Shown here in pieces: positions 1 through 44,400 of a stretch of DNA of 44,400 bases. The notes under the pieces are model-generated. The model searched no databases. It was not told the DNA's origin and worked only from the letters and a program-made list of their open reading frames with translations. The position numbers and the translations under genes are program-made. Each line of letters begins with the position of its first letter. Positions within the stretch are counted from its first letter, which is position 1. Source of the DNA: Spirochaetota bacterium. GTDB taxonomy: Bacteria > Spirochaetota > Spirochaetia > CADAEX01. Where the stretch lies: the NCBI GenBank assembly GCA_009786125.1, contig WQTU01000131.1, positions 1-44,400 on the forward strand, written 5' to 3'.

Positions 1-448
1 TTTCGGCCCAAGCCGCAACGAAGTTTCCAGCGAATCGCGATGGGTTGGCGGCTGCGCTGTCTCGCCTAAAGGACGGCTCGCATCTCAGCCGCCAACCCTC
101 ATTAGCAACATTCGCGCGCACGTCTTGAGCCTACGGGCAGCCCCGCAACTAAGCCGCAATTCATATCGATACCATGGGCAGAAAGGAAAAACTGCAACGG
201 CTACCCGCAGGCGAAAAACGCATGAGCGATTTCGAGTAAAACGAGCATAAGGGGCACAGCCCCTTTGTCCACCTCATCGTTCTGTCATGTGCAAGCAAAG
301 CTTGCCCGCGACCCTCACTTCTTCGGCGGATGAGCGAATGCGGGATTCGCCGAGAGGCCTACGTGGTATTGGTTTGAATTGCGGATTTGAGCCGTAGGGC
401 AACTTAGTATACTTGCATATTTTTGAAATCTAAATTAAATTTTCAGCT
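1..448. other. GC-rich gene-free region with inverted repeats
   Basis: No convincing gene is seen. The stretch is clearly more GC-rich than the rest of the window and carries several inverted repeats: a perfect 13-bp pair at 42-54 and 86-98 (31-nt loop), a 12/14 pair at 129-142 and 199-212, a 10-bp pair at 154-163 and 375-384, and a short GGGGC/GCCCC hairpin near 249-265. The last belongs to a repeat copy at 249-329. A structured RNA, a cluster of palindromic repeats or the edge of a mobile element are all possible; no known RNA family is recognised. Confidence 0.5.
249..329 (+). repeat. Family B palindromic repeat copy
   Basis: It starts with a hairpin (AAGGGGC, ACA, GCCCCTT). Next comes the block ACCTCATCGTTCTGTCATG, then an internal palindrome GCAAGCAAAGCTTGC, then CGCGACCCTCACTTCTTCGG. 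The same order of blocks is found, reversed, at 21041-21156 and, degenerate, at 31922-32008. This is the cleanest single copy in the window. Confidence 0.6.
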
Positions 449-1564
449 ATGAATAAATATTTTCCACAAGATGCAGAGCTTATGAAAAGTGCAGAAATTG
501 CTGTAAAAGAAGTTCTAAAAGTAAAAACCGGGGAGAAAATCCTTATTATAGCAAATCCTCAGGCAGATTCTTTTGAAATCGCATCTGCGATTTATAAAGC
601 AGCGCTTGAGGCGGGCGGGAAACCAAGCCTCATTATTCAGGAGGCGAAAACTCAATTTGATTTTGCAGACGATGCTGTTGTAAGCGCAATAAAGAGCGCG
701 CCGGATATAATAATTTCGATAAGCCATAACAAACTTGGCAAAGACAAAGAAGCGATTGCATCGCCATATAAAATTGGCGACAAAGATTATGACAATACTT
801 TTCGCTATCTTGTAGAAGGAATAAAAAAGAGCAGGTCGTTCTGGTCTCCGGGCATAACCGCAGATATTTTCAAGCGTACAGTTGCAATAGATTACAACAG
901 GCTGCGAGCAGAATGTGCAGCGCTCAAAGATATTCTGAATAAAACGCATAGCGTAATTATTAAAACTTCCGAAGGAACAGATTTCACAATTCCAATTAAG
1001 GGGAGAAAAATTTTTTGCGATGACGGCGATTTTTCTTTTGCCGGAGCTGGGGGTAATCTTCCGGCAGGCGAGGTTTTTATTTCTCCGCTGGTAGGCGAGA
1101 GCAGCGGCACTATTGTATTTAACGGAAGCATTGCAGTTGGGAGCGGCACTATTGTAATTGATTCTCCGATTAAGGTAACGGTTGTTGATGGGTATATAAC
1201 TTCGATAGATGGGCAGAGCGAAGCAGAAGCGCTTAGGGAAACAATCGCCAAAGGCATGGAGAACTCTCTTCTTATGGAAAAAGATGGGGCGTTAGCCCCA
1301 GGCAAAGGCGAGATATACAAAAAAAATGCAGGCAATATCGGCGAACTTGGAATAGGGCTTAATCCTAATGCAAAAATTACAGGGAATATGCTTGAGGACG
1401 AAAAAGCCTACAGAACCTGCCACATCGCAATAGGCAGCAATTACGACGGAGATGCGCCTAGCCTCATACACCTTGATGGGCTTGTAAAAGAGCCTGATAT
1501 TACAGCCATAATGGAAGACGGAAAATCTGTTTTAATTCTAAAAAAAGGGGAACTGAATTTATAG
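449..1564 (+). CDS. M29-family aminopeptidase (thermophilic aminopeptidase type)
   Basis: A 371-aa protein matching the M29 metallo-aminopeptidase family, which removes N-terminal residues from peptides in the cytoplasm using a two-metal centre. Visible family signatures are NLPAGEVF around residue 205, then GELGIGLNP, MLEDEKA, CHIAIGSN and the late IHLDG; these carry the Glu, His and Asp ligands. Length fits the family (about 370-410). An 11-residue stretch (KDGALAPGKGE) before the GELGIG motif is encoded by a small GGGGC-GTTA-GCCCC palindrome and may be an inserted scrap. No clear Shine-Dalgarno precedes the ATG; a weak promoter (TTGCAT at 413, TAAATT at 436) would give an almost leaderless mRNA. 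It stands alone, convergent with the next gene. Specificity cannot be read. Confidence 0.85.
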   Translation: MNKYFPQDAELMKSAEIAVKEVLKVKTGEKILIIANPQADSFEIASAIYKAALEAGGKPSLIIQEAKTQFDFADDAVVSAIKSAPDIIISISHNKLGKDKEAIASPYKIGDKDYDNTFRYLVEGIKKSRSFWSPGITADIFKRTVAIDYNRLRAECAALKDILNKTHSVIIKTSEGTDFTIPIKGRKIFCDDGDFSFAGAGGNLPAGEVFISPLVGESSGTIVFNGSIAVGSGTIVIDSPIKVTVVDGYITSIDGQSEAEALRETIAKGMENSLLMEKDGALAPGKGEIYKKNAGNIGELGIGLNPNAKITGNMLEDEKAYRTCHIAIGSNYDGDAPSLIHLDGLVKEPDITAIMEDGKSVLILKKGELNL

Positions 1565-1768
1565 AAAATTATCAGGCTGTTAGTCCAACCCGGCAATTAT
1601 AACGAAGTATATCCCGAAGCTTTATCTTTGTTCTGCAAGTTCATTCAAGACAAAAATCACCTCAAGCTTAGTCCAAAAATTGCGCCAATAACAGACGCAA
1701 CGCCCTGCACCTTCGCCAATATTAAAAGTCTTGCCAATTCAATTGCTCAAGTCAAGAGATACTTTTAA
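1565..1768 (+). pseudogene. Open coding-like fragment after the aminopeptidase stop
   Basis: Immediately after the aminopeptidase stop, and in the same frame, the reading frame stays open for 67 codons to a TAA at 1766-1768. It includes PKIAPITDATPCTFANIKSL and ends VKRYF. There is no ATG; the first TTG would give about 44 residues. It overlaps the 3' end of the convergent diguanylate cyclase gene by four bases. I do not recognise the family. It may be the C-terminal relic of a lost gene, or chance. Confidence 0.25.
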
Positions 1769-4578
1769 AAATCTTCGAATGTATATCTGTCGCGCCCATT
1801 CTGCTTAGATCTATATAGCAGCTCATCTGCCTTTTTTACATAATCTGCCCCGGTATGCCCATGCTTCACCTTGCCGGTCGTAACTCCGATAGAAACAGTA
1901 ACATAATCCGCTATCTTGCTTTTCTCATGCAATATCTTGCAGCTTCGTACATCTTCAAGCAGCCTCTCTGCAACCACACGCGCTCCGTTTTCGCTGGTGT
2001 TTGGCAAAACAACAACAAATTCCTCTCCGCCATATCTGGCAATAAAGTCACTGCCTCTCACCAGTCTTTTGGACAGCGCTTTCACAACAGTTTTCAGGCA
2101 ATTATCACCCTCGCAGTGACCATAAGTATCGTTATATTTCTTAAAAAAATCTATATCAATCATCATTAGACTAAGGGTATCTCCTGAGCGAGACAAGGTT
2201 TTTATAATATTGTTAATGGTTTCGTCAAAAAATCGCCTGTTGTAAATACCCGTTAGCGCATCATAATATATTTTATCAACTTCTGATTCGAGCAGCCGTA
2301 TATTATTTTCCATCTTTCTGATAATACGCAAATCTCTTATATAGACAGCCAGAACAAAATCATCTCTATATTGAACCCTAGCAATAGTAACTTCTGCTGG
2401 CATAGCCGTACCATCAAGCATTTTGTATGTCCAATCCACAGTAGAGCTACCCTCTTCAAGAGCTTCTTTTAGATGTCTTACAACTTTATCGGCAGAGCGT
2501 TCTCCGTCTGGCTGAAACTCGGGATAAAGCTCAGAAGATCTCTTAAGAAATTCCTGCTTGTCTTTGAATCCGAAGAGCCGAATTGCTTCATGGTTGCAGT
2601 CTATCTTCCTGAAGCTGCTGTCAAACAATTGGCAGCACAGCGGAGTTGTGTCAAGCAAAATTTTTGTGCGGTTATGCGCTTCCTCGACTTCCGCAGCCAA
2701 ATAACGGCGGTTTATCGCATTTGCTATCATAAGGCTTATGGAACGCAGAATATCGATCTCTTCTTCTGTAAAAACGCGCTCCCTTATGCAATCGTCAATG
2801 CTAAAAAATCCCCAAAATTGCTCCTTCAAAAATAACGGAATAATTACAATTGTTTTTATATCAAAAATCCCCAAAAACTCCTGGTCATCCTGAGACATTT
2901 GCGAAAGCGGTTTATTTATATATCCGCCGTGCAAAAACAGGCTCTCCCATTCCGGTTTATCTTTGTAGGAATAACTAAAACCCTCAGGAACCGAAGGTTT
3001 GCGCTTCCCGACTTCGCTGAGCCATTCGTAGGAAAGAACAAAATGCAAATCTCCGTTTATCATTTTATTTTGCCAGATTTGAACACGGTCAGCTTCAATG
3101 CTGCGCCCTACGAGTTCCAAACTTGTCAAAAAAACAGTTCTAATTTTTTCGTTATCCTCTGCTGTAAGCAGAGAGCCCGCCGCACGATTTACTGCATGGA
3201 GCAGATTATCCCGCTGCTCGATCTCGCTTAGCATCTTTACATGTTCGCGCAAATCTCTCGTATACCCGGCTACAAGATAATCCCCCTTGTAGTCAACGCG
3301 AACAAGCGTAACCTCTGCGGGCAGCGGCGTACCATCCGGCATTTGGTGCATCCATTCGCCCGACCAGTAGCCCTCATCAAACACTTTGCTTACAAGCATC
3401 ACAGCCTTTTTATCGGAACGCTGCCCGTCGGGCTGGTAAACGGGCGAACAGTCGTGTAAAAACCTTTCCACATATTCCTGTTTGTCCTTAAATCCATAAA
3501 GCCTTACGGCTGCTTCGTTGCAATCTATTACATTAAGGTGTTTATCCCACAACTGGCAGCACAACGGGGTTGAGTCCAGCAAAACTTTTATGCGTTCGTT
3601 AGCCTCGATTACCTCGCGCCTCAGTTTATGGTGTATAACAGCGTTCGCAAATAAAAATGCAGCAGTACACATTACTTCTGCATAATCGTCCTTAAAATAG
3701 CGTTCGTTATGATGGTCTTCAAAAAGCACAAATCCCCAGAAAAAATTGCCTAGATATACCGGCGCAGCAAAAACCGACACCATGTCATATTTTTTCAGCT
3801 TGGCAGCTTCCTCTTCAGGCATCAGCCGAACCGGGCTGTTAACTGCTTTATTTTCCACAAAATACTTTTCCCAGCTTGGCGTATAATCAGCGTATGTAAT
3901 GTCTGTAAATAAAGGCGGCATAGTGCCTCCTTTTCTTTCCCATCGGTAAATTTGCGATGTGTGCAAGACAGCCCGCTCCGGGCAATTTCGCCAAACAGAC
4001 ACCCGGTCTATACCCACTATATCTGCGATATGCCTGACCTCTTCTGCCATCATATCCTCAAATGGTTTTTCATGCTGCGAGAGAAAACTAACAGATGTCC
4101 TGTTCAGAGCGTTTGTCAGGTTTTGCAGATTTTCGAGATCTTTTTGCGATTGCCTGATATCTGTTATATCATAACTAAACTGGAGACGAGCTTTTTTACC
4201 GTCTGCCCAGTCAATGCACTTGTCGATATTTCGGTAATAACGTTTTGCTTTTGTATTCTGCTCTTCCCAAACAATTACTTTGTCCGGATCTTCGGCAAAC
4301 TGAGGACAAGGACAGCATTTACATCTCTTTTCTCTGCCTTCGTAAAAAATCTTGTAACACGGCTGTCCTAGCACATCGCCCTCAATTCCAAAATGCTGCT
4401 TCATATAATCGTTTACAAACAATATTTCGCTGGTATCAATATCAGATACATAAATTAGTGCGTCAAGGTTATTTAATATGTTTGTTTTAATATCAAGCGT
4501 TTCTTTCGGCTCGCTTAGCGCTTCTTCTGTCTGCTTTTTTTCGGAAGCCTGATACTTACGAATATTTTCGTTTAACAA
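1765..4578 (-). CDS. PAS/GAF sensor diguanylate cyclase (GGDEF)
   Basis: A 937-aa soluble multidomain protein that should make cyclic di-GMP from two GTP. Order: PAS (about 35-145, with a cysteine-rich KRCKCCPCP segment), GAF (about 150-325), PAS (330-450), GAF (460-630), PAS (640-755), GGDEF (770-937). The active site reads GGEEF at 850-854. RGSD at 841-844, five residues upstream, fits the inhibitory I-site (RxxD), so product feedback is likely. The two later PAS domains are close duplicates (PLCCQL, FGFKDKQEF and QPDGxRS recur). No membrane segment is seen, so signals are probably cytoplasmic. The start is TTG with AAGGGAG seven bases upstream. The promoter is at 4694-4723. Confidence 0.92.
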   Translation of the reverse strand: MLNENIRKYQASEKKQTEEALSEPKETLDIKTNILNNLDALIYVSDIDTSEILFVNDYMKQHFGIEGDVLGQPCYKIFYEGREKRCKCCPCPQFAEDPDKVIVWEEQNTKAKRYYRNIDKCIDWADGKKARLQFSYDITDIRQSQKDLENLQNLTNALNRTSVSFLSQHEKPFEDMMAEEVRHIADIVGIDRVSVWRNCPERAVLHTSQIYRWERKGGTMPPLFTDITYADYTPSWEKYFVENKAVNSPVRLMPEEEAAKLKKYDMVSVFAAPVYLGNFFWGFVLFEDHHNERYFKDDYAEVMCTAAFLFANAVIHHKLRREVIEANERIKVLLDSTPLCCQLWDKHLNVIDCNEAAVRLYGFKDKQEYVERFLHDCSPVYQPDGQRSDKKAVMLVSKVFDEGYWSGEWMHQMPDGTPLPAEVTLVRVDYKGDYLVAGYTRDLREHVKMLSEIEQRDNLLHAVNRAAGSLLTAEDNEKIRTVFLTSLELVGRSIEADRVQIWQNKMINGDLHFVLSYEWLSEVGKRKPSVPEGFSYSYKDKPEWESLFLHGGYINKPLSQMSQDDQEFLGIFDIKTIVIIPLFLKEQFWGFFSIDDCIRERVFTEEEIDILRSISLMIANAINRRYLAAEVEEAHNRTKILLDTTPLCCQLFDSSFRKIDCNHEAIRLFGFKDKQEFLKRSSELYPEFQPDGERSADKVVRHLKEALEEGSSTVDWTYKMLDGTAMPAEVTIARVQYRDDFVLAVYIRDLRIIRKMENNIRLLESEVDKIYYDALTGIYNRRFFDETINNIIKTLSRSGDTLSLMMIDIDFFKKYNDTYGHCEGDNCLKTVVKALSKRLVRGSDFIARYGGEEFVVVLPNTSENGARVVAERLLEDVRSCKILHEKSKIADYVTVSIGVTTGKVKHGHTGADYVKKADELLYRSKQNGRDRYTFEDF

Positions 4579-4693
4579 TAGAAAACTCCCTTCCTGCTCC
4601 AGACACTATGCAGCTCATTGTGAAATCTTCCAATATTCAGTAAAAATTTGCAGCAAGGCACTTTTTTCATATTTGGTGTATCTCTATCCGGTT

Positions 4694-4723
4694 ATTATAC
4701 ACTATTTACACTGTAAAAATCAA
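4694..4723 (-). promoter_or_regulatory. Promoter of the diguanylate cyclase with a palindromic operator
   Basis: On the minus strand TTGATT (4723-4718), an 18-bp spacer and a perfect TATAAT (4699-4694) lie about 115 bp before the TTG start. The spacer holds a perfect palindrome, TTTACA-C-TGTAAA at 4705-4717, placed where a bound repressor would block RNA polymerase. The regulator is unknown. Confidence 0.65.
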
Positions 4724-4752
4724 TTATATAATTTTTTTCATAATCAAAATTC

Positions 4753-4915
4753 TTAAGGAACCGCTGATTTATTCAATCGAGAATAAATTGCGCAGCACCC
4801 CGAACTTGTTCGGGGCTACAATACCTTATTATCCTTTTTTCGCAGTTTTCTGCAAGGAAACGAGAAAAAATATGGACGCACTGATTAGAGTCAAATTTAA
4901 TCAGTGCTTCCTTAA
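4753..4915. mobile_element. MITE-like element, family A, full-length copy
   Basis: A 163-bp non-coding element. The left end TTAAGGAACCGCTGATTTA (4753-4771) and the reverse complement of the right end (4897-4915) match at 16 of 19 positions. Each end also has its own hairpin: GCTGATTTATTC pairing inward on the left, and GCACTGATTA (878-887) with TAATCAGTGC (898-907) on the right. The middle holds a perfect CCCCGAAC-TT-GTTCGGGG hairpin (4798-4815) and a longer one near 4840-4870. Related copies lie at 8602-8674 and 44291-44400. No transposase is present, so it would be non-autonomous. No certain target duplication is seen. Confidence 0.6.
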
Positions 4916-4992
4916 AAGGGACATTCTTTGTCTATACAAAGACAAAAAAAGCACTATGAGGCACAAAAGCTGCAAAAAACAACACTATAAAA

Positions 4993-6243
4993 CTATTCCT
5001 TAATGATAGTTATTATAATACTGTTAATTTTTGTAGCAGAAACAGAATTAACAGTAAGTAAAACGTTTTCGAAAGATATTTTTTCCCTTTTCTTTGGTAT
5101 TCTTCCGATTTCATCGATCACATACCCGCCAATAGTTTGGGAAAATTTTCCTATAGGAAGATTTATTCCAAGCTTGTCATTTACAGCGCTTATTAACGCA
5201 TTTCCCTGCACAAGGTAATTAAACTCATCTATCGAAATTATTTTTTCGCTTTCCAGAGAATCTCTTTCATCGTAAAGTTTTCCGATAATCTCTTCGGCAA
5301 TATCTTCCATTGTTACAATACCAGCCAGACCGCCGTATTCATCAAGCACAACTACCATCTTTCTCTTTTCCTTTTGCATAAGAAAAAGAACTTCCTTGAT
5401 TTTTTTGTTTCCATGCACAAAAAACGGCGGAATCATGATGTCGGACAACTTTAAAATAGAAACATCTTCTGTTGGATTTGACATTCTTTTAACAATATCT
5501 TTTACCAGCACAATGCCTGCAATGTTTTCCTGATTTTTTTCATACACAGGAATGCGGGAGTGCCCATCTGAATTTATAAGCCCAATTACATCTTTTACAA
5601 GACTGTTTTTTTCAAGGCTGAATACTTCTGTTCTGTGCGTCATTATGCTGCTTATATTTTGCTGATCAAGGCGAAACACAGCATGAACCATTTCTGTCTC
5701 ATAATCATCGAGAACACCCTGGGCATCTGCATATTTTACAAGCCGCAAAATAGCATCTGTTGTAATTGGATTTTTTTGATTTTTTCCGAACATTTTTATA
5801 ACAAGCCGGCTTATAAGTGTAATAAAAAAAACAAACGGCATAAAAACAATAATAAAAAAACTTACCAGCGGAGCGCAAAGAACAGCAAACATTTCATTGC
5901 GGGCAAGCCCCACATTTTTGGGAACTACCTCGCCGAAAATTAATATCAGAAGCGTTATAATGCCTGTCATGACCCCGATAACAGCATCGCCAAACAGCTC
6001 TAACGTAACTTTGGTAGTTATTACAGAAACAGTAATATTGCAAAGATTACTTCCGCCAAGAACAGTTGTAAGAAATCTTTCCGGGTCTTTAAGGATTTTC
6101 TTTATTAACTTCCCGCTTCTGCCGCGTTTTTCTGCAAGCGCGTCCAGTTGAATAGGAGAAAGAGATGTGAAAGCTATTTCTGCTATAGAAAAAAAAGCAG
6201 AAAAAAACAGTAAAACAACAATTGCTGCAAATTCAACAATCAT
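4993..6243 (-). CDS. DUF21/CBS-pair/CorC-HlyC family membrane protein
   Basis: A 416-aa protein with the layout of the CNNM/CorC (TlyC, YfjD) group: an N-terminal DUF21 membrane domain with about four helices (residues 1-140, including FSIAEIAFTSLSP and FGEVVPKNVGLA), two CBS domains (about 195-320, with THRTEVFSL and VVVLDEYGGLAGIVTMEDI), and a C-terminal CorC_HlyC domain (about 330-416). Relatives act in divalent cation (Mg or Co) efflux or homeostasis; Treponema homologues are often named haemolysins on weak grounds. Its start overlaps the stop of the upstream iron-sulfur protein by 4 nt (ATGA), so it is probably the last gene of that operon. Specificity cannot be told. Confidence 0.88.
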   Translation of the reverse strand: MIVEFAAIVVLLFFSAFFSIAEIAFTSLSPIQLDALAEKRGRSGKLIKKILKDPERFLTTVLGGSNLCNITVSVITTKVTLELFGDAVIGVMTGIITLLILIFGEVVPKNVGLARNEMFAVLCAPLVSFFIIVFMPFVFFITLISRLVIKMFGKNQKNPITTDAILRLVKYADAQGVLDDYETEMVHAVFRLDQQNISSIMTHRTEVFSLEKNSLVKDVIGLINSDGHSRIPVYEKNQENIAGIVLVKDIVKRMSNPTEDVSILKLSDIMIPPFFVHGNKKIKEVLFLMQKEKRKMVVVLDEYGGLAGIVTMEDIAEEIIGKLYDERDSLESEKIISIDEFNYLVQGNALISAVNDKLGINLPIGKFSQTIGGYVIDEIGRIPKKREKISFENVLLTVNSVSATKINSIIITIIKE

Positions 6244-7601
6244 GGTTCAGCCAGATTTTCTGTCTCAGAATGGGGTTTATAAACAACAGGCATCTTTTTT
6301 TCCAAATCCCACATACGTCTTGCAAGTTCCCGGATCTCATCCCTGAAAATAAAGATACAATCGCTTTTTTCCGCAAAACCTAACCCTCCAAAAATTTCTT
6401 TCCCGCTAGTATGCCTTACTATATCTTCAGCAAGAGCCCTGCAAGTTGGAGCGCCGCATGAGCCGCAATCAAGTCCTGGAAGCTCTTTATGAATAATATC
6501 AAGCTGCTCCATTTTTTGCATTGCAACATTTATATCTTTATCCAGTTTCATAACTGATTCTGAATATATCTCCTTTGTCCAGGAAAGATCAAAACATGGA
6601 TTCCTGAATATCTCATCGTCCCGGACAACAGTTTTGTTATTCTTTATAATTCTTTTTACTGCAGACCTTGCTATAAATGTGTTTTCAACATTAAAAGTTC
6701 CGCCAACGCAGCCGCCTGGGCAGGCCATAACTTCTATAAAATCAACATCATGTATATCTTCGTTTTCAATCTGCTCAAGAACTTTTATTACCTGCAAAAT
6801 TCCGTCAACAGAAATACTTTTTGGGGCATCTACAGCATCGCTTTCTCCGTCGCTTTGCGCCCACCCTATTCCGGCGCCGGAAACATTTGAATACCTTATT
6901 GGAGTAGTAATTTTTTTAATAGCTGCTCTTAGTTTTGAATAAATGGTATTTACGCTTATTACTCCGTCAACAAAAGAATCTTCATGCCCGATAGGAGCTC
7001 TTACTGCCGTTACTTTCGCGGGGCAAGGAGAAATAAAAAAAACTCCTATGTTCTTTTTGTCCTTGTGTATATATTTTTTTACTACCCTTGCAGCAACTTC
7101 CATCGGCGATTGTATTTTTATTATATTTTCAATAAGAGAAGGAAATCTTAGCTGTATAAGCCTTACAACAGCAGGGCACGAAGATGATATAAGCGGTTTT
7201 GGATAACTGCCTGCTTCAATAAGTTTTCTGGTTGCGACTGTTACTATTTCCGCTGCTTTTGCAACTTCATATACATCATCAAATCCTATTTCGAGCAACG
7301 CAGAAAGAACAAACTCAGGGGCCTCTATTTCCCTGAACTGCCCGTATAAACTTGGAGCAGGAAGAGCTACCTTATAATCATATTTGTCTATTATTTCAAA
7401 AGGATCGGACAGCGCTTTTTTTGCATGAGCAGGGCAGCTGCGTATACATTCTCCGCAATCAATGCACCTGTCTCTTATTATATAAGCTTTTCCATCCCTG
7501 ACCCTGATCGCTTCTGTAGGGCAATCTGATATACAGTTCGTACATCCGCGGCAGAGAGTTTCATCAAGAGTAACTGAATGATAATAGCCCTTTTTGTTCA
7601 T
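6240..7601 (-). CDS. [FeFe]-hydrogenase-like iron-sulfur protein, probably a sensor
   Basis: A 453-aa protein. Residues 17-27 (CxxCxxCxxxCP) and 46-56 (the same pattern) are two ferredoxin 4Fe-4S sites. Residues about 75-310 resemble the [FeFe]-hydrogenase H-cluster domain: SSSCP at 139-143, SPCPAK at 190-195 and EVMACPGGCVGG at 289-300. Against the catalytic motifs TSCCP, MPCxxKxxE and ExMxCxxGC, the four cluster cysteines (142, 192, 293, 297) are kept. The proton-shuttle cysteine is Ser141 and the L2 glutamate is Ala198, so H2 turnover is doubtful. Residues 378, 381, 386 and 414 form a further PF04060-type 4Fe-4S site. It overlaps the RsbW-like ATPase by 4 nt and the next gene by 4 nt. A redox or H2 sensing role is inference. 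Confidence 0.85.
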   Translation of the reverse strand: MNKKGYYHSVTLDETLCRGCTNCISDCPTEAIRVRDGKAYIIRDRCIDCGECIRSCPAHAKKALSDPFEIIDKYDYKVALPAPSLYGQFREIEAPEFVLSALLEIGFDDVYEVAKAAEIVTVATRKLIEAGSYPKPLISSSCPAVVRLIQLRFPSLIENIIKIQSPMEVAARVVKKYIHKDKKNIGVFFISPCPAKVTAVRAPIGHEDSFVDGVISVNTIYSKLRAAIKKITTPIRYSNVSGAGIGWAQSDGESDAVDAPKSISVDGILQVIKVLEQIENEDIHDVDFIEVMACPGGCVGGTFNVENTFIARSAVKRIIKNNKTVVRDDEIFRNPCFDLSWTKEIYSESVMKLDKDINVAMQKMEQLDIIHKELPGLDCGSCGAPTCRALAEDIVRHTSGKEIFGGLGFAEKSDCIFIFRDEIRELARRMWDLEKKMPVVYKPHSETENLAEP

Positions 7602-8011
7602 GCAAGTTTTACCTTAATTATAACAGTTGTTCCCTCTCCCGGCTTGCTTTTTATTTCCAAAGAATCGGAATTCCTTTTAATATTGGGAAGACCCATACCT
7701 GCGCCAAACCCCATTTCCCGGATCGAATCTGTAGCTGTTGTATATCCCTCCTGCATCGCCAGATCAATATCAGCTATGCCCGGTCCCTTGTCGGAAATAA
7801 CCATTGTAGCAAGCTCTGGAGTTATTTCGATATCAACATCGCCTCCGCCGCCATGTATAACCATATTAATTTCAGCTTCATAAAGAGAAATTACTGCTTT
7901 TTTTACAATAACAGGATTAATCCCAAGCTGCAAAAGGCTTTTCTTAAAACTACTCGATGCCGTACCTGCTGCAGACATATCATCTTTAGCAATGCTGAAA
8001 TTTAATTTCAT
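7598..8011 (-). CDS. RsbW-like histidine-kinase-type ATPase
   Basis: A 137-aa stand-alone HATPase_c domain of the anti-sigma-factor kinase type. Visible ATP-binding boxes are the N box (SLYEAEINMVIHG, residues about 43-55), G1 (ISDKGPGI, about 73-80) and G2 (GFGAGMGLPNI, about 101-111). There is no histidine phosphotransfer domain or sensor part, so it would phosphorylate or bind a partner protein. Its stop overlaps the start of the hydrogenase-like iron-sulfur gene (ATGA), which suggests that the two products work together. No anti-anti-sigma (STAS) or SpoIIE partner is in the window, so its target is unknown. Confidence 0.85.
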   Translation of the reverse strand: MKLNFSIAKDDMSAAGTASSSFKKSLLQLGINPVIVKKAVISLYEAEINMVIHGGGGDVDIEITPELATMVISDKGPGIADIDLAMQEGYTTATDSIREMGFGAGMGLPNIKRNSDSLEIKSKPGEGTTVIIKVKLA

Positions 8012-8021
8012 AAAATTTTAA

Positions 8022-8591
8022 TTACCACCTAAAATGAATTACAGGAGGATAAGCTTTTTTTACTGCTGCTGCAAGCGCTGTGCCGCCCAAAATCCCGGCA
8101 AGAGCTTGTGCAAAATTAAGCGGCACTTCAACCAATGCAGCGCCTGGACCAACCATAAAGATTTGTGCAATAAAATAGCCTGATATCATTATACTTGCGC
8201 CTACAAGAAAGCACAAAGAAATCACTAAAAAAGCATTAATTCGATAATTCCCATCTTTTACAAAAGCATTGTAAACAAGCCCAACGAGCAGCCCCTGAAG
8301 CCCTCGTGTAACCAAGGAAACAGGCGCGTACTGACCAAATCCGGCAATAAGATTGGCAATCGCTGTTCCAAGACCTGCTGCAAAAAGAGCAGAAATCGGA
8401 CCAAAAACAAATGCTGTAAAAAATATTGCTATATCGCTAAGGTTTAGAAATCCCCCTGTAGGGGCAACAGGAATTCTTATGACAATTGTAAAAATAGTAA
8501 CAATGGCAGTTAAAATTACAATCGAAGCTATTCTAAATGCTATTGTATTTGAAAATTTTTCCGGGTTTTCCGATTTTTCCGATTTTGACAC
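8022..8591 (-). CDS. ECF transporter substrate-binding (S) component
   Basis: A 189-aa membrane protein with about five or six helices, of the ECF-transporter S-component type (PTGGFLNLSDIAIFFTAFVFGP is characteristic of the HmpT/PdxU-like branch). It would bind a vitamin or vitamin precursor and hand it to EcfT and the ATPases; which one cannot be read, with hydroxymethylpyrimidine- or pyridoxine-like substrates only possibilities. The start is GTG, with AGGAG seven bases upstream at the edge of the repeat at 8602-8674. It is separated from ecfT by that repeat and followed by the RsbW-like ATPase after 10 nt. Confidence 0.85.
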   Translation of the reverse strand: MSKSEKSENPEKFSNTIAFRIASIVILTAIVTIFTIVIRIPVAPTGGFLNLSDIAIFFTAFVFGPISALFAAGLGTAIANLIAGFGQYAPVSLVTRGLQGLLVGLVYNAFVKDGNYRINAFLVISLCFLVGASIMISGYFIAQIFMVGPGAALVEVPLNFAQALAGILGGTALAAAVKKAYPPVIHFRW

Positions 8592-8601
8592 AACTTTACT
8601 C

Positions 8602-8674
8602 CTAAGGAATTGCAGCCCCGTTCGGGATGCTTCGCGAATTTATTCTTGATTGAATAAATCAGCGGTTTCCTAAA
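8602..8674 (-). mobile_element. MITE-like element, family A, short copy
   Basis: Read on the minus strand it starts TTTAGGAAACCGCTGATT and continues with the same TTCAAT and GAATAAATT hairpin as the copy at 4753. A GCATCCCGAACGGGGCTGC hairpin follows, and it ends in a CCTTAG tip. It lacks the right half of the full element. The ecfT stop codon (TAG) lies in its first bases and the AGGAG of the downstream S-component gene at its other end, so it sits in the ECF operon as a 73-bp spacer. Confidence 0.55.
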
Positions 8675-9446
8675 CAAAAATATAGCATATTATAACAGAT
8701 AAAACAAAAAATGAAAATATAAGTTGACGGGATAACTTTTTTATGCCAGCCATTTTTTTCATCTTTCCCGGCTTGCTGTTTCTTCCTATTCCCCTTGTTT
8801 CAAGAACCATTGCAAGATTTGGTATGCTTTTTACAGATTGAATTAAAACCGATGTAAGTATGGAAAGCAGTTTTTTAAACCTTGCAGGAAAATTCCACTT
8901 TGATACAGGCTCGGAGTAATTGGTAAGCCTCATTTTATGAGCATCTGTTGTATTTTCATAAATTGATGCAGCATACGGCAAATATCTAAAAGTAAGAGAA
9001 ATAACAAGAGTTGCTGTATATGGAAGTTTAAAAAACCTTAGGGAAAGCGCAAAATCTTCCATTTTTACTGTTCTTAAAAACAAATAAAAAAGCAAAGTCA
9101 AACCGGAAAAACGGCCTATAAGGAAAAATGCCTGATACAATCCTTTATCTGTAACAAGCGGATAATTAAACAGAATTAAATAAGCTTCTCCATCAGGATA
9201 AAATGGCGGTGTAAGAAGAATTATCAGTATAAGAATAGGAGAAATCATTTTTAAAGGTTTTACTATTTCTTTAAACCCGATAGAGATAATTCCTGTTAAA
9301 AAAATAAGAAGAACCACGCCGTAATATTTTAATAAAATAAGCGGCAGAAAGAAAAATATTGAGAAAAACAGAAGAAAAAATAGCTTTATTCTGGGGTCAA
9401 GTCTGTGAATAAAAGAATCTCTGTTAAGATATGTGTCGGAAAACAT
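8670..9446 (-). CDS. ecfT: ECF transporter transmembrane component EcfT
   Basis: A 258-aa integral membrane protein of the CbiQ/EcfT family, the scaffold joining the S component to the two ATPases. It opens with the typical FSDTYLNRDSFIHRLDPRIK. Five or so hydrophobic helices follow, with a cytoplasmic coupling region between residues about 160 and 225. The two conserved Ala-Arg-Gly coupling motifs are altered: HKMRL and LETRG. It starts 3 nt after the ATPase gene stops. The TAG stop is formed by the tip of the repeat at 8602-8674, so the natural C-terminus may have been trimmed. Confidence 0.88.
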   Translation of the reverse strand: MFSDTYLNRDSFIHRLDPRIKLFFLLFFSIFFFLPLILLKYYGVVLLIFLTGIISIGFKEIVKPLKMISPILILIILLTPPFYPDGEAYLILFNYPLVTDKGLYQAFFLIGRFSGLTLLFYLFLRTVKMEDFALSLRFFKLPYTATLVISLTFRYLPYAASIYENTTDAHKMRLTNYSEPVSKWNFPARFKKLLSILTSVLIQSVKSIPNLAMVLETRGIGRNSKPGKMKKMAGIKKLSRQLIFSFFVLSVIICYIFV

Positions 9447-9449
9447 CTG

Positions 9450-10985
9450 TTATTCATCTCCTGACCGCAGCTCTGGCGCTAATGAAATTTCCAAAAGCTC
9501 GGCAACTCTTTTCTCGCAATCTGCCTCAGAAAATGCGCCATTTTCCATAATAACAATTCTGTCTGCAAAGCCTATAGAAAGTTTTATATCGTGCGAAATA
9601 ATCATTATTGCCGGCATAGGATTAAGTGTTCTTATGTTTTTTATAATAAGGGCGTAATCTGTAAAAGAAATTCCGGAGTCTGCTTCGTCAATAATTACTA
9701 TTTTTTTGTTAAGAAGATAATAAATCGCAGCCTGTATTCTTTTTCTTGCCCCATAGCTCATTATTGCGGGCGGCATATTGGCATTTTCCAAACGAAAAAG
9801 CTCTATTGTGTCAGCGGCCAGCTTTTCGATCTCTGCTTTGCTTTTTCCACTCTGCTTTAGCCCAAATGCAAGCTCTTCTCCTACTGTTGGAAGAAAAAGC
9901 TGAAAATCTGGATTCTGAAAAAAATAAGAGACATTTTTATTTAAGTCTTCTTGGGAGCTTTCTTTTAAGCTGCCGTTATTTTCAATCATGATTTCCCCGG
10001 CAGAAGGTTTTAGGAGCCCGCAGAGTATTTTTGCAAAGGTTGATTTTCCCGAACCATTGTTTCCAAGAAGAACAACAATTTCTCCGCTTCTAAGATAAAA
10101 CTCTTTGATATTTACTGCAAAACTTCCGTTGTCATACTTAAAAGATAGATTCTCTGCTTTTAGAAAAATGGGCTCGCTGTCCTGTTTTTTTTCCTGCAGC
10201 TGCTTTGCGCGCGCCTTGCACGTAATACCATTTATTTTTTCAAGCTCAAAGTAGAGCCCGCTCTCAAGCGCTTTTGCCATAAAGCTGCTGTCCGGCGCTC
10301 CTGCTCTTTCCAAAAGCTCTTTGCCGTCATAAAGAAAAAACCTGCTGCAATATTTTTTATAAATATCAAGAAATTTAGAAGTAAGAATAAAAACAGTCTT
10401 ATTAAGGCTTTTAAGAAGATTAAATAGCGAAACCCTGCTTTCTGCATCTATTTCTTCAAAAGTTTCATCCAAAACCCAAATTTCGGGGTCAAGCGCCAAA
10501 AGAGATGCAAACAAAAGTTTGCGTTTTTCCCCGCCCGAAAGCTGTGAAGGATTCATTCCCTTTAAATATGCAATTCCTATTTTTTCAATTACATCGTCTG
10601 TTTTTTGTTTTATAAAATCATAATCATGACCCAGCACTTCAATGGCAAAGCCTATTTCGCTTTCAACTTCTGCAGTGAGTATCTGCTCCTCCGGATTTTG
10701 AAAAACAACTCCGATTTTTGTAACTAGATTACAAGCCCTTTCTTTAGTTATATCTGTTTCATCCAAAAAAACATTCCCTTCAAGCTGCCCGCCGGTATAC
10801 CTTGGCACCAGCGCTGTTATTATTCTGGAGAGAGTTGTTTTTCCGGACTCCGGAGGAGCAAGAAAAAGAGTAATTTCCCCTTTTTTAAAAGAAAAAGAGA
10901 GATCGCTGAAAATATCTTTTTCTTTTACATATTGATACCCAGGATATCTAAAGCTGAGGTTTTTTACTTTAAGAAAATCTTTCAT
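9450..10985 (-). CDS. Fused ECF transporter ATPases (EcfA-EcfA')
   Basis: A 511-aa protein with two ABC ATPase domains in one chain, powering the ECF transporter. I start it at the ATG at 10985 (MKDFLKVKNLSFRYPG), where the ABC domain begins and which lies 4 nt after the cyclase stop; the frame is open further upstream but only antisense to the cyclase tail. Domain 1: Walker A APPESGKTT (first Gly lost), signature LSGGEKRK, Walker B WVLDETFEE, and no H-loop histidine (FILTSK). Domain 2: Walker A GNNGSGKST, signature MSYGARKR (degenerate), Walker B VIIDEAD, H-loop IISHD. One composite site is therefore consensus and the other degenerate. Confidence 0.9.
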   Translation of the reverse strand: MKDFLKVKNLSFRYPGYQYVKEKDIFSDLSFSFKKGEITLFLAPPESGKTTLSRIITALVPRYTGGQLEGNVFLDETDITKERACNLVTKIGVVFQNPEEQILTAEVESEIGFAIEVLGHDYDFIKQKTDDVIEKIGIAYLKGMNPSQLSGGEKRKLLFASLLALDPEIWVLDETFEEIDAESRVSLFNLLKSLNKTVFILTSKFLDIYKKYCSRFFLYDGKELLERAGAPDSSFMAKALESGLYFELEKINGITCKARAKQLQEKKQDSEPIFLKAENLSFKYDNGSFAVNIKEFYLRSGEIVVLLGNNGSGKSTFAKILCGLLKPSAGEIMIENNGSLKESSQEDLNKNVSYFFQNPDFQLFLPTVGEELAFGLKQSGKSKAEIEKLAADTIELFRLENANMPPAIMSYGARKRIQAAIYYLLNKKIVIIDEADSGISFTDYALIIKNIRTLNPMPAIMIISHDIKLSIGFADRIVIMENGAFSEADCEKRVAELLEISLAPELRSGDE

Positions 10986-10989
10986 GGCT

Positions 10990-13041
10990 TTAAGGTTTTT
11001 CAGACAGCTTTTCCAGAGGCTCTTCTGTATCTTCAAGAGCTTCCAGTTCATTTTCCGGAGCGTCTGCTTCATCAAGAGACCATGCCGAATCTTCCGAAGG
11101 TTCTATTGCATCATCAAGAGCTTCCGTTTCTTCCAAAGCTTCTGCATCTTCAAGAACTTCCGTTTCTTCCAGAGCTTCTGCTTCATCAAGAACTTCTGCT
11201 TCATCAAGAGCTTCCGCTTCTTCAAGAGCTTCTGCATCTTCAAGAGCTTCTGCATCTTCAAGAACTTCTGCATCTTCAAGAACTTCCGCTTCTTCAAGAA
11301 CTTCCGCTTCTTCAAGAACTTCCGCTTCTTCAAGAGCTTCCGCTTCTTCGGTCTCAATATCAACAGTCTCAGCCCTACTCTCATTAATAGATGCTATATA
11401 TTCAGTAAGCGCTGCCCTAATAGTAATAAAAACAGATGGGTAAATCATGTCATAAAAATAGGTTCTATAATAAATTGCAAGTTTTTTTTGCTTAAAATAA
11501 GAAACAATTGATTCACTGATACCAGTATGACTATGTTCTTTGATGTGAGTCGAAATATCCAGTTTTCCGTATCCGGGCAGAGAATTAACCCTATCCTGAT
11601 ATGCTCCAAGCTTGTCGAACAAATCATAAAGCGAATAAGTAAGGTTAATAAATTTTTTGACAATATCATCATTGTTTTCAAGTTTATCCAGAAAAAGCTT
11701 ATATTTTGCAGGATACATTATTCTTAAAATATCATCTTTTCGCAAGTTAATGCCTTTTTGAATAAATACAGATTCTATTGCATTTATTACAAATTTGTTT
11801 CCCCGGTAATATTCAAGAAGTTCCAGAATTTTATCGATTCCTTCATCGCCTTTATACAGCAAAAGTTTTACCTGCTCAGATAGCATTTCCGGCAAAGAAG
11901 GGCTCACCTGAACACTATAGCTTTCAAAAATAGCGCTTTTTTTATCTTTAAGCAGAACTTTTTTGTATTGAAAAAGCTCGTCAACTGTAATGTCTTTAAA
12001 ATACCCCATTGTCAGTTGGGCTTCCTTTTTAAATTGGTTAAAATAATTTTCAACCACGCCTATTTCCATTAATATATCATAAAAACTTTTGGAAATTCTT
12101 AAACCGCCAATCGGCGCTGTGGACTCCATTCTTTTGGCTTCAATTACAGGAAGCCCTACAACGTCCCACTGCTTTGCGCCCGGAGGACCAAAATTACCTA
12201 TCGTAACTTCTCCTATATTTGCACCAATTCTTATTCTCAGCTGAAAAAGAGCGTTTATTGCATTAAAAAAATCACTATTCGCCCTTAAATTTCCAATAAT
12301 ATTATATGCTACTTGAATCGCTGATTTTGTTTCTTCGTCCATATCGCTATCATTTTCAAAGAAACTGCTGTCTGCCTGATTAAACAAAAAACAGACTTTT
12401 TGAAGCTCAACGCAAGTATAAAAAAGCTCTCGCGCAATATGCCTTATGGCATTCTCTTCTTTCATATTTTTGGTTACAGGGTATGTAAGACCGCCAAACT
12501 GAAACATAATGCCATCGCCGTCGATTTTATTAAGATATCCTGATCTCTTTTTCAAAACCCAGTTAAAACAGGAATAAATGCCGTTTAAAACATCCTGATT
12601 CTCCATAGGGCTAAGAAATTTTGAAACATAACTGTAGTCTGCAAGGTCAAGAAAAGCTACCCCAATTTTGGCTTCTATCGATTTTTCGGGTATTGCCCCT
12701 CTTTCCACTATTGCTTCTACAAGTTGTTTTGGTAAGTAATAATCTTCTATAGCTTTTCTGAATTTTAACTCTTTTATTGTCTTTTCAAGAGCTTGTTTAA
12801 GATCTTTATTTTCCGAAGGCATTGTTTTTGAAGCATTATCCGCCCCCTTTGTTTCGCTTTTTTTCTGCAGGGCATCATCAATAATTTCCTGAATTTTGGA
12901 TATATGAATATCTTTTTCATTATCAGAGACGTTATTTTTTAAAAGCTCTCCAAGATATTCGGCAATGTAATTCGGCTCATTTTCATATTTCTCGGTTATA
13001 TAAAGAGCATGAATATACATGGATTTGGAATCAAAAACCAT
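10990..13041 (-). CDS. Class III adenylate/guanylate cyclase with repetitive acidic tail
   Basis: A 683-aa protein. An N-terminal helical region (1-120) leads into the linker DYYLPKQLVEAIVERG, then a class III cyclase domain (about 125-330). FLDLADYS and KIDGDGIMF hold the two metal-binding Asp. The Lys of NKIDGD and the Asp of QWDVVG favour ATP over GTP. In VIEAKRME the usual Asn of the VNxAxR motif is not conserved while the Arg is, so activity needs proof. An uncharacterised helical region (330-560) follows, then an acidic tail made of about 14 copies of a six-residue (E/D)-A/V-L-(E/D)-E/D-A unit. No membrane helix. It seems to head the ECF operon, 4 nt before the ATPase gene. Confidence 0.82.
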   Translation of the reverse strand: MVFDSKSMYIHALYITEKYENEPNYIAEYLGELLKNNVSDNEKDIHISKIQEIIDDALQKKSETKGADNASKTMPSENKDLKQALEKTIKELKFRKAIEDYYLPKQLVEAIVERGAIPEKSIEAKIGVAFLDLADYSYVSKFLSPMENQDVLNGIYSCFNWVLKKRSGYLNKIDGDGIMFQFGGLTYPVTKNMKEENAIRHIARELFYTCVELQKVCFLFNQADSSFFENDSDMDEETKSAIQVAYNIIGNLRANSDFFNAINALFQLRIRIGANIGEVTIGNFGPPGAKQWDVVGLPVIEAKRMESTAPIGGLRISKSFYDILMEIGVVENYFNQFKKEAQLTMGYFKDITVDELFQYKKVLLKDKKSAIFESYSVQVSPSLPEMLSEQVKLLLYKGDEGIDKILELLEYYRGNKFVINAIESVFIQKGINLRKDDILRIMYPAKYKLFLDKLENNDDIVKKFINLTYSLYDLFDKLGAYQDRVNSLPGYGKLDISTHIKEHSHTGISESIVSYFKQKKLAIYYRTYFYDMIYPSVFITIRAALTEYIASINESRAETVDIETEEAEALEEAEVLEEAEVLEEAEVLEDAEVLEDAEALEDAEALEEAEALDEAEVLDEAEALEETEVLEDAEALEETEALDDAIEPSEDSAWSLDEADAPENELEALEDTEEPLEKLSEKP
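11108..11352 (-). repeat. 18-nt tandem repeat in the cyclase gene
   Basis: About 13 to 14 copies of an 18-nt unit, on the plus strand close to TTCAAGAACTTCCGCTTC, with variants at a few positions (AGAGC or AGAAC, CGCT or TGCA). The unit is a multiple of three, so copy-number change alters tail length without shifting frame. Because it contains no stop codon in other frames, it also leaves long open frames on the opposite strand that are not genes. Confidence 0.9.
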
Positions 13042-13245
13042 CGCCTTTTCCCAGTTTATTTTAAATATCGGCAGCTTATAGGTACAAAATTTACTAATTA
13101 TATTCTATTTTTGTTATTTTTAGAATAGAGTTTTCCTGTATCTTTTTCAATAGTATAGTAAAATTACAAAAAATAATAGGGTCCAGACTGATATAACCAC
13201 TATTTTTAGCTCGATAACCAAAGATACATCAGGGAGGGAAGGAGA

Positions 13246-14832
13246 ATGGACAACCCATTCAAGGGAAGAAGCCTTACAGTAATAGATGATTTCTCGCTTG
13301 ACGAAAGACTTTATCTTTTTGAGAAAACCAGAGAGCTTAAAAAAGCCATAACCGAAAATAATCTGGATGAACTTGAAAAATTCAGAATCAACAATAGTGA
13401 TTTTGGTATATACGAGGTTTTTATAGAAGATTCAACAAGAACAAAAGAATCTTTTAAAAACGCAGCAGCATTCCACAGAGTAAAACTTAACACTCTTGAA
13501 ACAAACTACTCTTCCATAAACAAAAGCGAAAGCTTTGCAGATACATTTAACACACTTTGCGGATACGACAACCTTATTTATATAGTAAGAAGCCAGCAGG
13601 AAGGACTATGCAGATGGCTTGAAGAAAACGGCAAACTCTATGCCCAGCGAAACAAAATGAAGCAGGCGCCTGCTTTTATTAATGCAGGAGACGGCAAGCA
13701 CGAACACCCTACTCAGGAACTTCTCGATGAGTTTACCTTTCTTGAACAAAAAAACTGGGACAGAGAAAGCATACACATTGCTCTTGTTGGAGACCTGTAC
13801 CACGGCAGAACTGTTCATTCAAAAGCAGACGGGCTTTTAATATTCAAAAAAGTAAAAGTAGACCTTATTGCGCCTCCTGAACTTGGAATGCCTGAATATT
13901 ATTTAAACAAAATGAAAGATAATGGCTTTGAAATAAGAATATTTGATTCAATAGACAGTTATATTGATAACAATGATATAGCTCAATTATGGTATTTTAC
14001 ACGGCCGCAGCTTGAGCGTATGGGAGATGCGATATTAAAAAGACAGGATGAACTTCGCTACAGAATTACATTCAGAAAAGAACTTATGGATAAAATACCA
14101 GAAAGAACTACATTCTATCACCCTCTCCCAAGACATAAACTACACCCAACAATTCCGACTTTTCTTGATGCAACACCGCTAAATGGCTGGGAAAATCAGT
14201 CTGCAAACGGAAAATTGATAAGAATAATTCTGCTGGGACTTATTGCAGGAACTATAGGTCATGATTTTACTGGAATTGCCAAAAAAACTACAGAAGAACC
14301 GGAAACACACGATTATATCCAGGAAGTTCCTGTAGACGAGAACAAGACCGTAAAAGAATATGCCGAAGGAGTCAAGCCTATATCAAGCGGACTTGTAATA
14401 GACCATATATGCAGAGGAGAAAAAGAAGAAGATATACGGGACCACCTTGCAAGAATGATTCGGGTTCTTGCGCTCTATGGCAAAGGCGGGGAGTGGATAA
14501 GCAGGTCAAGAGAATATCCTGATAAAATGAAAGGCATAATATTCAGACCAGAATACTCCGCGCCTGGAATTAAAAAACTCAAGCAAATTGCAGCGCTTGC
14601 TCCGGGTTGTACTGTAAATGTAATCAGAGAAAAAAAAGTTGTAAAAAAACTTAAGCTCAATATGCCTCCGAAAATTTATAATTTTCCGAACATTTGCTGT
14701 AAAAATACAGACTGCATAAGCCATAGCTCGCAAGGAGAAAATGTGCCCGCAGAATTTAAAAGAATAACAGACGATAGATTTAAGTGCAAATATTGCGAAA
14801 ATACGCATAGTTTTAAAGAAATATGGATATAG
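13246..14832 (+). CDS. pyrB: Aspartate carbamoyltransferase, catalytic-regulatory fusion (PyrB-PyrI)
   Basis: A 528-aa fusion of the catalytic (about 1-365) and regulatory (about 375-528) chains of aspartate transcarbamoylase, which joins carbamoyl phosphate and aspartate in pyrimidine synthesis. The catalytic motifs are complete: EDSTRTKESF (carbamoyl phosphate), SINKSESF (mobile loop Ser and Lys), HPTQELLDEF and HPLPR. The regulatory part ends with the zinc site C485, C490, C514, C517. Similar fusions are known in Thermotoga and Treponema. The ATG follows GGGAGGGAAGGAGA, with GGAGG at an 8-base spacing. The HAD gene begins 13 nt downstream and is probably co-transcribed. The leader shows no pyrR-type attenuator that I can recognise. 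Confidence 0.95.
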   Translation: MDNPFKGRSLTVIDDFSLDERLYLFEKTRELKKAITENNLDELEKFRINNSDFGIYEVFIEDSTRTKESFKNAAAFHRVKLNTLETNYSSINKSESFADTFNTLCGYDNLIYIVRSQQEGLCRWLEENGKLYAQRNKMKQAPAFINAGDGKHEHPTQELLDEFTFLEQKNWDRESIHIALVGDLYHGRTVHSKADGLLIFKKVKVDLIAPPELGMPEYYLNKMKDNGFEIRIFDSIDSYIDNNDIAQLWYFTRPQLERMGDAILKRQDELRYRITFRKELMDKIPERTTFYHPLPRHKLHPTIPTFLDATPLNGWENQSANGKLIRIILLGLIAGTIGHDFTGIAKKTTEEPETHDYIQEVPVDENKTVKEYAEGVKPISSGLVIDHICRGEKEEDIRDHLARMIRVLALYGKGGEWISRSREYPDKMKGIIFRPEYSAPGIKKLKQIAALAPGCTVNVIREKKVVKKLKLNMPPKIYNFPNICCKNTDCISHSSQGENVPAEFKRITDDRFKCKYCENTHSFKEIWI

Positions 14833-14845
14833 GGAGAAATAGAAA

Positions 14846-15508
14846 ATGGCGCAAGCTGTAATTTTTGATATGGATGGTGTCCTGGCAGACACCGAAGCAT
14901 ACCATTTTGAAGCAGAAATGCTTATTTGTGAAGAACTGGAAATTAATATTTCGGAAAAGGAAGTCGATTCTTTTGTAGGGCTTGCAATTGATAAAATGTG
15001 GGAAAAAATAAAAGAAAAACACAACCGTGAAGAGCCGCTCCAGTATTTTATTGATTTTGATTCAATATTCAGGGTTAATTTTTTCCACAGCATAGCAGAA
15101 GAAGGGGGAATCGCCCCAATTGCAGGAGTTAAGGAGCTTATCGAAGGAATAAAAAACCAGGGGCTCAAAACAGCGGTTGCATCATCTTCCCACCCTGATC
15201 TTATTAAAATAGTTCTCGAAGCATCGGGGCTTTTGCATTATTTTCCTTTTTTCCTGAGCGGTTTTCAGGTAAAGCAAGGAAAGCCCGAACCGGACATTTT
15301 TCTTGAAGCAGCAGCCAGACTTGGCGTAAAACCCGAAGAGTGCGTTGTTATCGAAGATTCATACAACGGCGTTACAGCAGCAAAAAAAGCAGGCATGAAG
15401 TGTATAGGCTTTCAAAACCCATCTTCCGGGTTTCAGAATCTTTCTGCAGCAGACCTTGTAATAAAAAGTTTCAGCGAAATAACCCCGGAGTTTCTCAAGG
15501 GTTTTTAG
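14846..15508 (+). CDS. HAD-superfamily hydrolase, beta-phosphoglucomutase-like
   Basis: A 220-aa HAD subfamily IA protein. The nucleophile motif is FDMDGVLADTE with Asp8 and Asp10; motif II is VASSS, motif III the Lys of KQGKPEPDIF, and motif IV IEDSYNGV. The cap region is helical (about 15-85), as in beta-phosphoglucomutases and sugar or glycolate phosphatases. The exact substrate is not readable. SD-like AGGGAGA lies shortly before the ATG, and the gene follows pyrBI closely. Its TAG stop lies in TTTTTAGGAAACCGG, which faintly resembles the tip of repeat family A. Confidence 0.88.
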   Translation: MAQAVIFDMDGVLADTEAYHFEAEMLICEELEINISEKEVDSFVGLAIDKMWEKIKEKHNREEPLQYFIDFDSIFRVNFFHSIAEEGGIAPIAGVKELIEGIKNQGLKTAVASSSHPDLIKIVLEASGLLHYFPFFLSGFQVKQGKPEPDIFLEAAARLGVKPEECVVIEDSYNGVTAAKKAGMKCIGFQNPSSGFQNLSAADLVIKSFSEITPEFLKGF

Positions 15509-15541
15509 GAAACCGGCACGAAGTGTTGAAATTCTTCCCGC

Positions 15542-16789
15542 TCAGTTCTCAAGAATAATTATCTCGACCCGCCGGTTTCTCTGCCTGCCCTCTGCTGTTG
15601 CGTTTGATGCAATAGGCTCATCCGCTCCCCTGCCTTCGATTTTTACCTGACGTTCTGTTCGCACGCCGCTCGCAAGAATAAATTCTGCAATAGCCCTTGC
15701 TCTTTGCGTTGAGAGCATTCGCCTTCCTTCTGCTGTTCCTGCAAGAGCAGTATGCCCGATTATAAGCAAGTCGTGGTTCGGATGGTTCCGAAGCACTTCT
15801 ATTATCTTTTCCAGCTTTTCGCCTTCTCTGTCTGCAAGAATTGTAGAGTCCGGAAGAAACTGAATATCTTCTATTGTTATTCTAACCCCTTCGGGCACCT
15901 TTTCCGCATCAATGCCCAAATCCCGAATCTCTTCCACCATTCTGTCTTTGTCGAGATCTTCGGCATCAATAACCTCTGCCTGCGCCCTTCCTGAAAACCT
16001 CATTCTGTCGCCAGACGCAAACTCAAAGATAAAGTTAAACTCCTCGCTATAGCTAAATGGGCGCCCTCTTATGTTATCCCACTTCATTATCTGATTAGTC
16101 CCGCCTGTTATTCCTACAAGACGCATATAAGCCGGCGTGTGCTGCTCCCAGGGAGGAAAATTAACTCTATGATTAACAGTGTAATTTATACTAATAAGAT
16201 GATATAACCCGGTTTCATCTTTTCCAAGATATTGATATTCTACAGACACAGGAAAGCCATAAGGGTCTGGTATGTTAAAGCTTCTCCTAAAATCATGAAC
16301 TTCCGCGCCTTCGCCTGTCCACCTGTCCCCAGGTCTTAGCTCCCGGTCGGGGAAAACAGGAATATTTCTTACTGTTGGAATAAAAGAATCTCTGCTTACA
16401 ATCTGGTTTCCAAACCTGTCCTGCTGGAATATTGCTTCGTATCTTTCGGTTATCTCATATGTAGCAAATGCCCCTATGTCGCTCAAACCTTCGGCCGAAC
16501 CTCTTTCAGACATTTCAAGCACTGCAGATAAAGTGCCGACTCCATTTTCCTCTGCAAGAATTTCCACAGATATTTTATTAAGCAATTCTGCAGTATGTGA
16601 TAAAATATCATTTACATAGACATTTGCACTTACTTCGGACAATATTCTGAATTTTGTGCCGGGAACATATCTATATTCCAACCTTACAGGAGCAGACCCT
16701 TCGCCAGCGGCAGCCCGCAGAGCAGGAGGCTCTGCAAAAGTAAAAGTTATTGGCAGTAAAAGTAAAAAAAATATTAAAAAAATTCTCAT
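15542..16789 (-). CDS. OmpA-domain envelope protein
   Basis: A 415-aa exported protein. I start it at the ATG at 16789 because AGGGA precedes it and a clean signal peptide follows (MRIFLIFFLLLLPITFTFAE). Residues about 30-290 are an uncharacterised beta-rich domain. The C-terminal 120 residues are an OmpA/MotB-type domain (FLPDSTILADREGEKLEKI, GHTALAGTAEGRRMLSTQRA, RGADEPIASN, RNRRVEI). The usual peptidoglycan-binding Asp of GHTD is Ala here and the Asn of YN is replaced, while the Arg of QRA is kept, so wall binding may be weakened. It is divergent from the DEAD-box-like gene and ends 33 nt from the convergent HAD gene. Confidence 0.85.
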   Translation of the reverse strand: MRIFLIFFLLLLPITFTFAEPPALRAAAGEGSAPVRLEYRYVPGTKFRILSEVSANVYVNDILSHTAELLNKISVEILAEENGVGTLSAVLEMSERGSAEGLSDIGAFATYEITERYEAIFQQDRFGNQIVSRDSFIPTVRNIPVFPDRELRPGDRWTGEGAEVHDFRRSFNIPDPYGFPVSVEYQYLGKDETGLYHLISINYTVNHRVNFPPWEQHTPAYMRLVGITGGTNQIMKWDNIRGRPFSYSEEFNFIFEFASGDRMRFSGRAQAEVIDAEDLDKDRMVEEIRDLGIDAEKVPEGVRITIEDIQFLPDSTILADREGEKLEKIIEVLRNHPNHDLLIIGHTALAGTAEGRRMLSTQRARAIAEFILASGVRTERQVKIEGRGADEPIASNATAEGRQRNRRVEIIILEN

Positions 16790-16855
16790 TTTATCCCTAT
16801 TATATGTTATATTAGCATAAATATGCTTATTATATCGGTATATTTGCCTATTTTT

Positions 16856-16903
16856 ATTGTCAATAATTGAAATAAAAATTGATATATTGTTTTTATTGAC
16901 AAT
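16856..16903. promoter_or_regulatory. Inverted repeat over two divergent -35 boxes
   Basis: ATTGTCAATAA (16856-16866) and TTATTGACAAT (16893-16903) are perfect reverse complements 26 bp apart. Each arm contains a TTGACA pointing outward: minus strand 16863-16858 towards the OmpA-like gene, plus strand 16896-16901 towards the DEAD-box-like gene. A regulator bound here could control both genes together. Part of the symmetry could simply reflect two good -35 boxes. Confidence 0.45.
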
Positions 16904-16924
16904 TTTTAAAACAGGCACTATTTT
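16896..16924 (+). promoter_or_regulatory. Promoter of the DEAD-box-like gene
   Basis: TTGACA (16896-16901), a 17-bp spacer and TATTTT (16919-16924) give a predicted start of transcription near 16931, about 26 nt before the TTG start codon. Confidence 0.65.
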
Positions 16925-16956
16925 CTAAAACAACATCCAAATATTAGGGTTAGATT

Positions 16957-18087
16957 TTGCGGCAAATAACAGAAAAAAACATAGAAAAAAATGAAAAATA
17001 TAATTTAATCATAAAAAAAGCAGGATTTGAGGCATTTTTACCTTTTCAAAAAAAGCTGATCGAGGCGTTTCCGGGCAATAAGTATATAGTCGCAGAGACT
17101 AAAGAGGGTTGCGGAAAAACTTTGGGGATAGCTCTTTCTGTTATTGAAAATACAGATCCATCATCTCCTGGATTAAAAAGTATTGTTATTGCATCGTCCC
17201 ATGAAAATGCCGAAAAAATCAGTATTCTTTTTAAAAAACTGTCTCAAAGAAAAGCAACAACCCTTAGGGCAATTGCAGCAAATCCGGACAGAAATATTAA
17301 AAAAGACTCCAGGCTGCTCGGAAAACAGCCTGATATTTTTATAAGCACAGCAGACAGTATTATCGATCAAATAAGGAGTAATAATATTTCCCTTGACAGC
17401 ATACAAAGCTGTATATTGGAAGACAGCGATGTAGATGATTTTCACAGTTTTGAAAAAGACATAGAATTTATTTTTTCGAAACTCACGGGCACGCGAAGTA
17501 GTAGCAAAAAGCAGTTTTTTATGGTATTTACAAAAGAAAAAGAACATAATTATTCTTTTTATCAATTCTTTAAAAAACCAATAACAATAGACTGTACAGA
17601 GACAGGAGAAGAAAAAAACATGGATAACTCGTTTATACAAAATATTGTTTCAAAGATAAAGGAAGCACCGGATATAAACAGCCTTGCAGAAGTCAAAAAA
17701 CTAATAAAGAAGAATGTTCCTTTTTTTACAAGGGGTTATTTCTCGGCATGGCTTCTCATAAAATACGCAGAACAAAACGGATATAATATTCAGGCAAGCG
17801 AAAACGAAAAAGAGGATAAGGATTTTAAAACTATTTTTATAAATGTCGGAAAAACCAAGCGGCTCTTTGCAAAAGATATTGCAGGAATAATTTTGTCATC
17901 TAAAGCAGCAGAGGAAAGCGATTTAAAGCGCATAAAAGTATTTGACAGCTATTCATTTATTGATGTTACGACTTCAAAAGCAGAAGCTATTTTGAATACT
18001 ATTAATGGTTTTACATTTAAAGGGAAAAAATTAGGCGCTGATTACGCAAAAAAACAGCAAAAAAGCGCTTCAGCGAGGGAGAAATAG
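16957..18087 (+). CDS. Eroded DEAD-box protein with DbpA RNA-binding domain
   Basis: A 376-aa protein. Residues about 20-215 resemble the first RecA lobe of DEAD-box helicases: LPFQKKLIEAF, a P-loop TKEGCGKT, and PDIFISTADSIIDQI in place of motif Ib. Motif II reads ILEDSDVDDF instead of DEAD, and SAT is not found. The second RecA lobe with motifs IV-VI is absent; a short helical linker leads to a DbpA-type RNA-binding domain (about 285-370, with NVGKTKRLFAKDIAGII, FDSYSFIDV and FKGKKLGADYAKK). It is probably an RNA-binding protein that has lost helicase activity; that is inference. The start is TTG with AGGG seven bases upstream; no ATG is available. Confidence 0.8.
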   Translation: MRQITEKNIEKNEKYNLIIKKAGFEAFLPFQKKLIEAFPGNKYIVAETKEGCGKTLGIALSVIENTDPSSPGLKSIVIASSHENAEKISILFKKLSQRKATTLRAIAANPDRNIKKDSRLLGKQPDIFISTADSIIDQIRSNNISLDSIQSCILEDSDVDDFHSFEKDIEFIFSKLTGTRSSSKKQFFMVFTKEKEHNYSFYQFFKKPITIDCTETGEEKNMDNSFIQNIVSKIKEAPDINSLAEVKKLIKKNVPFFTRGYFSAWLLIKYAEQNGYNIQASENEKEDKDFKTIFINVGKTKRLFAKDIAGIILSSKAAEESDLKRIKVFDSYSFIDVTTSKAEAILNTINGFTFKGKKLGADYAKKQQKSASAREK

Positions 18088-18104
18088 GTTTTTGATCGCC
18101 TTTT

Positions 18105-19316
18105 TTAACTGCTTATTACTTCAATAAAGAAATAGGTAAGAAAAAAATTAATTATCATTCCCAATGAAAAAATAGCCAAAGAAAGGTATTCATATATTTG
18201 TGATCTCTGCTGGCATTTTTTTATAATAGCCGCAGGGTTTCCGTCAATAATAATTTCTTCGATAAGAGGATCCTGAAATTTTTCCTCTGGTTTATAAAAG
18301 TAATAATAGATATTACTTTTTGACAGATTATTATTTAAAACAGATGCTCTTCTTATTTTAATATTTTTATTATGGCAAATTTGTACTACTTCTTCATGGT
18401 TTTCAATCTTTTTACAGCAATATGGTATTTCGGACCATACATAAAGGCAGAGATTATCATTCAAAAGATTACTATCTGCAAAATGATGAAACGGAAGTTT
18501 TACAATATCCCTTTCTGCTCTTAGAAATCTGGCTTTTTTCCAAAAATGCCTGTAGGTAAAAAAGAGTACAACACCGGGAGGGAAAAGAGGCATTATTGGA
18601 ATAAGGCTCAAAACAAGTGTAAATTTCGAAATATCTGCAAATTCTGGAGCCGAATAAAGCTGATACGCGATAATAAAAAGAGCAAAAGAGCCGGCAACCA
18701 GAGAGACAGGGGTAAAAATATTCCAAAACTCATTCCTGTGCCTTCCTGCCCATATACTGCGCCTTAACAGAGACTCCTGTTTGCCGTCGTAAATAAGAAA
18801 AGTAATGCTACTTTCGGTTGTATTTCTAAAAATTGCTTTGCCTTTTTCCATAAAAAGCGGTCCGCATACCATAACTTCTGTTTGCTGGGATAAAGAGTGA
18901 AATGCTTCCCAGCTAAGCGCTTGCGGCATCTCATCGATTATAATTTCTCTGTTTTTTTCATATATATTGTTTTTATCTTCCTCCTGGGAGCCAAAAGCAG
19001 GAATAAGGTATATTTTAACGCTTTTCATATCTACAGTAACTGTAAAATTACTGCTTCTGAGCCATATTTCATATTTATCCTGTATTGCTTCGAGTGTGCC
19101 GAAAAATTTAAATATACCAAGATATTCCGTTACGCAGGGTGATGCAAATTCCCTGCTTGTTCTGGATTTATGAAAATCAATAATAGGAGCAGTTGCGGCA
19201 GCTACAAGTTTTCTGCGGAATTCTTTCCAGCGGCTTCTAACAATAAAAGCGCCAATTCCGGGAATTAATAAGTAAAATAAAATTGTTGTTGCAAGAATTA
19301 AAATTAAATAATTCAT
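18105..19316 (-). CDS. Membrane protein of unknown function
   Basis: A 403-aa protein I do not recognise. It has an N-terminal hydrophobic anchor (about 2-25), a central soluble part (30-195), two close helices in the middle (about 205-265, including FTPVSLVAGSFALFIIAYQL and LIPIMPLFPPGVVLFFTY), another soluble part and a final helix (about 375-400). The pattern suggests an inner-membrane protein with two soluble domains. It begins 2 nt after the stop of the 126-aa gene and is probably co-transcribed with it. It converges on the DEAD-box-like gene with only 17 bp between stops. Confidence 0.75.
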   Translation of the reverse strand: MNYLILILATTILFYLLIPGIGAFIVRSRWKEFRRKLVAAATAPIIDFHKSRTSREFASPCVTEYLGIFKFFGTLEAIQDKYEIWLRSSNFTVTVDMKSVKIYLIPAFGSQEEDKNNIYEKNREIIIDEMPQALSWEAFHSLSQQTEVMVCGPLFMEKGKAIFRNTTESSITFLIYDGKQESLLRRSIWAGRHRNEFWNIFTPVSLVAGSFALFIIAYQLYSAPEFADISKFTLVLSLIPIMPLFPPGVVLFFTYRHFWKKARFLRAERDIVKLPFHHFADSNLLNDNLCLYVWSEIPYCCKKIENHEEVVQICHNKNIKIRRASVLNNNLSKSNIYYYFYKPEEKFQDPLIEEIIIDGNPAAIIKKCQQRSQIYEYLSLAIFSLGMIINFFLTYFFIEVISS

Positions 19317-19318
19317 TA

Positions 19319-19699
19319 TTATGCAGTCATATTAAGAATAGAACCTGGAGAATAAATTCCATGATTATAATTAACAGGTGTATTTAGTCTGTCCCTAAGA
19401 TCAGCCGATAAATTATCTATTAAACCCTGGAGTTGCAGATTGTCGATACTTTCAACATCTACATCCATTCTTCTGTCTCGCAACCTGCTTATTTGTTCAA
19501 TCAAAATATCAAGCCGCTTAAGTTGAAAATAAGAGACATTTCTTTCTAATATTGTAGGAACACCTATTATGTGCTTAAATCTGGCATTAATTCCTATGGG
19601 ATCATTAACAACAATAGGTAAACGCCCGCCAAAATGGCTTACTTTTAATATTTGAGAGTAAGATACTGATAAACTTGAAACAGCATTTATAGATTCCAT
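19319..19699 (-). CDS. Hypothetical protein
   Basis: A 126-aa soluble protein with no signal peptide or membrane segment and no recognised family. Its first half is Ser/Val/Ile-rich (SILKVSHFGGRLPIVV-like region), the middle holds a helical stretch (about 57-75) and the C-terminus is polar. SD-like AGGGG precedes the ATG, but both are buried in a predicted RNA stem (19698-19764). It lies between a TraR/DksA gene and a membrane protein gene on the same strand, with spacings of 68 and 2 nt, and may be in their operon. Confidence 0.65.
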   Translation of the reverse strand: MESINAVSSLSVSYSQILKVSHFGGRLPIVVNDPIGINARFKHIIGVPTILERNVSYFQLKRLDILIEQISRLRDRRMDVDVESIDNLQLQGLIDNLSADLRDRLNTPVNYNHGIYSPGSILNMTA

Positions 19700-19764
19700 A
19701 ATTAGCCCCTGCCTTCCAATTATCGGCTGTCTCGTACAACATATTAGAATTTTGGGCTAATTAT
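19698..19764 (-). promoter_or_regulatory. Predicted hairpin hiding the RBS and start codon
   Basis: ATAATTAGCCC (19698-19708 on the plus strand) and GGGCTAATTAT (19754-19764) are a perfect 11-bp inverted repeat. In the minus-strand transcript the distal arm contains the AGGGG Shine-Dalgarno region and the AUG of the 126-aa gene. The proximal arm starts 3 nt after the dksA-like stop codon. Folding would block translation of the second gene; ribosomes finishing the first gene, temperature or a ligand could open it. Confidence 0.5.
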
Positions 19765-19767
19765 AGT

Positions 19768-20124
19768 TTATCTGTTCATTTTCTCATCAGTTGTTTTGCA
19801 TGATATACACATTACAGCATACGGAATTGCTTCAAGCCGCTCTTCGGATATTTTTTTTCCGCATTTCATACAAAGACCGTATCTGTCATTATGAATTCTT
19901 GATAAAGCAGCATCAATTAATCTTAATCTCTTGATATCGTGCGCGCTCATTGTCTCAAGCATTTTCTTGTCTATATCGTCTGCAGCAACATCTACAATAT
20001 CTTTTGGGTCTATGTCTTCTACCAGAGATTTGAAAGAATCATTCTCCGAAATGAGGTTGTTGATAATCTCTTCCTTCAACTGAAGTAATGCTTTATTCAT
20101 TTTCTCTTTAAAACCGCTTTCCAT
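19768..20124 (-). CDS. TraR/DksA-family zinc-finger protein
   Basis: A 118-aa protein. I start it at the ATG at 20124 because AAAGGGTG lies just upstream; the frame extends further but into the promoter region. A helical coiled-coil-like N-terminal part (KEKMNKALLQLKEEIINNL) with an acidic middle (DIDPKDIVDVAADDIDKK) leads to a C4 zinc finger, CMKCGKKI then CISCK. This is the TraR/DksA layout: such proteins enter the secondary channel of RNA polymerase and modify initiation, often with ppGpp. A minus-strand TTGACA (20184-20179) with a weak CAAATT may be its promoter. Confidence 0.87.
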   Translation of the reverse strand: MESGFKEKMNKALLQLKEEIINNLISENDSFKSLVEDIDPKDIVDVAADDIDKKMLETMSAHDIKRLRLIDAALSRIHNDRYGLCMKCGKKISEERLEAIPYAVMCISCKTTDEKMNR

Positions 20125-20196
20125 AAACACACCCTTTATTTCTAACTTAGAGGGTAATTTGCACAATTTCGCACTTCTTGTCAAGCTCATTCTTTA

Positions 20197-20225
20197 TTGA
20201 CAAAGGGTTTTTATTAAAATATTAT
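20197..20225 (+). promoter_or_regulatory. Promoter of infA
   Basis: A consensus TTGACA (20197-20202), a 17-bp spacer and TATTAT (20220-20225) place the transcription start near 20232, about 30 nt before the infA start codon. Confidence 0.75.
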
Positions 20226-20262
20226 GAATTAATTGTTAATATCAGTACAAAATGGAGGAATT

Positions 20263-20484
20263 TTGACTACTAAAGAAGAAGCCATTGAAATCGATGGCGT
20301 GGTAAAGGAATCTTTGCCCAACACAATGTTTAAAGTAGAAGTTAAAAATGGTCATGTAATATTGGCTCATCTTTCTGGCAAAATGAGAAAATTTTATATC
20401 AGAATAGTGCCTGGCGATAAGGTAAAAGTTGCTCTCTCTCCTTATGACCTCACGCGAGGAAGGATAATTTACAGAGAAAAGTAG
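20263..20484 (+). CDS. infA: Translation initiation factor IF-1
   Basis: A 73-aa protein with the single S1-like OB fold of IF-1 ([55 protein letters not shown]). IF-1 occupies the ribosomal A site during initiation. I take the TTG at 20263 as start because GGAGGA lies directly upstream and the length then matches the family; an in-frame TTG at 20233 would add ten residues before the Shine-Dalgarno. The promoter is at 20197-20225. Confidence 0.95.
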
Positions 20485-20497
20485 ATCGTTTGCCAGC

Positions 20498-20560
20498 AAA
20501 GCGCCGCTTGCACTTTACCAAGTGAGGTGCCGGACATATGCGAAGCTGTATGCCGAAGAT
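20498..20560 (-). repeat. Weak family B palindromic repeat copy
   Basis: The plus strand reads CGCTTGCACTTTACCAAG, then TGAGGTGCCGGACAT. It resembles one unit of the larger copy at 21041-21156, which reads CGCTTGCACATCTACCAAAT. It lies between infA and the convergent Smr gene. The match is partial. Confidence 0.3.
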
Positions 20561-20629
20561 TTAAATACAAATTTATTTTTGCCCTGCAACATTCGCTGAA
20601 AGGCTGCGGTCGCTTTACACGAATACCTT

Positions 20630-21028
20630 TTATTTTAGAATTATCCAACGGGAACCTTTCCCGCCATCTTTTTGCTGCGAAAACCCTGTTGTTCCGGCGA
20701 AAGGACAATTTTTTAAGACATTATCAACCACTTTTACAAGAACTGCCTCGCCGTTTGAATGGATTCCTTTGCCGTGGATTATGCAAACTTTGGTATATCC
20801 CTTACTTTTGCTGAACGCAAGAAATTTGTTTAGTTCTATTTCTGCTTCTGCTGATGTCAAACCGTGAAGATCGAGAGTAGCCTGGGGTTTCATTTTTTTA
20901 AGAATTTTTAAATTTCTGGAGCTTTTTGGGATATCCTCGCCTGCGGCATTACTTGTTTTATCTTTATCGGGATATGAGCTGCTCTGGTTCCTTTTTTCCC
21001 AATTTTCAAGAATTTTTCCAAAATCCAT
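20630..21028 (-). CDS. Smr-domain protein
   Basis: A 132-aa protein. I start it at the ATG at 21028 (MDFGKILENWEKR) because GGAGAA precedes it; upstream codons are repeat DNA. The C-terminal Smr domain (about 50-130) shows LDLHGLTSAEAEIEL and IIHGKGIHSNGEAVLV, the two motifs of this nuclease/RNA- or DNA-binding fold, found alone (as here) or at the end of MutS2. It is the last gene on the bat strand, separated from batD by a repeat copy, and converges on infA. Its substrate is unknown. Confidence 0.85.
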   Translation of the reverse strand: MDFGKILENWEKRNQSSSYPDKDKTSNAAGEDIPKSSRNLKILKKMKPQATLDLHGLTSAEAEIELNKFLAFSKSKGYTKVCIIHGKGIHSNGEAVLVKVVDNVLKNCPFAGTTGFSQQKDGGKGSRWIILK

Positions 21029-21040
21029 ATTTATTCTCCG

Positions 21041-21206
21041 ACGAAGCGAGAGTTGCGAGCAAGCCTCGCTTGCACATCTACCAAATAAGTAAGAGTCGCG
21101 GGCAAGCATAGCTTGCACATGACCGAACGATGAGGTGGACAAAGAGGCTTACCCCTTGTATACCGAGCGAGGAAGAGAACAAAAGGTTAGCGAAGCTATA
21201 CCTTTT
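21041..21206 (-). repeat. Family B palindromic repeat, double copy
   Basis: On the minus strand the blocks run AAGGGGTAAGCCTCTTTGTC, then ACCTCATCGTTCGGTCATG, GCAAGCTATGCTTGC and CGCGACTCTTACTT, in the same order as the copy at 249-329. A second shortened unit follows (ATGTGCAAGCGAGGCTTGC, then TCGCAACTCTCGCTTCG). The 5' border GAATAAAAGGTATAGC overlaps the batD stop codon and recurs almost exactly at 26301-26315. Confidence 0.6.
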
Positions 21207-22824
21207 ATTCTGGTTCCGTTAAAATGTTTTCTTTTCTTATCCAGCCCCTATTGGCTTTGTCTGTGGTTTCTATAAGGAAAAACTCTCCTTTTTCCCCTAT
21301 TATTCTAACCAGACCGCCGCTTTCCATAGTAAATCTTACATTAACAAATTCTTCGGGAAGAACATAAACATTAACAGAGACAGAGTCTTCTATAACAATT
21401 CCATAAACAGGTTCTTTAATCAATATTTTTGTTATTATAAAAAATCCAATAATAACGCTTAATAAAACTATTACCAAAAGAGCTATTATTGATTTTTTGT
21501 TTTTTTTCTTTAATACAAAAACAAGCGAAGGAATTATGGATATTATTAAAATTATTCTGAATATTTCAAACAGAATTTTTTTTATTTTTTCTTCGCGGTC
21601 TGCTTGAATTATATCGGGCGCAGGTTGCGTAAATAATTCTTTTTCTATATTTAAAACAAAAACAGCTCCTTGCCGCCTTTCTTGTCTTGAGTGCAGTAAC
21701 GATTCAGGAGAATCTTTTGGATACCATAAAAAATCGGGAATTATAACTGAAATTGTTTCTTGCCACTCTGCTCCGGGTTTTTTTCTGATTAAATAAGTAA
21801 GTTCTCTTGTACCTCTAAAAAATCTGTAATCCGGGGTAACATCATATCTGTCTCTTATAAGAGAAATGAATGCTATTTCCGGGCTGCAAATGTATGGAAC
21901 AGGCATTGTGATTCCGTAAAAATTGCCTGTTCCTGTAATTTTCTGCCTTAAGATAACAGCTTGCACTGCTGATATTTCATTGCCTGATATTTCGTACTCA
22001 TAGGAAAAATTCCCAATTGCGCTTATATTTTGTTCTGTTGCAGGCAGCGAAGAAATTGCAATTGGTACGCCTTTTAATATTGTGCTATACTCGAAATCTT
22101 CTTCGGAAATAAAAATTTCTACGTTAGGCAGAGTTAAACTGCCTGCCCTGAATGGAACAAATATGTGATCGTGGAAAAGCACATCGTAGACTCTCCCTGT
22201 CATTGTTTCTTTTGCAATAACTGTTCTCTCGTTTTTTTCTGCGTTTCTGCTGATTCTTTTTACAATTCCGCCAGATGTTTGCGATACTTCGGATTCTATT
22301 GTAATATTAGGGTTTTCTATATTTTCTATTATAAAACGTAAAGGAATTATTTCCCCGGGATAATAGTTTCTCCGTGGGATATCCCATCTTGCAGAGAGGG
22401 GAATTCTATCAATGCTGCCATGTCTCTGAGAAGTTGGGACTGCGGTAATAAAAACAGGGGGAGTATATACCGGCGCTCTGCCGCTGCTTCTTATTCTAAA
22501 ACTTTCTATTATGTAGCGTCCGGGATTATTTAATCTAAAAGTATAATCAACAACCGAACCATTTATTCTTGGTCTTATGGATGGACCTGCTACAACTTCA
22601 AGCCCGCTCGGGAATGCCGGAGCTTCAATAATTAATCTTGCCGGAGGTATATCCGGAATAAGAATAGTGAATCTAAATTCTTCGTTTACATGAAAAGAAG
22701 TTTTTTCTATAATTACTTGTCCTGTAAACTCTTCGGCCCAAAGCAGGAAAGAGAATAACAGAAAAAAAGCTACCAATCCCTTGTGCGGTCTGATGATGTT
22801 GTAACTGTTGTATCTTGTATCCAA
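21205..22824 (-). CDS. batD: BatD-like protein with SH3 tail
   Basis: A 539-aa membrane-anchored protein of the BatD (oxygen tolerance) type. A signal-type hydrophobic segment (about 17-30) is followed by a long periplasmic region of repeated beta domains (about 35-395), typical of BatD, and one or two membrane helices (about 418-470). The extra C-terminal 70 residues look like a bacterial SH3 domain (VYGIVIEDSVSVNVYVLPEE, GGLVRIIGEKGEFFLIE, RGWIRKENIL). The start overlaps the end of batC by 55 nt in another frame. The TAA stop lies on the border of the repeat at 21041-21206. Confidence 0.8.
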   Translation of the reverse strand: MDTRYNSYNIIRPHKGLVAFFLLFSFLLWAEEFTGQVIIEKTSFHVNEEFRFTILIPDIPPARLIIEAPAFPSGLEVVAGPSIRPRINGSVVDYTFRLNNPGRYIIESFRIRSSGRAPVYTPPVFITAVPTSQRHGSIDRIPLSARWDIPRRNYYPGEIIPLRFIIENIENPNITIESEVSQTSGGIVKRISRNAEKNERTVIAKETMTGRVYDVLFHDHIFVPFRAGSLTLPNVEIFISEEDFEYSTILKGVPIAISSLPATEQNISAIGNFSYEYEISGNEISAVQAVILRQKITGTGNFYGITMPVPYICSPEIAFISLIRDRYDVTPDYRFFRGTRELTYLIRKKPGAEWQETISVIIPDFLWYPKDSPESLLHSRQERRQGAVFVLNIEKELFTQPAPDIIQADREEKIKKILFEIFRIILIISIIPSLVFVLKKKNKKSIIALLVIVLLSVIIGFFIITKILIKEPVYGIVIEDSVSVNVYVLPEEFVNVRFTMESGGLVRIIGEKGEFFLIETTDKANRGWIRKENILTEPE

Positions 22825-23369
22825 AACAAATTTTCTCCGGAAAACATTATATTAAGCAACCTTTCTGCGTCTTCTGCAGCTTCGTCATTATCAACCAGCA
22901 AAAGATGTTTCACGCTCTCTTTCTTCTTATTCTCATGCATAAACAAGAGCGCAAGCTCCAGATTTTGGATTAATCTTACATCATTATTGTTAATAAGAAC
23001 AGCATTTTTAAAAAACCCGGCTGCTCTTTCATAATATCCTCTTTGGAAAGCAATAATGCCTAATTCGCAATAGATTCTGTATCTAAGTGCATCGTTATCT
23101 GTAACAATAGAAAGAAGCCTGAACTCGGCAGCATCAAGCTCCCCTATTTTTCTATACAAATTAGCAATATTATATTCAATATATTTTCTGTGTTTATTAC
23201 CCAAATTATCAAGCGCTTTTCCAAAAACAGCAATAGCTCTGTCAACTTCTCCTCTTTCGAAAAGATAAATTGCCGAAAGATTATGATAACAAGCTTTTAT
23301 ATAATTGCCGCTGCACGATGAAAAAATAATCAGCAGAGCAATAAAGGGTATTAGATAATATTTTGCCAT
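22770..23369 (-). CDS. batC: BatC-like TPR lipoprotein
   Basis: A 199-aa protein with a lipoprotein signal (LLIIFSSC, Cys at about 19) and four or so TPR-type helical repeats (AIYLFERGEVDRAIAVFGKA, NIANLYRKIGELDAAEFRL, LGIIAFQRGYYERAAGFFKN and another). In bat clusters BatC carries TPRs and is thought to help assemble the Bat complex. It overlaps batB by 19 nt and batD by 55 nt. Confidence 0.8.
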   Translation of the reverse strand: MAKYYLIPFIALLIIFSSCSGNYIKACYHNLSAIYLFERGEVDRAIAVFGKALDNLGNKHRKYIEYNIANLYRKIGELDAAEFRLLSIVTDNDALRYRIYCELGIIAFQRGYYERAAGFFKNAVLINNNDVRLIQNLELALLFMHENKKKESVKHLLLVDNDEAAEDAERLLNIMFSGENLFWIQDTTVTTSSDRTRDW

Positions 23370-24298
23370 TTAATTCCCCGCAGCAGTAACGCTGCAATAA
23401 AAATAATAAACCCCATAAAAGAAAAAAACAATGAAAAACTATATTCTGCATGCCGCCCTTTGGGTGAAAGAGACAATGGAATGGTTCGGCTTAAATCTTG
23501 AAATGAAACCACAGAGCTGTTAGGCAATCTGGCAAGAGTGTTTACCATCTCCATATCAGGAACAGATATTACATCTCTGTCAGGAACAGGGGAGCCTGTT
23601 TTTTTATTCGGAGGAATTATATAAAGAGAAATATTATTTTCAATAATAGCATCTCTAATTGCATTTCTTAATCTTGGAAAACTTCCTTTGTCCGGTTCTT
23701 CTGCATCTGTAAAAAGATATAATCTTTTATCTGTATTTTCATGGCTCGGAAATGATTCAACTGCCCTTAAAAGACCTCTGCCTACATCTGTGCCTGGCGC
23801 GGAAAATAAATCCGGATGAAGATTGTTAATGGTATTTATTACGATGTTTTTATTGCTTGTAAGCGGAAGCTTTGTAAATGCTTCTCCTTTAAAAACAACT
23901 ATTCCAAATCTGCCGTCTCCGGCAGCAACAATGGAAGTTGCTGCTCTTTTGCTCCTCTCCAATCTGGTTAAATTATCTCCGTCATCTGCAAGCATACTCT
24001 GCGATATGTCAAAAAGAAAAATAGTATCTTTTGTAAACGCCGGCTTGCTTGATATTACATCTCTTGTGCCTGAAATTACATAAGGGTTAGAAAGAGCTAT
24101 AATAAAAAAAATCATTCCTATTGCGTAGAGTGAAGCAAGATATATTTGTTTTATACGAAAAACCGAAGCTGCTTTGTTTTTTTCCCTGTAAAAAGAAACA
24201 TTATAAAAAAAATTTGTTTTTTTCTTTAATCTGCACAGCTCAAGTACAAAAAGAAATATGGGAATAAGCAGAAGTAAAAGAGCTATCGGAGTTTTCAT
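23351..24298 (-). CDS. batB: BatB-like von Willebrand A protein
   Basis: A 315-aa membrane protein with N-terminal helices (about 3-18 and 54-75), a VWA domain (about 85-275) and a C-terminal helix (about 288-308). The metal-ion-dependent adhesion motif is DISQSM; a Thr lies in GTDVGRG and an Asp in FTDAEEPD. BatA and BatB together form membrane VWA complexes linked to stress or oxygen tolerance and to MoxR action. Its start overlaps the batA stop by 4 nt. Confidence 0.85.
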   Translation of the reverse strand: MKTPIALLLLLIPIFLFVLELCRLKKKTNFFYNVSFYREKNKAASVFRIKQIYLASLYAIGMIFFIIALSNPYVISGTRDVISSKPAFTKDTIFLFDISQSMLADDGDNLTRLERSKRAATSIVAAGDGRFGIVVFKGEAFTKLPLTSNKNIVINTINNLHPDLFSAPGTDVGRGLLRAVESFPSHENTDKRLYLFTDAEEPDKGSFPRLRNAIRDAIIENNISLYIIPPNKKTGSPVPDRDVISVPDMEMVNTLARLPNSSVVSFQDLSRTIPLSLSPKGRHAEYSFSLFFSFMGFIIFIAALLLRGIKWQNII

Positions 24299-25293
24299 GG
24301 CATTATTTCCCTTAATAGCGCGATTTTTAAACTCATAGCCAGTAAAAGAATAAAAACCGCGGGTATAAAAAAATAGCCGGATAAATCTCTTTTTGTAAAA
24401 AATGTTTCGGTTGCAACTTCTTCTCTTTCTGCTCTAAAACTTGCAGTTATTCTTCTTATTGTTTCTTTAGTCGGGTTTTCAAGAAAATAGCCTCGGGTTA
24501 TTTCTGCAATTTTTCTTAATAGCGCAGGATCATAACTTCCTATAATTCTTCCGGCAATTCTGTCTCTATGAGGTAAGTCAATAATAACGACCTCGCTTGT
24601 AGGGCTGCCAATTGCTATGCAGTTTATTCTTATCCCTGCTCTTGCTGCTATATGAGCAGCGTCTATTGGAGTAAGTTCTCCATAATTTTCACCTCCGTCA
24701 GAAATAAGTATTATACTTCTGCCTTCTTGCGGCGAGTCTCTGAGAAAATAGATAGCTGTCCCTATTGCGGTTCCTATAGCAGTAGCATCTCCAAGATCCA
24801 TAACATTTGCGTCTCTAAGTCTTTGGAAAAAAGTATTTCTGTCCGGAGTCGGAAGAACCGAAACAACAGAATTGCTTCCAAAAAGAATAAGCCCGGGATA
24901 GTCATTTCCTGAATTCATAACAATATGTTCAGCAACTTCTTTAGCAATATCAAGTCTTGTTCTTCCGTTTTCAATAACAGCCATACTTGGAGAAACATCC
25001 AGCACTATAAAAAAATCATTGCCGCCTGAAAGATATCTTATATTTTTTGTTACATTTTTTGGAGCAGAAAAAGAAAACACAATTAAAATCAGCGATAGCC
25101 AAAAAAAGAAATTGATTACCCCCGGCAAAATGCGTTCTTTATTAAACTTCTGTGTTGGTTTATGTTTTTTGATATAATTTTTATCCGGCGCAGAAAAAAG
25201 TACAGCTCCTCTGTTTTTTCTTTTATATGAAAACCAAATAATAAATACAACAACAGGCATCAGCAAAAGCATTGCGGGGTTTTCGAGTATCAT
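24295..25293 (-). CDS. batA: BatA-like von Willebrand A protein
   Basis: A 332-aa membrane protein with N-terminal helices (about 7-22 and 55-75), a VWA domain (about 85-285) and a C-terminal helix (about 305-325). MIDAS residues are DVSPSM (about 99-104), the Thr of GDATAIG and SDGGENYG. It precedes batB and overlaps the neighbouring genes by 4 nt on both sides, so the three should be translationally coupled. Confidence 0.87.
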   Translation of the reverse strand: MILENPAMLLLMPVVVFIIWFSYKRKNRGAVLFSAPDKNYIKKHKPTQKFNKERILPGVINFFFWLSLILIVFSFSAPKNVTKNIRYLSGGNDFFIVLDVSPSMAVIENGRTRLDIAKEVAEHIVMNSGNDYPGLILFGSNSVVSVLPTPDRNTFFQRLRDANVMDLGDATAIGTAIGTAIYFLRDSPQEGRSIILISDGGENYGELTPIDAAHIAARAGIRINCIAIGSPTSEVVIIDLPHRDRIAGRIIGSYDPALLRKIAEITRGYFLENPTKETIRRITASFRAEREEVATETFFTKRDLSGYFFIPAVFILLLAMSLKIALLREIMP

Positions 25294-26150
25294 ATTTTTC
25301 TCGCCCCCGCAGCTTCTTCGAGTTGTAACGCAAAACTGTAAACAGCTTCGGATGTTTCTGTAATTACTTGGGAATCTGCGGCGGCATTTCCAAAACGCAC
25401 AGAATCCAAAAAAACAAGCTCTTTAGAGGGAGCTTCGGGAAATGCTGTAACTATTTCTTTGGTTGTAAAACATGTGGTTTTTTTACTTGTAGCAATTTCA
25501 AGATATTCTTTTAATAATTGTATAAATCTTTTTGTGTAATCAGCTTTTTCATATTGGCTTAAGCGAGAAGCCAGTCTTGACATCTTTCTTAGCAAATATT
25601 TTCTTTTAAAAGCATTGGTTTTTAGGACAACTGTTTTTCTTATTTTTTTAGGAGCTACTTTAATTGCATAATAGCATAAAAACAAAAATATAACCAATAA
25701 TGTAAAACCTGCTGCAAACAAAAGCTTTGTCCAGGGCAATAAAAGTTTTCCGCCAAGAGGATTTAATGTGCTCACATTCCCCAGCCTGGATTCTATAACA
25801 AGAGGAATCCCTGAATAAATTCTCTCTTCTATTATAAAATCAGGAAAAAAAGAAACTGACGGATCAAGTGGTATAAACCAGATAAAAATTTCATTTCGAT
25901 TATGGTTTATTTTTATATCTTCGATAAAAAACCACTGATTATTTTTAACTGTTATTGCTCCTCTGTCTGAGGATGTTATATTGTCTGCAAGTCTGATTCT
26001 GATAAATCCTTTTTCTCCTGTTCTTAAAGTTGTTGGATTTAATGTATAATTTAGAATAGTGCCGTATCGTATCGGATACACTTTGCTATCTTGAGAATAA
26101 GATAAGGCAATGAAAATAAAAACAAACAGGAATAAAAATATTCTTCTCAT
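25290..26150 (-). CDS. Bat-cluster membrane protein
   Basis: A 286-aa protein with a signal peptide (MRRIFLFLFVFIFIALSYSQ), a periplasmic beta-type domain (about 22-140), one membrane helix (about 146-168) and a basic cytoplasmic helical tail (170-286). Proteins of this layout sit between the DUF58 and batA genes in many bat clusters and may link periplasm and cytoplasm; no enzymatic motif is seen. It overlaps both neighbours by 4 nt. Confidence 0.7.
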   Translation of the reverse strand: MRRIFLFLFVFIFIALSYSQDSKVYPIRYGTILNYTLNPTTLRTGEKGFIRIRLADNITSSDRGAITVKNNQWFFIEDIKINHNRNEIFIWFIPLDPSVSFFPDFIIEERIYSGIPLVIESRLGNVSTLNPLGGKLLLPWTKLLFAAGFTLLVIFLFLCYYAIKVAPKKIRKTVVLKTNAFKRKYLLRKMSRLASRLSQYEKADYTKRFIQLLKEYLEIATSKKTTCFTTKEIVTAFPEAPSKELVFLDSVRFGNAAADSQVITETSEAVYSFALQLEEAAGARKI

Positions 26151-27193
26151 CTTTTCCTTGAATTAAAAAAGGTATTTATTTTCTCGACAATATTATCACT
26201 TGTAGATATATCAACAAGAGGAATTTCAAACTTTGCTGCTTCTGAAAAATCTTTATCTGTGTTTTTTATGGGACAGGGTATGCTGCGCAAACCTGCCGGC
26301 GAATAAAAGGTATGCTGCCGCAACTTTTTGCTTGCCTCCTTGCTCGGCCATGTGTCTTCGCTTGCCCGCGGTTTTCGCTTCGCCGGCGAGTAAAAATATC
26401 CGTAAGGGTCATTTCCCCGGGATTCGTATGAAAATGAATTAGGACTTTTGGTGCTGGTATCGGCATTGTCTCGTATGCGGAAAATCGCAGTTTCAACTCC
26501 GGAAGAAATTTTCAAAAGAGTTTGCCAGGGAATATCGTATTCCATATCAGAAATTATTATACATATTCCTTTTTTTCGAAAACTTCTGGGGAGAGCCCTG
26601 CAAGCAACTTCAAGGTTAGAACCTTCGTGCGTGGGATGGGAATCCAATATTTTTTCTGCTATAGAAAAAATATGGCTTCTGCCGGCAGCAGGGAGAACTG
26701 TCTCTTCAACCTCGCCGGAAAAAAGAATAGCTGCTGTTTTATCCCGGCTCGAAGCAGCAGAAAGCCCAAGCACTGCGGCTGCGATTGCTGCTGTTTCCAG
26801 CTTTGTTTTTCGCACAGCGCTTTTCGCTGCTTCGGCTCCATCCCCGGCACCCGCAGCAGGCGCCATGCCGATACGTTGCTCGCTCTGTCCGCTCTGCAAT
26901 TCAGGATAAAGAGACCCGCCGGCAGCCATAGATGCAGAAACATCTACCAAAAGATACAACTCCAGCTCTCTTTCTTCCTGCATTACAAGCGTAAACGGCC
27001 TGCCTGTTCTTGCAAAAGCATTCCAGTCAATAAACCTAAAGTCATCTTCATACGAATATTCCTTGACTCCTTCCAGCTCCATGCCAATACCTTTGTATGC
27101 AGAGAGATAAAAACCGGCAGAGTTTCCGCTCAGACGTTTTCTGATTACTATTTCAATTTTTTTTATTTCAGAAAGAATTTCTTTCTTGTTCAT
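26147..27193 (-). CDS. DUF58 protein with two inserted segments
   Basis: A 348-aa cytoplasmic DUF58 protein, the usual MoxR partner, with the DUF58 signature (GIGMELEGVKEYSYEDD, FRFIDWNAFARTGRP) and a VWA-like DVSASM at 84-89. Two stretches do not fit the family. Residues 94-128 (Gly/Ala-rich, very GC-rich DNA at 26809-26914) split the DVSASM strand from the KLETAAIAAA helix. Residues about 262-312 are encoded by the palindromic repeat at 26295-26395, and the peptide FYSP-A occurs at both of its ends. Both insertions keep the frame. It starts 1 nt after the moxR stop and ends overlapping the next gene by 4 nt. Confidence 0.85.
   Translation of the reverse strand: MNKKEILSEIKKIEIVIRKRLSGNSAGFYLSAYKGIGMELEGVKEYSYEDDFRFIDWNAFARTGRPFTLVMQEERELELYLLVDVSASMAAGGSLYPELQSGQSEQRIGMAPAAGAGDGAEAAKSAVRKTKLETAAIAAAVLGLSAASSRDKTAAILFSGEVEETVLPAAGRSHIFSIAEKILDSHPTHEGSNLEVACRALPRSFRKKGICIIISDMEYDIPWQTLLKISSGVETAIFRIRDNADTSTKSPNSFSYESRGNDPYGYFYSPAKRKPRASEDTWPSKEASKKLRQHTFYSPAGLRSIPCPIKNTDKDFSEAAKFEIPLVDISTSDNIVEKINTFFNSRKR
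26295..26395 (+). repeat. Family B palindromic repeat inside the DUF58 gene
   Basis: The plus strand reads GCCGGCGAATAAAAGGTATG, then CCTCCTTGCTCGGCCATGTG, then GCTTGCCCGCGGTTTTCGCT, ending TCGCCGGCGAGTAAAA. The blocks match the order of the copies at 249-329 and 21041-21206, and GAATAAAAGGTAT is identical to the batD-end border. The flanking CGCCGGC/TAAA motifs form an inverted pair. Confidence 0.55.
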
Positions 27194-27194
27194 T

Positions 27195-28142
27195 TTACGG
27201 AGTTTTTACACTACCAAGTATGGTAGAAATTATAATATTGGAATCTGCGCCTTCGGCCTCAGCTTCGAAACTTCTTATTATTCTGTGCCTTAGAATATCG
27301 GGAGCAATTTCTTTTACATCGTCCGGAATAACAAATTTACGTTTTTCCAAAAGCGCTTTTATGCGGGCACTTCTCATTATTCCTATAGAAGCTCTCGGGG
27401 ATGCGCCAAACTCAACATATTTGTTTTTTTTTCTCGTCTCTCTTACAATATCTACAATATATTTTTTTATGTCGCCGCTTAACATTACATTTTCTGCAGC
27501 ATCTGAAAGCCTTGTAACATCTTCCTGCGTAATTTTGTCTTTAAACACGGGAAATGTTTTTTCTTCTTTATCATGTATTGCAAGAATTTTAAGCTCAGAA
27601 TCGTGCGATGGGTAGCTAATATCCAGCTTCATCAAAAACCTGTCGAGCTGAGCTTCGGGCAGCCTGTATGTTCCTTCTTGTTCAATGGGGTTTTGGGTAG
27701 CAATTACAAAAAAATTATCATGAAGCTTGTGGGTTGATTCTCCTATTGTAACCTGCCTTTCTTCCATTGCTTCGAGCAACGCAGACTGAACCCTTGCAGG
27801 AGAGCGGTTTATCTCGTCTGCAAGAACAATGCCGGAAAACACAGGGCCTTTTCTTAGAGCAAACTCTCCTGTTGCCGGAATAAAAATAAGGTTTCCCGTA
27901 ATATCCGACGGAAGAAGATCAGGAGTAAACTGAATTCTTGAAAAATCAGCTCCCATAATTTCCGAAAGAGCTTTTGCTGCTCTGGTTTTTGCAAGCCCGG
28001 GAACTCCCTCTATTAAAACATGCCCGCCTGCCAGGTAAGCTATTAAAAGCCGGTCATAAATAAGCTGTCCGTCAATAATAGTTTCAAGAAAATATTTTTT
28101 TGCATTATCAAGTTTTTCGAAAATCGCGGCAATATTATCCAC
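27195..28142 (-). CDS. moxR: MoxR-family AAA+ ATPase
   Basis: A 315-aa AAA+ ATPase. Walker A is [12 protein letters not shown] (about 41-52), Walker [24 protein letters not shown] (sequence around 107-115), with the sensor [22 protein letters not shown]. It would act as a chaperone on the VWA/DUF58 partners encoded next to it. It begins 15 nt after the argJ stop, so it is probably transcribed with argJ, and DUF58 follows after 1 nt. Confidence 0.93.
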
Positions 28143-28157
28143 TTCTATACTCCATTA

Positions 28158-29459
28158 TTATGATCTGTAATCTGCATTCTCCCGCACATATCCATAGGAA
28201 AGATCGCTTCCAAATACTGTTGCACCTACGTTACCCGCGCGCGCACCAAGGTCTACATCAATATTAACAGTATGGTTATGTTCGGGGAATTCTTTATGCT
28301 CAGAATCCAGAACTCTTGCTTTAAGATAATTAGCTAATCGAACTTCTTTAGCCTGGTCGAGCCGAAAAGCTCCTTTTTCAAAAACATTTTCTCCGCCAAG
28401 AGAAATCAAAAGTTTGTTTTTGTCGAGCTCTATATTATTATTCCCTGCATAATCTCCTATCGAAGAGAGCAGTCTCCCCACATTTGGATCATTGCCAAAT
28501 ATTGCAGTCGTAACAAGAGGAGAATTAACAACAGCTTTTCCAATATTTCTTGCTGTTTCAAAATCAGGCGCGCCTGTAACAGAAACTTTTACAACATGAC
28601 CGCAGCCTTCTGAATTTCTTACTATATCAACTGCAAGCTCTGCGCAGACATTATATAATGCTTCTTCGAACTCTTTTTCCGAAACTTTTTGCTTTTTGCA
28701 CGAACTCATTATAATAACAGTGTCGCTTGTACTTTGGTCGCCGTCAACCGAAATTGAGTTATATGTTTTCTCAACCACTCTTTTTAAAACATTTCTTATG
28801 GTTTCCCGTTCTATTGAAACATCTGTCATAATAAAAGAAAGCATTGTAGCCATGTTTGGTTCGATCATTCCCGCGCCTTTGGCTACAGCAACAATGCTAC
28901 CATCCGCTATTTCTGCAGAACGCAGCTTCGGAAAAGTATCTGTAGTCATAATACCTGTTGCAAGATTTACACCTGTTCCGCCTTCAAGCTGCGACACAAG
29001 GCGCGGAATGTTTTTTACCATATCCTTAATGGGAAGCTGCCAGCCAATAATTCCTGTTGACGAAGGAAAAAACTCTTTAGCAGAAGCGCCTGTTTCTTTT
29101 GCCAGATGTTCAAGCAGCAGTGCCGAATCTTCGACCCCTGTTTCTGTGCACACATTGGATATTTTATTATTAATAATAACTCCGCGAATTTTATCGGATA
29201 GCAGCCTTTCTTTGCCAATTATTACAGGCGCACCCGGACATTTGTTTCTTGTAAACACAGCGCCAAAAACAGATGTTGGCTCATCCAGCATTAAAAGCGA
29301 CATCTTCATTGGCAGAGGTTTTTCAACCGGTCTTTCTGCAGGAAAAAACTCCAGCGATACAACCGAAGTTTTAAAGCCTTCGGGAAGCTTGCCTCTTTTT
29401 TCGAGATCGCTTAAATATTCTTCTTTTGAGTTATATAATTCTACTTTGCCTTGTTCCAT
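28158..29459 (-). CDS. argJ: Glutamate N-acetyltransferase / amino-acid acetyltransferase
   Basis: A 433-aa ornithine acetyltransferase that recycles the acetyl group from N-acetylornithine to glutamate in arginine synthesis; some members also use acetyl-CoA. The self-cleavage site is TGIMTTDTFPK, where the second Thr of MTTDT becomes the nucleophile and the N-terminus of the beta chain. KGAGMIEPNMATML and the Asn of SSTGIIGW-type oxyanion segments are also typical. Length fits the family. No other arginine gene is in the window. It lies directly upstream of moxR on the same strand. Confidence 0.95.
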   Translation of the reverse strand: MEQGKVELYNSKEEYLSDLEKRGKLPEGFKTSVVSLEFFPAERPVEKPLPMKMSLLMLDEPTSVFGAVFTRNKCPGAPVIIGKERLLSDKIRGVIINNKISNVCTETGVEDSALLLEHLAKETGASAKEFFPSSTGIIGWQLPIKDMVKNIPRLVSQLEGGTGVNLATGIMTTDTFPKLRSAEIADGSIVAVAKGAGMIEPNMATMLSFIMTDVSIERETIRNVLKRVVEKTYNSISVDGDQSTSDTVIIMSSCKKQKVSEKEFEEALYNVCAELAVDIVRNSEGCGHVVKVSVTGAPDFETARNIGKAVVNSPLVTTAIFGNDPNVGRLLSSIGDYAGNNNIELDKNKLLISLGGENVFEKGAFRLDQAKEVRLANYLKARVLDSEHKEFPEHNHTVNIDVDLGARAGNVGATVFGSDLSYGYVRENADYRS

Positions 29460-29536
29460 AGCTTAGAATATTATTTTAAAACCAAAATGTCTATGCTGAT
29501 AAATACCCTTACCCCTGTTTTTAGTAGCCAAAGAAA

Positions 29537-29598
29537 TAAAAGGTACGCAAAGCGACTGCCAGGCAGCTTTCGCGCGATTCTCGCTTTTTTATTCGTCC
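29537..29598 (+). repeat. Family B palindromic repeat fragment
   Basis: AAATAAAAGGTACGC, then a CTGCC-AGGCAG palindrome, then CGCGATTCTCGC followed by TTATTCG. The blocks recur at 26301 and 31991. It lies between argJ and the lipoprotein gene upstream. Confidence 0.4.
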
Positions 29599-29620
29599 AA
29601 TAATCAGCAAAGAATCTGAA

Positions 29621-32038
29621 TTACTGCCTCGTAAACGCAGCAGGATTTATAATAACATATTGCCCGTTCCTGGTTGCGCCATGAATTCTTCCATCGCGGA
29701 AAACTATGCTTTTAAGAACCATGCCTGTATCTGCATGTTTTACAGCTACACCATTCACCGGATTATATGCCGTAATTCTTCCGGCAGGAGATTCCGAAAC
29801 CACATAAACAAGAGTCCCTTCAAGAGTACAAAAACTTTTTACTCTTTCTATTTCTCTTACTTCTTCTCCCCTTGGATTAAAAAATTTCAAAGTATTATTG
29901 GAATAAATTATAACTCCGCGCTCAGATGCACTAATTTGCGGCAGCCTGCCCAAAGCCAAAGCATCCGCTGCTGCCGGACGAAATCTCCCTTCCCAAAGAA
30001 AACTGCCTGTCTGAAGATCAATAGCATTAACAGAACCATTTACATTTGCAAAGTAGCCAATATTGCTGCTAACAGCGATACCCATTCCCTGCGGGCTCCC
30101 CAGCGTTACAGGAATTGAAGAAATAGGAGTTTCCGCCTGGCTGCCATAATCTGCGTGCCCAAAAATTTGCAGAACCCCCCTGTTGGTTACAGTCAAAACC
30201 CTGTTATTATAGAAAAAAGGATATGAAACAACCGTGTCCGGCACCCTTATCCTTCTGCTAACTTCAAAATTATTGCCATTAATAACAAGAATAGAATCGC
30301 CGCTGTTTATAAGAACCAAATTTCCGTGTACAACAGGCTCTCTGAAAGGAGCCGCGGTCGCGTCCAGCTCAATAACACCAGCTTCTCTCCAGGTTACTGT
30401 GTTTATTGCCCTAAAAGCATCTCCGGATACAAACAAAAGATTCCCGCCGGCAAACACCGGAGCTGCGGCGGCGGCATCGTTATTTCTAAACAGAACTCTG
30501 CCCTCAGTATCTACGACAGAAAAACCATTCCCGCTTGAAACAAATACAAAATGATTCCTGCCCGCAGGAGTAATTCTATCCAAACTACTAAATCCTGTAT
30601 CAAAAGTATATGGAATAAGCAAAGCTTCCAAAGCAATATTTCTTCTTAAAGTCTCGCCTTCTCTAATTTCTACAGATAAATTTTCTGTCCTGAATTCTCT
30701 TCTTTGCAAAGATACATTTAACATTGTTCCGGGCGAATAGCTTGCAATATGCCTTCCCCGGCCTACAGACCTGCCGCCTATGAAAATTTCAGCATCTGAC
30801 GGAGAAACAGATATTTCAAAATAACCCCTTGCAGGCTCTTTAGGTCTTAGCGTAATTATATACGGCTTCTCCGCAATTTCAGAAACAATAAATTCTTTTT
30901 CATAAACCTCATAACCTTCGTGCTCCGCAGAAACTCTTATTGTTCGCCTTTCTGCCAAAAGAGCGTTAACCGAACCCAAGCCTATAAAAACGCCGTCAAA
31001 ATAAATCCTTGCCCTTGCCGGCTCTGTGCGAAAAATAACTTCTTTAAGTGTTTCATCTTGATCATGTATCTGCATAAAATCCGTTATTCTAAGTTTTTCA
31101 AGGTTAGCTTCACTAATATCCTGCACTAGCGCCAAAGCTTTTTCTGCATCAGATATAATAGCTGCAGAAGAATTTAAAATAATTTCATGAAAATCTCTTA
31201 TTACTATATTTCCGCGAATAAGATTATCAACAGCATTTTCAACCGCCAAAAGCGTTGTTAAAATTTCCGCAGATAAATCAGGTGTTATAACTATCTCGCT
31301 TCCGCCTGCTACAAGAGGAAACCTTTCTTCTACCAACTGTATAAAAGCCTCGATATTTTCATCCCCTTCCGGCGCCTTTTCCATTATTCTTTCAACAACA
31401 TCCAGGTGGGGAATCATCTGCACACTTCCCGACCTTACAGCAAGAACAATATCGTCCGAATCTGCACCCGAAGCAGAGACCAGAAATTCCGTGCCTCTTA
31501 CGCCAAAAACAGCGCTATTTGTTCTTATAGAATGGTCAGAGCCTACCATTCTCTCAACTTTGTTTATGATGGTTCCGCTTACAAGGGACATGACAACATC
31601 TGAATCTGCTCCAACAATTGCAAGCCGATCTATTGAAAGTTCTGTATTTCCGTCCATTCGTATAACTGAATTTCCGGTTATAAGTATTTCGAGAAATGAA
31701 TCAGTTGCTGTTCTTACAGTATCTCCGGGGCTAAGAATGTCGCCGATTGCAGCCGGCAAAATCGTATTTTCCGAGAAAATATATGCATCGCCTGAGATAA
31801 AAGTAATAACAGCATTAAGGTTTCTTTCTGCAACCTGCACCGGCACCGGCTCCCTTCTGCATGACGAAAAATGAAAAATGATAAAAATTATAAGAAAAAA
31901 ATATAATAAAAGATATTGTACCGCAGGGCTCTGCCCTGCGCGACCTTTTATTTCCTCATTCGCTCGGTCATGAGCGTGCAAGCACGTCGCGACTCTCGCT
32001 TTATTCGGAAAGAACCTGTAAAGACTATTTCGTTTCAC
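29621..32038 (-). CDS. FecR/PEGA/beta-propeller lipoprotein
   Basis: An 805-aa predicted lipoprotein. The GTG start has AAGAGG seven bases upstream. Residues 10-42 are encoded by the repeat at 31922-32008; only then comes the signal (YLLLYFFLIIFIIFHFSSC, Cys about 60), so the signal sits unusually far from the start. Mature part: FecR-like domain (about 75-215, SGDTV-type GDILSPGDTV, and NSAVFGVRGTEF), a helical region, two PEGA repeats (about 335-470: ARIYFDGVFIGLG and AEIFIGGRSVGRG), then a PQQ-like beta-propeller (about 490-800). Probably an envelope protein sensing or binding surface ligands; function inferred only from domains. Confidence 0.82.
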   Translation of the reverse strand: MKRNSLYRFFPNKARVATCLHAHDRANEEIKGRAGQSPAVQYLLLYFFLIIFIIFHFSSCRREPVPVQVAERNLNAVITFISGDAYIFSENTILPAAIGDILSPGDTVRTATDSFLEILITGNSVIRMDGNTELSIDRLAIVGADSDVVMSLVSGTIINKVERMVGSDHSIRTNSAVFGVRGTEFLVSASGADSDDIVLAVRSGSVQMIPHLDVVERIMEKAPEGDENIEAFIQLVEERFPLVAGGSEIVITPDLSAEILTTLLAVENAVDNLIRGNIVIRDFHEIILNSSAAIISDAEKALALVQDISEANLEKLRITDFMQIHDQDETLKEVIFRTEPARARIYFDGVFIGLGSVNALLAERRTIRVSAEHEGYEVYEKEFIVSEIAEKPYIITLRPKEPARGYFEISVSPSDAEIFIGGRSVGRGRHIASYSPGTMLNVSLQRREFRTENLSVEIREGETLRRNIALEALLIPYTFDTGFSSLDRITPAGRNHFVFVSSGNGFSVVDTEGRVLFRNNDAAAAAPVFAGGNLLFVSGDAFRAINTVTWREAGVIELDATAAPFREPVVHGNLVLINSGDSILVINGNNFEVSRRIRVPDTVVSYPFFYNNRVLTVTNRGVLQIFGHADYGSQAETPISSIPVTLGSPQGMGIAVSSNIGYFANVNGSVNAIDLQTGSFLWEGRFRPAAADALALGRLPQISASERGVIIYSNNTLKFFNPRGEEVREIERVKSFCTLEGTLVYVVSESPAGRITAYNPVNGVAVKHADTGMVLKSIVFRDGRIHGATRNGQYVIINPAAFTRQ
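31922..32008 (+). repeat. Family B palindromic repeat in the lipoprotein leader
   Basis: A GCAGGGC-TCT-GCCCTGC hairpin is followed by CCTCATTCGCTCGGTCATG, GTGCAAGCACGTCGCGACT and CTCGCTTTATTCGG. This is the block order of the copy at 249-329. On the minus strand it is translated in frame between the start codon and the signal peptide of the lipoprotein. Confidence 0.55.
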
Positions 32039-32156
32039 TGTAAAACCTCTTTTTCACTTGCCAGACTTTATAATCATTTACTTGATCTTTTTTGAATAAT
32101 TTTACTATTTGACTGTCTATTTCTTTATTCAAATTAACTATCCCTACATATCCCAT
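32025..32156 (-). CDS. Small protein of 43 residues, unknown
   Basis: An ATG two bases after the HD-GYP stop opens a 43-codon frame, MGYVGIVNLNKEIDSQIVKL through VKKRFYSETK, that ends overlapping the GTG start of the lipoprotein gene. It is charged, soluble and not recognised. The tight spacing on both sides suggests translational coupling. The AAGAGG that would serve the lipoprotein lies inside it. It could instead be the remaining N-terminus of a longer protein cut by the repeat at 31922-32008. Confidence 0.45.
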   Translation of the reverse strand: MGYVGIVNLNKEIDSQIVKLFKKDQVNDYKVWQVKKRFYSETK

Positions 32157-32158
32157 TT

Positions 32159-34045
32159 TTAACCTGCTTTATAAACTTCTTTTTCTATAAAGACATTTAC
32201 TAAACTGCTGTCAAGCCTTCCTCTTTTTGCTTCTTCCTGAAGTATTTTTAGAGCCTGCTCCAAAGTCATTGCTTTCTTATATGGTCTGTCGCTGGCTGTT
32301 AAAGCATCAAATATATCTGCAATAGCCATTAACCGCGATTGAAATTTAGGCATAAGTAAGCCATCAGGATAACCAGTGCCATCGAGCGTTTCATGGTGCC
32401 CTTTCGCAACCTCAGGTATCCACCCTATATTTTCCGGCCACGGAATATTTTTAAGAAAATCATAAGTATAAGATGCATGAGAAATAATTTCCTCTCTTTC
32501 ACTTTTTGTGAGAGAACCTCTTTGAATACTTAAATATTCAAATTCTTTTTCAGAAAGAATAGTGTTTTTTGTTTCTCTTTTTATTTCAGCTAAAATTTGC
32601 TCCGGTTCTGATTCAAGAACAGTCGGCTCATTTGCCTGTATAATAACCTGCCGGTATTTTTCTATTTTCGAAATTTCATTAGCTTCCATTAAATCAAGTT
32701 CTTTAACTTTAGCTTCATATGAAGAATCTGTATTGTCGAGCATAAATTTTGCTTTAAATGTTTTTATTTTTATGTTACTTGCCAGATTATCAAGGCGCAA
32801 AAGTATCTGCTCAAGCATTCCTGGATAAAGTTTTTTTGCTTTTACAAGCACATCCTCCCGTACTCCAACTTTGCCGAAATCATGCAGAAGACAGGCATAT
32901 TTAAGACCCTTAAAATAATCTTCAGAAAAAACAACATCTTCTTCAAACAGATATTTTTTTACCAACTTTTTATCTTCTGATATGGTTTTTGCAAGCGCAA
33001 TTGTATATAAAGCAACTCGTGAAGAATGACCGCCTGTTGTCGGATCCCGCTGCTCAATTGCTTTTGCAGAAGCTGATACAAGGCAATCAAAAAGGTTTTC
33101 TACTTCCTTATAAAGAAAGTTGTTGTCAAGACTAACTGCAGCAAGAGAAGCAAGTGAGAGTATAATATCTTCGTCCAGCTTATCAAACGGAACCACATTT
33201 TCCATAACACTTTTATGATCTGTAAGAACAGCACTGCGATCTACTTTTTTATTTATAAGCTGAATCACCCCTATGACTTTATCTTTATAATTTTTCATAG
33301 GAACTGTTAGCATACTTTTTGTTCTATAACTTGTGTCCATATCGAACTTTTTGTTAAATGCATACTCAGCCCCGTCCGGAATTAAATATGCATCATCCAG
33401 CTTTAATGCTTTTCCCTCTATTGCTACATAACCGGCTATAGATTTTTTTACCAGCGGCATCGTGAATTCCGTAAAATCAGTTTTGTTTGAATCATTATGC
33501 GATATTTTAAATCTCAGATAAGCTTTTTTGGTTTCTTTATTAACTTCCAAAAGATAAAGGCTTCCTGCATCTGCTTTAGTAACTTCACAAACTTTGGCTA
33601 CAATGTAATTAAGCAGCTTATCGTTATCTCTTTCTGAGGAAAGGGCAACTCCTATTTTTAACAGTTCCTGATTAAGCTTTTCCTGATTTGCAAATCTGTC
33701 TCTAAAAAAATCCTTATCTCTTTTTTCTGTTAAATAATCAATATAGTTTTTTATAACTTGCGAAAAAACATCTATATCCGGTACTGTCTTAAAATGAAAA
33801 TAGGCATTCAAATCTGTGTCTATAGAGCTTTCTTTGCCGGAACCAGACCATATAATAACAGGATAGTTACTTTTTTTAATTTCTTCGATATTTTTACCAT
33901 CAATTTCATTGGCAGAAATAATAATTCCCGAATAGCTGGTTAAAGCTTGAGAGAAATCTTCTGTAAAAACTATATCTGCTATATCGAAGCCTTTAAAAGA
34001 AGGAGGTAAGTTAACATTTTTGCTTTTATATATGGTATTATGCAT
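32159..34045 (-). CDS. GAF/HD-GYP cyclic di-GMP phosphodiesterase
   Basis: A 628-aa protein. An N-terminal domain (1-105) resembles a degenerate receiver, then a GAF domain (about 130-320, ADAGSLYLLEVN, GVIQLINKKVD), then an HD-GYP domain (325-628) which cleaves cyclic di-GMP. Metal and catalytic motifs are present: HSSRVALYT, CLLHDFGKVGV, SHASYTYDF, GHHETLDGTGYPDGL and ADIFDALTASDRPYK. About 110 extra helical residues lie between VKAKKLYPG and the LTKSEREEIISHA helix, in the middle of the domain. It follows the phosphatase gene by 13 nt and may be co-transcribed with it. Confidence 0.9.
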   Translation of the reverse strand: MHNTIYKSKNVNLPPSFKGFDIADIVFTEDFSQALTSYSGIIISANEIDGKNIEEIKKSNYPVIIWSGSGKESSIDTDLNAYFHFKTVPDIDVFSQVIKNYIDYLTEKRDKDFFRDRFANQEKLNQELLKIGVALSSERDNDKLLNYIVAKVCEVTKADAGSLYLLEVNKETKKAYLRFKISHNDSNKTDFTEFTMPLVKKSIAGYVAIEGKALKLDDAYLIPDGAEYAFNKKFDMDTSYRTKSMLTVPMKNYKDKVIGVIQLINKKVDRSAVLTDHKSVMENVVPFDKLDEDIILSLASLAAVSLDNNFLYKEVENLFDCLVSASAKAIEQRDPTTGGHSSRVALYTIALAKTISEDKKLVKKYLFEEDVVFSEDYFKGLKYACLLHDFGKVGVREDVLVKAKKLYPGMLEQILLRLDNLASNIKIKTFKAKFMLDNTDSSYEAKVKELDLMEANEISKIEKYRQVIIQANEPTVLESEPEQILAEIKRETKNTILSEKEFEYLSIQRGSLTKSEREEIISHASYTYDFLKNIPWPENIGWIPEVAKGHHETLDGTGYPDGLLMPKFQSRLMAIADIFDALTASDRPYKKAMTLEQALKILQEEAKRGRLDSSLVNVFIEKEVYKAG

Positions 34046-34058
34046 GATGTTTAACCCT

Positions 34059-34919
34059 TTACTCCCCTCCTTGTTCAGTTATGCTGCCTGGTACCTCTTC
34101 GGGCTTGGTATTGATATGACTCTCGCTATGCCGGCGAATAAAATTAATTTTTATTATACCACAAACATTTTCATAACCACAGATAATGGTATCCTTTATT
34201 ATCGACCGATCATATAATTTACTGTAATCTACATTAGAGCCATTAAAATATAAAAAATTAAGTTTTGCTTTTTTTACAATAGCATGAGGGGCTGCTATAT
34301 CCCATATTTTAGCTTTTGGAATAACAGCTCCGCCTATACCGCCATGAATTATTGGAGCAATAATATTAATTATTGCAGAGCCTGTTACTCTTGCTTTACC
34401 TTTAAAAGCTGAAAAGTCAAAAAAATGATGCGTTTTTGATGCAATAGCAAGCTGAACATCTTTATCTGCTAAGGGTGCATAAACTATTTTATCCGGAGAT
34501 AATTTCTTTCCATTTACAAAAACAGGTCCATCAATATCAGAATATATAAATGTCCCTTTTTTTCCTCCCCACAAAGGAGCATATATAATGCCTGCTACTG
34601 GCTCCCCTTTTTTCAGCAGCCCTATTGCAACACACCAGCCAGGCATACCCTGGCTAAAAGAATCTGTGCCGTCTATTGGATCAACAACAAAACAAAACTC
34701 TTTGGAGCCATCGCAACTTGCCGGAGATTCTTCTGTAATCAAGCCTGCTTTGGGGTAAAGAGAAGCAATGGCTTTTGAAAGATATTCATTTAATTTCTTA
34801 TCGATATACGTAATAACAGAGCCATCGGTTTTAAATTTTCTTTTTACCTTGTGCTGCTCTTTTACAGCTTTTTTTCCAGCTTTTTTTACATATTTTACAA
34901 GCGGTTTAATGGTTGTCAT
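34059..34919 (-). CDS. Inositol-monophosphatase-family phosphatase
   Basis: A 286-aa magnesium-dependent, lithium-sensitive-type phosphatase (SuhB/CysQ superfamily). Motifs: TEES (Glu ligands), VVDPIDGTDSFSQG (about 80-93) and WDIAAPHAIVKKAK. Substrates in the family are inositol phosphates, sugar phosphates or 3'-phosphoadenosine phosphates, and cannot be told apart here. The last 25 residues (RRHSESHINTKPEEVPGSIT and on) are encoded by the repeat at 34066-34143 and look added. It precedes the HD-GYP gene by 13 nt. Confidence 0.88.
   Translation of the reverse strand: MTTIKPLVKYVKKAGKKAVKEQHKVKRKFKTDGSVITYIDKKLNEYLSKAIASLYPKAGLITEESPASCDGSKEFCFVVDPIDGTDSFSQGMPGWCVAIGLLKKGEPVAGIIYAPLWGGKKGTFIYSDIDGPVFVNGKKLSPDKIVYAPLADKDVQLAIASKTHHFFDFSAFKGKARVTGSAIINIIAPIIHGGIGGAVIPKAKIWDIAAPHAIVKKAKLNFLYFNGSNVDYSKLYDRSIIKDTIICGYENVCGIIKINFIRRHSESHINTKPEEVPGSITEQGGE
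34066..34143 (+). repeat. Family B palindromic repeat at the phosphatase 3' end
   Basis: CCTCCTTGTTCAGTTATGCT at the left and TGACTCTCGCTATGCCGGCG then AATAAAA at the right match the outer blocks of the copies at 31922-32008 and 26295-26395; the centre is different. It encodes the last 25 codons and the stop of the phosphatase gene on the minus strand. Confidence 0.45.
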
Positions 34920-35079
34920 AACCTTACTATATCATTTATACAATTAATGCAAAAAAATCAAGGAATTAACTAATAATTAAAGTTATTTTATAGAAAAAGG
35001 TATTATCTCGTCTTTTTTTTGTTCGCCTTTTCACTAGACAGAAAGCAAAAATATTGAATAAAATAGTTTTATCGTAGAA

Positions 35080-35085
35080 TATAAT
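35080..35085 (+). promoter_or_regulatory. -10 box of the tRNA-Ala transcript
   Basis: A consensus TATAAT about 24 bp before the tRNA, giving a transcript start near 35092. A TTGAAT 20 bp upstream (35054-35059) is a poor -35 match by spacing. Confidence 0.5.
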
Positions 35086-35108
35086 AATATTTTCAAAGGG
35101 GATAAATT

Positions 35109-35182
35109 GGGGGTGTAGCTCAGTTGGCTAGAGCGCGTGAATGGCATTCACGAGGCCGTGGGTTCAATTCCCACCATCTCCA
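35109..35182 (+). tRNA. tRNA-Ala (GGC)
   Basis: A complete cloverleaf: acceptor GGGGGTG with CATCTCC (two G-U pairs), D arm GCTC/GAGC, anticodon stem CGTGA/TCACG with loop ATGGCAT (anticodon GGC, T33), variable loop AGGCC, T arm GTGGG-TTCAATT-CCCAC, discriminator A. The 3' CCA is not encoded. The next start codon is only 9 nt away, so a mature end must be cut from a longer transcript. Confidence 0.95.
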
Positions 35183-35191
35183 CAAAGAGAA

Positions 35192-36826
35192 ATGAGCGAT
35201 TCAAAAAATAATTCACAAGAACTTGATCCCGAAATTGCAAACCTTCTTGGGCTGGATAGTAACAAGTCAGATAATCCTGATTTTTTTGATCTTTTTGCCG
35301 ATGAAGCTCCGGAAGAAGAAGTACAAGGTGATGGTCTTGAGATTAAAGAAAAATTTGTTGAAATTACTAAATTTGAACAAGACCCAAAACCTTATTTTAA
35401 TGACAAAGATTATTATAAAATAGCGCTTTCCGGAGAAGGCGAAATATCTCAGAAAGTACATTCTCTTCTTTCTGATTTTTTAAAAATAACCGACCCCAAA
35501 GAAAAATTAACATATCGTGAAAGATTTATAGTCGCATACTGGCAGCTTGCAGCATCAATTGCAGGGAAATGCGGAAAACCGCTGCCTGTACCCAAAAAAA
35601 TGCTTTTAAGATTTGGTGTTTTGCTGCAAACACTTATAAATAAAGATCAACGGCTTATGCTTTCGTCTGTAATAGAAGATAATGATACAGGCGAGCCTAT
35701 ATTCTATGTAGATGAATGGCTTTCTAAAATAGCTGCCGGAGAGATAAATCCTTCGGTTACTGACGAAACAAAAAAGAGTAAAGTTGGAAAGCTGGCAAGA
35801 AAAATAAACAGCGCTCTCGAAAAAGAGCGCGGTTATAATCAGTCTCTTTCTGCTCTTATGAAAAATAAGGCATCTGCAATTAAAGATACCGAAGCGCTTA
35901 TCTTAGAAAAAGCTGCTTCAATACGAAAGCATGATCGGATCTCTAAATATGAGAATATATCAGCTCCATATTCTACAGAGCAAAAAAGCTTTTTAAACGA
36001 AATACAAGAACTTTCCAAAAAATTACTGCAATATGACAAAGAACTTTCTTATACAATTGAAAATTTGGAAAACTCTTTAGAAAAAGTAAAAGCCCTTGAA
36101 CAAAAAGCAAAAGAAGAAGGCGCAGAAGAAGCTGCTGTAGATTCGCAGGTACTAGTGGAAGAGCTTATGTCCTTAAGGCAAATGATAAAAATGACTATCG
36201 GAAGAAAAGGAAACCATTTTCCGGTTCTAATGCAGCAATATATGAAATCACACATAAAGGATATTGCAACACGAGAAAATGTAATAACCATATTGGCAGA
36301 AATTGAAAAAATTGATCCTGGTCTTTTTAAAAGAACATTCAAGCGCCAAACAAACAGAATTGTTCCATATACCATATTACTGCCAAGCTATGGAGAGGTT
36401 GGGGTTTGCTGGGAACCTTATGAAAAATTCAACAGAGCAACAGGACGAGGAAGAATAGGTATTCCTATTTTCTCAAAAGAGCTCAAAAATGCAATAATTT
36501 ATGCTATGGGCGATCTTAGGTGGCAAATTGCCAAAGAAACAGCTTCATACTACTGGATGGAAGAAGGGCTTACAGGTCGTTATTACCAATGGTATACTGC
36601 TAAAAAAATGCGCGGAGATGTTAAGGAAGCTTTTATAAATGACTATTTTCTCTGGATAACAAAAGAAGCTGATGGAATGCAAAAACTTGATAAAGAAGTA
36701 CGCGGTATTTTCTGGCGCAATATTCCTTTTCCGCAGGAACTCAAGGATAAACTTAGGAACAGAGGCTTTTTCTATAATGAGCTTTATAAAAAAGATATGA
36801 ACATCGCCATGTCTGATGGCTATTAA
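35192..36826 (+). CDS. Hypothetical protein, possibly spirochaete-specific
   Basis: A 544-aa protein I do not recognise. I start it at the ATG at 35192, nine bases after the tRNA, with AAAGAGA as a weak ribosome-binding site; an in-frame ATG at 35141 lies inside the tRNA and is discarded. The N-terminal 60 residues are acidic and low-complexity (PEIANLLGLDS, FADEAPEEEVQ). The middle (about 190-340) is coiled-coil rich (LSKKLLQYDKELSYTIENLE). The C-terminal 200 residues are conserved-looking with many aromatics (YYWMEEGLTGRYYQWYTAKK, WRNIPFPQELKDKL). No signal peptide or membrane helix. Confidence 0.75.
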   Translation: MSDSKNNSQELDPEIANLLGLDSNKSDNPDFFDLFADEAPEEEVQGDGLEIKEKFVEITKFEQDPKPYFNDKDYYKIALSGEGEISQKVHSLLSDFLKITDPKEKLTYRERFIVAYWQLAASIAGKCGKPLPVPKKMLLRFGVLLQTLINKDQRLMLSSVIEDNDTGEPIFYVDEWLSKIAAGEINPSVTDETKKSKVGKLARKINSALEKERGYNQSLSALMKNKASAIKDTEALILEKAASIRKHDRISKYENISAPYSTEQKSFLNEIQELSKKLLQYDKELSYTIENLENSLEKVKALEQKAKEEGAEEAAVDSQVLVEELMSLRQMIKMTIGRKGNHFPVLMQQYMKSHIKDIATRENVITILAEIEKIDPGLFKRTFKRQTNRIVPYTILLPSYGEVGVCWEPYEKFNRATGRGRIGIPIFSKELKNAIIYAMGDLRWQIAKETASYYWMEEGLTGRYYQWYTAKKMRGDVKEAFINDYFLWITKEADGMQKLDKEVRGIFWRNIPFPQELKDKLRNRGFFYNELYKKDMNIAMSDGY

Positions 36827-36885
36827 GGTATTCTATTCCAAAGTCTAACCAAAGATTAGAACTGCTCTAAAGATCTTTGCCTTAA
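36823..36885. terminator. Possible bidirectional terminator
   Basis: TTAAGG (36823-36828) and CCTTAA (36880-36885) bracket two small stems (AGTCTAA with TTAGAACT, bulged, and AAAGATCTTT) in the 78-bp gap between two convergent genes. There is no strong U tract, so this is weak. Confidence 0.25.
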
Positions 36886-36904
36886 CATAATATTTTCTAC
36901 TATT

Positions 36905-37690
36905 CTATACTTCAACACCGCAATCCCCATTTAGGATTTGCTTGAGCTTTTCCATATTTTGTTTGGCAACAACATTATTCGGATCAAGTTGGATTGCCTT
37001 GTCATAGTCTGCAATAGCGCGGTCATAGTCGCCTTTATGCGAATACACAGTACCGCGATCGTAATACATTTGTGCATTATTCGGATCAAGGCGAATTGCC
37101 TGATCAAAGTCCGCAATAGCGCTATCATAGTTGCTCTTGCCAAAGTACAGAGTACCACGACCGTAATACGCTAGTGCATCATTCGGATCAAGTCGGATTG
37201 TATGATCAAAGTCCGCAATGCCGCGGTCACAGTCGCATTTGTGTAAATACACAAAGCCGCGATGGAAATACGCTTGTGCATTATTCGGATCAAGCTGGAT
37301 TGCCTGATCAAAGTCCACAATGGCCCGCTCATAGTCTTCTTTGTGTAAATACACAAAGCCACGATGGTAATACGCTAGTGCATTATTCGGATCAAGTCGA
37401 ATTGCCTGATCAAAGTCCGCAATAGCGCTATCATAGTTGCTCTTGCCAAAGTACAGAATACCACGATGGTAATACGCTTGTGCATCATTCGGATCAAGTT
37501 GAATTGCCTGGTCAAATTCCGCAATAGCGCGGTCATAGTCGTCTTTTTGTAAATACATAAAACCTCTGATTGATAACACTTTTTGCTTTTTTCTTAATCT
37601 CCAAATCAGCAAAAGCAAAAAATTATAGTGGGGGACTCCAAAAATTATCCTCCCACCCCATTCATCCCAGAAGGGAAATTCTATTTGCAC
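36905..37690 (-). CDS. TPR-repeat protein, start uncertain
   Basis: Open from a GTG at 37690 (261 aa), but the better ribosome-binding site (AGAGG) stands before the ATG at 37558, which gives 217 aa consisting almost only of six TPR units with a near-invariant core (DYDRAIADFDQAIRLDPNNA). TPRs bind partner proteins. The upstream 44 codons encode a hydrophobic segment (NFLLLLIWRLRKKQK) that could be a membrane anchor. A lipoprotein-like leader lies upstream in another frame (37662-37742), so the true N-terminus may be frameshifted. The partner is unknown. Confidence 0.75.
   Translation of the reverse strand: MQIEFPFWDEWGGRIIFGVPHYNFLLLLIWRLRKKQKVLSIRGFMYLQKDDYDRAIAEFDQAIQLDPNDAQAYYHRGILYFGKSNYDSAIADFDQAIRLDPNNALAYYHRGFVYLHKEDYERAIVDFDQAIQLDPNNAQAYFHRGFVYLHKCDCDRGIADFDHTIRLDPNDALAYYGRGTLYFGKSNYDSAIADFDQAIRLDPNNAQMYYDRGTVYSHKGDYDRAIADYDKAIQLDPNNVVAKQNMEKLKQILNGDCGVEV
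36960..37560 (-). repeat. 102-nt tandem repeat array (TPR units)
   Basis: Six 102-nt units. The blocks near 37078-37160 and 37384-37466, 306 nt apart (three units), differ at only a few positions over about 80 bases, so a three-unit block appears to have been duplicated recently. Confidence 0.85.
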
Positions 37691-37742
37691 GACGATCTAA
37701 TCCACAGCCAATCAGTAAAAAAGATGTAATCAAAATAACCAT
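37662..37742 (-). pseudogene. Lipoprotein-type leader, out of frame with the TPR gene
   Basis: ATG GTT ATT opens a 26-codon frame, MVILITSFLLIGCGLDRRAN and on, with a lipobox (LLIGC) and GAGGGA just upstream, then stops with TGA. The TPR frame becomes open just there and continues PFWDEWGG. A one-base frameshift near 37670 would join the two into a TPR lipoprotein. Confidence 0.35.
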
Positions 37743-37858
37743 TTCTTCCCTCAAAACTCGCCCCATAAGGTTCATTCATTACTGCATTATAATATTTACA
37801 TGATACTTTTTCAAACAAAAAAAGACCTTTTATGGCTACTTTTTTATTTTTATAGCAT

Positions 37859-37899
37859 TTTAGGCTGTTTTTTGTGATTTATAAGCCTTAAACTATAAT
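37859..37899 (+). promoter_or_regulatory. Candidate operator and -10 box of the XRE regulator
   Basis: TTTAGGCT (37859-37866) and AGCCTTAAA (37884-37892) form an imperfect inverted repeat next to TATAAT (37894-37899), 2 bp before the ATG. If the -10 is used, transcription would begin at or just past the start codon, so the promoter may lie further upstream. Autoregulation is a guess from position. Confidence 0.3.
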
Positions 37900-37901
37900 T
37901 T

Positions 37902-38249
37902 ATGGAACTAAAAAAGCTTTTAGGGGCAAATTTAAAAAGCTATCGAAAAGCAAAAAAATTATCTCAGGAAGAATTGTCCGAAAAAGTAGACATATCTGTT
38001 AAGCATTTAAGCAAAATCGAAAGAGGATTAACATTTGTTTCTGCAGAGCTTCTTGAAAAATTGTCAGATAATCTTGGAGTTTCTGTTGCCACGTTATTTT
38101 GTAATGAAAATGAAAGTATAGACAATGATAATGTATTTAAAAAGTTTGACAGAATAACAGAAAAACATCTTATAAAGGCAGAAAAACATCTTTCAAAAGC
38201 AATGGAAAGAATAAAGGAAGAGACAAGACAAGAAGACAATGGCGATTGA
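37902..38249 (+). CDS. XRE-family HTH regulator
   Basis: A 115-aa protein with an N-terminal Cro/CI-type helix-turn-helix (residues about 7-63: LKSYRKAKKLSQEELSEKVD, ISVKHLSKIERG, LEKLSDNLGV). The C-terminal 45 residues are helical and charged and may dimerise. It has no effector domain. Neither neighbour on its strand looks like a clear target. Phage and plasmid regulators have this form, but no other phage genes are present. Confidence 0.85.
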   Translation: MELKKLLGANLKSYRKAKKLSQEELSEKVDISVKHLSKIERGLTFVSAELLEKLSDNLGVSVATLFCNENESIDNDNVFKKFDRITEKHLIKAEKHLSKAMERIKEETRQEDNGD

Positions 38250-38384
38250 CTTGGTTTTTTATCTTTCCAAATACACTATGGATACACTCATTTTTTTATT
38301 GAACAGATAAATTATAAAGACAAATATTATCTTCGAGTATTCTGCAACATAACTTCCCAAGAACTGCATTCTATAACAGGATAA

Positions 38385-38424
38385 ATAAAAAAAGCGATAT
38401 TCCCAGCAAAAAGAGAATATCGCT
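38385..38424 (-). terminator. Rho-independent terminator
   Basis: On the minus strand AGCGATATTC (38424-38415) pairs with GAATATCGCT (38402-38393), a perfect 10-bp stem with a 12-nt loop, followed by a run of T. It lies 30 nt after the stop of the 116-aa gene. Confidence 0.85.
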
Positions 38425-38453
38425 CATATCATAACTTTATTACATAGTGAATG

Positions 38454-38804
38454 CTATGCTGTATTCTTCGTTACAAAAACTTTTTTCAGAACAGCATAAA
38501 GAGCAAAAATAGGACCGCCAATCCATCCTACAAGCGCTGCAATGATAGTAATAACAAATTTATCTTCTTTAATAGTATTTTCTTTTTTAATGAAAGTACT
38601 AGAAATGGTATTCCAAATAGAATAAAGATAGCCAAAACTCGCTCCAAGACCTGTTCCTATCCATATCCCAAGAGCAGTACTTGTCTGCCAGCAATTCATG
38701 GTCTGGTTTGCGCCAATAATTAAACCAAAAGAAGCGCCTAGCAGCACTGCATACATTTCATTTTCTCTTTTTGCTTTTAATGGGCTAATATTTTCATCCG
38801 CCAT
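38454..38804 (-). CDS. Small membrane protein, unknown
   Basis: A 116-aa protein with about three membrane helices (18-38, 44-66 and 84-108), rich in glycine and alanine. I do not recognise the family. GGAGGA lies eight bases before the ATG, a promoter is at 38907-38935 and a terminator at 38385-38424, so it is a complete single-gene unit. Confidence 0.75.
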   Translation of the reverse strand: MADENISPLKAKRENEMYAVLLGASFGLIIGANQTMNCWQTSTALGIWIGTGLGASFGYLYSIWNTISSTFIKKENTIKEDKFVITIIAALVGWIGGPIFALYAVLKKVFVTKNTA

Positions 38805-38906
38805 TTTTAAATTCCTCCGTAAAATTTGGTTTTATATCTAACGGGCATATCTGCATCTTCCATAGCATGAAGCAAAGCATATAAACCAAGTTGAGACATT
38901 TCTAGT

Positions 38907-38935
38907 ATTATCTCATACATTTTTTTCAAAGTCAA
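38907..38935 (-). promoter_or_regulatory. Promoter of the small membrane protein
   Basis: Minus strand TTGACT (38935-38930), a 17-bp spacer and GATAAT (38912-38907), preceded by A/T tracts that could act as an UP element. The predicted leader is about 95 nt. Confidence 0.7.
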
Positions 38936-38955
38936 AAAAAATTTTTACAAAAATG

Positions 38956-39462
38956 TTACAAGCTTTCTTTTTTCTTCCAAAAAAGAGAAATAAAGAGCAA
39001 AATTCCGCAAACAACTATCGCAGAGTCCGCAACATTAAAAGTAGGCCATCTTTCAAGCCCAAAAATCCCAAAAAATTTAACATCAATAAAGTCAACAACA
39101 CCGGCAGGCCGAAAAAACCTGTCTATAAGATTCCCCAGACCGCCGCCAAATATGCCGGCAAGAAACCACCGCTGCGGCATAGTAACCTCATTTGTTCTTA
39201 AAACATAGATAACAAGCAATATAAGTATAATTAAAGGAAAAAAAGAAAAAAGCACAGTCCTTACATTGTCCGGAAGAGTGTGCCCAATACTAAAAGCTAT
39301 AGCCTTATTTCTTACATGAACAATTCTTAAAAGTTCTTCAAAAAATGAAAATTTTATAGTATGTAATGGTATGTTTTTTACAACAAGGAACTTGGTAAAT
39401 TGATCAAGCGCTATTACAAAAGCAGCAAGAGAAAAAGGTATTAGTTTATTTTTTAAATTCAT
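38956..39462 (-). CDS. lspA: Lipoprotein signal peptidase (signal peptidase II)
   Basis: A 168-aa inner-membrane aspartic protease that removes signal peptides from diacylglyceryl-lipoproteins. Four helices are visible. The catalytic Asp pair is in GGGLGNLIDRFFRPAGVVDFI and FNVADSAIV; the early FVIALDQFTKF motif is also present. It starts immediately after the stop of the Nif3-type gene, with no base between. Confidence 0.94.
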   Translation of the reverse strand: MNLKNKLIPFSLAAFVIALDQFTKFLVVKNIPLHTIKFSFFEELLRIVHVRNKAIAFSIGHTLPDNVRTVLFSFFPLIILILLVIYVLRTNEVTMPQRWFLAGIFGGGLGNLIDRFFRPAGVVDFIDVKFFGIFGLERWPTFNVADSAIVVCGILLFISLFWKKKESL

Positions 39463-40224
39463 TTACAACCTCGTAGGCACATCAATAAAACAGGTTTCCA
39501 GCGAAAGTTTTTCGTTAACAACTTTTGCAACATTTTTTACCCCAAAAGTCTCTGTAAGATAGTGCCCCCCGGAAATAACATTTATTCCAGCCTCAAGACA
39601 CTGATGATACATATGGTGTGCAACCTCTCCTGTAATATAGAGATCAATATCTTCATCAATAGCCTGCTGCACTTCTTTGCTCGCTCCCCCTGCGATAACA
39701 GCAACTTTTCTGCATTTTTCAGGACCAAACCCAAGTACAGCCAGCACCTCATCAGTTTTAAACCCCAAAGAAGCTAGTATCTCATCGCAGCCCATTGGTT
39801 TTTGCAAAACCCCTTTATAGCCTATTTTTAAACCGCCATACTCTCCAAACAGCTCGATTTCTTCCAGCCCTGCTTTTCTGGCAATAGAAATGTTGTTTCC
39901 AAGTTCCGGGTCTGCATCCAATGGAAGATGAACACCATAAAGAGCAATATTATTCTCTATTAAAAAAGAAATACGGTCAAAATATTCGCCTGTAATTGCT
40001 TTTTCGCCCCCCCAGAGAATGCCATGATGAACAAAAAGCATATCTGCACCCCACGAAGCAGCTCTTTTAAAAGCCTCAAGCGATGCATCAACAGCAAAAG
40101 CTATTTTTGATACAGTTTTTGATTTATTAGCAACCTGCAGCCCATTGATTCCCCTATCTGCTTTTTTAAAATTATCAATCCGCAATAACTCATGAAAAAA
40201 CCTGTCAATTTCTCTAATATGCAT
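39463..40224 (-). CDS. Nif3-like dinuclear metal protein
   Basis: A 253-aa protein of the Nif3/YbgI family (often named GTP cyclohydrolase I type 2, without proof). Metal-binding motifs are VHHGILWGG (about 65-73), GVHLPLD (about 96-102) and the late GGHYLTETFGV. Its role is still uncertain in most bacteria. It is directly followed by lspA and divergent from the Lon-like gene, whose promoter lies in the short gap. Confidence 0.9.
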   Translation of the reverse strand: MHIREIDRFFHELLRIDNFKKADRGINGLQVANKSKTVSKIAFAVDASLEAFKRAASWGADMLFVHHGILWGGEKAITGEYFDRISFLIENNIALYGVHLPLDADPELGNNISIARKAGLEEIELFGEYGGLKIGYKGVLQKPMGCDEILASLGFKTDEVLAVLGFGPEKCRKVAVIAGGASKEVQQAIDEDIDLYITGEVAHHMYHQCLEAGINVISGGHYLTETFGVKNVAKVVNEKLSLETCFIDVPTRL

Positions 40225-40253
40225 GAAAATAATTATATATTTTTATCCTATCC

Positions 40254-40280
40254 TTGACAATAAACCTGCGACTTTACAAT
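40254..40280 (+). promoter_or_regulatory. Promoter of the Lon-like protease
   Basis: TTGACA (40254-40259) and TACAAT (40275-40280), 15 bp apart. The predicted transcript start near 40287 is about six bases from the ATG at 40293, so the mRNA would be almost leaderless. Confidence 0.5.
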
Positions 40281-40292
40281 ACTGTTCTTTAT

Positions 40293-42698
40293 ATGACACA
40301 TAAAAAACTTACTGAAGAAGAACTTGAATTCAGCATTCCGGCTGAATTAATTAAATCGCTTAGAGAATCAAAAACAGAAACATTTATTACAGGTCAAAAA
40401 AGAGCAATTGATGCCCTAATGTTCGGAACCAAACTACGCAAGCCCGGATACAATATCTTTGTTACAGGAAGCACAGGAACAGGAAGGCACAGCGCAATAA
40501 ACAAGATATTGGAAAATTCAGTCTGCGAAACACCCCTAAAAGATGTTGTATGTGTTTTTAATTTTTCAAACCCCGAATCTCCCGGTATTCTCTATCTCCC
40601 TGCGGGACGCGCAAAAAGTTTTCGAAACAGCCTCAATAACCTGATTACTATAGTAAGAAAAAGAATAAAAAGCAGAATTGAGAGCGACAGCTTCAAGAAA
40701 AAAAGAAATTCAATAATCAAATCGTACGACAGCATGGAACAAGAGCTCATTACAAAATTCGAGAATAACCTTAAAGCTGATGGGTTCCTTCTTGTTAACT
40801 CAAAAACAGAAGAAAACGAAATGATCTCCGACATAATGCCTGTCATAAAAGGAAAACCCGTAGATTTTGACGAAATCCAGCAGATGGTCTCCGAAGGAAA
40901 GTTTTCCTTAAAAGAAGAAGAGAGAATCAGAAATAATTATTTTAAACACCTCGATGAGCTGCAGGAACTTATGAGAAAAATGCAGCACAACAGGGTTGAG
41001 CTCGAAAACAGACTTCTCGAAGAAGAAAAAAGATTCATAGAGCCTATTATAACTTCAGAAGTTGATGATCTTATTGCAGAATATAAGCAGGGAGACGTAA
41101 AAAAATATCTTATTGATCTAAAAAAAGATATACTCGAAAGACTTTATCTCTTTATTGATGAAGAAGAACGCAGCGAAGAAGAAAATGACATTGATTTCTA
41201 TACAGAAAACGAAGCAGAAAGGTATCAGATAAATATTCTTGTTGATAATTCAAAACTAAAATATGCCCCTCTGATTTTTGAATCCTACCCAAATTTTACA
41301 AATCTTTTTGGAACAATCGAAAACAGGATGGAGCAAAATACCGAAGTTAAAACATCATTCATGATGGCAAAGGCAGGCTCTCTTATAAAAGCATCCGGCG
41401 GGTATCTTATTCTGGATGCAGAATCTCTTTTTCAGGAAGAGACTTCGTGGGAACACCTTAAAAGAGCGCTAAAAAGCGGCGAAGTGCAAATACAGCAGCC
41501 TAGCTCTCCCTTTAATCCTTCCGGCGGTTTTATTAAACCAGAACCTGTAAAAATCGATACAAAAATAATAATTATAGGAAACGAAAGCATTTATGACGTT
41601 CTCTATAACACAGATCAGGATTTTGAAAAATTTTTTAAAGTAATTGCAGAATTCGATTCAGAAATGGATATCAATAATGATAACACCAGGCAATATATAA
41701 GTTTTATTGATGATCAAATAAAAACCAGAAACATGAAGCCGATAACAGAAACCGGATTACAGGCAATACTCGATTTTGGCATAAGAATGACCGGTCACAG
41801 AAAAAAATATTCAACAAAATTTGCAAAAATTCTCGATCTTCTTGTTGAAGTTGATTATTGGGCGCGCGAAGCAGGAGCTGACCAAATAGACAGAACAGCA
41901 GTAGAAACCGCAATAGCAAAACGCAACTATATGACTAATTTGCCGGAAGAAAAACTTACATCATTCATCGAAGAAGGCACAATAAGAATCGAGGTCAAAG
42001 GCACAAAAGTAGGTGTAGTAAACGGACTGGCGCTATATGATAGAGGATTTTACACATTCGGACGGCCCTTCCTTGTATCAGCAACAGCTACTCCGGGCAA
42101 TGAAGGAATAATCAATATTGAAAGAGAGGCAGGGCTTTCCGGAGAAATCCACAATAAAGGAGCAATGATAATCGAAGGGTTTTTAAGGTCTTTTTATGCC
42201 AAAGATTTTCCATTATCTTTATTTGCAAGTATCTGTTTTGAGCAATCTTATGGAGAAATAGAGGGCGATTCTGCATCGTCTACAGAAATATTTGCGCTTT
42301 TGTCTGCTGTTGCAGAAGTACCATTCAGGCAGGATATTGCAATAACAGCTTCTGTGAACCAGCTTGGGCAAATACAGCCCATAGGCGGGGTTAATGAAAA
42401 AATCGAAGGGTTTTATTCAATATGCGAAAAATTCGGCTTAACAGGCACCCAGGGCGTAATAATTCCGGAATCAAATGTTAAAAACCTTGTCTTGCAAAAA
42501 AATGTCAAAGAAGCTGTAAAAAATGGCTCTTTTTCCATCTATCCCATAAAAAACATAAACGAAGGTTTAAGCATATTGTCGGGAATGGAAGCAGGCGAAA
42601 TTACCAAAAAAGGCGAGTTCCCCAAGAACACATTTAATTACATCATTAAGAAAAAACTCAAAGATTTATCCAAAAAAAGCAAAAATTCTTGTAGGTAG
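40293..42698 (+). CDS. Lon-type ATP-dependent protease
   Basis: An 801-aa protein of the LonB-like/YcbZ group (AAA_32 plus Lon proteolytic domain). I start it at the ATG at 40293; the in-frame TTG at 40254 is the -35 box. The P-loop reads GSTGTGRHSA, with Arg in place of Lys as in many of this group. A long helical insertion (about 130-300) precedes the rest of the AAA part (SGGYLILDAESLF). The Lon domain holds the Ser-Lys dyad in EGDSASS (Ser about 660) and GGVNEKIEGF (Lys about 703). Likely role: protein quality control or regulated degradation in the cytoplasm. No Shine-Dalgarno is visible. Confidence 0.92.
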   Translation: MTHKKLTEEELEFSIPAELIKSLRESKTETFITGQKRAIDALMFGTKLRKPGYNIFVTGSTGTGRHSAINKILENSVCETPLKDVVCVFNFSNPESPGILYLPAGRAKSFRNSLNNLITIVRKRIKSRIESDSFKKKRNSIIKSYDSMEQELITKFENNLKADGFLLVNSKTEENEMISDIMPVIKGKPVDFDEIQQMVSEGKFSLKEEERIRNNYFKHLDELQELMRKMQHNRVELENRLLEEEKRFIEPIITSEVDDLIAEYKQGDVKKYLIDLKKDILERLYLFIDEEERSEEENDIDFYTENEAERYQINILVDNSKLKYAPLIFESYPNFTNLFGTIENRMEQNTEVKTSFMMAKAGSLIKASGGYLILDAESLFQEETSWEHLKRALKSGEVQIQQPSSPFNPSGGFIKPEPVKIDTKIIIIGNESIYDVLYNTDQDFEKFFKVIAEFDSEMDINNDNTRQYISFIDDQIKTRNMKPITETGLQAILDFGIRMTGHRKKYSTKFAKILDLLVEVDYWAREAGADQIDRTAVETAIAKRNYMTNLPEEKLTSFIEEGTIRIEVKGTKVGVVNGLALYDRGFYTFGRPFLVSATATPGNEGIINIEREAGLSGEIHNKGAMIIEGFLRSFYAKDFPLSLFASICFEQSYGEIEGDSASSTEIFALLSAVAEVPFRQDIAITASVNQLGQIQPIGGVNEKIEGFYSICEKFGLTGTQGVIIPESNVKNLVLQKNVKEAVKNGSFSIYPIKNINEGLSILSGMEAGEITKKGEFPKNTFNYIIKKKLKDLSKKSKNSCR

Positions 42699-42738
42699 TA
42701 TGCTAATTGACATTTATTAAGAATAATTAAATACTATT

Positions 42739-42778
42739 GTACATGATAATATCGAATACCTGTATATGATACTATCGA
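42739..42778 (+). promoter_or_regulatory. Direct repeats upstream of the HDOD gene
   Basis: GTACATGATAATATCGA (42739-42755) and GTATATGATACTATCGA (42762-42778) differ at two positions and are 23 bp apart, about two helical turns. They sit 31 bp before the start codon. A TTGACA at about 42708 lies upstream. They may be paired binding sites for a regulator. Confidence 0.4.
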
Positions 42779-42808
42779 GCAATAGAATGTTTTTCAGAGG
42801 CGGGAAAA

Positions 42809-44293
42809 ATGACAATTAATATAGATGTGCCTAAAATTCAAAAAATAGCACGAAATTCTTTACCTCTTATAATTAAAACCCATAAAATTAATCATGAAAT
42901 AGAAGAGCAAATGGAACAGATTCTTTTAATTTTTTTGGAAGAATTTGGACAAAAAGAAATCTTGGCTCAAATATCCTATTGTTTACGTGAGCTGCTTGTA
43001 AATGCCAATAAAGCAAATACAAAAAGAGTTTACTTTATAGAAAAAAATCTTGATATTGAAGATGATGATGACTATCAGACAGGAATGGAATCTTTTAAAT
43101 CAGATACCCTGAGTAATATTGAACATTACTTTAAAAAACAGCAAGAAGCAGGTTTATATATAAAAATAGGTTTTCATGCAGTAAGCGATAAACTAACAAT
43201 AACTGTAAGAAATAATTCAAAAATTTCAACAAAAGAGCATATGCGGGCTTATGACAGAATTGCAAGATCAAGGGCGCTTAACACTCTTGAAGAAGCAATG
43301 ACATCTGTGTTGGACAGCTCGGAAGGAGCAGGGCTTGGGCTTGTTATTCTTGTTTTAATGCTTAAAAAAATAGGTCTGAACGAAGATGCTTTTGATCTTG
43401 ATGTTGACGGTGACGAAACCGTAGCAAAACTGGTTATTCCTTTTTCAGAAATACATAAAGAAAACCTCACTGCATTATCCAAAGAAATTGTTAAAGAGAT
43501 TAATGAACTTCCGCAATTTCCGGAAAACATTGTTCAACTCCAGAAAATGATAGACGATCCTGAATCCGAAATAACAGATATAGCAAGAAATATCGCAATG
43601 GATATGAGCCTTACAGCAGATCTTCTAAAAATAGTAAACTCTGCCCAATATATGTTATCCAAGAAAGTTGACAGCATAACAGAAGCTGTAAAACTTGTAG
43701 GGCTAAGAGGTCTTAAAAACCTTCTATATTCTTATGGAACACAAAAAGTATTAAATTCCGGATTAAAAGAGTTGTGGACTCATTCAAACAAAACAGCATT
43801 TTATGCTTATGCGCTTGCAAAAAACTATATAAGAAAAAAAGAATTGCTTGATGATGTTTATATTGGCGCTATTTTGCACGATATAGGAAAAGTTGTCTTT
43901 TTTAATGCACACCCGGCGCTTGTTGGAAAAATATCCGCGCTTGCCAAAGACAGAGAAATGGGCAAAGATATATTTGAAGCTCTATCCGCTGGTTTAAACC
44001 ATGCAGAAATCGGCGCTCTTATTGCTGAAAAATGGAATTTCCCCGACGACCTTGTAACATCAATAAGATATCATCACGACCCGATGACAGCTCCTCATGA
44101 AAAATGGGAAACTGTTGCAACAATTTATTTTGCCAACTGTATCGCAAACTATGAAGAAAAAGAAATCTCATTTGAGCAAATATCAAAAACCGTCCTTAAG
44201 TTTTTTAAAATATCAGCAGAAAAACAGTTTAACACTCTTTTAAATAAACTTATGGAAATTTATAGCAAAGAAAGCAATGTTGAAAAAAGCTAA
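42809..44293 (+). CDS. HATPase-HDOD signalling protein
   Basis: A 494-aa soluble protein. Residues about 10-215 resemble a histidine-kinase-type ATPase fold: CLRELLVNANKANTKRVYF (N box), LTITVRNNSK (G1 region, weak) and SEGAGLGLVILVLMLKKIGL (G2). Residues about 230-480 are an HDOD domain (ELPQFPENIVQLQKMIDDPE, DMSLTADLLKIVNSA, AVKLVGLRGLKNLLYS) which retains an HD pair (LHDIGKVVFF) and a HH later. HDOD proteins act in signalling, often with cyclic di-GMP or chemotaxis, mostly as binders. The stop codon is the tip of the repeat at 44291. Confidence 0.85.
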   Translation: MTINIDVPKIQKIARNSLPLIIKTHKINHEIEEQMEQILLIFLEEFGQKEILAQISYCLRELLVNANKANTKRVYFIEKNLDIEDDDDYQTGMESFKSDTLSNIEHYFKKQQEAGLYIKIGFHAVSDKLTITVRNNSKISTKEHMRAYDRIARSRALNTLEEAMTSVLDSSEGAGLGLVILVLMLKKIGLNEDAFDLDVDGDETVAKLVIPFSEIHKENLTALSKEIVKEINELPQFPENIVQLQKMIDDPESEITDIARNIAMDMSLTADLLKIVNSAQYMLSKKVDSITEAVKLVGLRGLKNLLYSYGTQKVLNSGLKELWTHSNKTAFYAYALAKNYIRKKELLDDVYIGAILHDIGKVVFFNAHPALVGKISALAKDREMGKDIFEALSAGLNHAEIGALIAEKWNFPDDLVTSIRYHHDPMTAPHEKWETVATIYFANCIANYEEKEISFEQISKTVLKFFKISAEKQFNTLLNKLMEIYSKESNVEKS

Positions 44294-44400
44294 GAACCCG
44301 CTGATTTATTCAATCGAGAATAAATCAGCTTTACCTTATTATCCTTTTTTCGTAGTTTTCTGCAAGAAAACTACGAAAAAATGTGGAAGCACTGATTAGA
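44291..44400. mobile_element. MITE-like element, family A, cut by the window end
   Basis: It starts TAAGAACCCGCTGATTTATTC, matching the copy at 4753-4915. A perfect hairpin (GCTGATTTATTC with GAATAAATCAGC) and a long perfect stem around GTAGTTTTCTGCAAGAAAAC follow. The right end, GGAAGCACTGATTAGA, continues past the window. Confidence 0.6.

Follow-up and report, generated by a model that had tools for sequence, protein, structure and literature searches.

A dispersed palindromic element family is found in frame in a DUF58 gene and seven other genes of a spirochaete genome

A short segment of a DUF58 protein encoded in a spirochaete genome is very probably a decayed copy of a small, genus-restricted and non-autonomous palindromic element, which has preserved the reading frame of its host gene and would be translated as a passenger. 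The segment was analyzed within a stretch of 44,400 nucleotides (hereafter, the window). It belongs to a dispersed family that has a covarying hairpin, is missing from homologues of the genes that carry it and occurs in frame in eight genes, where it is read in several frames and on both strands. We judge this new family to be a protein-coding palindromic element with no earlier report found in the phylum; among the open-licence papers listed by text searches, no report of such palindromic inserts was found for spirochaetes or termite-gut Treponema.

The DUF58 gene, which follows a MoxR-type ATPase gene in an operon (Table 1), contains the repeat wholly within its frame, and that frame is kept on both sides, as had been read from the sequence in the original prediction. 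The two FYSP-A copies then described as flanking the repeat are also confirmed, since two 15-base direct copies, TTTTTACTCGCCGGC and CTTTTATTCGCCGGC, with a spacing of exactly 87 bp, encode two FYSPA peptides. However, the segment is smaller than the approximately 45 residues (262-312) first proposed: it covers approximately residues 267-300 (i.e., 34 aa). When searched with the covariance model of the family (R1), the copy scores 67.8 bits with E=5.8e-15 in the genome and E=1e-16 in the window, although the model was trained on 24 rows that include this copy. It also has 29 BLAST-level matches in the host genome, far more than chance would give. The copy is degenerate, part of an inner arm being missing, and its single-strand fold is no better than that of shuffled sequences (z=+0.32). 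The description of the repeat as palindromic thus holds for the family, with its covarying hairpin, but not for the DUF58 copy taken singly. The only match of the window in Rfam is a tRNA, the repeat matching no Rfam family. At the protein level, a profile search of the PDB with the DUF58 protein found no relative, and an AlphaFold2 model computed from four sequences has a mean pLDDT of 34.

Table 1. Positions of the DUF58 host gene, its inserts and the other element copies in the window
Feature	Position	Strand	Details
Intergenic element copy	260..334	-	86 bits
Long composite form of the element	21035..21210	+	Core 21075-21147; 72.6 bits; 44 related places in the genome
DUF58 gene, host of the repeat	26147..27193	-	348 aa; PF01882 E=1.4e-34; orthologues in three congeners
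Palindromic-element copy in the DUF58 gene	26295..26396	-	~101 bp, residues 267-300; direct repeats; family member; absent from congener orthologues
Second direct copy in the DUF58 gene	26295..26309	-	CTTTTATTCGCCGGC
Element core in the DUF58 gene	26323..26394	-	Residues 267-291; match to covariance model R1
First direct copy in the DUF58 gene	26382..26396	-	TTTTTACTCGCCGGC
Second in-frame insert in the DUF58 gene	26816..26902		87 bp, residues 98-126; missing in each of the three congeners
MoxR-type ATPase gene	27195..28142	-	Directly upstream of the DUF58 gene in the operon; PF07726 E=1.6e-62
Element copy overlapping the N-terminal end of an 805-aa reading frame (29621-32038)	31943..32015	-	68.9 bits; frame open throughout
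Weak, degenerate element copy forming the C-terminal end of a 286-aa frame (34059-34919)	34054..34142	-	33 bits, E=1e-6

Since the single-strand fold of the DUF58 copy gives no signal, we turned to an alignment of the family instead. Copies were searched for with nhmmer, and an alignment of 24 copies and 77 columns is the basis of the covariance model. The element has a core of ~75 nt within a unit of ~85-110 bp, and its consensus folds into a single long hairpin whose internal loops are rich in purines. Compensatory (double) changes are seen in 14 of the 19 pairs of the alignment. Cells of the alignment that are meant to pair do so in 95.5% of cases vs. 85.0% in shuffles, a control that leaves relatedness in, and pairing drops to 27-41% when partners are slid by 1-3 columns, a control that keeps relatedness and agrees with the first; in both comparisons, the structure is one derived from the same sequences. 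In the outer stem, TTTACC/GGTAAA and variants thereof, double changes affect all five pairs, and terminal inverted repeats of the MITE type are present. Many copies carry a terminator-like hairpin (AAAAGGT...ACCTTTT) after the core. As for coding potential, a mean of 2.8 of the six frames are open per core; the corresponding means are 2.2 for base shuffles and 2.4 for 75-mers drawn at random from the genome. By this count of open frames, the element is modestly easy to translate.

The double changes may reflect selection on the hairpin, copying of one arm from the other during replication, or both. If template switching at replication corrected arm from arm, the palindrome would be maintained by mutation, and the observed double changes would arise without any selection for a hairpin. 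The literature discusses arm-copying of this kind as one way in which inverted repeats come to be maintained (PMC6649704), and we treat it as a serious possibility while leaning against it as the full account. Arm-copying would tend to perfect the internal loops as well, yet these are imperfect and have a conserved sequence, whereas the outer stem is free to vary with its pairing kept. This pattern speaks against arm-copying, without being decisive.

The covariance model detects at least 118 copies in the host genome, a minimum since 150 candidates were scored, and 5, 11 and 14 copies in three congeners (G001-G003). All host copies come from a draft genome in 139 contigs, with some of them at contig ends. 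The same model finds zero copies in seven sister-genus genomes, and three distant ones give one or two weak matches. In a sample of 247 genomes of the phylum, no other genome has the element at E<=1e-6 under stricter filters. Most copies in the host are intergenic, with about 10 of 118 inside called genes. Because coding calls cover 82% of the sampled sequence, copies are strongly under-represented in genes, both figures being approximate since genes were called with a simple codon-usage script.

This intergenic bias, together with the terminator-like hairpin after the core of many copies, is what would be expected if the family were primarily an RNA-level element (a terminator or a stabilizer of transcript ends) with only accidental copies in genes. 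We find this unlikely, although a role of intergenic copies at RNA ends would be compatible with a mobile element. The copies do not cluster in convergent gaps, as there are 17 in convergent, 20 in divergent and 59 in tandem gaps vs. a background of 40, 39 and 185, respectively. Moreover, a terminator within eight genes is expected to be harmful.

Comparison with orthologues bears on whether the DUF58 segment is native to the protein. The DUF58 orthologues in the three congeners are 78% identical and have no repeat sequence, while more distant DUF58 frames are mostly 283-323 aa vs. 348 aa here. At the site of the repeat, the congeners do not present a clean empty site but a variable linker of 17-27 residues, which is why the net gain in the DUF58 protein is only 13-23 residues. 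The alternative that residues 267-300 are an ordinary part of the DUF58 protein, resembling the repeat by chance, has this lysine-rich linker at the same point in its favor. It is very improbable, since the family to which the DNA of the segment belongs has at least 118 copies, and neither a similar peptide nor the repeat DNA is found in the three orthologues. The orthologue alignment called for by the original prediction thus found the segment missing in three of three congeners; orthologues with the same segment encoded by unrelated DNA, which would have marked it as native, were looked for, and the outcome goes against native protein.

The same alignment reveals a second in-frame insert in the DUF58 gene (Table 1), cleaner than the repeat copy and overlooked in the original prediction. 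It is GC-rich, rich in Ala and Gly, and located just past the vWA DxSxS motif. We considered whether it was also a repeat and rejected this, as it has a single copy in the genome and no special fold.

The frames across each copy were scored by codon usage, a scan that detects in-frame insertions only. Apart from the DUF58 gene, in-frame cases were found in genes encoding MutS2, RecF, HemW, an ATP-grasp ligase, a MetH-activation-like protein (an assignment with a score below Pfam's own cut-off), an outer membrane β-barrel protein and an Sfp-type transferase. The element adds 29 aa to MutS2, 35 aa to RecF, 52 aa to HemW, 34 aa to the ATP-grasp ligase and ~39 aa to the MetH-activation-like protein, and in each case the segment is missing from the congener orthologues. 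A further copy splits a signal peptide that is uninterrupted in the congeners, and the copy in the β-barrel protein is absent from the paralogue and the homologue used for comparison. No relative of the Sfp-type transferase was found in the genus, and it was therefore left out of the eight genes counted, namely those encoding the DUF58 protein, MutS2, RecF, HemW, the ATP-grasp ligase, the MetH-activation-like protein, the β-barrel protein and the protein with the split signal peptide. Two additional in-frame copies occur in the congeners, at protein N termini (L096 and L109). In the MetH-activation-like protein, the position of the insert is a site open to independent insertions; the protein of congener G003 (L196, G003:C34:8813-9598) has an in-frame GNQDDVV tandem repeat of its own there. 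Misjoining of copies into genes during assembly, for which 139 contigs and copies at contig ends give some occasion, is scarcely credible, since at least eight inserts preserve the frame in conserved genes, unlike misjoins, and the N-terminal cases in two congener genomes are independent.

How the element is read differs from gene to gene, as FYSPAKRK, ISRRSESRGQ, PLIPHSLGHERAST or PLSTSSLGHVQ, on both strands. There is therefore no conserved peptide, and the use of several frames and both strands shows that it is the nucleic-acid structure that is kept. A structural subfamily whose core contains GCGNCGTGCTTGC has seven copies. Three of these lie within the genes for MutS2, RecF and the MetH-activation-like protein and share one antisense frame. 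A fourth is probably inside an Sfp-type gene.

Nested copies, along with homologues that lack the element, are evidence of past mobility. At two loci (C42 and C45), one unit lies within the ACAT/CCGA joint of another, and such nesting and empty sites suggest that the element has moved. AT-rich, TTTTATT-like words occur at both ends of the element, but as a target-site duplication they are inseparable from the element itself. A search for RAYT-type Y1 transposases (PF01797) found none in the genus (four genomes), while control genomes matched, and the family is thus not a REP/RAYT system.

The window contains four other copies of the element (Table 1). The long composite form seems, by eye, to be one unit nested in another, as at C42 and C45. 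The 805-aa frame overlapped by one copy is lipoprotein-like, and its true start codon may fall within or past the repeat. The 286-aa frame ends in ...INFIRRHSESHINTKPEEVPGSITEQGGE, its weak copy being in the same frame as the signal-peptide inserts elsewhere. A different palindrome (CGCTGATTTATTCAATCGAGAATAAATCAGC) is found with companions at 4753-4889, 8637-8673 and 44291-44400. Elsewhere in the genome, it flanks element copies in composites that start with AGGGAACCGCTGATT and end with AATCAGTGCTTCCCT, ends that resemble the terminal inverted repeats of a MITE. The window also has a tandem array at 11011-11403, with at least 13 units and a period of 18 bases (six codons), and direct repeats at 36973-37564, with a period of 102 bases, a multiple of three.

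Taking the DUF58 segment as a decayed copy of a mobile palindromic element, we propose the following scenario. Copies of the element, one long hairpin with internal loops and, in many cases, a terminator-like hairpin behind it, would have spread over the genome, presumably with the help of an enzyme acting in trans. Most insertions in genes, in particular those out of frame, would have been purged by selection. The survivors would be those that are open and in frame at tolerant places, such as linkers, loops and the N-terminal parts of signal peptides, and in the DUF58 protein the element would have entered a length-tolerant linker without breaking the frame. Surviving copies would be translated, as their open frames suggest, into a passenger peptide that is probably near-neutral. 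What is kept would be the nucleotide hairpin, given that different genes read different frames of either strand. A bolder reading, which we offer tentatively and think rather doubtful, is that the genus has a palindromic element system independent of that of the Rickettsiales that repeatedly rewrites proteins, with the GCGNCGTGCTTGC subfamily especially suited to coding insertion and the hairpin serving as the substrate of the mover. In any case, the filled and empty sites of the four genomes form a comparative set with which to ask where in a protein insertions of 30-50 residues are tolerated and how new segments are gained.

Several known systems resemble this family in part. As in REP/RAYT systems, there are many palindromic copies, mosaic clusters and a mostly intergenic distribution, but the hairpin here is longer and no RAYT-type Y1 transposase was found in the genus. 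MITEs such as ERIC, Correia/NEMIS and YPAL are hairpin repeats that are sometimes fused in frame to proteins, including signal peptides (PMC2229807). Like them, our element is short, non-autonomous, hairpin-forming and mostly intergenic, with some in-frame fusions; unlike them, it has no established parent insertion sequence or target duplication, the transposase search having covered the RAYT family. The elements of Rickettsia (RPE), ~105-150 bp in size, form hairpins and code for a conserved peptide, and nearly half of them are in-frame parts of genes (PMC2229807, PMC10969869). The original prediction of RPE-like behavior is upheld by seven further genes with in-frame copies absent from homologues: as with RPE, dispersed palindromic units of similar size are found between genes as well as in frame in unrelated conserved genes (PMC2229807, PMC10969869), whose orthologues do not have them. 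However, the element here is read in several frames and from either strand instead of encoding a conserved peptide in one frame, about a tenth of the copies are in genes rather than nearly half, and the host phylum differs. Since there is no conserved peptide and the likeness is drawn from descriptions, we do not file the family as RPE. In Wolbachia, palindromic inserts (WPE) occur in frame and with no premature stops in the repair genes addA, addB and priA (PMC4224334), a likeness to MutS2 and RecF here that is again drawn from descriptions and spans different phyla. The protein-coding palindromes described in the open-licence literature are mainly those of Rickettsia and Wolbachia, along with isolated in-frame MITE fusions in other organisms. 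That a covarying spirochaete family interrupts core genes, MutS2, RecF and HemW among them, suggests an independent origin of this behavior outside the Rickettsiales.
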